Source: a virus | Strand: one strand, 5' to 3' | Length of the DNA: 43,699 bases | Virus record (IMG/VR): IMGVR_UViG_3300042879_003266 | Coordinates: 1 to 43,699 of that record | Shown here: positions 1 to 43,699 of the stretch, in pieces | Layout of the letters: each line of letters opens with the position of its first letter | Numbering within the stretch: position 1 is the first letter of the stretch | Translations under genes and position numbers: made by a program | Notes under the pieces: generated by a model | The model's database searches: none | What the model saw: the letters and a program-made list of their open reading frames with translations, nothing else | Told to the model about the DNA's origin: nothing

Positions 1-2
1 CT

Positions 3-3000
3 CATTTAGCTGCAGAGTTTGACAGAGTTAGAGAATTTACTAATAATAAAGATTTATATAAAAATGTAATAGGTTTTAATAGACCTTTACCTAGTGGTAA
101 AATGGCTGGTGAAGAATTTTCTTTGTTTGCTAAAATGCTTTCTGAAAATACTAAAAATGATTTATATAGCATTATTAGTTCTCCAAGTAAACTAGAAGAT
201 ATTTTAGCTGAAAATGATGGTTTAAGAAAGAAAATATTTAAAGACATTCTTACTTATTTTAATACTAGACAAGAAGAATATACAAAAATGTATTTTAACA
301 AAATGCCTATTGTTGCAGATAGCTTGTATAGTTCTTTAGGTGTTTCAGAAGAAACTTTAGCTAATCAAGATAAAAAAGAATTAAATAAAATTTTAGTTAA
401 AGCTTTCTTATATAATGATATGATTTCTAAGATTGAGTCCTTCACATTATTTACAGGTGATTTAGTTCAATACAATCATGCTAAAGAAGAAGCAAGTAAA
501 AGAATACCTGGAGCTAGTTCTGATGGTATCATTCCTGTTACTGATCAAGCTGCTTATGATTATATCAATAATATTAAAGGCTTTAATGAAGTAACTTATG
601 CTGGTCAACAGAAAAAAGAAAATGATAAAATACAACTATTAAACATTCAAGGTACTTTTAACTCTGCTGTTATTAAAGATGCTATAAGAACTAGTATTTA
701 TTTACCAGAAATTTCTAATGCTTTATATGAAGACTATTATAAAACTAGACCTGAGTTAAGTAAAGAAGCTATTGATAAATTAGTTGCTAAAGATATTAAA
801 GCTTATACAAATATGCAAGAGTCTGATGGTGCTGCTTATCTTACTATTGATGCATACAGAGCTATTAAAAAATTATTTAATGACTGGAGTGAAGAACAAG
901 ATCAACTTTATAAAGATATTGTTAATGGTAAAGATGTAAGTTTACAAAAGTTCAATAAAACTTTCCCTGTAAGTAAACTTCATTATTATGGACCTTTAGG
1001 TAATAGTAAGTTTAAAAAATTAAATGCTAGAGCAATGCATAAATTTGCTGTAGCTCCTATTAATCCATTAATTGCTGTACCAGGAACTGCATTATATGAT
1101 TTACACAATTGGATGTTAGAACAGAATATTCAATACACTATGTTTGGTAGTGGTAGTAAAGCTACTACACTATCATTAATAGGTCTTGATGAAGAAGGTA
1201 AACCTGCATATGATGATATTTTTGCAGATGAAAAACAAGCTTCAATAAAAGCTGATGCCAAAGTTCAAAACAATATTATTTATTTAAATTATTTTAAAGA
1301 GGTAACTGCTATTGCTGCTAAGTTTAAAGAAGAAGTTACAGTACCTACACAAAAAAGGGTATTAGTATTAGATGCTTTATTTGATGCTGGTAACTTAAAA
1401 AATTCAGCAAATAAAAAAGTAGTAGACTCATATAAAAAATCAGTAAATGACTATACTTCTATTTTAAAAACAGAACTTTTAAATAAAATTGGGTTTAAAA
1501 AAGATGAGGATGGTAATTACACTGGTAAGCTAGATAAGTTTGTTGAATTAGTAAGAGATGAATTAGAATTAAAAGATACTCCTGAACATTTAATAAGACT
1601 ACTTGATGTAAACTTAGCAGGAAATTTAACAATGGATTTTTCTATACATCCAGAATCAGATCTTATTGAAAAAATTATTGTTAACAAAATTCAAAAAAGT
1701 ATAGTAAAACAAAAAACTAAAGGTGAAGCTTTAGTTCAAGTACCTACTACATTTACAAATGGTATTTGGGATAATGCTTATAGTTTAGAAACAGACTTAG
1801 ATAAAATTCAAAAATATCTTGGTACTAATAATCTACCTTTCTATAATAGAGGTGCAATTATTAATAAACAGACTGGAGAAAGAGCTGTAACAGACTTGAT
1901 GAAAGTTGCTGTTGCATTGCAAGGTGACTTTAAAAATTTACTTAATCTACCTGACCCAGCTAATTTAGAAACTACTATTGGTACTGTTGATAGATTAAAT
2001 GAGTTAATTAAAGATGATGTATGGTTACAAGAAAACAGAGATAAAATAACTATTGCTGGACCAAGAATCCCTACAGATGCTGTTAACTCTATTGAAGCTG
2101 CTGAAATCTGGCATTTCTTAGCAGAATCCTTTGGTAATACAGTAGTAGTACCTAGTGAAATAGTTGCTAAAGCAGGTTCAGATTATGATGCTGATAAAAT
2201 ATTCTTTATGTTCCCTAATTTAAATAGTGATGGAACACTTATTGAATCATTAGATACAGAAGAAAAAGATTTTATTACTCTATTAGAAGAAACAGATGAG
2301 TTGTCTTTAGATAAAACTTATAAGGGTAGAAAAAGTTCTTCATTGATTGAACAACAAAAGAAATATTTACAAAATCAACTTGTTAAAAATACAAGAGATA
2401 TTATTCAACTACCTGATAACTTTGTGAGTTTGATTAAACCAAATGAAATGTATTTGGTAAAAGATTATGTTGACTTCTTTAGAGAATCTGCTGAATACAA
2501 TCCTAAGAGAAAGGTACATGATGTAACTGAAGATCTAAATACTTTTAGTTATGAAGAAATGCCTGGAACAACTGCTTTAGAGTTTGAATATAACTTAAGT
2601 AAGTTTGAGCAAAATCTTTCTGGTAATAAACCATTGGGTATATTAGCTAAGAAAAACAAATGGCATACTTTAATGAAAACTATAGGTTTTATTTTACCTA
2701 AAACTTATAAAAAATTAGTATGGGATTTTATAGATAATACTTTTGAAGAGTCAAACATTAACTATGAGATGGTATTTAGATTACCGGTAAACAGAACACA
2801 AGATGGTAATGTATCTATAGCAAATGAGAACAATGTTGATAATGTAAAAATTGGTGATGTATTCTCCCATGCTTTACAAGGAATATTAGATAGAGCAAAA
2901 GATCCGTGGCCATTTTTAGTACAAATGGTAACAGAAGCATTACCTGTAATGAATCATTATCTAGAAGCAGGTGCTTCAGTACCTTCTGTATTAAAGATGA

Positions 3001-6000
3001 TGAAGTCACCTTTAGTAGATGATTATATTAGAAATCAAGTATATAATAATAGTGCTATTTCTCAAATAAATAGAACGGAACCTTTATCTAAATCAGCTAT
3101 TAAAAAGGCTAGTTTAGTTCCATTATTAGATAAATTTTTTCAGTATAATGATCCAAAAATATTACAATCTAAAATTCAAGAGTTAAAAATTAATGAAATT
3201 AAAGAGTCTTTAAAAGATACTGATTATACTGTACAGTATGTATATCAAGGAAAAAAACTTTCTAGTACTGCAGAAGACTTTATAAAAACTAAACTAATTA
3301 ATAGTGATATTGAAAAAATAAGTTTAAATTATGATGTTGTATATATACAAAATAATAATTTTACTGGAAACAATAGTTTCTTATTAGGTAAAGAAAACTA
3401 TTATTATGCTGCACAAGCTGCTTGGGAATTAGGTTTTGGTAATGATACAGCAACTGAAGATGAGCTTACTCAGATTATAAAAACTAAAGATAGAACATCT
3501 ATGAAATCTTTAGCTATTCTACTACATATGGTTCAAGCTGAAGAGCAGTTTAAAGGTCAAGATGATTTAGAAATGGCTTTTAGTCCAGATACAAGTATTG
3601 TAGATACTACATTACAAATAATAAATAGACAAGACTCTTTAGATAAATTAGAAAGTACTAGCAAGATTGATAAAAAATCATTAAAAAACTTATTAGACAA
3701 TTCAATTATATCAAGTTTTTATCAAAATGATTTAATACTTGACTTAGTAAATAATGTTTTCCCATTAAAACTTAATGAAGAAACATTAAACTTTCTAAAA
3801 ACTAAACTAGAAACAGACTATAAACTTATTAGTAATGTATTTGGGACAGGTTTACAAGGTAGAGACAGATTTACTAATAGTTTTAATAATGGTTTAGTAA
3901 ATTATATTTTCCAAAACTATTCATCTAGTATGCTTGATGAAAAGGGTAACATTACTGTGTTACCAAGTAATTATAAAGGTGTACCTATTGTTGAGTCTAA
4001 TACATTTACTGAAGATGCTGTTTTAAATAAAGGAGTTATAAATGTAAACTTGAATAAAATACAAGAAGACTATAAAAACTTAAGATTTACTACTGATCAA
4101 ACTAGAGATGTATTTACAGCAGCTCAGAATCCATTTGCTAATGTTAATGATTATGTTAAATACTTAGTAGTAAAACAATATCTAAAATCTGTTTTCCCAG
4201 TAGATACATTAACAGACAATCCTAGATTTAAAATTCATTTAAATAATAATCAAAATGATTTAGCTAAAGCTTATGAAGTATTCTTATCAGAAAGAACTTT
4301 GATGAATACATTCAATAGAGCTTATATCATGGGTACTACTAAATATAAATACACTGATCAGGTACTTGAAGTTATAAATAATCCAAAATATAATCTTAAA
4401 GAAAAGTACTCTGTATTAAATAACTTATCTAAGTCTACTACTGTAAAAACAGGAAGCATACTTCAATTAGATAATAAAGCTTTGGCAATAGGTCCTCAAG
4501 CTAGTGTGTATTATAAAAACTTAAAACAACTAGGAGATCTGTCAGTAATAAAAACTAATAATACAGAAGATAATAAATACATAACAGATGTATTTGCAAA
4601 CTTTTCAATGTTTATGTTTTATCAACACGGTGTAGGTTATTCTCCATTAGGTTTTACAAAAATTTATGACCCAGAAGAATTTGTTAAAGAAATGCAAAAA
4701 GCTTCAAATAACTTTTTGGAGACTCAGTTTTCTGATAATGTTTTAGATTACATATATGCTACTGTATTAGATAAAACTCAAAGGTTTAAAAATTACTTAC
4801 CTAAAGAAACTGATTCTGGTATAACAGAAAGATTAGAAGAAATGAAACTAGAATCTGAATTAGAAGGATTTAGTTCTGAAGAATTAGAACAGTTTATGGC
4901 TCTAACAGGAGGAGGTAATCTTACTAATATTATTAATAAAAAGTTATCTAAAGAAACTCCTACTCAACCATCTACTAGTGTTAAACCCATTGTTAAAGAT
5001 CTTAGCAGATGGGCTGATATAAAAGATGCTACAACACCTTATACAGATAAAGGAATTGTTGTAACAAGAGTTGGTAATACAGAAGAACAGTTTGGAAATC
5101 CTTTTATAGGATCAAAACGTAGAGATAAACAAGGTAATCTTATAGAGTCTAAAGTTGATAATATTACTGTATTTAATACTATTGATGAAGCTGACCAAGC
5201 ATACAGAGATTGGTTAATGGGTGCTAAACATCAAAACATTAAACCTGCAAGAAGAGAGTGGATACTTAAACAAATTAATGAAGGTAAACTAGATGGTAAA
5301 ACATTATTGTATTATAAACCTATGGAGGTTACAAACAATGATGGAACTATTGTAAAAGGAGGTTATCATTCTCATGCTGATACTCTTGCAGAAATAGTGG
5401 AAGAACTTAGAGGTACTCAACCATCTACTCAACCTACTACAGTTAAAGCTTACAGAACATCAGGTACATTCTCATCTAAAGTAAACTATGCACAACGCGG
5501 ATCTGGATCTTACTATGCATTAGATAAACCATTCCAAGAAATGGGTGCAGAAAATCCTGTAGAAGAAGTTACTGTAACATATGATCCATCTAAAACTTTA
5601 GATGCAACAACAGAAGAAGGTCAGACTAAATTTATGAAGATTAAAAGATCTGCTATTGAAGGTAAATTATTTAATTCTATGAAAGAATCTAATAATGCTG
5701 TATCAGAAGCTATGAGAGCTAATGGATATGACTCATTAATTGGTTGGATTGATCAGGATGTAAAAGATGCTGGTAGAGAACTTGTTATTTATAATCAACC
5801 TACTGTAGAACCAGTAGGAGAAGTTAAAGAAGGAGTAGTAGAATTATTTGAATCTAAACCAAATCTATCTCAAATTGGTACACCTCAGCAATATTCTCAA
5901 TGGATTAATTATCTTACTACTCAAGGTAAGCTAGCAGGTACAAAAGCTACTGATATATTATATCATGGTACTTATGAAGAATTTGAAGAGTTTGATGAAG

Positions 6001-7166
6001 AAAAAAAAGGAACAAACACTGGTATAAATACATATCAATCAGAAGACAAATCTGAGCAATTCTATAGTGATTCAGCACATACTGTTTTCTTTTCAGACCG
6101 TAAAACAAATGCTATTAGTTATACATTGTTAGGTAGAGATAAATATTTATCTGAAATCTTAGATGCTTTAAAAGATGTTAGAAATAGTTTAAAAGATATA
6201 GCAACTGATGCTGTAGAAGTTTTAAAAGCAATACCATACTTTAATAATCTTATTAAAAATGCAAAAAAAGAAGGTAAAACAAGTAAAGAAATAATTGAGT
6301 TATTAGGAAAAGAAGAAACTAAATTAGCTAAAAAGTATAAAGAAGGTTCTAGTTCACTTTTTACAAATGAGTTAGCTGGTTATGAAAATAGATTAAAAGA
6401 ACTTAATAAGTTTTTATCTAACCTTGATGTATTTAAAAAAGGTAATAATATTAATTTTAAAAATTCAGGAGGTAATTTTTATATCATTACCAAAGATGGT
6501 AAAATACAATTTATTAGATTGGATAAAGGAAGAACTGTGCTAACAGGAGAAAGATTTTATGCAGATGAGGTAGATGATAATAAAATTAAAGAATTCATTA
6601 AAGCTGCAATTGCTGAAGAAAACATGCTGCATAGTCAAGCAAAAATAAACATGAAAACTGTTGGTTATGAAGAGAAAGCAATACCTGTTCTTTTAAATTT
6701 ACAAAACCCATCTATTCATGATTATGAAGAATCATCATTTCCTGATGCATATAAAGGTACTAAAACAAGAACAGCTGCTTTTGCTGCTAAACAAGTTGCT
6801 GATGCACTTAAGAATGGAAATGATGGTGTTATCTATGAAAATATTGTAGATCCATTATTATCTAATTCATATGGGGTATTTGATGTAAAAAACATATATA
6901 TTCTTGGAGGAACAGAAGACATAAAAGGATTTAAAGAGTTTGTATCTACTCAACCCACACAAACATTAGCTAATCAAACTATGTCAAACCTTTATACACT
7001 AGAAGATCAAGCTAAAATACTAGATCATTTTAGAACAGCTCCTCAATATAAAAATGCTTATAGTAATTTGTCTGATGATGACTTAATAGCAAAAATTAAT
7101 GTTAAATTAGCTGACCCTGAAAAAAGAAATACTACTATAGAATTATTAAATAACTGTTTTAAATAG
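3..7166 (+). CDS. Virion DNA-dependent RNA polymerase, 5'-truncated, with C-terminal DUF4326-like and two ADP-ribosyltransferase-like domains
   Basis: The frame is open from nt 3 to the window edge, so the ATG at 102 is internal and the true start lies outside; 2387 codons are visible. The catalytic signature of two-barrel RNA polymerases is present: RIPTD (nt 2064-2078), like the RAPT segment of beta-prime subunits, then GSDYDADKIFFMF (nt 2175-2213) with the DxDxD metal-binding aspartates. crAss-like phages are known to package such a polymerase and eject it to transcribe early genes. After it come three further domains divided by Thr/Gln/Pro linkers: DUF4326-like (about nt 5045-5415; FGNPF, YRDWL, HADTLAE), a first ART-like domain (about 5440-5820; AYRTSG, GSGSYYALDKPF), and a second, ART-PolyVal-like (about 5945-6910; ILYHGT, VFFSD, NDGVIY). 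The gene ends in TAG 3 nt before the next ATG. Polymerase call strong; extra domains by motif only. Confidence 0.85.
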   Translation, partial: HLAAEFDRVREFTNNKDLYKNVIGFNRPLPSGKMAGEEFSLFAKMLSENTKNDLYSIISSPSKLEDILAENDGLRKKIFKDILTYFNTRQEEYTKMYFNKMPIVADSLYSSLGVSEETLANQDKKELNKILVKAFLYNDMISKIESFTLFTGDLVQYNHAKEEASKRIPGASSDGIIPVTDQAAYDYINNIKGFNEVTYAGQQKKENDKIQLLNIQGTFNSAVIKDAIRTSIYLPEISNALYEDYYKTRPELSKEAIDKLVAKDIKAYTNMQESDGAAYLTIDAYRAIKKLFNDWSEEQDQLYKDIVNGKDVSLQKFNKTFPVSKLHYYGPLGNSKFKKLNARAMHKFAVAPINPLIAVPGTALYDLHNWMLEQNIQYTMFGSGSKATTLSLIGLDEEGKPAYDDIFADEKQASIKADAKVQNNIIYLNYFKEVTAIAAKFKEEVTVPTQKRVLVLDALFDAGNLKNSANKKVVDSYKKSVNDYTSILKTELLNKIGFKKDEDGNYTGKLDKFVELVRDELELKDTPEHLIRLLDVNLAGNLTMDFSIHPESDLIEKIIVNKIQKSIVKQKTKGEALVQVPTTFTNGIWDNAYSLETDLDKIQKYLGTNNLPFYNRGAIINKQTGERAVTDLMKVAVALQGDFKNLLNLPDPANLETTIGTVDRLNELIKDDVWLQENRDKITIAGPRIPTDAVNSIEAAEIWHFLAESFGNTVVVPSEIVAKAGSDYDADKIFFMFPNLNSDGTLIESLDTEEKDFITLLEETDELSLDKTYKGRKSSSLIEQQKKYLQNQLVKNTRDIIQLPDNFVSLIKPNEMYLVKDYVDFFRESAEYNPKRKVHDVTEDLNTFSYEEMPGTTALEFEYNLSKFEQNLSGNKPLGILAKKNKWHTLMKTIGFILPKTYKKLVWDFIDNTFEESNINYEMVFRLPVNRTQDGNVSIANENNVDNVKIGDVFSHALQGILDRAKDPWPFLVQMVTEALPVMNHYLEAGASVPSVLKMMKSPLVDDYIRNQVYNNSAISQINRTEPLSKSAIKKASLVPLLDKFFQYNDPKILQSKIQELKINEIKESLKDTDYTVQYVYQGKKLSSTAEDFIKTKLINSDIEKISLNYDVVYIQNNNFTGNNSFLLGKENYYYAAQAAWELGFGNDTATEDELTQIIKTKDRTSMKSLAILLHMVQAEEQFKGQDDLEMAFSPDTSIVDTTLQIINRQDSLDKLESTSKIDKKSLKNLLDNSIISSFYQNDLILDLVNNVFPLKLNEETLNFLKTKLETDYKLISNVFGTGLQGRDRFTNSFNNGLVNYIFQNYSSSMLDEKGNITVLPSNYKGVPIVESNTFTEDAVLNKGVINVNLNKIQEDYKNLRFTTDQTRDVFTAAQNPFANVNDYVKYLVVKQYLKSVFPVDTLTDNPRFKIHLNNNQNDLAKAYEVFLSERTLMNTFNRAYIMGTTKYKYTDQVLEVINNPKYNLKEKYSVLNNLSKSTTVKTGSILQLDNKALAIGPQASVYYKNLKQLGDLSVIKTNNTEDNKYITDVFANFSMFMFYQHGVGYSPLGFTKIYDPEEFVKEMQKASNNFLETQFSDNVLDYIYATVLDKTQRFKNYLPKETDSGITERLEEMKLESELEGFSSEELEQFMALTGGGNLTNIINKKLSKETPTQPSTSVKPIVKDLSRWADIKDATTPYTDKGIVVTRVGNTEEQFGNPFIGSKRRDKQGNLIESKVDNITVFNTIDEADQAYRDWLMGAKHQNIKPARREWILKQINEGKLDGKTLLYYKPMEVTNNDGTIVKGGYHSHADTLAEIVEELRGTQPSTQPTTVKAYRTSGTFSSKVNYAQRGSGSYYALDKPFQEMGAENPVEEVTVTYDPSKTLDATTEEGQTKFMKIKRSAIEGKLFNSMKESNNAVSEAMRANGYDSLIGWIDQDVKDAGRELVIYNQPTVEPVGEVKEGVVELFESKPNLSQIGTPQQYSQWINYLTTQGKLAGTKATDILYHGTYEEFEEFDEEKKGTNTGINTYQSEDKSEQFYSDSAHTVFFSDRKTNAISYTLLGRDKYLSEILDALKDVRNSLKDIATDAVEVLKAIPYFNNLIKNAKKEGKTSKEIIELLGKEETKLAKKYKEGSSSLFTNELAGYENRLKELNKFLSNLDVFKKGNNINFKNSGGNFYIITKDGKIQFIRLDKGRTVLTGERFYADEVDDNKIKEFIKAAIAEENMLHSQAKINMKTVGYEEKAIPVLLNLQNPSIHDYEESSFPDAYKGTKTRTAAFAAKQVADALKNGNDGVIYENIVDPLLSNSYGVFDVKNIYILGGTEDIKGFKEFVSTQPTQTLANQTMSNLYTLEDQAKILDHFRTAPQYKNAYSNLSDDDLIAKINVKLADPEKRNTTIELLNNCFK

Positions 7167-7169
7167 ATC

Positions 7170-8042
7170 ATGGCTTGTGTAAACCCTAATAGTAAAGAGT
7201 ATAAAGATCTTTTAAGAGAACTTGGAGATCCTTTTGATGCTGAAATAGAGTATGTCAAAAGATATGGTCTAGTTGAAAATGTAGATTATGTTACTACTGA
7301 AGCAACAGTAAAAAGTCTTTATAGAAAAAAAGGTTTGATGGATGATAAATTAAACATTGCTAAATATAAATTTGCAGAGTTTAATAAATTTAATGCAGAA
7401 TTATCAAAACAATATAATGAAGAGTATGGTATCCCAGGACTGCTTTTTTATGATGAACAAAATGGGTTTAAAGCAGTACCTAATACAGAAATGTTTCATA
7501 GAATAGATGTTGCTAAAGGTATATACTATCCAGAAAATGCATATATAAGAGAAGGTTATGAAGCTTTAGAAGATGATAATGATAAATATGAACCTGAAGA
7601 ATATTTAGATAGCACATTAGCCACTTTTACTGAAGCTTCAAAATTTGATATTGATCAAAAAACTTTCTTAGATATATTAAAAAGAAGAAATGGTGTAGCA
7701 CCAGATATGTTTATTTCTGAGGATAGAAAATATGTAATGAATCCAAAGGGTTATTATAATCTTATAGACCAAGAAACTAATACTATTCTTTTAAAGAATT
7801 TAAATTTAGGAGAAAAACAGTTAGTTATGGATTTTCAATATGCTGAAGATGTTGCTGTTTTAAAGAAAAAAAAGGAAGATGCTATTATTAATATATCTGA
7901 ACAAGTAAATAATAATTATTTAGATGTACTTTTAGCACTGAAAGATGAAGATATTAATGATTATATAGAAGCTGTAATAAAAGCAAAGTCTTCAGATGAA
8001 ATAGATGATGTCATGTATAAATTATTATTGAAAGTATGTTAA
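7170..8042 (+). CDS. Uncharacterised probable virion protein (290 aa)
   Basis: Starts 3 nt after the polymerase stop and overlaps the next gene by 7 nt, so the three + strand genes are almost certainly co-transcribed and probably co-packaged. No domain is recognised. The N-terminus (MACVNPNSKEYKDLL, then an acidic/aromatic helix ending KRYG) resembles that of the next gene (SCPNKSSKEWREAL... KVG), suggesting a shared module. The rest is charged and Lys/Glu/Asp-rich with no membrane segment or signal peptide. Around residues 175-235 it has a mixed strand/helix look (MFISEDRKYVMNPKGYYNL), but this gives no family. Function unknown; a role as ejected protein is inferred from position only. Confidence 0.8.
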   Translation: MACVNPNSKEYKDLLRELGDPFDAEIEYVKRYGLVENVDYVTTEATVKSLYRKKGLMDDKLNIAKYKFAEFNKFNAELSKQYNEEYGIPGLLFYDEQNGFKAVPNTEMFHRIDVAKGIYYPENAYIREGYEALEDDNDKYEPEEYLDSTLATFTEASKFDIDQKTFLDILKRRNGVAPDMFISEDRKYVMNPKGYYNLIDQETNTILLKNLNLGEKQLVMDFQYAEDVAVLKKKKEDAIINISEQVNNNYLDVLLALKDEDINDYIEAVIKAKSSDEIDDVMYKLLLKVC

Positions 8043-11000
8043 GTTGTCCAAATAAATCCAGCAAAGAATGGAGAGAAGCTTTAATTGAAGCTAATGGTAT
8101 TGAAGAAGAAGCTTTGAAAATATATAATGAAAAAGTAGGTGCTCCAGAAGAACCTATCACTTCAGATATTGAGGAAGATACTGACTTTGATAAACCTGAT
8201 ACTGTAGGAGAAGAAGTCAATCCAGATGATACTAATACTGAGTATAAAAACTTAATATCAGAAATTAGAATTTATTTGAAAAAACAACTTGCTATTTTAA
8301 AAAGAAAAGTAGTTGTTGACCAAACTAAAAAAGAAGGTAGACTTAAAACTATATTAGATAAACTTGAAGGTTTAGATGAAGCTGAAGCAGTAGATACTTT
8401 TATTACTGAAGCTTATAATCAATCTATTAAAGCTAAAAATAGATATAAAAAGTTTTTAGAAGAGAAAAATTCTATACCTAAAAAAGAAGCTATTTCTACT
8501 TTATTAGGTTTTTATGAATTTGCTAATGGTTATAATATATTAGATGAAGTTTCTAATGTCAATGTAAATAAATTTTTTGAAGAAGACAATGGTGTAATAT
8601 ATGATTCTGAAGGAAAACTTACAGCTCAATTTAAACTAGCACAAGCTATAAACATAAGAGAGAATATAAAAAGAGAGTTCATTAAAGAAGGTATTCCATT
8701 AATGGCTGACTTCTTATGGCAATATAAATCAGATTATGATTCTAAAAACTTAGATAGCTTAAAAGAGTTTTACCAAAAAAGATTAGTTGAGTTAACTAGC
8801 AGTGGAGAAATGGATGCTAAAAAAGCTAAACAGATTGAAACTCTAAAAAAAGATATAGCAAAACTAAATGGTTTAGTATTAGATAAAGAATCTCTAGAAA
8901 GTTTATTAAAAACAGCTTTAGAAGATGAAGGAGCTTTACAGTTTTTAGTTGGACCACTTATATCTTCACCAGATGCTGTATTGTCTTTATTTGCTAAATC
9001 TGTTAAGTCTCAGTTTGCAAAAGCTAAAATTGAATCTATAAAAGTTAGAGATGAAATATGGAAAAAATTTGATGCTTATGCTCAAACATCAGGTAAAGCC
9101 AAAGACAATCCTAAAAGTTTTAATGAAGGTATATATGAACTATTAGATAGCACATTAACTAAAGAAGATGGTACTAAAGAAACAGTTAAAAGAAAAGCTT
9201 TTGTTCAAAAATATGATTACAATGCCTATAGAAAAGTTCAGAAAGAATTCTTTGATACTTTAGGTCCTAAACCTACAATAGCTAAAGATAAAAAAGAGTA
9301 CTATCAAAAAATTGAAAATTGGTTTAGAGAAAATACTCAACCTAAACCTAAAGAAGAAAGAGATAAAATTATAGAACAAAAGAAAAAATTAAAAGATGCT
9401 GGTGTAATTACAGATGGAGAATACAGTGTTTGGTATAATAGTATATATAGTAGTTATAAAGGTAAAATAACATATAAAGGAGAGTTATCTGAACCTTCTG
9501 ATAAATGGATTAATGATAACTGGAAAGAGTTATATAATCTAGATGGTACTGCTAAAAATGCAAAAGGAGAACTTCATAAAACATTATTAGATGAGTATTT
9601 GTATTCTCAAAGTCTCATTCCAGAAAAACAAAGATTAGGTTATTTTCTACCTCCTGTACCTAAAACAGCTACAGAAAGATTAATTGAAAATGGTATAGGT
9701 AAAACTATTAAAAAAGGTTTTCAAGAAAAATTTAAAACTCAAGTATATGATGTAGGTTATGAACAAAAAGGTTCTGATTTAGAAGATATAGAAAATGAGA
9801 AAGGTTTAAATGAAAGAACTAGTTTATCTACATTAGGTGGTATGGAGGTTAAGTTCTTACCTACATATTTTACTCAAAAAATAGACCCTGAAGATATTAG
9901 TTTAGATTTAACTAGATCTGTACTCTTGTTCAGTCAAATGGCTAAAAATTATCAAGCCATGAATGAGATAGCTGGAGAGACTACTATGTTAAAAGCTATT
10001 GTTGGTAAAAGAGAAGTAGTAAGTTCTACAAGTAAAGGTGAACTTTTAATAGATGCTTTTGCTAAAAAAGAAGGATACTTAAAATTTATCAGTAAAAATG
10101 GAGAAGCTTATTCTAAAAAACATTTAGATGCTTTTATAGACATGGTTGTCTATGGAGAAATGAATAAAGCTGAAGAATTTATGGGTTTAGATATAGCAAA
10201 AATTACAGATAGTGTAATTAGTTTTTCTGCTTATAGTAGTCTTGCTTTAGATGCTATGAAAGGTCTTGCTAACAATCTTCAAGGTAATATACAATTAGTT
10301 ATTGAAGCCGCTGCAGGAGATTATTTTAGTTCTAAAAATTTATTTAATGCTAAAAAGAATTATAAATTAGGAGCTCCTTTTTTACAAGACTTTGGTAAAC
10401 CAATTCCCAAAAGCTTAGAAGGAAAACTTGTAGAGTATTATGATGCAATGCAAGGAGAATTTAAAGATCAATATGGTAAAAAAATATCTAACACAGCTTT
10501 CTTAAGATTATTTAGTACAAATACTTTCTTTTACTATATGCATGCTGCAGAACATGAAATTCAAGTAACTACTATGTTTGCTTTAATGGATGCAGAAAAA
10601 GTAATTGATAATGAAACAGGTGAAGAAATAAATTTATTTGAAGCTCATAAAAAATATGGTAGAGATGGTGTTCATGATAATACTAATTTCTCTTTAAAAA
10701 GAAAAGATGATTTTGAGAATAGATTACATGCTATAAATAAAAGATTACAAGGTGTATATAATGATTTTGATAAAGGTACTGCTCAAAGATATGCTATAAC
10801 TAGAGCTTTATTAATGTTCCGTAAACACATGGTTCCTGCTTATATGAGAAGGTTTAAAACATTATCTTATGATTATGAGTTGGATGACATTACACAAGGT
10901 TTTTATAGAACTTTTTGGAATACAATGGTAAAAGATCTTTTTGTATATAAAAAAAATATACTGAAAGAGTGGAATAATTACAGTCCTTATCAAAAAGCTC

Positions 11001-11431
11001 AGATAAATAGAACTTTAAGAGAATTAACTATTGTAATTTCTGCTATAGCTTTAATATTTATTATGGCTTCTGCTGCAGATGATGATGAAGACTTGAAAAA
11101 AAGTGTAGCATTTAATCATGTCTATTATCAGTTGATAAGAATGCGAAGTGAAACTATGACTTACTATCCTTTTATAGGATTTCCAGATGCATGGAGGATG
11201 TTAAAATCACCAACAGCTGCAATAGGTAGTATTGATAAAACTACTAGATTTATTAATCAATTTTTCTTAACTTGGAATGAAGAAGATTTAGTATATCAAA
11301 AAGATACAGGTGCTTTTGAAAAAGGTGATAATAAATCTTGGGCTTATTTTTTAAAAATGATAGGTCTTACTGGTAATAATATTGATCCTGCTGAAGCAGT
11401 AAAAAGTTTTGAAGCTACTTTCAATAGATAA
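8036..11431 (+). CDS. Large probable virion/ejected protein with C-terminal membrane segment (1131 aa)
   Basis: A long, Lys/Glu-rich, mainly helical protein, last gene of the + strand block, overlapping its upstream neighbour by 7 nt. It begins MLSCPNKSSKEWREALIEAN, similar to the start of the preceding 290-aa protein. A single clear hydrophobic stretch (LTIVISAIALIFIMASAA, nt about 11020-11075) lies near the C-terminus, followed by an acidic patch (DDDEDLKK). In crAss-like phages, large proteins next to the virion RNA polymerase are packaged in the capsid or tail and released on infection; a protein with one late membrane helix could help DNA or polymerase cross the host membrane. That role is inference. 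No enzymatic motif seen. Ends in TAA just before the convergent terminator. Confidence 0.8.
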   Translation: MLSCPNKSSKEWREALIEANGIEEEALKIYNEKVGAPEEPITSDIEEDTDFDKPDTVGEEVNPDDTNTEYKNLISEIRIYLKKQLAILKRKVVVDQTKKEGRLKTILDKLEGLDEAEAVDTFITEAYNQSIKAKNRYKKFLEEKNSIPKKEAISTLLGFYEFANGYNILDEVSNVNVNKFFEEDNGVIYDSEGKLTAQFKLAQAINIRENIKREFIKEGIPLMADFLWQYKSDYDSKNLDSLKEFYQKRLVELTSSGEMDAKKAKQIETLKKDIAKLNGLVLDKESLESLLKTALEDEGALQFLVGPLISSPDAVLSLFAKSVKSQFAKAKIESIKVRDEIWKKFDAYAQTSGKAKDNPKSFNEGIYELLDSTLTKEDGTKETVKRKAFVQKYDYNAYRKVQKEFFDTLGPKPTIAKDKKEYYQKIENWFRENTQPKPKEERDKIIEQKKKLKDAGVITDGEYSVWYNSIYSSYKGKITYKGELSEPSDKWINDNWKELYNLDGTAKNAKGELHKTLLDEYLYSQSLIPEKQRLGYFLPPVPKTATERLIENGIGKTIKKGFQEKFKTQVYDVGYEQKGSDLEDIENEKGLNERTSLSTLGGMEVKFLPTYFTQKIDPEDISLDLTRSVLLFSQMAKNYQAMNEIAGETTMLKAIVGKREVVSSTSKGELLIDAFAKKEGYLKFISKNGEAYSKKHLDAFIDMVVYGEMNKAEEFMGLDIAKITDSVISFSAYSSLALDAMKGLANNLQGNIQLVIEAAAGDYFSSKNLFNAKKNYKLGAPFLQDFGKPIPKSLEGKLVEYYDAMQGEFKDQYGKKISNTAFLRLFSTNTFFYYMHAAEHEIQVTTMFALMDAEKVIDNETGEEINLFEAHKKYGRDGVHDNTNFSLKRKDDFENRLHAINKRLQGVYNDFDKGTAQRYAITRALLMFRKHMVPAYMRRFKTLSYDYELDDITQGFYRTFWNTMVKDLFVYKKNILKEWNNYSPYQKAQINRTLRELTIVISAIALIFIMASAADDDEDLKKSVAFNHVYYQLIRMRSETMTYYPFIGFPDAWRMLKSPTAAIGSIDKTTRFINQFFLTWNEEDLVYQKDTGAFEKGDNKSWAYFLKMIGLTGNNIDPAEAVKSFEATFNR

Positions 11432-11435
11432 CCAG

Positions 11436-11470
11436 AAAAAAAAAGGGGAGAACCTTTTACAGTTCTCCCC
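11436..11470 (-). terminator. Rho-independent terminator at the convergence of the two gene blocks
   Basis: GGGGAGAAC (11445-11453) pairs with GTTCTCCCC (11462-11470) across an 8-nt loop. On the minus strand the stem is followed by nine T (complement of A 11436-11444), a textbook intrinsic terminator for the leftward transcripts. The + strand side lacks a T-run, so rightward transcripts may stop poorly here. The stop codon of the 11457-11792 gene lies in the loop, so its last codons form the first stem arm. Confidence 0.9.
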
Positions 11471-11792
11471 ATTCAATGTCAAGTAATTGACAGTATAATC
11501 TTTTTGTTTCAGCTTCTACAGCTTCTTTAGGCCAGTTTTCTAGACTGTCATTATAATGTGCAGTATCAAATCCAAATACCCACCAATGTTTTGGTGCATA
11601 TATACCATTTCCAAAGTCAGTATAAGTTAATCCCCCATGTATTTCTATTGGATACAATAATGTATCATAGTCCATTTTATAAGCAGGATGGGTAGGTGGT
11701 ACAGCAACATAACCGTTTCCCCAACCTTTTTTCATTACTGGAAATCCAGTACTATATTTCCATTGAGCATTTTCAATTAAATATAATTTCAA
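11457..11792 (-). CDS. Conserved phage hypothetical protein, TTG start with perfect Shine-Dalgarno (111 aa)
   Basis: Last gene of the leftward block. The frame opens at a TTG that overlaps the upstream gene's TGA and is preceded by AAGGAGGTGA, an exact complement of the 16S 3' end, so the TTG start is preferred. The protein is rich in Trp, Tyr and His with the order GYVAVPPTHPAY, then IEIHGGLTY, then WWVFGFDTAHYND. I recall this arrangement from widely spread phage proteins of unknown function. No catalytic assignment is possible, though the His/Asp pattern could bind a metal. Its 3' end runs into the terminator hairpin. Confidence 0.75.
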   Translation of the reverse strand: MKLYLIENAQWKYSTGFPVMKKGWGNGYVAVPPTHPAYKMDYDTLLYPIEIHGGLTYTDFGNGIYAPKHWWVFGFDTAHYNDSLENWPKEAVEAETKRLYCQLLDIEWGEL

Positions 11793-12040
11793 AACTCACC
11801 TCCTTCTGTTTCAAAGAAGTCTACAACTTCATGTTTACTATTAAACTTGATTACTTTAAAAGTTTCATCAGCATAGTCAAATCTTACTACTCCTAAAGTA
11901 TTAAGAGCATCTTGGAAAGAACAAAGCTTACATACTAAACACTTTCCTTTGGAAGACTTAGTCTGATACTTTCTTCTGTTGTCTGCAAATTTTTCTAATG
12001 GTTTATCTATTTTACAAGTAAAACATTTAAGTGTCTCCAT
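11789..12040 (-). CDS. Small four-cysteine zinc-binding protein (83 aa)
   Basis: Begins METLKCFTCKIDKPL and carries CxxC (residues 6-9) and a second CxxC (KCLVCKLC, about residues 32-37), the arrangement of a treble-clef or HNH-type zinc knuckle; after it comes a short strand-rich tail (RFDYADETFKVIKF). I chose the ATG at 12040 because longer options (12052, 12046, GTG at 12070) run deeper into the upstream gene. Its TGA overlaps the TTG of the next gene. Possible DNA-binding accessory protein or stripped-down HNH protein; function not known. Confidence 0.65.
   Translation of the reverse strand: METLKCFTCKIDKPLEKFADNRRKYQTKSSKGKCLVCKLCSFQDALNTLGVVRFDYADETFKVIKFNSKHEVVDFFETEGGEF
11796..11805 (-). 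promoter_or_regulatory. Full-length Shine-Dalgarno site for the TTG-started gene
   Basis: AAGGAGGTGA on the minus strand, six bases between the GGAGG core and the TTG at 11792. It also encodes the C-terminal Glu-Gly-Gly-Glu of the upstream gene. It stands out because the starts I checked elsewhere in the window have only A/T-rich leaders, as expected for Bacteroidota. Confidence 0.75.
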
Positions 12041-12224
12041 CTTCATTTTCATTTTCTTCACAACAGTCACATTCTTCTTCTGCTACTGTTAATCCATATT
12101 CATTTATGTACCAGTCATTAGCTTCCTTTTTACTAGGATACTCTCTGATATCAGAATCAATGACAGCTGCCGCTCCTGCTAGATAAGCAGCTACCATATG
12201 TTTTTTAAATGTTGTTGGATGCAT
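12027..12224 (-). CDS. Hypothetical small protein with acidic Cys-containing tail (65 aa)
   Basis: ATG at 12224 (MHPTTFKKHMVAAYL); a TTG three codons earlier is possible. An Ala-rich helix (AAYLAGAAAV) is followed by YPSKKEANDWY and a very acidic tail containing CDCC. It overlaps the pyrophosphohydrolase gene upstream by 20 nt and the zinc protein downstream by 14 nt, so it belongs to the same tightly packed unit. Function not recognised. Confidence 0.6.
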   Translation of the reverse strand: MHPTTFKKHMVAAYLAGAAAVIDSDIREYPSKKEANDWYINEYGLTVAEEECDCCEENENEDGDT

Positions 12225-12612
12225 TTGTGTCAACTTTAATAAACTTTGCTATATCTGGTTTGAAGTAATTAGGTCCTTTTAAGATCTTTTTATCTTCCCT
12301 AAGTATAGGTAAACCATCTTCACCAAGTTTACTCATATTACTTGCTTGTATTTCTTCAAATACATCTTCAATAATATGTTGCATACCATGTTTAAGGATA
12401 GTACCACAAAGAATATAAAGTTGATCACCAAGCGCATCAGCAATTTCCACTAATGAGTTATCAGTACAAGCCTCTAAGTATTCATTATTTTCTTCTTCCA
12501 TGAGTCTATGTCTTAATTCAGCTTCTTCTACTGATAAGTTTCTAGGCCATGTGCCATTCTCTTGTCCAAATGCTGTGTGAAATTGTTCAACTTGTTTTAA
12601 CTGTCTTTGCAT
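12205..12612 (-). CDS. MazG/HisE-like nucleoside triphosphate pyrophosphohydrolase (135 aa)
   Basis: All-alpha NTP pyrophosphatase fold. The sequence shows EQFHTAFG at the N-terminus, the metal-binding EExxE (E40-E41-N-N-E44) and ExxD (E56-I-A-D59, then D63) pair, and the family's C-terminal block SNMSKL, LKGPNY and KPDIAKF. Members split (d)NTPs or phosphoribosyl-ATP to monophosphate and pyrophosphate. Phages use them to adjust the nucleotide pool or remove alarmones or aberrant dNTPs; which substrate this one uses cannot be read from sequence. It starts within the 3' end of the coiled-coil gene (26 nt overlap) and lies in the PolB transcription unit, consistent with a job in DNA synthesis. 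Confidence 0.85.
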   Translation of the reverse strand: MQRQLKQVEQFHTAFGQENGTWPRNLSVEEAELRHRLMEEENNEYLEACTDNSLVEIADALGDQLYILCGTILKHGMQHIIEDVFEEIQASNMSKLGEDGLPILREDKKILKGPNYFKPDIAKFIKVDTNASNNI

Positions 12613-12901
12613 TTTGTTTTTCTTTTAAAATATTAAATAATTGACTTTCAAGAATTCTATTTTTCTTACCCATATCACCAAGTCTTGACTCAGCATCTTT
12701 AAGTTTTAGTTCAAGTCTTTCAACTTCTTTCTCAAGATGTAATAGCTTACTTTCTTTGATATCTTTAGGTTCTCTTTGTTTTAACTTGTGTTCTAATTCT
12801 GCAATATAAGAATCCTGAGCACCAAGTTTAACTCTGAGTTCACTAATAACTACTTCTGCTGGAATCTTTAATAGTCCAGACCATTCTGAATCTCTTGACA
12901 T
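12587..12901 (-). CDS. Coiled-coil protein (104 aa)
   Basis: Residues about 25-100 are a continuous heptad-like, Lys/Glu/Leu-rich stretch (LHLEKEVERLELKLKDAESR), predicted by eye as a coiled coil; the N-terminus is MSRDSEWSGLLKIP. No enzymatic motif. It sits between the DUF932-like gene and the pyrophosphohydrolase and overlaps the latter by 26 nt, suggesting coupled translation. Probable oligomerisation or adaptor protein; function unknown. Confidence 0.7.
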   Translation of the reverse strand: MSRDSEWSGLLKIPAEVVISELRVKLGAQDSYIAELEHKLKQREPKDIKESKLLHLEKEVERLELKLKDAESRLGDMGKKNRILESQLFNILKEKQNAKTVKTS

Positions 12902-12910
12902 AATACAAAG

Positions 12911-14173
12911 TTAAAAGAAATCTGGAACATTAGAAGAGTCTTCATCTTCATCAGATATACCAAAATCTAAATCAAAATCATCTTCTACTTCAGCAATAAT
13001 ATCTAAATTAGCTTCAGAAGGTTCCATAAATTCTTTTACTTCTTCTTCTTCAATAAGTTCAACTTCTTCTGGAGTAGGTTCTAATGATAAAAACTCTTCT
13101 TTTTCAGTCTCAGCATCATGTGCAGCACAAGGAGGAACAATAGGAGCTTCAAATGTATTACCAAAAGCATCTTCAAAAGTTACAACTGTATCATTAGGTA
13201 AAGGTAAATCATCTTCTACAGTAACTTCTGGAAAAGTTATGTCAGATGAATCAACTATTGAATCTTCTTCATAATTTATACCTGTATCAAAAGGACCTTC
13301 ATTGTCATCATTTTCAGCATATCTAATATCTTCATCAATTTGATCAGCTTCTAAATCTGCAAGTTGATCTAAAATATTAGTTTGATTAGGAACAACATAT
13401 AAAGGATCTACTACTTCTTCAACAAGTTCTTCAACAGGTTCTTCAACTTTTGCTACTGGAGTAACTTTACTTATTTCAGTAATAAACATATGAAGAATTC
13501 TTTGGTCTTCCATCCATGTTCTAGGATGTGATAACTGTAAAGCACTGGTTACGTGGTTATAAAAAGCCCATAAACTATCAGAATTACTAAATACATGTAT
13601 TGACTTTTTCATTTGATCTCGTACTAAACTAGCTTGCTCAGTTGTTAGAATAGAATACTCAGCAAAAAGAATACCTAGCATTTGAGCTTGTCTTCTCCTA
13701 TTAAGAGTAATTGTTTCCATAACAGCTTTATCAGCACATAGTTGATCATAATACAAGTTAGCATTACTAATATAATTGTCAATAATATCTTTTGTTTCAA
13801 TATCTGCCGTTCCCATATGTTTTCTAACCCATGAGCCCACTTCCCCTGAAATCATAACAGAGCCAGTGTTATTAATATAAGCACCAACTACACATTTAAA
13901 TTTTACTTGTTTGTTATAACTGTTTGTCCAAGCAAACATCATTGATAGTTCAGGATCACTATTAAAGTTTAATTTATAAACTCCTTGAGCAATCTGACCA
14001 TCAGCAGTACATCTGTACTCTTCATCTACAATAATAAAACCTGCAGCAGTAAGTTGTTGTTTAGCATAATCAATTACAAATTGATGACTAATCACAGTAT
14101 AAGTAGCTGCATGTTGTGGTAATGGCACACTGATTAGTTGTGCCATTGTGCATTCTTGTATCTTCTTTGGCAT
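12911..14173 (-). CDS. DUF932-like protein with long acidic tail (420 aa)
   Basis: Begins directly after the PolB stop (zero spacing). Residues about 20-230 fit the general pattern of the DUF932 phage/plasmid family: YTVISHQFVIDYA, then GVYKLNF, a NSYNKQVKFKCVVGAYI segment and a RKHMG block. Residues about 245-420 are a low-complexity Glu/Asp/Val/Pro tail ending SSNVPDFF, like the acidic aromatic tips by which SSB-type proteins dock partners. The family's biochemical role is not established. Its place in the PolB unit suggests work in replication or recombination. The DUF932 link is from motif memory and could be wrong. Confidence 0.6.
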   Translation of the reverse strand: MPKKIQECTMAQLISVPLPQHAATYTVISHQFVIDYAKQQLTAAGFIIVDEEYRCTADGQIAQGVYKLNFNSDPELSMMFAWTNSYNKQVKFKCVVGAYINNTGSVMISGEVGSWVRKHMGTADIETKDIIDNYISNANLYYDQLCADKAVMETITLNRRRQAQMLGILFAEYSILTTEQASLVRDQMKKSIHVFSNSDSLWAFYNHVTSALQLSHPRTWMEDQRILHMFITEISKVTPVAKVEEPVEELVEEVVDPLYVVPNQTNILDQLADLEADQIDEDIRYAENDDNEGPFDTGINYEEDSIVDSSDITFPEVTVEDDLPLPNDTVVTFEDAFGNTFEAPIVPPCAAHDAETEKEEFLSLEPTPEEVELIEEEEVKEFMEPSEANLDIIAEVEDDFDLDFGISDEDEDSSNVPDFF

Positions 14174-16072
14174 TTAAAATAATTTTAATTGATTTGTTTT
14201 AGGTTCTAAACCTGCTATCTCTTTTCTTATATTTTGTAAATAATAATCATAATTGATATTATATTCAGAAATGTCTTTTTCTTCATGATTAATATACAAA
14301 GTTTGCATCCAAGGACCTGCTTCAATTTGAATTTGTCTATTATCATTTTTATTAACCTTAAGTATTTTACTTCCTGATTTAGAAATATAATATCTTAAAG
14401 TATGTTGTAACTGTTTTGTAACATGTGTACCATTTTCTATCTTGTGTTCTACAAACTCCCAATCACCTTTAATCTTTACACCACCAGAATAATCAAATAT
14501 ATCTGTGTTAGCTTTAATAAAGTCTTCAGGTTGGATACCTTCTACAAAATAGGCATGCAAGGCTTTAGGTATAATTAAAAAACTCTTGTTTTTATGAAGA
14601 GCTAAATCTTTATACTCAAATCTACCTTTGCATTTAGATTTTCCATCTTCAGTAACAGCAATATAGTTGTTTACATCTCCAAGAACTAACTTAGAATATG
14701 TATCATGTTCAAGCTGTAGATTAGTAATTTTTTCCCAGCGGGCACATATTTCCATATACTTATCTACATATTCTCTTGGGATCATAGTCTCAAGACCATC
14801 TGTATTCTGCATTAAGGGGATAGAACCTGGAATCTCTTCACAAATCATCTCATATAACATACTAAGACTTAATTGACCATTAATAGTAATCCTCATAGTA
14901 AATTCTGGATCATATAGAAAACTATTTTCATCATTACTAAGACCATAAGTAGAGTTTAGAATAATCTTGTATACATAGTTCTTTGGATCTTTTTTAGGTA
15001 TCTTTTTTCTTTCTTCAAAGAACCATTCATACAGATCACAAAATGCTTTTTGTGGAAGATGTCCTGGAGCCCATTTATTTCTAATTGCTAGATTAGGATA
15101 AAAACTAATAACATCACTAGTCATTATAACCATGTCTTTATCAGAATTATAAACTCTAGAAGGACGTGCACCATGAATACCACCTAAACCATAGTCTGTT
15201 TTTACTCCTTTATATTGTACAGAATATTTAAAACCACCTTTAGTTTCTCCTGTATATATAACTACATCATTAAACTTAGATAGCAAATGTTGAAATGGTG
15301 CTGTCTTAAATTCAATATAAGGTAGTATGATATCTTTAACTACTATCTTAGGTCTATGAGTTCTCATATTCTTGAGATCATATTTTCTAATACCAGTATG
15401 TTTACTTAGGAAATGTAAAAAGAGTTCTTTAGATATTCTTGGTTCAGAAGCTGAGAATAAATTAATACCATATTCTTCAGTAAGAGTTTTTCTAAGTTCA
15501 ATTTGAGACTTACTTAAGAACATAATATTCTTAGTAGATCTAACATCATTAATACAGTAATTGATAATTTCCGGTATTTGACTTTCTGTTATTTTAATAA
15601 AATGTTGAATTGGCATATCTATGATATTTTTCCAATCCATAGTATACTGAATCCATTTAAGACTAGATCTTTTAGCAGGATTATCCCAATGATTTAATTT
15701 AAAGACATCAATTTGTTGTATTTGTAAATCTTTAGGACTAAACTCTAAGAATTCTCTTCTATTTTGTCTATCAATTACATCCTGAGCTTTTTCATAAATC
15801 CATTCAGCAATTTCTTCACCATCCATAAATGAAAGCATACCCGCATTTCTAAGTATATGTTCAGTAATTTGACTGTCAAAACCAAGACCATTAAAACTAA
15901 CATGCCATTCATTATATGTAATGTTATGTTCTAAAAACTCAAGAAAAATTTCTAAGTCATTTCTAGATTCATGTATAACAAATATCTTTCTTTCTTCAGA
16001 TTTAATACTTTCAAACACTCCCAAAAAACAATTGGATAATGTTTCATAATCCATTACATAATGTTGTCTCAT
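14174..16072 (-). CDS. Family B DNA polymerase with 3'-5' exonuclease
   Basis: Replicative polymerase. Exonuclease motifs: Exo I DYE (D8, E10), Exo II FNGLGFDSQI (N61, D66), Exo III YCINDVRS (Y172, D176). The YxGG-like linker is YGLGGIHG (294-301). Polymerase motif A is SDVISFYPN (D320), motif B KIILNSTYG (K369-G377), motif C QNTDGLE (D425). In motif C the usual DTD reads NTD; the catalytic second Asp remains. At 632 aa it is compact compared with T4-like PolB. crAss-like phages carry either PolA or PolB; this one is of the PolB kind. Starts MRQHYVMDYE with a second Met at residue 7. It is the first gene of a transcription unit that begins after the terminator at 16112-16144. Confidence 0.95.
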   Translation of the reverse strand: MRQHYVMDYETLSNCFLGVFESIKSEERKIFVIHESRNDLEIFLEFLEHNITYNEWHVSFNGLGFDSQITEHILRNAGMLSFMDGEEIAEWIYEKAQDVIDRQNRREFLEFSPKDLQIQQIDVFKLNHWDNPAKRSSLKWIQYTMDWKNIIDMPIQHFIKITESQIPEIINYCINDVRSTKNIMFLSKSQIELRKTLTEEYGINLFSASEPRISKELFLHFLSKHTGIRKYDLKNMRTHRPKIVVKDIILPYIEFKTAPFQHLLSKFNDVVIYTGETKGGFKYSVQYKGVKTDYGLGGIHGARPSRVYNSDKDMVIMTSDVISFYPNLAIRNKWAPGHLPQKAFCDLYEWFFEERKKIPKKDPKNYVYKIILNSTYGLSNDENSFLYDPEFTMRITINGQLSLSMLYEMICEEIPGSIPLMQNTDGLETMIPREYVDKYMEICARWEKITNLQLEHDTYSKLVLGDVNNYIAVTEDGKSKCKGRFEYKDLALHKNKSFLIIPKALHAYFVEGIQPEDFIKANTDIFDYSGGVKIKGDWEFVEHKIENGTHVTKQLQHTLRYYISKSGSKILKVNKNDNRQIQIEAGPWMQTLYINHEEKDISEYNINYDYYLQNIRKEIAGLEPKTNQLKLF

Positions 16073-16111
16073 AATCCAGTTCAGTTAAGCTGTTCCCCCT
16101 ATTTAATTAAT

Positions 16112-16144
16112 AAAAAAAAGGGTAAATATTTCTACTTACCCTTT
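16112..16144 (-). terminator. Rho-independent terminator upstream of PolB
   Basis: AAAGGGTAA (16117-16125) pairs with TTACCCTTT (16136-16144), 10-nt loop. On the minus strand a T-run follows (complement of A 16112-16119). It ends transcripts of the 16163-19410 genes. The PolB promoter must lie in or below it, in 16073-16135, but I cannot identify one. Confidence 0.85.
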
Positions 16145-16162
16145 CTCTGTTTAATTTAAAAA

Positions 16163-16552
16163 CTACTCACTAGCAGCTTCTTTACTTGGTTCACCCAAGA
16201 ATTGTTTATAATTAAACTTCTTAGCATTAATTGCAAAAAGTTTAATCAAGTCTTCAACTGCAGATTTGTCTTCTACATAAAATTCTTGAAACACCTCAAT
16301 CTTGTGTCTTTCTTCTCTAAAATTTCTACCATTAGGTCTTACATTTTTAATCTGCATTGGATCACCATTGTCATCCAATTTAGGTAACATATGCAAAGAC
16401 TGTTTAGTTTGTTTAGAAATGATTACAAAGACCTTAGTATCAGGATCAAAGATGCATTCTACATAAGGACATGAATCCGCAATTGGAATCATTCTGAAAG
16501 TTTGCTTTTCTTGCCAAGTGGCTTGAACAAGCATCATTGTGTTTTCACTCAT
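16163..16552 (-). CDS. Uncharacterised conserved phage protein (129 aa)
   Basis: Last gene before the PolB-upstream terminator. Mixed strand-rich N-terminal half (ATWQEKQTFRMIPI, YVECIFDPDTKVFVIISKQ) suggests a small beta domain, followed by a basic linker (VRPNGRNFREERHKIEV) and a helical end. No signal peptide or membrane segment. The position among PolB, PD-(D/E)XK nuclease and MoxR genes points to DNA metabolism, but no family is recognised. Confidence 0.75.
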   Translation of the reverse strand: MSENTMMLVQATWQEKQTFRMIPIADSCPYVECIFDPDTKVFVIISKQTKQSLHMLPKLDDNGDPMQIKNVRPNGRNFREERHKIEVFQEFYVEDKSAVEDLIKLFAINAKKFNYKQFLGEPSKEAASE

Positions 16553-16567
16553 TGTTGTTGGATTTTT

Positions 16568-17143
16568 TTACAAAGATAATTTAGAATCTGTAATAGACTC
16601 TAAGTTTTCTACATCAATTAATAATTTTTCTTTTTCCATATCAGGTTTGTTACATAACTCTCCTACTTCTTTAAGTAAAGATATGTCTACATCCAATATT
16701 TTTGCATAATCAGAAAAATATTTTTCAGGATGTAAATAACTTGTTATGTAAATTACATTTGCTGTATTATCCTTGAAATAACTTAGTATTTTGCGCTTTA
16801 GTTCATCATTGATTTTGCTATAGGCACCATTTAGTACATGATGCCAATCAGATTTTAAATCAGAAAAATCAAATACATATATGCTAGTAGTACTGTCCAC
16901 CTTATAATAGTCACACAATCTATTATGCTTTAAGAGAATTTGTTTCTCAAAATGCAGAAAAGTTGGTATATTAGGTGTATTATAAACACATACTAGCTTC
17001 ATATCCTCGGGAGCATATCTTGTACCCCAACTGAAATAAGTTTCAGTAGGTACAACATTAGTGCCCTTTTTAATATCTAAGATCGGATATAAAAATATCT
17101 TAGATTTTTGAAAGTACTTTGTATAAAGCGCGTTTAAACCCAT
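16568..17143 (-). CDS. Uncharacterised protein (191 aa)
   Basis: Begins MGLNALYTKYFQKSKIFLYP. The first 100 residues are rich in aromatic residues and strands (ETYFSWGTRYAPEDMKLVCV), then helices, with an acidic/Leu-rich end. It follows the nuclease gene by 4 nt and precedes the 129-aa gene by 15 nt in the same unit. No catalytic motif is visible. The conserved-looking core suggests a real structured protein, function unknown. Confidence 0.75.
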   Translation of the reverse strand: MGLNALYTKYFQKSKIFLYPILDIKKGTNVVPTETYFSWGTRYAPEDMKLVCVYNTPNIPTFLHFEKQILLKHNRLCDYYKVDSTTSIYVFDFSDLKSDWHHVLNGAYSKINDELKRKILSYFKDNTANVIYITSYLHPEKYFSDYAKILDVDISLLKEVGELCNKPDMEKEKLLIDVENLESITDSKLSL

Positions 17144-17147
17144 AATT

Positions 17148-18155
17148 TTACAATTTTACATTACCTAATGCTAGCTCATATGGTAAGTCATACCTTTTGT
17201 TTTCATAATGCCACTTAATAGTAGTTACTATTTCTTCAAAGTCTGATTCCCATTTAGCTAGTGTTGCTGTAGACACTTGGTAAGGATAAACTTGATTGTA
17301 TTTATCTATTACTATAAAAGTAACTTGAACATTCCAATCTTTGTTAATTGCAAATTCTTTTTTTGCTAAAATAACATAAATTACTGCTTGAATCCAGTAT
17401 TTATAATATTCAACAGAATCTGGAAAATCTTGTATTGACTTACCTAATGTCTTTAAGTCATTGATAAAGATGGTTTTTAAATTGTAATCAACAACTACAT
17501 TATCTAAGACTCCATGAAAACCAAATGGTAGTTCTTCAATATCAGTTTTTAGATGCAACTCATTATAAACTTTAACTGAATCATCTTGGTCATCAGGATC
17601 TAATTGTAATAAAGCTCTTACTTGAACATTTCTCCGTAGTATTTCAACTGAAATATTGCAACCATCCAATATTGTTTGATCTACTACAGTTTTATTTAAA
17701 CTTTTCTTAAGAAATTCAAAGTATTCTTTATTCTCTTCAGTAAGGACTTTATCTAATCTTTGTTGATCTGTTTTAAGTGTTTGATATAAGTTATTAGTTA
17801 TTAACTGTGTAAGTATATCATCAGAATAATCAGATAAATCTAATGTATCATTTCCAATAACTAAATGTTGTTTGAAAATAGTATCAATAATTTTTTTCTG
17901 ACTATCTGTTGGAAACTTACCCGGCATAGTTATGAATTGTTTATCATAATTACCAGGCTCCAGTAAAAGACAATGTAATACTCTACCTGCAATTAAGTGA
18001 GTATCAGTACTATCTTCTCTATTATTTAAGATATAATGGTTATAAAACAACCCTGGTGAAAACAAGAGTTTATTAATACCACTATAACTAAAATAAAACT
18101 TTTTCTTATAAAACAATTCTAGTTCATCAGAACCACTCAAAATCATCTGACTCAT
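17148..18155 (-). CDS. PD-(D/E)XK family nuclease, Cas4/RecB-like (335 aa)
   Basis: N-terminal AGRVLHCLLLEP (H61) is the motif that precedes the core in phage RecB-type exonucleases. The catalytic core follows as E199 (YNEL), GVLDNVVVD (D218) and INDLKT (D233, K235), with the QxxxY motif at Q256-Y260. Such enzymes resect or trim DNA ends in recombination and replication. The start overlaps the upstream 427-aa gene by 29 nt; a second Met lies at residue 4. The neighbourhood (PolB below, ATPases above) fits a recombination and replication role. Confidence 0.85.
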   Translation of the reverse strand: MSQMILSGSDELELFYKKKFYFSYSGINKLLFSPGLFYNHYILNNREDSTDTHLIAGRVLHCLLLEPGNYDKQFITMPGKFPTDSQKKIIDTIFKQHLVIGNDTLDLSDYSDDILTQLITNNLYQTLKTDQQRLDKVLTEENKEYFEFLKKSLNKTVVDQTILDGCNISVEILRRNVQVRALLQLDPDDQDDSVKVYNELHLKTDIEELPFGFHGVLDNVVVDYNLKTIFINDLKTLGKSIQDFPDSVEYYKYWIQAVIYVILAKKEFAINKDWNVQVTFIVIDKYNQVYPYQVSTATLAKWESDFEEIVTTIKWHYENKRYDLPYELALGNVKL

Positions 18156-19410
18156 TTGTTTTTTCTATTTTTTGATTAGTATTTAAAACTTCTGGTGTTT
18201 CCAGAGTTTCTTCAGATACTTCAGTTGTTAATTCAAATTCAGAAACAATTTCTTCTTCTATAGTTTCAGTAGACTCCGTTAAGTCAATTACACTTTCTAT
18301 AGCTTCATCAAAGTTATCTTCAGCAGCAAATTCTGATTCTAATTCTTCTTCAGTTTCTTCAACTTCTGGTATAACTTTATAATCATAACCTGGAATTGCA
18401 TAGTCAGGATTAAGACTAATTACTTTAATAGTAAAATAGTTACTTTCTCCTCGGTTTAATATATCTTGATGGGAATGATTAAGAAATATATCTAAAGCCT
18501 CTGGTACATACTGATTTTTATCTTGTAAAACAGAACAAAGAGTATCAAGGTCATTTCTACTAAGTATATCTCTACCTATCCAACCTGTTAATGATTTAAA
18601 GTTAACATGATTTCTAGTATGGCAGTTATACATTTTATGAGAAAAATCTTTAAATAAAAGTAATAAATAAGGAAGACTTGCATTGTATTTACAGTTTGCC
18701 ATTATTTCCATTGCTAAAATATGATTATCTGAATCAGAACTTTCAAACATAGTACTTAACTGTTTAAACATATCTGCATCAATAACACTAGCAGCATCCC
18801 CATTTAATAAATCTACAACACCACCTTCATCATATATGATTTTACCTTTACACTTTTGAATAACTGGTACCCATTCATCTTCAATAGCTATAACTGTTTT
18901 ATAACCCATTTCAGAATGAGAAAACTGTTTAGACTCACTAAGATAATTTGCTATAGCTCTATCTACTACTATTAAGTCATTAGTATAAAATTCTAAAGAT
19001 TCTCTTATGTTTTCTATATCTCTTTCATCAAGTTTTGATAAAAAATCATTGTCTTGCATAAGTTTTTTAAAATCTTCTGTAGAAGCTGTATAGTTACTAT
19101 GAACAGTACTAATTTTATGAATACTACTTTCATTAGCAAAAATTATATTAGCAATACCAGGATCTCTTACAGCTTTTACTTTTTTTTCTAAAGCTAAATT
19201 TTTAAATTTTACTCTTGGTATATTAACACCAGGCATAAAATATATTTTGTCTCCTTCTTTAGGTTCATAAAAATCTTTAGATATTTCTAATACTGGATTA
19301 TCTCCTACAACCCCTATAAAAAATTCAGATTTAAGAACTATGCCCATAGAAAAATCTTCTATTTTACTCCAATATCCTAGATTAGAAGTAATTGTTAATA
19401 TTGATTCCAT
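18127..19410 (-). CDS. Uncharacterised protein with a repeat-like module and SSB-type acidic tip (427 aa)
   Basis: First gene of a unit that starts below the terminator at 19422-19448. Residues 1-80 look like a small beta domain (SMGIVLKSEFFIGVV), then a helical region. Residues 221-239 (MFESSDSDNHILAMEIMAN) match, position by position, segments in the 131-aa product of 21965-22360 and the 188-aa product of 32341-32907, suggesting an alpha-helical repeat module. Residues about 335-427 are acidic and disordered-looking and end DDFEWF, resembling SSB C-terminal docking tips. Likely an adaptor in the replication complex (inference). No enzymatic motif seen. Confidence 0.75.
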   Translation of the reverse strand: MESILTITSNLGYWSKIEDFSMGIVLKSEFFIGVVGDNPVLEISKDFYEPKEGDKIYFMPGVNIPRVKFKNLALEKKVKAVRDPGIANIIFANESSIHKISTVHSNYTASTEDFKKLMQDNDFLSKLDERDIENIRESLEFYTNDLIVVDRAIANYLSESKQFSHSEMGYKTVIAIEDEWVPVIQKCKGKIIYDEGGVVDLLNGDAASVIDADMFKQLSTMFESSDSDNHILAMEIMANCKYNASLPYLLLLFKDFSHKMYNCHTRNHVNFKSLTGWIGRDILSRNDLDTLCSVLQDKNQYVPEALDIFLNHSHQDILNRGESNYFTIKVISLNPDYAIPGYDYKVIPEVEETEEELESEFAAEDNFDEAIESVIDLTESTETIEEEIVSEFELTTEVSEETLETPEVLNTNQKIEKTNESDDFEWF

Positions 19411-19421
19411 AATTTAAAATT

Positions 19422-19448
19422 AAAAAGGAGAGTCTTACCTCTCCTTTT
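19422..19448 (-). terminator. Rho-independent terminator after the first MoxR gene
   Basis: AAAAGGAGAG (19423-19432) pairs with CTCTCCTTTT (19439-19448) across a 6-nt loop. The minus-strand transcript ends in a T-rich run. It lies 5 nt below the MoxR stop and just above the start of the 427-aa gene, so it separates the MoxR/VWA unit from the nuclease unit. Confidence 0.85.
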
Positions 19449-19452
19449 GTTA

Positions 19453-20643
19453 TTATTTTACTGCCATTTTTACAACTTCATTGTTCATCATTAATGAACT
19501 AAACTTAACTTTATTTCCATTAACAATCTCCTTGATCATATAATATCTTAAGTCATCAGTAAATGAATCACAGTCTGTTGTTAATTTAACTAATCTGTTA
19601 ATAACTGCTGGTTGAATACTACCTTTCTGTGCTAATAATAAAGAATAGTTAATAATTCTTGTAGCAATAACACTAGAAATATCAGCACGGAAATCATCAC
19701 CTTGTCCTACAGCAGATCTTAAAGCACCTACTACATAGTTTTCATCTTTATTCAAAATGTCTTCAGGAGAAATAATTCTGTCAAGTTTATTATTAATAAA
19801 CATAGTAAACATAGAACTAAAGTCTACACCTACAGAACCCTCACCAATCATTTGAATAAGAGGTAATTTATCTTCAAACTTAGGAATAGAACTAATAGAG
19901 TCAAAAAACTTGGTAATAATTCTGGCATTAGTTTCTTTAGTAATTAGCTCTGGATGTAAAAGCATAAAAGTAATTGCACGTGAATCTACACCATTTCTTT
20001 CTGCCCACTTTGCCCATACAGCTACATCAAATTTAAAGTTTACAGATATATATCTTGTTTGTTGAGCTAAATCTTGAGTATTAACCATATAATCCCCATC
20101 ATCAGGATTTTGTGACAAAACTATATGCCAATTTTTAGGTAAAGCCCAAGAAACATAAGTTTGTCTATCAATTAATTCCATACAAGCTTGAGTAAATCTA
20201 GTATCAGCACGGTTAAAATCATCAATTAATAAAATACCACCTTCTGTTTTACCAGCAATCCATTCTGGTGCAGCATGTGCCATTCTTTTATTTACAACTT
20301 TATAACCTTTCTTTACAGCAGCATCAAGTTGCTGTTCTAAAATCCATTTAGTTCTACCATCTACATTTTGTATTTCAAATTCTTTTACTGGAAAACCAAC
20401 AAGGTCACCAATTTCTTCTAACTGTGCTAAGTTTAATTTAACTATTTGTAAATCAAGCTCTTGTGCTAGTTCTAATATACTAGATGTTTTACCTGTACCA
20501 GCTTCACCAGTAACACTTACACTTACAGGAATTTTTCCTTGTGATTGAATATATTGATTGTTTGTAATAATGTGTTTTAGAAAATCTTTTAGTTCTTCAG
20601 AGTTTAACTCAACTTGTCTATTTTCTGTTTTTTTTCTTGCCAT
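19453..20643 (-). CDS. MoxR-type AAA+ ATPase, pair 1 (396 aa)
   Basis: Walker A GEAGTGKT (46-53), Walker B GGILLIDD (135-142) and sensor-1 Asn in LSQNPDDGDY (N179), with GSVGVDF further on, give a MoxR/RavA-type AAA+ ATPase. These usually act with a VWA partner to remodel protein complexes or insert metals. The VWA/metallopeptidase gene lies immediately upstream (17 nt gap), which fits. A terminator follows, so this pair and the small genes upstream form one unit. Target unknown. A second MoxR/VWA pair occurs at 36236-38657. Confidence 0.9.
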   Translation of the reverse strand: MARKKTENRQVELNSEELKDFLKHIITNNQYIQSQGKIPVSVSVTGEAGTGKTSSILELAQELDLQIVKLNLAQLEEIGDLVGFPVKEFEIQNVDGRTKWILEQQLDAAVKKGYKVVNKRMAHAAPEWIAGKTEGGILLIDDFNRADTRFTQACMELIDRQTYVSWALPKNWHIVLSQNPDDGDYMVNTQDLAQQTRYISVNFKFDVAVWAKWAERNGVDSRAITFMLLHPELITKETNARIITKFFDSISSIPKFEDKLPLIQMIGEGSVGVDFSSMFTMFINNKLDRIISPEDILNKDENYVVGALRSAVGQGDDFRADISSVIATRIINYSLLLAQKGSIQPAVINRLVKLTTDCDSFTDDLRYYMIKEIVNGNKVKFSSLMMNNEVVKMAVK

Positions 20644-20660
20644 TGCTTTTTAATTTATTA

Positions 20661-21965
20661 TTATAACTCAAGTTTAATAACCTTTCCTGGAAGGTCTTCA
20701 TTCATATTAGATCTTTCAGATAACACCCAAAGAACATTGCCTCTAGGTTTAACATATGTACTAGCTTCACCATCTGTAAAATATATTAAGCTTGTAAAAG
20801 TTTTAGAATGATCATTAAAATATTCTATAACAGGGGTAAAATCTGTACCTCCACGTCCAGTAATATTTAATTCAAACTCACCATTATATTTTTGAATACC
20901 ATTAATTTTAGTATCACATTGTATAATAGTAATTTCTACACCAGCCTTATAAATATGGTGTATTTCATTCATAAACTCTTGTAATTCAGAGTCACTAACA
21001 GATCCACTATTATCAATAGCTAATAACATGTGTTGTCTCATCTTTATTTTAAGACCAGGATTATCAGGAAACTTTCTGTTTTCTTTTCTCCTAACCTTTT
21101 TAGTAAAGACTTTAGTACTAATACCAGTAAATCTTCTAATGTAAGCTCTCCAATTAAATTTAGGAGGTAATATTTCTTCTATTTCAATAACAGCTTCAAT
21201 CTCTCCAGGAATAGTACCTTGTTTCTTTATAGTCTGTTCTTTAGCATCAGTTAATAGTTTCTGCAATTGTTTCTCTATTAACTTTTGTTCTGCTTCTGTA
21301 AGATCTTCAAAGTCTTCCCATGTTGGATGTTCTGGAATATTACCATTTTCTATATTTTCAAGAAGTTGATCTAAAGGTTGATTACCTGTAGTACCGTTTT
21401 TTTCTTTTTCTTCTCTAGCTTCTCTAAGCTTATCATAGTAATATCTAGTACCAGCTTTAGCATCCCAACCTTTATCAGCATAGTCTTCAAAAATAATACC
21501 TCTAAAAGGAATTTTTTTAGTAATAGCTTTTAGCTCTTCATCACTAGCTCCATTTTCTTTAGCAGTAAGTATTTCTTCTTGAATTTGTTTACTAATTGTT
21601 TCAAATTCTTCTGCTGTTAAATCATCACCAGGAAGCCAACCTTTTTGTATATATTGGTTGATTTCCATGTCCATAGCCACATTAGCTAGCTTTTTATCTG
21701 AAAATTTAAAGTAAGTAGTAAGATGTCCTAATGCTATATGCAAAAGCTCATGTTGCAAAACGCCAATCCTATGATTATCAGTAAGTTCTGTAAAAAATTC
21801 TTCATTAATATCTAGTTGATAATTAATTCCATTTTTACTTACACCTGCTGTAGGTACTCTACCACTCCAATATTTATTTAAAGCTATAAGAAATAATCCA
21901 TAAAAAGGCTCTTTAAGCATCAAGTCTTTAGCAGCCTTAGATAATAAATCATTTTTATTTAGCAT
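20661..21965 (-). CDS. VWA-like protein with N-terminal putative metallopeptidase domain (DUF2201-type), pair 1 (434 aa)
   Basis: Residues 71-81 (QHELLHIALGH) carry the HExxH zinc-protease signature (H72, E73, H76). A helical, acidic linker follows to about residue 260. The C-terminal VWA-like domain has the MIDAS motif DNSGS (317-321), GRGGTDFTPV and the YFTDGE strand. This two-domain layout is that of DUF2201 proteins, which pair with MoxR ATPases; here the ATPase gene follows. The start overlaps the stop of the 131-aa gene (TAATG). Whether the peptidase is active cannot be seen from sequence alone, but its ligands are intact. Confidence 0.9.
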   Translation of the reverse strand: MLNKNDLLSKAAKDLMLKEPFYGLFLIALNKYWSGRVPTAGVSKNGINYQLDINEEFFTELTDNHRIGVLQHELLHIALGHLTTYFKFSDKKLANVAMDMEINQYIQKGWLPGDDLTAEEFETISKQIQEEILTAKENGASDEELKAITKKIPFRGIIFEDYADKGWDAKAGTRYYYDKLREAREEKEKNGTTGNQPLDQLLENIENGNIPEHPTWEDFEDLTEAEQKLIEKQLQKLLTDAKEQTIKKQGTIPGEIEAVIEIEEILPPKFNWRAYIRRFTGISTKVFTKKVRRKENRKFPDNPGLKIKMRQHMLLAIDNSGSVSDSELQEFMNEIHHIYKAGVEITIIQCDTKINGIQKYNGEFELNITGRGGTDFTPVIEYFNDHSKTFTSLIYFTDGEASTYVKPRGNVLWVLSERSNMNEDLPGKVIKLEL

Positions 21966-22360
21966 TATTTTAGTTTTATATTAAGTTCAAATATTTCTAC
22001 AGGAAAGCCTAATTGATCTAAATAACCTGTCATATCTTCAACAAAGTATTCAAAAAACATTTCTAATGCTTCTTTTTTAACATTTTTAGAAATCATTTCA
22101 GATAAACATGTTCCTGTAGGTAAATTATTACTAGAATCCATAAATTCAGATATTTGAGCCCAAGCATTAGGAGCTTCATTTATCCAAAGAGATTTAGTAT
22201 TTTTAGAAAACTTAAAGAGAATAATTAATTCTCCATAGTAATCTGTTAAATCAGCATTATTTAATGCTTTAAGACCAATGACTTTATTTTCTTCATCAGA
22301 AGAAGTCAGCATCTTCATAATATTTTTTGTATCTTCTTTAGTTAATTTTAATTTACTCAT
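21965..22360 (-). CDS. Helical protein with shared repeat-like motif; possible third partner of MoxR/VWA pair 1 (131 aa)
   Basis: Start preceded by the junction sequence GAAGACTGATG; stop overlaps the VWA start by one base, indicating coupled translation. Residues 17-35 (MLTSSDEENKVIGLKALNN) align without gaps with residues 221-239 of the 427-aa protein and 129-147 of the 188-aa protein, a HEAT-like helical segment. The rest is helical with an amphipathic look. MoxR/VWA systems often include a third, variable protein, and this is a candidate by position only. Confidence 0.7.
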   Translation of the reverse strand: MSKLKLTKEDTKNIMKMLTSSDEENKVIGLKALNNADLTDYYGELIILFKFSKNTKSLWINEAPNAWAQISEFMDSSNNLPTGTCLSEMISKNVKKEALEMFFEYFVEDMTGYLDQLGFPVEIFELNIKLK

Positions 22361-22371
22361 CAGTCTTCTAT
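22358..22371 (-). repeat. Gene-junction repeat C, GAAGACTGATG (3 copies)
   Basis: GAAGACTGATG, whose last three bases are the start codon, occurs at 22358-22368, 22986-22996 and 23623-23633. At the first and third site it extends to ATAGAAGACTGATG. In two copies it is the C-terminal coding end plus TGA of the upstream gene; in the first it is untranslated leader. Confidence 0.7.
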
Positions 22372-22668
22372 TTAATAATTTATCAATAGTCTTTTAATTA
22401 AACCCACAGCACTTACTTTATGGAATAAATGGGTAAGTCCTGCTAAATCATTGATAGTTATACAGTTTATATTTAAACTTACAGTTTCTCCACGATCCGG
22501 TGTTGATAATAACTTTATCATATAATTATTATCAATACCATAATCCTTAGTCAGAAATAATATTATATTTGGATAAAAAGCATGGTTATACTTCTGATTT
22601 TTTATATCATCAGATTTCCAGTCATTTTCTAACAAACTTTCATGTGTTATTTGTATTATGTCTTCCAT
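22372..22668 (-). CDS. Hypothetical protein (98 aa)
   Basis: MEDIIQITHESLLENDW start, then a strand-rich centre (NIILFLTKDYG, TPDRGETVSLNINCITI) and a helical end LIKRLLINY. The start shares one base with the upstream stop (TAATG). No known family. First of a run of short accessory genes with overlapping starts and stops. Confidence 0.65.
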   Translation of the reverse strand: MEDIIQITHESLLENDWKSDDIKNQKYNHAFYPNIILFLTKDYGIDNNYMIKLLSTPDRGETVSLNINCITINDLAGLTHLFHKVSAVGLIKRLLINY

Positions 22669-22988
22669 TAGTCTTTAAGTTTATGTCCCAATACTTTTGT
22701 TACATATTCTTTATACTCTGCTCGAGTTAATATATGCAATCCTTGATAACCCTCACCACTATCAAATGATTCTTTTACTTTCATTAATACATTTAAAGTA
22801 TCCATATAAACAGCTCCCATAAAAGAAGCTTCAGTTGTAGTTAACTTTGGATCTAAAGTAACTGTAATTACTTTCTTATCTCCTTCTTTACTTAGTAGGA
22901 GTCCCATTTCTAGAGATAACTCACCTGACCCATTTTCATTTGAAAAGACCACTTTAATATTTTGGTCATTAATTTTTACACTTTCCAT
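22668..22988 (-). CDS. Hypothetical protein (106 aa)
   Basis: A strand-rich N-terminal half (VKINDQNIKVVFS, KVITVTLDPKL) followed by a helix (SFMGAVYMDTLNVLMKVKES) and a basic end. The start (TGATG overlap, preceded by GAAGACTGATG) and the stop (TAATG overlap) both touch neighbours. No function recognised. Confidence 0.65.
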   Translation of the reverse strand: MESVKINDQNIKVVFSNENGSGELSLEMGLLLSKEGDKKVITVTLDPKLTTTEASFMGAVYMDTLNVLMKVKESFDSGEGYQGLHILTRAEYKEYVTKVLGHKLKD

Positions 22989-23179
22989 CAGTCTTCAGTT
23001 TTTAAGTCTTCATCATCTAAACAATCTAGTTCCATTAAGGCACAGTTTAAATCCATCATAGTCATGTATGCAGGATTATTAAACTTAGCACTATCCATAT
23101 CATAATTAGCTTCTAACAGCTCTATAGCTTCATTAACTAAAGCTTCTACTTTTTCTTTAATTTGTTCTACTCTATCCAT
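22988..23179 (-). CDS. Hypothetical small acidic helical protein (63 aa)
   Basis: MDRVEQIKEKVEALVNEAIE is an amphipathic helix, followed by AYMTMMDLNCALMELDCL and an acidic end DLKTED. Its stop lies in the GAAGACTGATG junction repeat. Probably a small binding protein; no family recognised. Confidence 0.6.
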   Translation of the reverse strand: MDRVEQIKEKVEALVNEAIELLEANYDMDSAKFNNPAYMTMMDLNCALMELDCLDDEDLKTED

Positions 23180-23625
23180 TACTTTTCTGTTTTAGATTCA
23201 ACTATTTCAATTAACTTTTCTAGACAAGCAAGTTCAGCTTCTTCATAAGTATTAAATGTTGGATGACCATTATTTATAGTATCAACTATATAACCACTAA
23301 CTTCAATTTCACTTTGAACAGTAGATTTAATTAAACACAACCACTTGTCATTATAAATGTTAATAGAAGGATATAAATCATACTTCTCTCTAAACCATCT
23401 AAATGCTTGTGAGAATGTTGGTGCTGAAATCAACTCTGGACCACCTCCATTATACTCATAACTGTATAGTTTTGGTTTGCTGGAAATAATTAGTTTATCA
23501 TTAGGGAACCCTTCTACAAAATATGCAAAGGTTTTTTCATTAAACCCATATCTAAATCCTTTATCCATTGATTTAAGTTTTTTCATTCTTAAAGCCAAAC
23601 CATAAGGCACAAATTCTTTTTCCAT
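23179..23625 (-). CDS. Conserved Bacteroidota-phage hypothetical protein (148 aa)
   Basis: I recognise the pattern FVPYGLALRMKKL at the N-terminus, PTFSQAFRWFREKY in the middle and TYEEAELACLEKLIEIV at the end from a family found again and again in Bacteroidota phages and mobile elements. It has no known function. No catalytic residues stand out. The start lies in the junction repeat GAAGACTGATG, the stop overlaps the next start. Usually found among small accessory genes, as here. Confidence 0.75.
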   Translation of the reverse strand: MEKEFVPYGLALRMKKLKSMDKGFRYGFNEKTFAYFVEGFPNDKLIISSKPKLYSYEYNGGGPELISAPTFSQAFRWFREKYDLYPSINIYNDKWLCLIKSTVQSEIEVSGYIVDTINNGHPTFNTYEEAELACLEKLIEIVESKTEK

Positions 23626-23972
23626 CAGTCTTCTATTTTTAAAGTTTTAATTGCCCATTTCTCAGGCTTACCACTTGCAATCATATCTACCCATTCTTTT
23701 GCAGTAGGGATGTAGTTGTTGCAATCCTCTTTGACATGCTGTTCTCCAACATATCTTGTATACACTTCTTTGCCATCAGAGTTGATAATAGTCATACCAA
23801 ATCTTTTTTCACATTCAAATATTCCTTCACTATGGTGTCTGAATATTCTATGCATACTATGGCCAATCCAAGCTTTGGTTTCATCAAACCATTTATGGAT
23901 TTCCAAATAATCTACAGGAGAGCCACCAAACTTTTTAGCTGATGACTTTGCATGTTGCCAAGGATGTGCCAT
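23625..23972 (-). CDS. DUF6915-like conserved protein (115 aa)
   Basis: Begins MAHPWQHAKSSAKKFGG and keeps the family landmarks DYLEIHKWFDETK, RIFRHHSEGIFECE, FGMTIINSDGK and YVGEQHVKED. The many His, Asp and Glu residues (RHH, EGIF, GEQHVKED) suggest metal binding, but no activity is established for the family. Occurs in phages and bacteria. The start overlaps the upstream stop (TAATG-like) and its last codons form the GAAGACTGATG junction. Confidence 0.75.
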   Translation of the reverse strand: MAHPWQHAKSSAKKFGGSPVDYLEIHKWFDETKAWIGHSMHRIFRHHSEGIFECEKRFGMTIINSDGKEVYTRYVGEQHVKEDCNNYIPTAKEWVDMIASGKPEKWAIKTLKIED

Positions 23973-24154
23973 TACATTTTGTATGTTATATGATCAATAA
24001 TCTCATATTTTGCTTCAGAATAACCTTCACCATATCCTTCACTTTGAGCATCTTCACGTAATTCTCTAACTCTTTCAAGTATCTCATCTTTTAACTCATC
24101 TGTTAATGTTTGAGTATCTAACTCATCTATTAACCAATTTTCAAAATCTTCCAT
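23972..24154 (-). CDS. Hypothetical small acidic protein (60 aa)
   Basis: MEDFENWLIDELDTQTLTDE followed by a Glu/Arg helix (ILERVRELREDAQSEGYG) and a Gly/Tyr/Glu turn. Likely one or two helices; no family recognised. Start overlaps the upstream TAA (TAATG). Confidence 0.55.
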   Translation of the reverse strand: MEDFENWLIDELDTQTLTDELKDEILERVRELREDAQSEGYGEGYSEAKYEIIDHITYKM

Positions 24155-24339
24155 TATTTCTTTTTTAAATATTCAATAACTCTTTCCCAGTAACTTCTAG
24201 CTTTCATTCTACCATCTCTAAATGGTGCTAAAGCATAAGTTGCTGTTGCAGATTTTAAAGATTCTTCTTTAGCTTTTTCAGAACCATGAAGTTTTACAGC
24301 ATAATCATAAATTTCATCTGCTTTTTCTTTCTCACTCAT
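24154..24339 (-). CDS. Hypothetical small basic protein (61 aa)
   Basis: MSEKEKADEIYDYAVKLHGS helix, ATYALAPFRDGRMKARSYWE and an end EYLKKK encoded by A-rich DNA similar to the other junctions of the region. Overlaps both neighbours. Function unknown. Confidence 0.55.
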   Translation of the reverse strand: MSEKEKADEIYDYAVKLHGSEKAKEESLKSATATYALAPFRDGRMKARSYWERVIEYLKKK

Positions 24340-24739
24340 CTTCTGTTTTATTTAATAAACTACCTTCATGAGTATAATCTTCTGTGTGAGTAATATTTAT
24401 ATGATTATTAATAATGTATTTTCCTGAAGGAACACATATAGATAAATCTCCAAAACCACCTTCATTATTCCACCAGTCTTCTATATCATTAAGAATAGTT
24501 TCTTGTGCAAAGTCTTCAATTAAAGAATAAGCACTTGAATCTAGCTCTGCTAAATTTGTATCATTATCCCAACTATCTACTTCATCATCTACATCTTCTG
24601 GAGTAGCACACTTTACTCTAGTATATCCAATTCTTTCTATGGAACCGGAGTCTCCTCCACCATCATAATGTACTTTAACACCAGTAATACCAAGATCAGC
24701 CAACTTAAGAAGAAGGCCTGTCATTTCATTTTCTGTCAT
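24332..24739 (-). CDS. DUF6878-like protein (135 aa)
   Basis: The segment VKVHYDGGGDSGSIERI and the later WWNNEGGFGDLSICVPSGK match my memory of DUF6878 proteins, which occur in phages and plasmids without known function. Acidic overall. Start overlaps the stop of the lipoprotein gene (TAATGA), stop overlaps the next gene by 8 nt. The conserved DGGGDSG loop could bind a ligand or metal. Confidence 0.65.
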   Translation of the reverse strand: MTENEMTGLLLKLADLGITGVKVHYDGGGDSGSIERIGYTRVKCATPEDVDDEVDSWDNDTNLAELDSSAYSLIEDFAQETILNDIEDWWNNEGGFGDLSICVPSGKYIINNHINITHTEDYTHEGSLLNKTEDE

Positions 24740-25200
24740 TAGTCTCTAGATTTATCTATCACAACATAAATAGTGTCAACTACTCTTCCTCCAGTGGATC
24801 CAGTAGCTTTATCACCAAACATGTTTCCAATAGGATCTTTATCTAATACTTGAACTTCATTTACAAAGAAATTAGTTTCACCTCTATTACTAAACCAGTT
24901 TTTACCAAATGTCTGATGATATTTGATTTTAACTTTCCATCCATAAGTAGCTGCAGAATCTAATGCTGCAATTGTCTTTGGATCATTTACATCATTATCT
25001 ACTGAGAACTCAAATGGTTGAGCAGAGTTCATACCTGTTTGAGTAGTATTCAATGTTCCTTCCCATGAATCAAACACAAGTCCTTTCTGTGAGAACTTAG
25101 TTATCATTCCAATGCGTTCACCATTAGAATAGTTTTCTGTACATGAAGTCATTACCAAAGCTAATCCTAAGCTAAGGCTAATAAATTTAATTGTTTTCAT
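24739..25200 (-). CDS. Predicted lipoprotein (153 aa)
   Basis: Type II signal peptide: basic start MKTIK, hydrophobic core FISLSLGLALV, lipobox MTSC (Cys 20). The mature part begins TENYSNGERIGMITKFSQKG with VFDSWEGTLN, then a strand-rich body and VVDTIYVVID near the end. It should be anchored in the host envelope. Phage lipoproteins often block a second infection, which is one possible role (inference). The pattern GERIG.ITKFS.KG....WEG recurs in lipoproteins of Bacteroidota and other bacteria. Gap of 2 nt to the upstream gene. Confidence 0.8.
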   Translation of the reverse strand: MKTIKFISLSLGLALVMTSCTENYSNGERIGMITKFSQKGLVFDSWEGTLNTTQTGMNSAQPFEFSVDNDVNDPKTIAALDSAATYGWKVKIKYHQTFGKNWFSNRGETNFFVNEVQVLDKDPIGNMFGDKATGSTGGRVVDTIYVVIDKSRD

Positions 25201-25202
25201 AG

Positions 25203-25628
25203 TTATTTTGTTTTGTAAAATTTGCCCAAAATATTTTGGTTTAAATACATATCATTTTCTAAAACCTCTTCAACAAAAAGTGCTTTTGCTTCTTGATATG
25301 TTAATTCAGTTTGAGAGTAACATATTCTAAGTATCTCTCTTTTAATCATAACTCCTGCTTTGTGAGCTTCTTTCAAGGTCTTATTACTACTATAGTAGTT
25401 CATGAAGTCAGGTTTTAATTCTCTAGTATATTTCTTCAGTCTTTTATCTGTAGACATAGCCAGAGCTTTTTTACCCATAGGTCTCTTTATGTTTGCAAAA
25501 AAGTTCTTTTTACCAATATAGGCAACAGATTTTCCTTCTATTATAGCAGTCATAATGTAGATAAAACCTACAGCATTCTCAGGTATTGAATCCTGATTAA
25601 ACTCTTTACCTTGATATTTCCAACTCAT
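25203..25628 (-). CDS. GIY-YIG-like nuclease-domain protein (141 aa)
   Basis: I use the ATG at 25628 (MSWKYQGKEF); a TTG three codons earlier is also open. GFIYIM (about 21-26) followed by VAYIGKKNFF (about 36-45) is a degenerate GIY...YIG pair, with KRPMGKKALA and an ILRICYSQTELTYQEAKALF helix region and an asparagine-containing end (YLNQNIL). Similar phage proteins are annotated as GIY-YIG or putative nucleases. It could be a mobile endonuclease or a resolving nuclease. It overlaps the short coiled-coil gene upstream by 23 nt. Confidence 0.65.
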   Translation of the reverse strand: MSWKYQGKEFNQDSIPENAVGFIYIMTAIIEGKSVAYIGKKNFFANIKRPMGKKALAMSTDKRLKKYTRELKPDFMNYYSSNKTLKEAHKAGVMIKREILRICYSQTELTYQEAKALFVEEVLENDMYLNQNILGKFYKTK

Positions 25629-25785
25629 ACTTTGCAAGTTTTAATTCTAATTCTGTATTGATTAAGTTTAATTCTAAATTTTCTGTATGTGAATGTTTTA
25701 ATTGTTGTTGCAATTGATAAATTTCTATACCAGCCTTTAAACTTTCTTGTACAAGAGCCTCATAGTGATCATGTATAGTTTTCAT
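25606..25785 (-). CDS. Small coiled-coil protein (59 aa)
   Basis: Short gene between the primase and the GIY-YIG-like gene. Reads MKTIHDHYEALVQESLKAGI, continues as a Gln/Leu/Glu-rich heptad helix (LQQQLKHSHTENLELNLI) and ends KYELEISR. The ATG overlaps the primase TGA (ATGA), a strong sign of translational coupling, and it fills an otherwise empty 144-base gap. Perhaps a small partner of the primase; function unknown. Confidence 0.7.
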   Translation of the reverse strand: MKTIHDHYEALVQESLKAGIEIYQLQQQLKHSHTENLELNLINTELELKLAKYELEISR

Positions 25786-26762
25786 AATGCTTGTTTTAGT
25801 AATGGAAACAATACTTCTTTAACTTTATCAATACCATGTATTTTTACAGAGTCTGATAAATCTTTCTCTAAAGGTAGAACTACATAATTAAAACCATACA
25901 AGTCTTTGTATTTCTTAGCAGCATTAATACCAGGCTCATCATTATCAAATAATAAAATAATCTTAGTATATTTTGCTTTTAAGTCTTTCAATACTGCAGA
26001 AGTAATCATTGTATTTTCACTGTCTGGAGCAATACATTCAATATTACCTATAGATAACTTAACAAAACTCATTAGATCCTTAAGAGAAGATGTAATCATA
26101 AGATACTTGCAATCATAAGTTAACTGTTCTAGACCTTGAATATAATTCTCAACTTTAATAAATTTTTTTTCAGTATTTTTTGGTGTGTATATTTTATATA
26201 AACTACCATCATTTCTGAAATAACCATAGGTATATGGATTATTAAAAGTAAATGAAACTATACTACCATCTAAATCTTCTTTAGACATAGTAAAGAACTT
26301 AAGAGGTACTACATTATATCTTTCTAGAATTTTAGACCCAATCTTATAACCAGACCAATATTTTTCATCTAAATTATTCCAGCTTCTCATTTCAAAATCA
26401 GTAACTTTATACTTATCATGTATTTTAAACTCAGGTAGTTTAACAAAACCATTTAAGTTTACATAATCCTCATAGTCTTTCATAATTTTAGCTACAGCCA
26501 GATGTCTAGGTAAATTAAACATAAGTTCTACTAACCTAATTTGATCTCCATTATAACCTGATGAAAAATCTTTAAACTTATAATATTTTGCTACAGCATC
26601 ATAATAAATAAACATTGATGGTGCTTTGTCAGTAGAATTAAATGCTGACAACATTTTAATATTCTGACCAGATAGTCTTTCTTTTAGATTTAAATAATAC
26701 TCAAATACCCATTCTCTTGGTAAGCAGTTTAAATCATTAACTATGTTTTTAGTTGAAATCAT
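25782..26762 (-). CDS. DnaG-like primase with Toprim domain, zinc cysteines lost (326 aa)
   Basis: The C-terminal Toprim domain carries LLFDNDEPG (D273, D275, G278), the metal-binding DxD of DnaG primases. An earlier block reads LMITSSLKD (221-229), where most Toprim enzymes have an invariant Glu; here the position is Ser. The N-terminal region aligns in pattern with the CHC2 zinc finger of DnaG (APSMFIYY, YYKFKDFSSGYNGDQ), yet the zinc cysteines are missing. It should prime DNA synthesis for the DnaB-like helicase encoded upstream. It is the first gene after the terminator at 26776-26808. Assignment to the family is firm, activity is inferred. Confidence 0.85.
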   Translation of the reverse strand: MISTKNIVNDLNCLPREWVFEYYLNLKERLSGQNIKMLSAFNSTDKAPSMFIYYDAVAKYYKFKDFSSGYNGDQIRLVELMFNLPRHLAVAKIMKDYEDYVNLNGFVKLPEFKIHDKYKVTDFEMRSWNNLDEKYWSGYKIGSKILERYNVVPLKFFTMSKEDLDGSIVSFTFNNPYTYGYFRNDGSLYKIYTPKNTEKKFIKVENYIQGLEQLTYDCKYLMITSSLKDLMSFVKLSIGNIECIAPDSENTMITSAVLKDLKAKYTKIILLFDNDEPGINAAKKYKDLYGFNYVVLPLEKDLSDSVKIHGIDKVKEVLFPLLKQAL

Positions 26763-26775
26763 AATCTTGAGAATT

Positions 26776-26808
26776 AAAAAAGGGAGCCAGACATTACACC
26801 TGACTCCC
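26776..26808 (-). terminator. Rho-independent terminator after the SSB-like gene
   Basis: GGGAGCCAG (26782-26790) pairs with CTGACTCCC (26800-26808); in the minus-strand RNA the central mismatch is a G-U pair, so nine pairs form, loop 9 nt, followed by six U. It ends the unit that starts with UDG and passes through helicase, Sak4-like ATPase and SSB. Confidence 0.85.
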
Positions 26809-26822
26809 TCGGACTATAACTA

Positions 26823-27503
26823 TTAGTCTAAGCTAAAATCAGTAGAAGTTTTATTTGGGATTGATAAATCATCATCATCACCAAATTGTTTTACTTCTTT
26901 TACTTCTGTCTTTTTTAGATGTAATGCTTCAACATAAGTAACTATTTTAGAAGCATCTTTTCCAAATGCATACTTACCTTTATCAGCTTTAGGTAAATAC
27001 ATATCATAGTTTGTATAACCTGTTTTACCTACATACTCTTTACCTGCAATACAGAATTCAAGATAAATATCTTTGAATGGAGCAGTTTTGTTAAAAGCAG
27101 CAACAAAATCTTCAATTGTTTCATGCTCACCATCTTGTGCTTCAAACCAGTCACTAATTCCTAAATTGGTACATAATGTTTTCAAGAAAATCAATAAAGA
27201 TTTATCTCTTTGAATTTTAATACCAGATTTAGTTTCACCATCTGAATAAGCATATTGACTTGCTTTAACTTTACCAATTTGACCAAGATAGTGTCCAGCT
27301 TCTGGATTTTCTTTGTCAATCATAAAACCTTCAAAGCTTTCAATAGGAGCTGTTTCTAAATGTAATAACAAGTGTTTTGCACCAGGTATGAATGAAAAAT
27401 CTTCAAGCTCTAAGCTATTAATTTTTAATTTGTGATTTCCTGGAGAAATTGTTTTTGGTAGTCCACCACCACCTGCATTTAAATCTTTTGTACTTAATGA
27501 CAT
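26823..27503 (-). CDS. Probable single-stranded DNA-binding protein of crAss-like type (226 aa)
   Basis: Begins MSLSTKDLNAGGGGLPKTIS, then an OB-fold-like run of strands (HKLKINSLELEDFSFIPGA, HLLLHLETAPI), the block GQIGKVKASQYAYSDG and a C-terminal acidic stretch FGDDDDLSIPN ending DFSLD. I recall this order from crAss-like proteins annotated as SSB. SSBs coat exposed template strands and recruit partners through the acidic tail. It directly follows the Sak4-like ATPase gene by 12 nt, a usual SSB/recombinase arrangement. Confidence 0.75.
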   Translation of the reverse strand: MSLSTKDLNAGGGGLPKTISPGNHKLKINSLELEDFSFIPGAKHLLLHLETAPIESFEGFMIDKENPEAGHYLGQIGKVKASQYAYSDGETKSGIKIQRDKSLLIFLKTLCTNLGISDWFEAQDGEHETIEDFVAAFNKTAPFKDIYLEFCIAGKEYVGKTGYTNYDMYLPKADKGKYAFGKDASKIVTYVEALHLKKTEVKEVKQFGDDDDLSIPNKTSTDFSLD

Positions 27504-27515
27504 TTTATTTTATTT

Positions 27516-28241
27516 TTAATTGTTTACAAATACTTTACTCCAATCTATTGTTAGAGTTCCGTTTACCATTTCACTAATAACTATTTCTTCATTTCTAAGA
27601 TGTTCAGGTCTTGCCCCGCAAGTTACCTCATCATTAGTTTTAAAACTTAAAATAGTTTTATTTCCTTTTCTATACATGTAGCCAATTGCGTCAGCATTTG
27701 CACATATAAGAGATTTGATTTTACCAGTCAAATCAATGTTTGCTGCCATAACCATCTCACCTTTATCATCTACCACTTTGTCTTTAATATGACCTGATAA
27801 AATAATTGTGGGTGCTAAAGTATCAATAAAATCTAATACCTGAAAGAATGCTTGACGGATATATAAATATCCAGCACCCATAGCTAATGTAGTTACATTG
27901 TCACCTTCAAACTTAGACCCACCAGGAGTAGCCTTATACAATTTTACTGCAAGTGGCATAATCATATCTTCTAATGCAGTTACAGTATCAATAGTTACAT
28001 ACTTGTATGGTTTACCAGCTTCTCTAATGGCTTTACCAGCATCAAGTAATTCTTGTAAAGAATTTACTTTTATCTTCATAGCATCAACGTAATCAGTACC
28101 ATTTTCTAAATCTATAATTAGATTATCATCAAGACCAGCATAAGCTGATGTTTTACCAGTCTTTGGCTTGGAATAAATCACAATTCTTTTTGGATTTACC
28201 AATTCTGCTTTTATTTTTTTTGTTGGAAGTACAAAACTCAT
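27516..28241 (-). CDS. RecA-fold ATPase, Sak4/AAA_24-like single-strand annealing protein (241 aa)
   Basis: P-loop SKPKTGKT (24-31), then LIIDLENGTDYVDA and Walker B YVTIDT (D86), then TIILSGHIKDK as a sensor-like strand. This is the short RecA-core layout of Sak4/AAA_24 phage proteins, which promote DNA annealing with the help of an SSB; the SSB gene is the next gene downstream. It overlaps the upstream 228-aa gene by 4 nt. Role in recombination-dependent replication is inferred from the family. Confidence 0.85.
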   Translation of the reverse strand: MSFVLPTKKIKAELVNPKRIVIYSKPKTGKTSAYAGLDDNLIIDLENGTDYVDAMKIKVNSLQELLDAGKAIREAGKPYKYVTIDTVTALEDMIMPLAVKLYKATPGGSKFEGDNVTTLAMGAGYLYIRQAFFQVLDFIDTLAPTIILSGHIKDKVVDDKGEMVMAANIDLTGKIKSLICANADAIGYMYRKGNKTILSFKTNDEVTCGARPEHLRNEEIVISEMVNGTLTIDWSKVFVNN

Positions 28242-28924
28242 AAGTTAGATTTTGCTTTAATTATTAATTCATTTAACTCAGGATTTTTACTAATAGGAGT
28301 TAAGAATAACATTGCTGCTAAATCTCTAAGAGTAATATCATTAAGTGTAGTATCCATAAGATCAGCACTTACATGTTTAACAGGAGCTACTGTTTCACTT
28401 ACTTTAAAACTAGGTACATCAACCTCTTTAGGTTTTATATACTCTTTTTCAAAATCAGGAAATAATGAACTTTGTTCTTTTGGAATCTCTAACTGAGCTT
28501 TCTCTTTCATTTTTTCATACACTGCATAAGTAACCTCTGTACCATCTGTTAGTACAGCAGTTAATTCTGATACAGGAACTGTATACATAACATAAGGTTC
28601 ACCTTTGCTTGTAGTTCCTTCTTTCAGTTCTAGTTCTTCAGCATAAAATGGGTTATATTTATACTTAAACAATTGTCTGTCTTCTGTAAAAGGTTTGATA
28701 TCAATTAGTTTACCTGATTGATCATTTACATTGTCATAAAATTCAACATAAACATCTTCCCCTTTACCAATTTCAGACTCAAAGAACTGAACTTGTCTAC
28801 CATATTTTCCTTTTTGGAAAAAGGCGGTTTTAATAACAAATTGAGGATCTGCTATACCCAATTTTAAGAATGTTGGAGTATGCTTAGCAAAAAACTCCTT
28901 TTCTTTTTCTTTTCTAATACTCAT
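28238..28924 (-). CDS. Uncharacterised replication-module protein (228 aa)
   Basis: Basic N-terminus (MSIRKEKEKEFFAKHTP), a strand-rich centre (GRQVQFFESEIGKGEDVYVE, YVMYTVPVSELTAVL) and an acidic linker before a helical C-terminus (LRDLAAMLFLTPISKNPELN). Lies between DnaB-like helicase (10 nt gap) and Sak4-like ATPase (4 nt overlap). No family recognised; likely a partner in the replication complex. Confidence 0.75.
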   Translation of the reverse strand: MSIRKEKEKEFFAKHTPTFLKLGIADPQFVIKTAFFQKGKYGRQVQFFESEIGKGEDVYVEFYDNVNDQSGKLIDIKPFTEDRQLFKYKYNPFYAEELELKEGTTSKGEPYVMYTVPVSELTAVLTDGTEVTYAVYEKMKEKAQLEIPKEQSSLFPDFEKEYIKPKEVDVPSFKVSETVAPVKHVSADLMDTTLNDITLRDLAAMLFLTPISKNPELNELIIKAKSNL

Positions 28925-28934
28925 AGTTTTTACT

Positions 28935-29936
28935 TTAAATTGATATTTTTTTTGTTGCTTGAGCTGGTGTGTCTATTTCAACAATTCTCATAGTTGTTCT
29001 ATCAAGTTTAAAGAAACTTATCCTTGTGGTACCATTTCTAGATTTTAAAAAGTGAAAGACAAGCATATCTTCATCATTAATTAAAAATCTTTCAGGACCA
29101 TACTGTCTAATTTTTCTAATAGAAGGTTTATTAATACCCATTAAAACATCTGTATGTTGCAATAATCCATCCGACCCATATATATCAGAATCTAATACAT
29201 AATTTCCATATTCACCATCTCTTTGTCTATCAGGAGAATCTATGTTTCTGTTTAATTGGCTTAAGACTATAAAAGCTATAGGATATTTTTTTTTCATCAT
29301 AGTGAGAGCTTCTCCAAGGTAGTTTAGCATCTCAAATTTATCCTTTTGTCCTTTACCCAATTTAAACAAAGCTGAGTGATCAATAGCTACAAGCATGTTA
29401 GTATAAGTGCCGTCTTCTTTTTTATATTTTTCCATTTCATAATGGATTGTGGCACACATTTCATCTACTGTACATGCATCATAAACTACATTAATAATAT
29501 CACTATTAAGTGACTTATTATAATAATCAACACATTTGTCATAAATACTCTTGTCAACAAGAATTCCACCCTTGCTCATTAATGTATTGTAATCAGAACC
29601 TGTATTCAGACTTAATTTTCTTACTCCACTGGTTTCATCAACCATTTCCATCTGGAACTTTAAAACTCTAAATTCTTGGTCAGCATTGTGTTCTATTATA
29701 TCACTAATTAACTGTTCCATAAATAAAGTTTTTCCGGTTCCCGGTCTAGCACCAACTACAGTGATAGTTCTCCATTCTAAGCCATCACAAAAAGCATCAT
29801 TAAATTTAGGCCATGCACTCTTTAGTGACTTTACATCTCCCCGTCTTCTAGCTTTTATTTTTAGAATTGCTTTTCTTAAAGCTTCTCTTTCACTTACAGG
29901 TAATAACGGTCTGGCACCATTAAATAATTCTGACAT
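28935..29936 (-). CDS. DnaB-like replicative helicase, RecA-like domain only (333 aa)
   Basis: Walker A VGARPGTGKT (61-70), Walker B MLVAIDHSALF (D186) and the DnaB motif AFIVLSQLNR (Q227, R230) are present. At 333 aa it lacks room for a full DnaB N-terminal domain; only about 50 residues precede the ATPase. It should unwind the fork as a hexamer with the DnaG-like primase encoded downstream. Two small genes lie upstream and overlap or nearly touch it. Family call is strong; the short N-terminus may mean a separate loader or primase-binding protein. Confidence 0.88.
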   Translation of the reverse strand: MSELFNGARPLLPVSEREALRKAILKIKARRRGDVKSLKSAWPKFNDAFCDGLEWRTITVVGARPGTGKTLFMEQLISDIIEHNADQEFRVLKFQMEMVDETSGVRKLSLNTGSDYNTLMSKGGILVDKSIYDKCVDYYNKSLNSDIINVVYDACTVDEMCATIHYEMEKYKKEDGTYTNMLVAIDHSALFKLGKGQKDKFEMLNYLGEALTMMKKKYPIAFIVLSQLNRNIDSPDRQRDGEYGNYVLDSDIYGSDGLLQHTDVLMGINKPSIRKIRQYGPERFLINDEDMLVFHFLKSRNGTTRISFFKLDRTTMRIVEIDTPAQATKKISI

Positions 29937-29940
29937 TTTG

Positions 29941-30114
29941 TTATAGGTTTAAAAGCATTCTGTTTTTTGTATGGTTGTATAACTCATGCAAAACACTAAT
30001 TATCAATTCAATTAGTAAAAATTTACCAATAGGTATATCAATAATAAATAAATCTACTATTGTATACGCAAATAAGCTACCAATTATTGCCATTATGATT
30101 AGCAATCCTTTCAT
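29941..30114 (-). CDS. Small membrane protein (57 aa)
   Basis: Short gene filling the gap between the helicase and the 196-aa gene. It reads MKGLLIIMAIIGSLFAYTIV, then DLFIIDIPIGKFLLIELIIS and a basic end (NHTKNRMLLNL): two membrane segments. The ATG overlaps the upstream TGA (ATGA) and the stop lies 4 nt above the helicase start. Function unknown; a tiny inner-membrane protein inside a replication unit is unusual. Confidence 0.7.
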   Translation of the reverse strand: MKGLLIIMAIIGSLFAYTIVDLFIIDIPIGKFLLIELIISVLHELYNHTKNRMLLNL

Positions 30115-30701
30115 ACTACTCTTTCTTTAAAATAAGAGGTCCCTTCCCCATCAGGATTAGATTTGAGTAAGTCACAATATGTAGCTAGATCTGATTCCAG
30201 AGATTTATCTACTCCTTGTTTTCTAATAAAATATTGTGAATTTCTCATATATTCATAATTTCTGACACTATATTCATCAACATACTTTTCAGTAGCTTTT
30301 ATTATAGTATCCCAATCATAATCATAATTTTCAAAAAACCATTTAAAACCAGCTTCAAGATTTTTAGGATTTACTCTAGCATATTTTCCAGAGGGTAGTT
30401 TCCTATTAGGAAATATTTCTAGATACTCCTTTATTTTATCACTAAAGTTTTGACCCATTAAATCTGTTGCTGTTTTAGGCTTGGTTTTCTTAAAGAAACT
30501 GTTGATTTCTTGTATAAAGATAAAACTTTTTGTAGTAAGTTGCAAGTTATCTTTTAACCAACCACCTGTTTGTAATCTTTTACATTCAAGATCTTTATTT
30601 ACAAAAGAAGCAGGATCTATTTTTTCTTTTATACAATGTAACACATAATATGTATTAGGAGTTAAATCTGCTTCTGTAAGTTTATTAAATATTTCTGTCA
30701 T
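30111..30701 (-). CDS. Uncharacterised protein upstream of the helicase, possible loader or DNA-binding protein (196 aa)
   Basis: The N-terminal 75 residues are helical (FNKLTEADLTPNTYYVLHCI, LQTGGWLKDNLQLT), with the look of a winged helix as in replication initiators. A long helical C-terminus follows (AGFKWFFENYDYDWDTIIKA, YVDEYSVRNYEYMRNSQYFI). It directly follows the UDG stop and is upstream of the DnaB-like gene, where helicase loaders or initiators are common. That role is inference; no diagnostic motif is visible. Confidence 0.75.
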   Translation of the reverse strand: MTEIFNKLTEADLTPNTYYVLHCIKEKIDPASFVNKDLECKRLQTGGWLKDNLQLTTKSFIFIQEINSFFKKTKPKTATDLMGQNFSDKIKEYLEIFPNRKLPSGKYARVNPKNLEAGFKWFFENYDYDWDTIIKATEKYVDEYSVRNYEYMRNSQYFIRKQGVDKSLESDLATYCDLLKSNPDGEGTSYFKERVV

Positions 30702-31415
30702 TTACCAATGTATTGAATAGTTAAACTGTTTATCAATTATTTCTCTAGTTTTTACAAATACATTATCAGAATCCCATCTAGATAGCTTTTTATATGCAGC
30801 ACTTGCTGGATGACTAATCATAAACTTAAAATTATTTTCACTTATTGAATCAGCCCATTCTTGAGCTTGTTTTCCCATGTAAATATACACAAGACCTGTT
30901 TGTTTGCAATTTAGATGATCTAGTAAATATGCTAAAAAAGGTTTCCAAATAGCATAATGTGCACCAACTTTCCCTACTTCAGTAGTTAAAGCTGTGTTTA
31001 ATAAAAGTATTCCTTGATTAGACCATCTAGTTAAATCTGGATCTAAACTTCCAGGATGACCATTATAAACAGTTCTATTAACTTCTTCTAATATAAAGTT
31101 TAAACTAGGTTGTGCTTTTTTAGTATTACCACAACTAAAAGCAATCCCATCTGCCACCTCAAGTTCTTTGTAGGGGTCTTGTCCTAACACAACTACTTTA
31201 AGTTCATCATATGGACATTCAATAAAAGCTTTAAACAATTGCTTGAGTGTAGGAGTAAATCTTTTACCTTCATTAGATAGTTTTACAAGTTGACTTAAAA
31301 TATTGTCAAAATCACCACTAAATATAAAAGGTTTAAGAACTTGACCCCAACCTGATGGTTCTAAAATAGTAAACAATTTTTGTTTAATCTCTTCAAGATC
31401 TATTTTTTGATTCAT
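30702..31415 (-). CDS. ung: Uracil-DNA glycosylase, family 1 (237 aa)
   Basis: Removes uracil from DNA by cleaving the N-glycosidic bond. The active-site motif GQDPY (residues 78-82, catalytic D80), the LLLNTALT strand (N140 binds uracil) and the SHPASAA loop (H202) are all intact. The start is the ATG at 31415 (MNQKIDLEEI); the longer frame opens at a TTG at 31445 almost abutting the divergent gene. First gene of the helicase/SSB unit. UDG is a common gene of crAss-like replication blocks and is expected to keep uracil out of an AT-rich genome. Confidence 0.93.
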   Translation of the reverse strand: MNQKIDLEEIKQKLFTILEPSGWGQVLKPFIFSGDFDNILSQLVKLSNEGKRFTPTLKQLFKAFIECPYDELKVVVLGQDPYKELEVADGIAFSCGNTKKAQPSLNFILEEVNRTVYNGHPGSLDPDLTRWSNQGILLLNTALTTEVGKVGAHYAIWKPFLAYLLDHLNCKQTGLVYIYMGKQAQEWADSISENNFKFMISHPASAAYKKLSRWDSDNVFVKTREIIDKQFNYSIHW

Positions 31416-31447
31416 ATTTTTTTTATTTTTGTTAAAAACTAACAATA

Positions 31448-31759
31448 ATGCCAGTTAAAGTAAAAGAATTAAAAGATGATGCTATTGTAGACATCAAAGT
31501 CAATAAGTCATATTATCTAATGACTAAATCTGTGTTATTCCATTTGTTCAAAACAATTGACTCACCAGATAAAGAACAATACATAAAAGAAACTATGACT
31601 AAAGAGTATAAAGACCTTGATGAAGCTCAAAGATCTTTTTATACTATTGGTCTTTTACTTGCTGAAATTGAAAAAGAAGCTAAAAATAATAATTTATTTG
31701 AAGAAAAAGAAATTCTTCAACCAGGTGATGAAGGATATGTTCCTCCTACCCTAGATTAA
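31448..31759 (+). CDS. Conserved crAss-like hypothetical protein on the opposite strand (103 aa)
   Basis: The only + strand gene in the minus-strand block. Starts MPVKVKELKDDAIVDIKVN, continues KSYYLMTKSVLFHLFK and YTIGLLLAEIEKEAKN, and ends LQPGDEGYVPPTLD. I recall the same order and the PGDEGYV.PT ending in crAss-like phages, so I take it as real and not as a shadow. It is divergent from UDG with about 32 bases between the ATGs, and its 3' end overlaps the convergent 116-aa gene by 14 nt. No signal peptide or membrane segment. Function unknown. Confidence 0.75.
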   Translation: MPVKVKELKDDAIVDIKVNKSYYLMTKSVLFHLFKTIDSPDKEQYIKETMTKEYKDLDEAQRSFYTIGLLLAEIEKEAKNNNLFEEKEILQPGDEGYVPPTLD

Positions 31760-32096
31760 TATTATAGGTATCTCTTCCTATTTGTATACAAGCTTCAATA
31801 GCTAGCATTAAATTATCTTTTGATGCTTCTGCAAAAGACTTACCTTTTAATCCGGAAGCATCTTTAATCAGATCTTTCATTTCTTCAAAAGTATAACCAG
31901 ATTCTTTGGCTAACTCTCTAATACAAGCATGTACTTTTGCAAGTTGTGCTTTACTATGATCTGCATCTGCAAAATCCAGATACATTTCTACTACTTGACC
32001 TTCTGCTAATTTATCAGCATAAATTAAATAAGCTAACTTAGACTTCTCATCTAAGTAAGTTAACTTACCATCTTTTTTAATAAGTTTAATACTCAT
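31746..32096 (-). CDS. Uncharacterised protein, faintly NinB-like (116 aa)
   Basis: MSIKLIKKDGKLTYLDEKSK, then VVEMYLDFADADHSKAQLAK, HACIRELAKESGYTFEEM and FAEASKDNLMLAIEACIQIG. The small, helix-rich layout and the late SFAEAS..NL..AIEA segment recall NinB-type recombination proteins, but similarity is weak. Its last 14 nt overlap the convergent + strand gene, and its start overlaps the upstream stop by 4 nt. Confidence 0.65.
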   Translation of the reverse strand: MSIKLIKKDGKLTYLDEKSKLAYLIYADKLAEGQVVEMYLDFADADHSKAQLAKVHACIRELAKESGYTFEEMKDLIKDASGLKGKSFAEASKDNLMLAIEACIQIGRDTYNINLG

Positions 32097-32344
32097 TTTA
32101 GTACTTTCTTTACAACATTAATAAATTCTCTTAACTCAGTAAAATACTCAATATACAATTCAGGTATATCAAATGATTTAACTATCCAAAAGTCATGATT
32201 AACTTCATCACTATCTGAGGATATTAATGTTATACCTTCAGTTAAGTCTAATGTATAATAGTAATAATCATAACCATTACCTGTTTCTAAATGATTAGCT
32301 TCTTGTTTTTCAAAACCAGCTGCTATTAAATGTTCTTCTGTCAT
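32093..32344 (-). CDS. Conserved small phage protein (83 aa)
   Basis: MTEEHLIAAGFEKQEANHLE followed by Tyr-rich YDYYYYTLDL and strands GITLISSDSDEV, FWIVKSFDIPELY. The alternating pattern fits a small beta domain that is common in Bacteroidota phages, without known function. Starts and ends in 4-nt overlaps. Confidence 0.65.
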   Translation of the reverse strand: MTEEHLIAAGFEKQEANHLETGNGYDYYYYTLDLTEGITLISSDSDEVNHDFWIVKSFDIPELYIEYFTELREFINVVKKVLK

Positions 32345-32907
32345 AAACCTTGTTTTTCAAATATTTCTAAGGTTAATATTTTAGTTAAATAATCTTCTAC
32401 AATACCTTGATAAGGAAATGAAGCTTTACTAAATACACCATGATCTTTGAGTCTTTGTTCTCTCATATTTTTAAGAGCTAAAAAGGCTATGTTAAAGTTA
32501 TCAAGGTCATTAGAATCAATCATTTTTAAGATATTTTCAATTTGCTGATCATTAATATAACCCATTTCTTTTAATAGATTCATTTCAGCCATAAGAATAA
32601 AAGGTCTATACTGACCAGCTTTAGCACCAGATTTGTACATAATCCACAAGTAATGCTGACTAGAGCTTGCTACTTTAGAAATTTGATACTGTTCATCTAC
32701 AATATCATATATAAATTTTTTAACTCCTGGAATTGCTAGTATATTACTCATAATAGTTATTCTATATTTGTCTTCAATATTTTTGTTATGATCAAAAGAA
32801 AAATAACCTTTTGTTTTAAGTGCTTTGTAAACTTCAGATAAATCTTTTGGACACATTGGAGTTTTCCATCTTTGAATAAAACTCATTGTGTTTTCATAAA
32901 CTATCAT
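32341..32907 (-). CDS. Uncharacterised protein carrying the shared repeat-like motif (188 aa)
   Basis: Residues 129-147 (MIDSNDLDNFNIAFLALKN) align without gaps with the repeat-like segments of the 427-aa (18127-19410) and 131-aa (21965-22360) proteins. The N-terminal half has an aromatic core (YQISKVASSSQHYLWIMYKS). All-helical C-terminus. An internal Met at residue 8 is an alternative start. Starts and ends in 4-nt overlaps. Function unknown; likely an interaction protein. Confidence 0.7.
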   Translation of the reverse strand: MIVYENTMSFIQRWKTPMCPKDLSEVYKALKTKGYFSFDHNKNIEDKYRITIMSNILAIPGVKKFIYDIVDEQYQISKVASSSQHYLWIMYKSGAKAGQYRPFILMAEMNLLKEMGYINDQQIENILKMIDSNDLDNFNIAFLALKNMREQRLKDHGVFSKASFPYQGIVEDYLTKILTLEIFEKQGL

Positions 32908-33083
32908 TTTTTGTCTTTTAAGTATTTCTTTTCAAATTTTTCCCAACCTTTTTTATCAAACTGAGTAATTAATAAATCCATTCTTATTTCTTCTTCATGC
33001 TCATCACACATTCCAATACCTTTAATATCAAGGTCTGGACTGTATCTTTTGGTAGCTTTAGTTCCACACTTAATACATTCCAT
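32904..33083 (-). CDS. Zinc-ribbon-like small protein (59 aa)
   Basis: Start set at the ATG at 33083, one base after the upstream stop; the longer frame (33122) would lie inside the neighbour. MECIKCGTKATKRYSPDLDI holds CxxC, and GMCDEH supplies Cys and His, giving a C2CH zinc site. A basic helix (KGWEKFEKKYLKDKK) follows. The same order (CxxC, YSPDLDIKGI, C..H) occurs in small Bacteroidota-phage proteins. Likely nucleic-acid or protein binding. Confidence 0.7.
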   Translation of the reverse strand: MECIKCGTKATKRYSPDLDIKGIGMCDEHEEEIRMDLLITQFDKKGWEKFEKKYLKDKK

Positions 33084-33084
33084 C

Positions 33085-33225
33085 TTAGTTTGATTTAGGT
33101 GAAAAATAAGCTCCACACTCATTACACAGATATTGCTCTACAAGTCTGTCAGGTTTACTCCAATCATAATTAGTATGAATGTTTTCACATTCACCACAAT
33201 TAGGACAACATTCTTCTTCTTTCAT
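33085..33225 (-). CDS. Zinc-ribbon small protein (46 aa)
   Basis: True start taken as ATG 33225, one base after the preceding stop. MKEEECCPNCGECENIHTNY has one CxxC knuckle and YLCNECGAYF the second, about 25 residues apart: a classic four-Cys zinc ribbon. Nothing else in the protein. Neighbours on both sides are joined by the same repeated junction sequence. Confidence 0.65.
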   Translation of the reverse strand: MKEEECCPNCGECENIHTNYDWSKPDRLVEQYLCNECGAYFSPKSN

Positions 33226-33248
33226 CTTATTCTGATTTAAAGGTTTCA
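33223..33248 (-). repeat. Gene-junction repeat A (4 copies)
   Basis: The sequence AACCTTTAAATCAGAATA followed by AGATG (minus strand) spans the stop of one small gene and the ATG of the next. Related copies: 33081-33100, 33223-33248, 33449-33472, 33932-33953. Copies two and three share AAACCTTTAAATCAGAATA exactly. In each the stop codon, one base and ATG are kept. Confidence 0.7.
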
Positions 33249-33451
33249 TTGTAGTATTGTTCTGCCATTCTATTATAAAATCTACTTGGTTTTTTAGATT
33301 GCTGGTCGCTCCTACCATCTCTATAAGTATTTATTATCTCTTGCTTGTGCATTGCTTTGGCTTGTTCAAATGCTTTTCTTAAAGATAATGATTCTTGTAT
33401 GTGGTTGAATTTTTTTAAATAACCTTCAATCCATTCTACTGCTGTTTCCAT
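33227..33451 (-). CDS. Small conserved phage protein, tandem paralogue B (74 aa)
   Basis: Starts METAVEWIEGYLKKFN at ATG 33451, one base after the upstream stop, and ends AEQYYNETFKSE. The upstream gene starts MKTAVEWLEFEINRR and ends YWEETFKSE, so the two are tandem paralogues. Between lies a helical AFEQAKAMHKQEII segment. I know the family (AVEW ... QAK.M....I ... YYNETF) as a frequent small protein of Bacteroidota phages, function unknown. Confidence 0.7.
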   Translation of the reverse strand: METAVEWIEGYLKKFNHIQESLSLRKAFEQAKAMHKQEIINTYRDGRSDQQSKKPSRFYNRMAEQYYNETFKSE

Positions 33452-33452
33452 T

Positions 33453-33689
33453 CTATTCTGATTTAAAGGTTTCTTCCCAATATGTTTCAAATGTCTGCCA
33501 ATCTTTTTCAGCAATACCTTTACCTTCAAATCTACCTGCTTGGTGTGCTGTATTCCAACATTCAACCAATTGTGATAACTCCATTTCTTTGGCTTGTTCA
33601 TACAATTCTTTAAGCCATTGTGGTGGATTATCTTCTTTTGGTCCTCTTCTGTTTATTTCAAATTCTAACCATTCTACTGCTGTTTTCAT
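33453..33689 (-). CDS. Small conserved phage protein, tandem paralogue A (78 aa)
   Basis: MKTAVEWLEFEINRRGPKED, then LYEQAKEMELSQLVECWNTA and WQTFETYWEETFKSE. Same family and same C-terminal ETFKSE as the next gene downstream; the two probably arose by duplication. ATG overlaps the upstream TGA. Single-domain helical protein without catalytic motif. Confidence 0.7.
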   Translation of the reverse strand: MKTAVEWLEFEINRRGPKEDNPPQWLKELYEQAKEMELSQLVECWNTAHQAGRFEGKGIAEKDWQTFETYWEETFKSE

Positions 33690-33934
33690 AAGTCTTCTTC
33701 CATTGATTTTTTAATATCTCCAATTGTAAAAATACCTTGTTGACTATTATCTAAAGCATACACTCTAGTATCATCAGGTAATAATTTAGCTGAATCACAT
33801 AGCCACCTACTATTTTTCATAGTTCTGAACCATACTTTTTTAAATATTTCTGTATTAATATGTTCATATACTCCATCTTCATCACCTAACTCTATATTGA
33901 TAGGTTTTTTTGGTATTCCAAAGGTTGTGCTCAT
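33686..33934 (-). CDS. Hypothetical protein (82 aa)
   Basis: Start taken at ATG 33934 (MSTTFGIPKKPINIELGD), one base after the upstream stop. A strand-rich protein with TEIFKKVWFRTMKNSRWLCD and TRVYALDNSQQGIFTIGDI. Basic/aromatic surface could suit nucleic-acid or peptide binding. No family recognised. Confidence 0.65.
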   Translation of the reverse strand: MSTTFGIPKKPINIELGDEDGVYEHINTEIFKKVWFRTMKNSRWLCDSAKLLPDDTRVYALDNSQQGIFTIGDIKKSMEEDL

Positions 33935-33935
33935 C

Positions 33936-34181
33936 TTATTCCATTTCAAGGTTATAATCTGATAAGTATTCTCTTATCAAATCTCTTACTTTTTCTACTA
34001 CATCTTGTTCTTCTTCACTAGCACCTGGTTTTGTGCCAATTAAACTAGCTCCATACTTAGTTGTATCTCTTAGTTTTTGGTCTAAATCCCATACAGCTAA
34101 TTTCCACTTGTATCCATCTAAAGCATCTCTTATTTCAGTAGCTTCTTCTGCAGTATCAAATTCTATTGTTACTTTTCCCAT
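33936..34181 (-). CDS. Hypothetical protein (81 aa)
   Basis: MGKVTIEFDTAEEATEIRDA gives a strand and helix, followed by YKWKLAVWDLDQKLRDTTKY and an acidic helix near the end (EEQDVVEKVRDLIREYLSDY). The N-terminal IEFDTAEEA..I..ALDGYKWKLAVWDLDQ.LR pattern is common in Bacteroidota phages; function unknown. Confidence 0.7.
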   Translation of the reverse strand: MGKVTIEFDTAEEATEIRDALDGYKWKLAVWDLDQKLRDTTKYGASLIGTKPGASEEEQDVVEKVRDLIREYLSDYNLEME

Positions 34182-34183
34182 AG

Positions 34184-34294
34184 TTATTTCTTTTTAAATT
34201 GATTAAAACATTTTATAATAGTTGTAATATATGCTTCAATAATACTAATAACTAATATAATAGGAAATGCAATAATTTTTAATATTGTTCTCAT
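34184..34294 (-). CDS. Tiny membrane peptide (36 aa)
   Basis: Reads MRTILKIIAFPIILVISIIE then AYITTIIKCFNQFKKK: one long hydrophobic segment capped by basic ends. Its ATG overlaps the upstream TAA (TAATG), and its C-terminus QFKKK is shared with the next two genes upstream. The N-terminal MR.ILKIIAFP.ILVI pattern is one I associate with small membrane proteins of Bacteroidota phages. Unknown function; possible holin-like or host-membrane modulator. Confidence 0.6.
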   Translation of the reverse strand: MRTILKIIAFPIILVISIIEAYITTIIKCFNQFKKK

Positions 34295-34536
34295 TATTTC
34301 TTTTTAAATTGTTCAAACCATATAAAAGTTTCTGCATCTGGTCTAACATCAGACTCATCATCATACCATTCAATAATGCTAATTAGCTTATTAATAGCTT
34401 CTTGATTCTGATTAGCTTGCCATTTAGCTCCTTCTATAAAACATTCTCTTGATGCTTCACATATATCAATACCATTTATAACATAAACTCCTTCAATATA
34501 TCTTTTCTTAGCTGCTTCTTTAAGTGTTTCTTCCAT
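34294..34536 (-). CDS. Small conserved phage protein ending WFEQFKKK (80 aa)
   Basis: True start ATG 34536 (MEETLKEAAKKRYIEGVYV), one base after the upstream TAG. Contains FIEGAKWQANQNQEAINKLI and ends FIWFEQFKKK, matching the upstream 110-aa gene (ETLEEA, FGAKWQAERMYSEE, WFEQFKKK). The pair looks like a duplication of a family common in Bacteroidota phages (GAKWQAE.MYSEE), function unknown. Confidence 0.7.
   Translation of the reverse strand: MEETLKEAAKKRYIEGVYVINGIDICEASRECFIEGAKWQANQNQEAINKLISIIEWYDDESDVRPDAETFIWFEQFKKK
34296..34320 (-). repeat. Gene-junction repeat B (3 copies)
   Basis: A 25-base block is identical at 34296-34320 and 34540-34564, and its first 16 bases recur at 34186-34201. 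Each copy encodes the C-terminal Gln-Phe-Lys-Lys-Lys and stop of a small gene directly before the next start. A looser form lies at the end of the 61-aa gene near 24154. Confidence 0.75.
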
Positions 34537-34537
34537 A

Positions 34538-34870
34538 CTATTTCTTTTTAAATTGTTCAAACCAATCTTCAAAATTCATACTTCCTTTAATTCCATATTC
34601 TTGTTGATATTTTCCACTACCAACTCCATTTTCAAATGCTTTTCTTAAATTTTCCTCACTATACATTCTTTCAGCTTGCCATTTAGCACCAAATTTAAAT
34701 CCATTTTTAAAAGATGTTGAGTATAAATTACCTTCTACGTGTTCATAATTTAACCAAGCAGTATGAGATGCTTCTTCAAGTGTTTCTTGTTTAGGTTCTT
34801 CTGAACCAAATGCTTCTTCTAAAGCATCATCAAGTTCTTTATTAAGTTTATCCCATTTATTTTGTTTCAT
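34538..34870 (-). CDS. Small conserved phage protein ending WFEQFKKK (110 aa)
   Basis: MKQNKWDKLNKELDDALEEA leader, then QETLEEASHTAWLNYE, NGFKFGAKWQAERMYSEE and NFEDWFEQFKKK. Shares the core and tail with the downstream 80-aa protein. The core pattern (GAKWQAERMYSEE...F..WFEQFK) is widespread in Bacteroidota phages, role unknown. Stop lies in the 25-bp junction repeat. Confidence 0.7.
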   Translation of the reverse strand: MKQNKWDKLNKELDDALEEAFGSEEPKQETLEEASHTAWLNYEHVEGNLYSTSFKNGFKFGAKWQAERMYSEENLRKAFENGVGSGKYQQEYGIKGSMNFEDWFEQFKKK

Positions 34871-35088
34871 AATTTCTTTTTTTGTTCTAAATAATCAATA
34901 ATAAATCCTGCAGCAACAATTAAGTTCATACCAAATGATGCTATTATTTCATGAATATCTTCATATACATTAACAGATAAGTGAACATGACCTACCATCC
35001 AAAATGGTACAGATAAGTTTTGACTTATCCATACCAATAGATATTTACCAAGGTTGTACACCTGAAACACAGAAATTACTACCAACAT
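34867..35088 (-). CDS. Small membrane protein (73 aa)
   Basis: Two hydrophobic stretches (NLSVPFWMVGHVHLSV and FGMNLIVAAGFIIDYL) and a basic end EQKKKL. The start is uncertain: ATG 35088 overlaps the lipoprotein gene by 44 nt, while a TTG at 35037, 7 nt after that gene's stop, gives a shorter protein beginning at the LVWISQNLS segment. Function unknown. Confidence 0.6.
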   Translation of the reverse strand: MLVVISVFQVYNLGKYLLVWISQNLSVPFWMVGHVHLSVNVYEDIHEIIASFGMNLIVAAGFIIDYLEQKKKL

Positions 35089-35299
35089 ATGCACTAATCC
35101 ATACATCTTGGTCAAAGCAGAATTTTTTCTTGTTGTTTGAACAACTATTTCTTATCTCTAACCAATAACAAGAATTTCCATTATTATAATCTACACCATC
35201 ATTAGCTATAACTCCACAAGTACAGTCTTTTTTAGATTCATACTTTTTACAACTTACAAAGCTTAAACTAAGTAAGATTATTAATGTTATATTTTTCAT
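35045..35299 (-). CDS. Predicted Cys-rich lipoprotein (84 aa)
   Basis: ATG 35299 overlaps the upstream TGA (ATGA). MKNITLIILLSLSFVSCKKY is a lipoprotein signal with lipobox FVSC (Cys 17). The mature part has six further cysteines (DCTCGV, SCYW, NSCS, FCFD, NFCV), suggesting a small disulphide-bonded domain on the host envelope. Second lipoprotein of the window. Superinfection exclusion or envelope binding is possible, not shown. Confidence 0.75.
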   Translation of the reverse strand: MKNITLIILLSLSFVSCKKYESKKDCTCGVIANDGVDYNNGNSCYWLEIRNSCSNNKKKFCFDQDVWISAYVGSNFCVSGVQPW

Positions 35300-35514
35300 C
35301 TTTTTCTTTTTAAAATTCTGGTTAATAAATTTACTAATTGAAACACAAATACAGCTATTATACACATAGTGGTTATAGTAGCTAAAAATAGGATTATTTC
35401 ATTCATATATACATTTAAAAAACACTTAATATAAACTCCAACTACACCAATAATACTGAAACAATAGACTACTACCATAGCCTCTAGTTTCCAAGTTCTA
35501 GTCCCCTTCTTCAT
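35296..35514 (-). CDS. Small two-helix membrane protein (72 aa)
   Basis: Basic start MKKGTRTWKLE, hydrophobic segments MVVVYCFSIIGVVGVYI and IILFLATITTMCIIAVFVFQ, basic end LLTRILKRKR. Positive-inside pattern at both ends predicts cytosolic termini. Start overlaps the upstream TAA (TAATG), stop overlaps the lipoprotein ATG. Function unknown. Confidence 0.7.
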   Translation of the reverse strand: MKKGTRTWKLEAMVVVYCFSIIGVVGVYIKCFLNVYMNEIILFLATITTMCIIAVFVFQLVNLLTRILKRKR

Positions 35515-35774
35515 TATTTACTTTTTTTTTCTTCTCTGGCTTCTCCATAGTAAGCTGAGAACTTTTTATTGACTTGCTCAATCTTTGCAGTCTCAGCTGA
35601 ATCTTCTGATTCAAAGAACTGTAATCTTGTTTTCTCTTGTTGTCGCTCATACTCCTTCCATTCAAAAATTTCTAAATCTTTCATTCTTTGCAAATCAGCT
35701 ATAGTAGCTTCTTGTGGTATGTGACCATTATTTGCATGTAATAAATCCATGTATAAATCTTTTATTCTTCCCAT
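35514..35774 (-). CDS. Hypothetical small charged protein (86 aa)
   Basis: MGRIKDLYMDLLHANNGHIP then helices IADLQRMKDLEIFEWKEYER and Glu/Lys-rich tail. Charged, helical, no enzymatic motif; conserved-looking N-terminus is familiar from Bacteroidota phages. Overlaps the HTH gene upstream by 13 nt. Confidence 0.65.
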   Translation of the reverse strand: MGRIKDLYMDLLHANNGHIPQEATIADLQRMKDLEIFEWKEYERQQEKTRLQFFESEDSAETAKIEQVNKKFSAYYGEAREEKKSK

Positions 35775-36199
35775 AACTTTAAACTTTTTTCTAAAAGCAT
35801 TTGGATAGTAGTTCTAATATCCTTATGTCCTACAATATCTCCTGCTTTTTTTAATTTATTGTAAAACTTTTTATCTAATATTAATTTAACTTCTACATTT
35901 CTATTAGTATCAGAACTTTTACTTACACTACTAAAGTCAAAAGGAAATAGCTGAGCATGTACATAAACATTTTGCTTGTATAACTTGTCATTGTAAAATT
36001 GTAATGCTAACTTTTTACTATAATTAACAGTAAATCTTTTAATGTCAAGTTCTTTAGCAATTGAATGTTCTGTCATCATAAATTTATATGCAAGAATACC
36101 TATTAAATAACTTTTTTGATCTACAGTAACCCTAGCATTTGTTTTTAAATTTAGAGCTAATAAAGCTTTTATTATAGCTTCTTTAGTATAGTCTTCCAT
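35762..36199 (-). CDS. Putative HTH / ribbon-helix-helix DNA-binding regulator (145 aa)
   Basis: Residues about 40-70 (FMMTEHSIAKELDIKRFTVN followed by YSKKLA) have helix-turn-helix spacing. The C-terminal part (VEVKLILDKKFYNKLKKAG, then TTIQMLLEKSLKLWEE) looks like a ribbon-helix-helix arm. A two-part DNA-binding protein is plausible. First gene of the unit starting below the terminator at 36209-36230, where a local regulator would be expected. No inducer domain seen. Confidence 0.65.
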   Translation of the reverse strand: MEDYTKEAIIKALLALNLKTNARVTVDQKSYLIGILAYKFMMTEHSIAKELDIKRFTVNYSKKLALQFYNDKLYKQNVYVHAQLFPFDFSSVSKSSDTNRNVEVKLILDKKFYNKLKKAGDIVGHKDIRTTIQMLLEKSLKLWEE

Positions 36200-36208
36200 A
36201 AATTAGAT

Positions 36209-36230
36209 AAAAAGGGGGATTTCTCCCCCT
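36209..36230 (-). terminator. Rho-independent terminator after VWA pair 2
   Basis: AGGGGGA (36213-36219) pairs with TCCCCCT (36224-36230), 4-nt loop, and on the minus strand the stem is followed by a short T-run. It lies 5 nt below the VWA stop and ends the MoxR/VWA pair 2 transcript. Confidence 0.8.
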
Positions 36231-36235
36231 ATGAG

Positions 36236-37606
36236 TTAAGCAATAATTTCTTCACCAGCTTCAGAGTAAGCAGTAACTTTATCTTCTTCAGATACAAATA
36301 CCTTCTTACCTTTAGTAGCAATACATAAATCTTTAAGTTGATTATTCATAGTACCTAAACAAATAGCATTAACCTTATAAGGAAAAGCATTACTATGTAT
36401 ATTGTCGTGACCATCATTAATAACTAAAATTTCTGGTTTTTCTTCAGATAAATCAATATCTAAATTACATAGTTTTTTATTTTCAATACTAGCAGCTATA
36501 TGATTTACCATTTTACCAACTTCAGTCATACCACCATTTGGCTCATTAGAAAATGTTTGCCAGAATTTCATAACAGTTTCTCTATTATGAATGTGTTGGA
36601 AATGCATTTTATTAGGATCACTTACAAAATAACTAAAAAATACTTCAGCTTCACCTTTAAGTACATACTTAAGCCTGTCAATCATGATAGCATTTACCCA
36701 GTCTTGTTTGAATTCTTCATCCATACTTCCAGAAAAGTCTAAGATTATAATAATCTTTTGTTTTTGCTCTTTTCTATCTACAGGAACATTTACTATAAGA
36801 TCTTTAGTAAGAAGTTTTACTGGAAAGTTTGGAAAAAGTTTCTGATAAAGATCTACTTGTGCTATCTGAGCATAATCACTCATCATCTTTTTAGAATAAG
36901 TGTCAGAATTAGAAACAATTTTCTCATCAACTTCTTTTTCAACTTTAAATTGTGAACCTAATTGACCAATAATAGAGACCTTATCTAAAACACTCATTTT
37001 TCTAGTTTTACTTACATCATTAAGTTCAAGTTGTTCATTGATATTAGGATCTGAATAAACTTCTCTATCAAAATCTAACATAAACTGTTTGTTTAAAGTA
37101 AAATCATCTTTTTCACTTGTTTCTCCTGTTTCTCTAGACTCTTGTTGTATTTTCTTAAAGATAGCAATAGCTTGTTCTAAAGGTGTAAATCCAGGAATAT
37201 ATGTATCATAGATTTTATCATACAATTCCTTTTTATTACTTAGAGCTTCTTGTTCATCTCCACTAAATTTACTAAAATCAGCATATTCAGGTTTAAAGTA
37301 ATCCTTATCTTCAATCATTTTAAAGTAACAAACTCTTGCTAACTCTTTAATTTGATCAACTGCAGATTGTTTCCACACACTAGCTTTAGTTTCAATATCT
37401 TTAGCTGTAGGTGTAGAATAGTTTTCAGGTTCTTTAACTACTAAAGAATCATCATTGTCTTGAGAATCAAAACCATATGATCCCCAAGAACCCCAGTCAC
37501 TGTAAGAGTATTTCTTACGGGTGGATCCATAAGTGGACCCATACCCATAAGAACTACTACCATAACCGTAACCGCTACCATAGCCGTAACTTTTATATCT
37601 GCTCAT
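36236..37606 (-). CDS. VWA-domain protein with Tyr/Gly/Ser-rich N-terminus, pair 2 (456 aa)
   Basis: Residues 1-46 are nearly all Tyr, Gly and Ser with a few Lys, Arg and Trp (11 Tyr; SYGYGSGYGYG pattern), followed by an acidic stretch. A helical middle (about 80-230) leads to a VWA domain with MIDAS DFSGS (290-294), GGMTEVG (T361) and ILVINDGHD (D398), all metal-binding positions kept. It overlaps its MoxR partner by 14 nt and a terminator follows. The YGS tract resembles low-complexity domains that drive condensation in eukaryotic RNA-binding proteins; that comparison is composition only. Confidence 0.9.
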   Translation of the reverse strand: MSRYKSYGYGSGYGYGSSSYGYGSTYGSTRKKYSYSDWGSWGSYGFDSQDNDDSLVVKEPENYSTPTAKDIETKASVWKQSAVDQIKELARVCYFKMIEDKDYFKPEYADFSKFSGDEQEALSNKKELYDKIYDTYIPGFTPLEQAIAIFKKIQQESRETGETSEKDDFTLNKQFMLDFDREVYSDPNINEQLELNDVSKTRKMSVLDKVSIIGQLGSQFKVEKEVDEKIVSNSDTYSKKMMSDYAQIAQVDLYQKLFPNFPVKLLTKDLIVNVPVDRKEQKQKIIIILDFSGSMDEEFKQDWVNAIMIDRLKYVLKGEAEVFFSYFVSDPNKMHFQHIHNRETVMKFWQTFSNEPNGGMTEVGKMVNHIAASIENKKLCNLDIDLSEEKPEILVINDGHDNIHSNAFPYKVNAICLGTMNNQLKDLCIATKGKKVFVSEEDKVTAYSEAGEEIIA

Positions 37607-38657
37607 TTGTCATTGTTGTTGCAATCATTAACTTTTTATTGAAACCTTTTTGAGCTCCATCATGATCTTTATAGATTTTTGCATGAGTTTCAGCTAAATC
37701 ATCTGTTACTTTAATGCTTTTTAACTTAGCTAACATATGACCATATTCTGTCAAATTTTCATTAAAACTTTTAATGTCTTCAGGAGAACTTAAAGGATTT
37801 AAATCAAGGATTTGTTTGTGATCCATCATTAAACCAGCTAAAGCTCTTAACTCTGCTTGTGCTTTAAATTTCTGTAAAGCATTTGCAGCTAAAGAAGGTT
37901 TCTTAGCAAATTCTGCAATAAAACTTAATGCTTCAGGACCACATTTCTCAAATACACCATAAGCAGTAATTGCAACACGTGGACTAATAACAATACCATT
38001 TTTTGCATACTCTTGCAAAATAAATGGAATTACAGGATCTATATTACCTGCACCAAATCTTTCTTCCAACAATCTGTTATAACTAATATCAGTGTAGTTA
38101 TCCCAGATAACATTTAACTCCAATGGAAAACGCTCCATTAAGGCTTTCAAAGACATGTTCTTTGAGAACTCATCTCTTGTTCTGTTAGTACAACAAACAA
38201 TGAATTTTGTTTTGATATCAAAAATTTGAGTACCATTACGGAAAGTACCTGAAGATAAGATATCTTTCAATTGCTCTAAGATAAAATCTGGAGCATCAAA
38301 CATCTCTTCAAATACCACATACTCATGGTTCATAAAGCTGTTCTCAACTAAGTACTCAATTTTACCTGTTGCATTAAATGTTGGAATATCCAAACCACCA
38401 AACATACGGTCAGTTGTCATACCTGTACCCATAGTAATAACATAAGGTGAAATACCTTTCTCTTCAAAGAAAGCCATTGTCATCTCTGACTTGCCGTGGC
38501 CACCTGCCCCATACAAAACTATGTTTTTCTGTGTTGCAAAACCTATTTCCAAAACTTGTGCAGTTTTTTCCATAAATACAAATCCATCCATAGGATTTTT
38601 TGCTGTAAAGAACTCTTCTGTTCCGTTGCTTACTGGTGTTGTGTTTTCTGTTGCCAT
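37593..38657 (-). CDS. MoxR-type AAA+ ATPase, pair 2 (354 aa)
   Basis: Walker A GAGGHGKS (50-57), Walker B-like VVFEE (114-118; first acidic residue is Glu instead of Asp), sensor-1 FIVCCTNRT (N158) and an ALMERFPLEL segment with the likely arginine finger. The GGLDIPTF and GTFRNGTQI loops are those of MoxR ATPases. The partner VWA gene overlaps downstream, as in RavA-ViaA type pairs. It starts a unit: the region above holds no other gene for 70 bases. Confidence 0.88.
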   Translation of the reverse strand: MATENTTPVSNGTEEFFTAKNPMDGFVFMEKTAQVLEIGFATQKNIVLYGAGGHGKSEMTMAFFEEKGISPYVITMGTGMTTDRMFGGLDIPTFNATGKIEYLVENSFMNHEYVVFEEMFDAPDFILEQLKDILSSGTFRNGTQIFDIKTKFIVCCTNRTRDEFSKNMSLKALMERFPLELNVIWDNYTDISYNRLLEERFGAGNIDPVIPFILQEYAKNGIVISPRVAITAYGVFEKCGPEALSFIAEFAKKPSLAANALQKFKAQAELRALAGLMMDHKQILDLNPLSSPEDIKSFNENLTEYGHMLAKLKSIKVTDDLAETHAKIYKDHDGAQKGFNKKLMIATTMTNEQI

Positions 38658-38709
38658 TTTTTCTTTTTTTTTCAGTTTTTAAAATAATAATAATTAATCA
38701 TGTTGATAC

Positions 38710-38722
38710 AGTTCTAAGAACT
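38710..38722. repeat. Short inverted repeat in the gap before MoxR pair 2
   Basis: AGTTC TAA GAACT, a perfect 5-bp inverted repeat with a 3-base centre, 6 nt after the stop of the 116-aa gene and about 50 nt upstream of the MoxR ATG. No T-run follows, so it is not a terminator. It could be an operator, but its short length means chance is possible. Confidence 0.35.
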
Positions 38723-38727
38723 AACCA

Positions 38728-39078
38728 TTAATATTCTTTATCTGAACCTCCGTCTTTTAATCTTTGTAACAACTCTGTGAGTTTTTGTAATTCCTGAATA
38801 CTTTCAGAAGCTTTTTGTGATTGACAAATAGCACCAAACATAAAACATATTACAGCTAGCTCATTAGCATGTTTTGCATATACACTAGCTTTAGACAGAC
38901 CATCTGTAATAGTTTTATTAGAATTCCATGCATCTTTTGCTATATCACATAGCTCATTATACCTTTCATCAGTTATTCCTAATGTACCGGCAATATTAGT
39001 ACTTTCATCATCAATGATAATAATTTTTAGATAAGGGTTTCCCGCAGGAGTTCCTTTAGAAACTTCTTTCTCTTCCAT
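38728..39078 (-). CDS. Uncharacterised protein (116 aa)
   Basis: MEEKEVSKGTPAGNPYLKII, then NIAGTLGITDERYNELCDIA and a long helical end (ELAVICFMFGAICQSQKASE, LQKLTELLQRLKD). Mostly helical; the FMFGAICQSQ stretch is too short to be a membrane span. Lies upstream of the MoxR pair 2 unit. Function unknown. Confidence 0.7.
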   Translation of the reverse strand: MEEKEVSKGTPAGNPYLKIIIIDDESTNIAGTLGITDERYNELCDIAKDAWNSNKTITDGLSKASVYAKHANELAVICFMFGAICQSQKASESIQELQKLTELLQRLKDGGSDKEY

Positions 39079-39115
39079 AATAAATAAAATTTTTGTAATA
39101 AAACAGCTTTTCAGC

Positions 39116-39379
39116 TTAGATAGATAATTCTAATTCTTCAGCATTTACATTTTGTAAAGCATATTCTTCAGCAGAAATAAATCTTTCAGAATCATAAAGC
39201 TCATATGGAAATGATAACTCTGATAATTGAACTTCTTTTAGTAAATAACCAATCTTACCATTTTGAAGATTCATTGCTTTTTCTCCAACAACAGTGTACT
39301 CTTTCCCCTCAGTCACCCATTCAGCAGGAGCTACTTGTTTTGGTTTGTTCTTGTTGTTAATGCATACTACTTTTTTCAT
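39116..39379 (-). CDS. Conserved small Bacteroidota-phage protein, SH3-like (87 aa)
   Basis: Start MKKVVCINNKNKPKQVAPAE; ATG 39385 and TTG 39388 are alternatives. The order KVVCI, WVTEGKEYTVVG, KIGYLLKEVQL and ERFISAEEYA is that of small beta-barrel (SH3-like) proteins common in Bacteroidota phages and mobile elements, with unknown role. Overlaps the ClpS-like gene by 23 nt. Confidence 0.7.
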   Translation of the reverse strand: MKKVVCINNKNKPKQVAPAEWVTEGKEYTVVGEKAMNLQNGKIGYLLKEVQLSELSFPYELYDSERFISAEEYALQNVNAEELELSI

Positions 39380-39614
39380 ACTCATCAATTTTAGTTTTGA
39401 TATCTAATCTATTAAAAATATCTTTAATTTGAGACATTTCTTCATAGGATCCAGATTTTACATGACATTTACCAGCAATATTTGCTACAATAGCAGATTG
39501 TTCTGCTTGTAAAGGTTCTTGATTACAAAACCTAATTAAACAAGCAATAATGTACCCGGCTTCATGATCAATATTTTTACAAATACTAATCTTGTGTGTT
39601 ATAACATCTTCCAT
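39357..39614 (-). CDS. Small protein with possible ClpS-like fold (85 aa)
   Basis: MEDVITHKISICKNIDHEAG, helix YIIACLIRFCNQEPLQAEQS, then AIVANIAGKCHVKSGSYEEM and a helix-strand end. The order (short strand, N-D/H turn, helix, small-residue helix start after a Q-rich loop, GK strand, helix) resembles ClpS, the adaptor that hands N-degron substrates to ClpAP. The sequence match is weak and the acidic ligand residues of ClpS are not obvious, so this is a hypothesis. Confidence 0.45.
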   Translation of the reverse strand: MEDVITHKISICKNIDHEAGYIIACLIRFCNQEPLQAEQSAIVANIAGKCHVKSGSYEEMSQIKDIFNRLDIKTKIDEYEKSSMH

Positions 39615-39618
39615 ACTT

Positions 39619-40719
39619 CTAAGATAATGAAATATTAAAATCTTTCCAAATAATTTTTTCTTGGTCTAAGTTTTCTACAGCTTCTTTTACCCAAGCTTCA
39701 TCAACTGTATCCATATAACATAGTATATGAATAATAGCTTTATCATCTGGGTTAAGACGCAATAATCTACCAAGTTTCTGATTAAATTTTCTTTCATTAC
39801 CATAACTATGCATAACAATAGCTTGTTTAAGATCTGGTATATTAATACCTTCACTCAACTGATCTACAGCTGAAAGTTTGGTAATCTTACCTTCTTTAAA
39901 CAACTGAAGGTTTTCTTCAGAACTCTTGTTTTTGCTATGATAGCTGTGAGAACATAATTTATCAGCCTGAGCTTGAGTATTTGCAAATAAAAGACACTTA
40001 CTGTTAATGTTTTTAAACAGTATTTTAGCATACTTTTCTTTTGTTGGATACTCTTTAAGAGCTTTCATTCTCATGACTCTCATCATATGCATATTACCAC
40101 TACCAGTATCAATTCTTCTTGACCAGTAAGTGTAATTAGCATCTTCAGAAGTCATGTATGATCTACCACCTGCAATTGTCTCATAGTTTTTATCTTTTGA
40201 TAGATATAACTTATGTACAACAATTTGGTAATTATTTAGGATACCATTCTCAATAGCATCATCTGCTTGAAATGTGTATGCTACAGGACAGAATTCTTGT
40301 ACTAGTTTACCTTTCTCTGAATAATCTCTTTTAGGAGGTGTACCAGTAAGACCAAGTACTTTACCTTTGTATAACTGTAAAAATCCTCTGTGACTATCTT
40401 TCAAGCTATGCATCTCATCTAGATATACTACATCATAATCTTTAGGATCATGCTTATTTAAGCTGAGATAAGTTGTAAATACTATTCTACCTAGTAGATG
40501 ATGCATATCAAACTTGACAGCATCATCTTTCCAGGATTGAAATATAGCTTTTTTAGGTGCCACAACAAGACATTTCATCAAAGGTGTAGTATTTCTATCC
40601 ATATGAGTTAAACCTACTAAGGTTTTCCCAACTCCAGTTCCTAAAACTACGGATACTTTCTGCTTACCATCAGTAGCAGCTAGAGCTTCCATTTGAATAT
40701 CATGTCTATCTTTTGTCAT
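39619..40719 (-). CDS. SF2 helicase (DEAD/UvsW-like, 366 aa)
   Basis: Motif I GTGVGKT (27-33), motif Ia VVAPKKAIFQSW, motif II DEMH (101-104), motif III LTGTPP (124-129), motif V LSAVDQLSEGINIPD, motif VI QKLGRLLRL with its arginines. This compact two-domain SF2 ATPase belongs with the helicases crAss-like phages use for replication and recombination. An internal extra segment (TSEDANYTYWSRRI) between the two domains may be a family-specific insert. It follows the 91-aa gene by 19 nt. Confidence 0.9.
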   Translation of the reverse strand: MTKDRHDIQMEALAATDGKQKVSVVLGTGVGKTLVGLTHMDRNTTPLMKCLVVAPKKAIFQSWKDDAVKFDMHHLLGRIVFTTYLSLNKHDPKDYDVVYLDEMHSLKDSHRGFLQLYKGKVLGLTGTPPKRDYSEKGKLVQEFCPVAYTFQADDAIENGILNNYQIVVHKLYLSKDKNYETIAGGRSYMTSEDANYTYWSRRIDTGSGNMHMMRVMRMKALKEYPTKEKYAKILFKNINSKCLLFANTQAQADKLCSHSYHSKNKSSEENLQLFKEGKITKLSAVDQLSEGINIPDLKQAIVMHSYGNERKFNQKLGRLLRLNPDDKAIIHILCYMDTVDEAWVKEAVENLDQEKIIWKDFNISLS

Positions 40720-40738
40720 AGTTTTTTAATTAATGATT

Positions 40739-41014
40739 TCAGTATCTTTTTAATATACTATCTATTATAGCACTCTCTTCATTAGATAGTACTAAATAAA
40801 GCTCTGATAGCTTTTCTACATTTTTGTTAAAGTCTTCTTCAGATTGAGAAATATACTTAGGCAAAATTCTATTTGCTTTAATTATTTCATTATCTACAAG
40901 ATAGTCAACAACTGCTTCTAATTCTTTTTCACTACACTCATCTAAAATATCTGCAATATTTACATCAACATATTGATCAATATCTACTGTAGTTGTAACT
41001 TGAACTTCTGGCAT
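40739..41014 (-). CDS. Hypothetical acidic protein (91 aa)
   Basis: MPEVQVTTTVDIDQYVDVNI, then ECSEKELEAVVDYLVDNEII and ILPKYISQSEEDFNKNVEKL. Small acidic, mixed strand and helix. In several Bacteroidota phages similar small proteins start with a QVTTTVDID-like block; role unknown. Confidence 0.65.
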   Translation of the reverse strand: MPEVQVTTTVDIDQYVDVNIADILDECSEKELEAVVDYLVDNEIIKANRILPKYISQSEEDFNKNVEKLSELYLVLSNEESAIIDSILKRY

Positions 41015-41024
41015 AGCTTTTATT

Positions 41025-41204
41025 TTATATCTTTTCTGTCTTAATTAAAAGACTGTTTGCATAAAGTGTGTTTCTAAAGGCAGCTATTGCTACTTTAGCA
41101 GTTTCAAGTGTTTCAGTTTTTTGAAACTTATCATATAATACATTACCAATAGTCTCAGACTTATCAGCAATTTCTTTAATTTGTTTTGTGTTTGGTTTAC
41201 TCAT
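41025..41204 (-). CDS. Conserved small phage protein (59 aa)
   Basis: Short gene in the gap below the 95-aa gene. Reads MSKPNTKQIKEIADKSETIG, NVLYDKFQKTETLETAKVAI and AAFRNTLYANSLLIKTEKI. ATG overlaps the upstream TGA (ATGA). The AFRNTLYAN..LI.T.KI ending is a pattern I recall from Bacteroidota phages. Helical, function unknown. Confidence 0.7.
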   Translation of the reverse strand: MSKPNTKQIKEIADKSETIGNVLYDKFQKTETLETAKVAIAAFRNTLYANSLLIKTEKI

Positions 41205-41488
41205 GCTATCAGTCTTTTAAGTTCTTTTCTTTTCCTGTTAATTTCAATTAACTCTGGATAGTTTTTAAGTTCTCTATACTTAATACCTAATATATTTACT
41301 AATTGTTGTTTAGGTATAGTATAATCTCTACTCAAAATAATATGGAGCTCCTCCAACCTAATTTTTATCTTTTTTCTAGTTGGAAAGCAACAACAAGTTT
41401 TTAATTGTTTTACTAATCTATTAAATTCTTGTTGTCTATCTAAATAATATTCATAAATTGTTCTAGGAATAATTTCATTTTGTCCCAT
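41201..41488 (-). CDS. Hypothetical basic protein, possible HTH (95 aa)
   Basis: ATG 41488 (MGQNEIIPRTIYEYYLDRQQ) is used; a TTG at 41494 precedes it. A Cys-rich basic segment (LKTCCCFPTRKKIKIRLEEL) and the late IPKQQLVNILGIKYRELKNY with helix-turn-helix-like spacing suggest DNA binding. Strongly basic overall. No family assigned. Confidence 0.6.
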   Translation of the reverse strand: MGQNEIIPRTIYEYYLDRQQEFNRLVKQLKTCCCFPTRKKIKIRLEELHIILSRDYTIPKQQLVNILGIKYRELKNYPELIEINRKRKELKRLIA

Positions 41489-41494
41489 AATCAA

Positions 41495-41569
41495 TTATTT
41501 TAACCAACCCATTACTCTTGCATCTTCAGGATGTTCATGAATATGGTTGTGATACTTAAATAACTTCAA
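41495..41569 (-). pseudogene. Possible remnant of an HNH endonuclease C-terminus
   Basis: Only 24 codons from a TTG (LKLFKYHNHIHEHPED, then ARVMGWLK and TAA). The end matches the last residues of the HNH enzyme at 42638-43042 (CHSWIHSNPEKARILGYLK): H-x-H/W-I-H-x-x-P-E-x-A-R-x-x-G-x-L-K. There is no ATG and a stop codon closes the frame upstream. I take it as a decayed or displaced 3' end of an HNH gene. It overlaps the end of the 41556-41819 gene by 14 nt. Confidence 0.4.
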
Positions 41570-41819
41570 TTAAAATAATATCTACTACATTAGCATCATA
41601 ATGATAAGTAGTATCATTAGTACTTCCTATGATTTTGAAGGCTACTCCTTCATCTTGACATGCTGACTGAATAGATACAAACAAACTTTCTCCATTGATC
41701 AAGTTCATTATAGCTCTAGTGTCTTTTTTAATTTCACTCCAGTCTTCTGACTGTTGAATTGACATTTCAATTTTTTGACCATCACCTAATGTAAATGCTA
41801 CATCTAATATTTCTTCCAT
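41556..41819 (-). CDS. Hypothetical protein (87 aa)
   Basis: True start ATG 41819 (MEEILDVAFTLGDGQKIEMS), 10 nt after the GIY-YIG gene's stop; the longer frame would lie inside that gene. Strand-rich with SLFVSIQSACQDEGVAFKII and an end VVDIILIEVI. Probably a small beta domain; function unknown. Confidence 0.65.
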   Translation of the reverse strand: MEEILDVAFTLGDGQKIEMSIQQSEDWSEIKKDTRAIMNLINGESLFVSIQSACQDEGVAFKIIGSTNDTTYHYDANVVDIILIEVI

Positions 41820-41829
41820 TTTATTTTGT

Positions 41830-42594
41830 TTAAAGATTAATAAATTTCCAAACATAACCAGCACTTGTATTACTTTTTTGTTTTAAACAATTATTAATAC
41901 CCGTTCTAGATATATTTAATTCTTTTGCTGCTTCAGAAGCACTTTCCCAAATTTTTAAGGGTATAGCAGAACCATAAGAATACTGACCAATTTGTTTATT
42001 AGGTTTTCTTTTTTCAGGTACTTTACCTATACCAGCTTTAATTTCATATTTTCTCCATTGAAAACCTGCAATTAAGTTTCTTCTACCATTAATAGCTCTT
42101 GTAATATCAGCATGTAAACAATCTACATCTTTACAAGCATCATTTATACTACTATATGTTTTAACAAAGTTTCCATCTTTATCATAAGCAGTTACTGAAA
42201 TACTATATGGTTTTTGAGCTTGTTTATAAACATTAGATAAATGCTTTTTAGAATACTGTATCTTTTTTTTCAACTGAGGACCTGGATTTTTTAATCCTGC
42301 CCCTCCATCACACTGATTTATTAAAGTCCCAGTATTAAGATCTTTTCTACCATACTTTTTAATAAGCTTCATTTCTAATTTAAAAGCTTCTTCTTTAGTA
42401 AGGTTATCTTTTACAATCTTAACAATATATGGGCATATTCTTGCATAATCATGCCAAGCTGTTTTTCTTTTTTCAAAAGCAGATCTATAGGCTCTTGAAT
42501 AAATTAAACCTTCTGCACTAGTTAAAGACATGCCAACATAAAAAACTTCATTTATATCAGTTCTAACATGAATATATACATAATAACTTCTCAT
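41830..42594 (-). CDS. GIY-YIG homing endonuclease with NUMOD-type DNA-binding repeats (254 aa)
   Basis: Start at ATG 42594 (MRSYYVYIHVRTD). The GIY-YIG core reads YYVYI (4-8) and VFYVGMS (17-23), then RAYRSAFEKRKTAWHDYA and a later NQCDGG loop. Two C-terminal repeats (about 145-190: VTAYDKDGNFVKTYSSINDA; about 210-254: PLKIWESASEAAKELNISRT) are NUMOD1-type modules that contact the homing site. Such genes spread by cutting alleles without the insertion. About 45 AT-rich bases precede it. Likely a recent arrival beside another endonuclease gene. Confidence 0.88.
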   Translation of the reverse strand: MRSYYVYIHVRTDINEVFYVGMSLTSAEGLIYSRAYRSAFEKRKTAWHDYARICPYIVKIVKDNLTKEEAFKLEMKLIKKYGRKDLNTGTLINQCDGGAGLKNPGPQLKKKIQYSKKHLSNVYKQAQKPYSISVTAYDKDGNFVKTYSSINDACKDVDCLHADITRAINGRRNLIAGFQWRKYEIKAGIGKVPEKRKPNKQIGQYSYGSAIPLKIWESASEAAKELNISRTGINNCLKQKSNTSAGYVWKFINL

Positions 42595-42637
42595 AACATT
42601 TTTTACAAATATATGACAATTATTACATAATAGCAAA

Positions 42638-43042
42638 CTATTTCAAATATCCTAGTATTCTTGCCTTTTCTGGGTTAGAATGGATCCAAGAATGGCATGA
42701 CCTACATGTTGCTAAGAACGTGCTCTGAATTAAGTAAAAAGCTTCTCTGTTGCTTCCAGCGTGTGTATGGTGAACATCAGTGGCACCATGGCCACATCCG
42801 TTCACCTTCACCACACATAATGGATTCTCAGTAAGAAATCTTTGTCTTAATTTAAGATACTCAGCATCTTTCTTCTTTCTTTTAGAAGAAACCAGAGGGA
42901 TTTTATAATCAGTTGGTTTCTGTATATTATCTTTATTCTTGGGATTCTGGCAACTCCAACAATATTTACAGTATTTGAATCCCTCATGGTTCTTCCATAT
43001 CACGGTTTCTTTCTGACAAGCATCACAAGTTTTAAGCTTCAT
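42638..43042 (-). CDS. HNH endonuclease with N-terminal zinc knuckles (134 aa)
   Basis: ATG 43042 (MKLKTCDACQKETV). CDAC and CKYCWSC form an N-terminal zinc site. The HNH core is NPLCVVKVNGCGHGATDVHH (catalytic HH), then LATCRSCHSWIHSNPEKARI with the second Cys/His pair. It ends GYLK. A free-standing HNH enzyme of this size is typical of phage homing or DNA-processing nucleases. The gene overlaps the upstream gene by 11 nt. Confidence 0.88.
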   Translation of the reverse strand: MKLKTCDACQKETVIWKNHEGFKYCKYCWSCQNPKNKDNIQKPTDYKIPLVSSKRKKKDAEYLKLRQRFLTENPLCVVKVNGCGHGATDVHHTHAGSNREAFYLIQSTFLATCRSCHSWIHSNPEKARILGYLK

Positions 43043-43232
43043 CAAAGTATAAGTCTGATAAATTATCTACACTCGTTTCTAAGTTCATTATGTCTGCAGA
43101 TACAGCAATTTTGCTTTCATCTTCTTTATAAAGATCTTCTTCTAATTCAGGTATAGAAGGTAATTCATTTACTAAATCTCTTAACTGTCTAGTTAAATCT
43201 TCAAATTTGTTTAAAAATTCATTTCTTGTCAT
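43032..43232 (-). CDS. Hypothetical small acidic helical protein (66 aa)
   Basis: MTRNEFLNKFEDLTRQLRDL, a leucine/charge heptad helix, followed by PSIPELEEDLYKEDES and an acidic end (LSDLYFDEA). Likely a helical hairpin or coiled-coil adaptor. No family recognised. Confidence 0.65.
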   Translation of the reverse strand: MTRNEFLNKFEDLTRQLRDLVNELPSIPELEEDLYKEDESKIAVSADIMNLETSVDNLSDLYFDEA

Positions 43233-43254
43233 AATCTTAGTTTTTAGTTTTTAA

Positions 43255-43587
43255 TCATAATAATTCTTCAGGAAACTCACCTTTAGTTTTAGTTACTGCA
43301 GGAGTCTCTCCACTTCTAAATAAAGCTTTAAGACCATCTCGGAAACCTTTTGCTATGTAACAGCTCTGAATAATTATACCTTTTGGAATAACAATGTATC
43401 CAATAAGATCAGTATGATACCTATCTTCATTGTGTATAAAACTCATAGATGAAGCATAGTAATCATCTTTGTTTACATAAATAAGCCAATGAGTATCTGT
43501 TTTCCAAATAACTCTTGCTTGAACTTCATCTACAGATGTGTTAAACCCAGGTCCATCTCCACCTCTTCTGTCATAAAATGTTCTCAT
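43255..43587 (-). CDS. Hypothetical protein (110 aa)
   Basis: MRTFYDRRGGDGPGFNTSVD then strands VQARVIWKTDTHWLIYVNKD and a central LIGYIVIPKGIIIQSCYIAK, ending EFPEELL. Strand-rich, small. The ATG overlaps the stop of the gene running in from the right edge (ATGA). Function unknown. Confidence 0.7.
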   Translation of the reverse strand: MRTFYDRRGGDGPGFNTSVDEVQARVIWKTDTHWLIYVNKDDYYASSMSFIHNEDRYHTDLIGYIVIPKGIIIQSCYIAKGFRDGLKALFRSGETPAVTKTKGEFPEELL

Positions 43588-43699
43588 AGTTTTTCATTTT
43601 TTAGTCTTGGTAATTGATTTGGATCCTTATCTAAACTTAAAAAGTTTTTAGGAAGGATCCCTTCTGCTATAAAGATAGCAATAATATCATCTTTACCAA
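43584..43699 (-). CDS. C-terminal part of a gene cut by the right window edge
   Basis: The frame is open from the edge to a TGA overlapping the next ATG: GKDDIIAIFIAEGILPKNFL, then SLDKDPNQLPRLKNEKL. 37 codons visible, no start. It is in phase with the coupling style of the neighbours (ATGA). Family not recognisable from this fragment. Confidence 0.65.
   Translation of the reverse strand, partial: GKDDIIAIFIAEGILPKNFLSLDKDPNQLPRLKNEKL

Follow-up and report, generated by a model that had tools for sequence, protein, structure and literature searches.

The stretch of viral DNA analysed here (the window; IMG/VR record IMGVR_UViG_3300042879_003266, 43,699 nucleotides) begins within a single uninterrupted frame of which 2387 amino acids are visible, the 5' end remaining open at the window edge. 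This frame encodes an RNA polymerase followed by three further modules, and is succeeded by the genes of a small link protein of 290 residues and of a gp49-type protein of 1131 residues associated with the polymerase (Table 1). The presence of a gp49-type gene downstream corresponds to the neighbourhood expected for a virion RNA polymerase (vRNAP) of crAss-like phages. The genes identified in the window form a transcription and replication block (DnaB, Toprim primase, UDG, PD-(D/E)XK and SF2 helicase), and the window holds neither the structural gene block nor the N-terminal part of the vRNAP. On the opposite strand, a homing endonuclease gene stands beside that of an HNH-like protein rich in cysteine (9 Cys in 134 aa).

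Table 1. Features of the window, with the evidence or residues that define them
Feature	Position (nt)	Strand	Evidence or remarks
vRNAP open reading frame	3..7166	+	
Polymerase part shared with other crAss-like vRNAPs	3..5042	+	core HMM, BLAST
Catalytic motif DYDAD	2181..2195	+	within the conserved GSDxDxD block
DUF4326-like module (aa 1651-1809)	4952..5429	+	weak Pfam match, hhalign, DNA match to L018
DUF4326 landmarks FGNPF; YRDWL; HADTLAE	5091..5105; 5202..5216; 5373..5393	+	
ART1 cassette (393 bp, 131 codons)	5430..5822	+	missing from L018 between matching flanks; copy in L098
ART1 landmarks AYRTSG; GSGSYYALDKPF; GYDSLIGW	5448..5465; 5499..5534; 5724..5747	+	
ART2, ART-PolyVal-like module	5823..6962	+	Pfam match below cut-off, aligned residues, model
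ART2 landmarks ILYHGT; VFFSD; NDGVIY	5955..5972; 6084..6098; 6819..6836	+	
Codon of vRNAP Cys2385	7155..7157	+	
Link protein, 290 aa	7170..8042	+	two terminal Cys; homologues in L012, L013, L015, L016
Codons of link protein Cys3; Cys290	7176..7178; 8037..8039	+	
gp49-type RNAP-associated cargo protein, 1131 aa	8036..11431	+	matches down to E 1e-49
Codon of gp49-type Cys4	8045..8047	+	
NUMOD1/I-HmuI-like homing endonuclease gene beside Cys-rich HNH-like protein	41833..42594 and 42641..43042	-	

The first-pass annotation had read this frame as a virion RNA polymerase of the crAss-like type carrying DUF4326-like and ADP-ribosyltransferase (ART)-like domains, and every motif that it named does lie in this one frame, at the place given. 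The assignment of the polymerase is solid on sequence grounds. The catalytic DYDAD aligns with the DFDVD/DFDID of known crassvirus RNAPs, the GSD.D.D and R.PT..S patterns being invariant, and the region preceding it aligns with the annotated RNAPs of PhicrAss001, cr85_1, cr4_1, jaberico and others (E 2e-3 to 2e-12 and about 21-24% identity among the matches listed). A PDB sequence search with the whole window vRNAP gave chance matches only or none, and pattern searches of IMG/VR from a single protein gave no match, whether based on the tail, on the polymerase segment or on ORF3. Relatives were collected by an IMG/VR profile search from known RNAPs, in which the best 80 of 518 candidates were kept, with identities of up to 54%; loci are designated below by L numbers. 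Since complete relatives have about 2,500 residues ahead of DxDxD, compared with 723 in the window vRNAP, an N-terminal part of some 1,800 residues is probably missing from the window. The core HMM matches aa 774-1680, and the BLAST alignments with the closest relatives stop at aa 1598-1679, which places the predicted end of the polymerase core near aa 1650-1680 and leaves a tail of about 700 residues. In two relatives the vRNAP is interrupted within the catalytic motif itself (GSDFD / VDK; L010 5971-14154 and L103 6657-17522), the intervening gene being annotated as an endonuclease in L010 and as hypothetical in L103, a pattern expected for an intron at DxDxD.

The first module of the tail resembles DUF4326 (PF14216), a proposed relative of rhodanese phosphatases that would process phosphates on ADP-ribose (PMC9503650). 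Its Pfam score is below the cut-off (14.4 against 25 bits, E 0.062), but a profile-profile comparison by hhalign with six genuine phage DUF4326 proteins reaches 94.3% (E 1e-7). The probe for these genuine proteins was a consensus sequence, and only the real phage sequences found with it are taken as evidence. The module shares with the family the GNPF, WL and C-terminal H(A/G)D.L landmarks. It differs in that the C-x-C-x-P-x-x-C-H-G motif, invariant in the six genuine proteins, reads YYKP...SH in the window. In six copies fused to vRNAPs, that of the window included, the three family cysteines are replaced while the landmarks and the histidine are retained. A PF14216 search of the contigs of two relatives gave no match, consistent with the loss of the motif scored by the model. 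A cysteine-dependent reaction is unlikely for this module because all three conserved cysteines are replaced; binding of a ligand is possible.

For the second module, ART1, a Pfam search found no family and a PDB sequence search no match. The one close relative that the searches revealed is a copy in the vRNAP of L098, 65-70% identical at the amino acid level and located upstream of a HEAWH zincin-like motif. Both copies conserve the AYRT, SYYAL-type and GRELV landmarks, and with them a putative catalytic set composed of the Arg of AYRT (Arg1818 in the window), the two adjacent Tyr of YYALD (Tyr1837/1838) and the Glu of GRELV; among the tail modules, this Arg...Tyr...Glu set is retained only in the first ART-like one. 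The tail was modelled with AlphaFold in two parts, both of moderate confidence (pLDDT 70.6 for DUF4326 with ART1, and 68.7), and the sole structural match with E <0.001 was to an uncharacterised viral protein. The top PDB match of the DUF4326-ART1 model is the ART anti-CRISPR AcrIF11 (6KYF; probability 0.87), at a non-significant E of 0.06 and with no sequence similarity found between the two. Among viral structures the model retrieved proteins named PolyVal ADP-ribosyltransferase and DUF4326, again without significant E values (probability 0.77 and E 0.053 for a viral PolyVal ART). ART1 appears as the best candidate among the modules for a host-modifying enzyme. A profile comparison revealed no visible relation between ART1 and the third module, ART2.

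ART2 combines an EGVxELFES lead-in with a large helical insertion in its middle, and approaches the ART-PolyVal family (PF18760) through its YHGT and FFSD landmarks (E 4.2e-5). It departs from this family by the insertion, by a score below the cut-off (24.8 against 31.2 bits) and probably by its active site: at the positions of the H-Y-D triad of ART-PolyVal proteins (PMC5512222), it aligns an invariant His1988, with Phe2029 where Tyr is expected and Asn2288 where Asp is, although the nearby Asp2283 may stand for the latter. Its weak PDB structural matches, none of them significant, are mostly PARP-type and RES ART domains. L016 carries a homologue that is 50% identical; a phage search with an ART2 homologue as query gave no match, and a profile comparison of the ART2 set with the ART of cr116_1 yielded a short motif match only (probability 18%). 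The active sites of the DUF4326-like module and of ART2 look altered or compromised; ADP-ribose or NAD derivatives are possible ligands of both. The domains initially proposed for the tail are retained with reservations. The DUF4326-like module and ART2 are backed by profile similarity, both below their Pfam cut-offs and the former devoid of its cysteines, whereas ART1 belongs to no sequence family; an active-site set can be drawn for ART1 while ART2 keeps only the His of the triad at the aligned positions; and the structural resemblance to an ART is suggestive without being significant.

The comparison with other crAss-like vRNAPs, suggested along with the initial annotation, proved informative, since tail modules recur among them in varying sets. 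In the closest clade the tail past the core ranges from 25 to 1329 aa, which marks it as a variable addition. Among 43 tails and inserts scanned with Pfam, we found AlkB-type 2OG-Fe(II) oxygenases (5), ART-PolyVal (4) and NADAR (2), in addition to RNase H, SLOG (cpYpsA), ASCH and helicase families; the largest number of Pfam domains in one relative is three (NADAR, ART and AlkB in L013). The commonest family in these regions is DUF7831 (8/43), of unknown function, and its copy in L033 is related in sequence to proteins of Rhizobium and Sphingobium phages. The vRNAPs of the human-gut cr116_1 (L103 6657-14180) and cr126_1 (L102 9615-16823) carry, on their N-terminal side, an ART-PolyVal domain (49.6 against 31.2 bits) and a NADAR domain (51.6 against 35.1 bits), respectively. 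Modules located within or upstream of the core in L034 (aa 3180-3630), L033 (aa 590-690) and L098 (aa 603-739) indicate that insertion is not confined to the C-terminal end.

The clearest trace of exchange is found at the DNA level. The DUF4326 module of the window is 88.7% identical to that of L018 across 478 bp, over exactly the extent of the module, whereas the polymerase parts of the two phages share about 64-69% identity where they can be aligned. In L018 this module is followed by 34 bp that match nt 5823-5856 of the window at 91%, so that the ART1 cassette is missing there with clean breaks. A homologous module in L098 matches at 74% DNA identity over 376 bp. Chance similarity of the tail is ruled out by this recurrence of homologous modules in other vRNAPs (L018, L098). 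A tblastn search of phage records with the three tail modules gave no match. With a DUF4326 stretch shared with L018, and ART1 cleanly absent from that locus, sequence comparison identifies the tail as an exchangeable payload whose modules are swapped between phages, rather than as the product of descent of a fixed fusion. The first-pass annotation had singled out the fusion as a unit, which overstates its permanence: the window displays one state of a changing payload. It nevertheless joins, in a single frame, an RNA polymerase and several unrelated predicted domains, as is typical of polyvalent proteins.

Packaging of the vRNAP in the virion is predicted by homology with relatives characterised by virion proteomics. 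PhicrAss001 virions contain the homologues gp47, gp49 and gp50 (PMC10172136), and the homologues g065-g067 of the Cellulophaga phage phi14:2 carry an annotation based on virion MS/MS. The relatives known both to occur in virions and to act in early transcription are those of PhicrAss001 and phi14:2 only; given these occurrences, the co-delivery of the polymerase and its payload is a reasonable assumption.

These cargo proteins have a singular distribution of cysteines. Over its 2387 visible aa the window vRNAP contains a single Cys (residue 2385); the link protein has exactly two, at residues 3 and 290; and the gp49-type protein has one, at residue 4, its C-terminal end being without Cys. The link-protein homologues of L012, L013, L015 and L016 likewise have a Cys at both ends. 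Across the relatives, a Cys occurs within the last 12 residues of every distinct vRNAP with an intact C-terminal end (60/60) and within the first 16 residues of 43 out of 49, while vRNAP interiors contain 11 Cys in 172,537 residues, compared with 0.73% in the other ORFs of the same loci. Five of the six N-terminal exceptions begin with upstream gp47/g067-type sequence and are thus fusions; in the sixth, L087, no fusion was detected. Among the last links of gp49 type that are complete at either end, the Cys is N-terminal in 31/31 and C-terminal in 0/31. The upstream neighbours, or first links, show the reverse (C-terminal Cys in 47/55, N-terminal Cys in 1/13 intact ends). In the upstream proteins of L077 and L081, where no fusion was detected, about 25 residues separate the Cys from the end. 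The pattern extends over the window, L012-L091, L099 and L101.

Reference phages follow the same rule. The sole cysteines of the phi14:2 trio are Cys1797 of g067 (1797 residues), Cys3 and Cys2179 of g066 (2180 residues) and Cys3 of g065. In crAss001 the cysteines are Cys2339 in gp47, Cys5, Cys1334 and Cys2404 in gp50, and Cys5 in gp49, and gp47 obeys the rule despite being encoded on the other strand from gp50 and gp49. Gut phages such as p-crAssphage keep the rule as well, tolerating a few interior cysteines. Where a homologue of part of the link protein is fused to the vRNAP (L025/L075), the junction Cys is missing. Under a model of uniform placement, chance is rejected for the window trio (about 5e-9) and for the phi14:2 trio (1e-10). 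The starts of block proteins also share a M-x-C-(P)N-x-x-S-x-E-W/Y-x-x-L pattern around the N-terminal Cys (at 7170 and 8036 in the window, and in many block ORFs).

This arrangement could be that of a cargo train, in which the upstream protein, the payload-bearing vRNAP, any small link and the gp49-type protein would be coupled covalently from C- to N-terminus by disulfides between terminal cysteines, would leave as one threaded chain and would separate in the reducing cytoplasm; any payload domain spliced into this chain would then have to shed its cysteines, as DUF4326 did. We consider the odds of this joint reading to be about even. The PhicrAss001 structure paper describes disulfides in the tail and portal vertex and analyses reduced and untreated virions, and none of the passages found in it mentions cargo cysteines (PMC10172136). 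The terminal cysteines might instead anchor each protein to a common partner, bind a metal at the chain ends or control release by redox state, readings that have in their favour that linking is deduced from Cys positions, and that we regard as the less probable side of the question. Against them, the end pattern fits a head-to-tail order (C-terminal in the first link, at both ends of the vRNAP, N-terminal only in the last link), fused neighbours lack the junction Cys, and gp47, gp50 and gp49 conform across two strands. The terminal-Cys rule may exceed the fusion of vRNAP and ART in novelty.

Taken together, we favour, with a probability of roughly two in three, a crAss-like virion RNA polymerase that bears an exchangeable payload related to ADP-ribose (DUF4326-like, ART1 and ART2) after its core. 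The polymerase, the modules, their exchange and the nearly cysteine-free chain are supported by sequence; the course of infection outlined here is inferred. By homology, the vRNAP would be stored in the capsid beside the other cargo proteins (upstream and gp49-type), and would be ejected through the tail, partly unfolded and ahead of the DNA, as proposed for PhicrAss001 (PMC10172136). A chain free of interior cysteines could be threaded and refolded without mispairing of disulfides, and this would account for the loss of cysteines even from DUF4326. In the most speculative step, the cysteines at the chain ends would couple successive cargo proteins head to tail until their reduction in the host cytoplasm. 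Once refolded, the polymerase would transcribe the early genes; the payload arriving with it would modify host proteins, most plausibly through ART1, and could bind or process ADP-ribose or NAD-derived defence molecules, the turnover of modules mirroring shifting host defences. The payload would most likely serve to counter NAD-dependent defence, since the recurrence of ART, NADAR, SLOG and DUF4326 fits the NAD-ADP-ribose network of phages (PMC9503650). The proposal that transcription start and host modification are delivered as one protein keeps its appeal, ADP-ribose-related domains being indeed fused to the polymerase, but is weakened by active sites that look compromised.

The tail could otherwise be an inert filler, or a spacer adjusting packaging and volume, made of decayed modules that neither catalyse nor bind. 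The replaced cysteines of DUF4326, the absence of the Tyr and Asp of H-Y-D at the aligned positions of ART2 and a tail length so variable that a fixed payload seems unnecessary all agree with this idea. It is nonetheless improbable: tails are enriched in ART, NADAR, SLOG, DUF4326 and nucleic-acid enzymes, several of them above curated cut-offs, ART1 is still 65-70% identical at two different places, and the frames remain open. Somewhat less probable still is a tail cleaved off, or a polyprotein processed as in N4-type polyvalent proteins, so that the modules would act apart from the polymerase. N4-like vRNAPs do bear metallopeptidase domains proposed to process the chain (PMC5512222), the related L098 vRNAP has its zincin-like motif and a p-crAssphage annotation describes an RNAP-associated protein fused to a zincin; yet the visible part of the window vRNAP yielded neither a cleavage site nor a protease domain, and the universal C-terminal Cys that closes the payload suggests a role for the chain end until packaging. 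A chimeric assembly or contamination, conceivable for a linear metagenomic fragment, is refuted by the recurrence of the architecture across numerous independent contigs as well as reference crassvirus genomes, by the continuous frame and by the conserved downstream gene order.

Compared with phi14:2 g066 and PhicrAss001 gp50, the window vRNAP shares the polymerase core, the aligned DxDxD, the adjoining gp49-type protein and the terminal cysteines, and differs by about 700 aa of DUF4326/ART-like sequence where both have shorter C-terminal regions, gp50 having no Pfam payload match. A fusion of vRNAP with ART has been described for N4-like phages, with the same idea of combined transcription and host modification (PMC5512222). 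There too a packaged RNAP is fused to ART and other effector domains, and the N4 vRNAP, with 0 Cys in 3500 aa, resembles the interior of the window vRNAP. In contrast, the N4-type enzyme is a T7-like single-subunit RNAP of unrelated fold, its ARTs possess H-Y-D, and it forms a single chain without terminal cysteines. What is known is thus the fusion in N4-like phages, and what appears new is its variant in a crAss-like vRNAP. In the literature searched no description of an ART fusion in crAss-like vRNAPs was found, and single annotations exist, namely a 'DUF1768' in cr126_1 and an ART-PolyVal-like entry of cr116_1.

CrAss-like phages rank among the most abundant human-gut viruses. Our analysis extends the idea of polyvalent effectors from N4-type enzymes to the unrelated multisubunit-type vRNAP of these phages, and suggests ADP-ribose metabolism as an early target that recurs. 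If the terminal-Cys rule reflects disulfide coupling, it would also answer how several giant cargo proteins exit the capsid in order.
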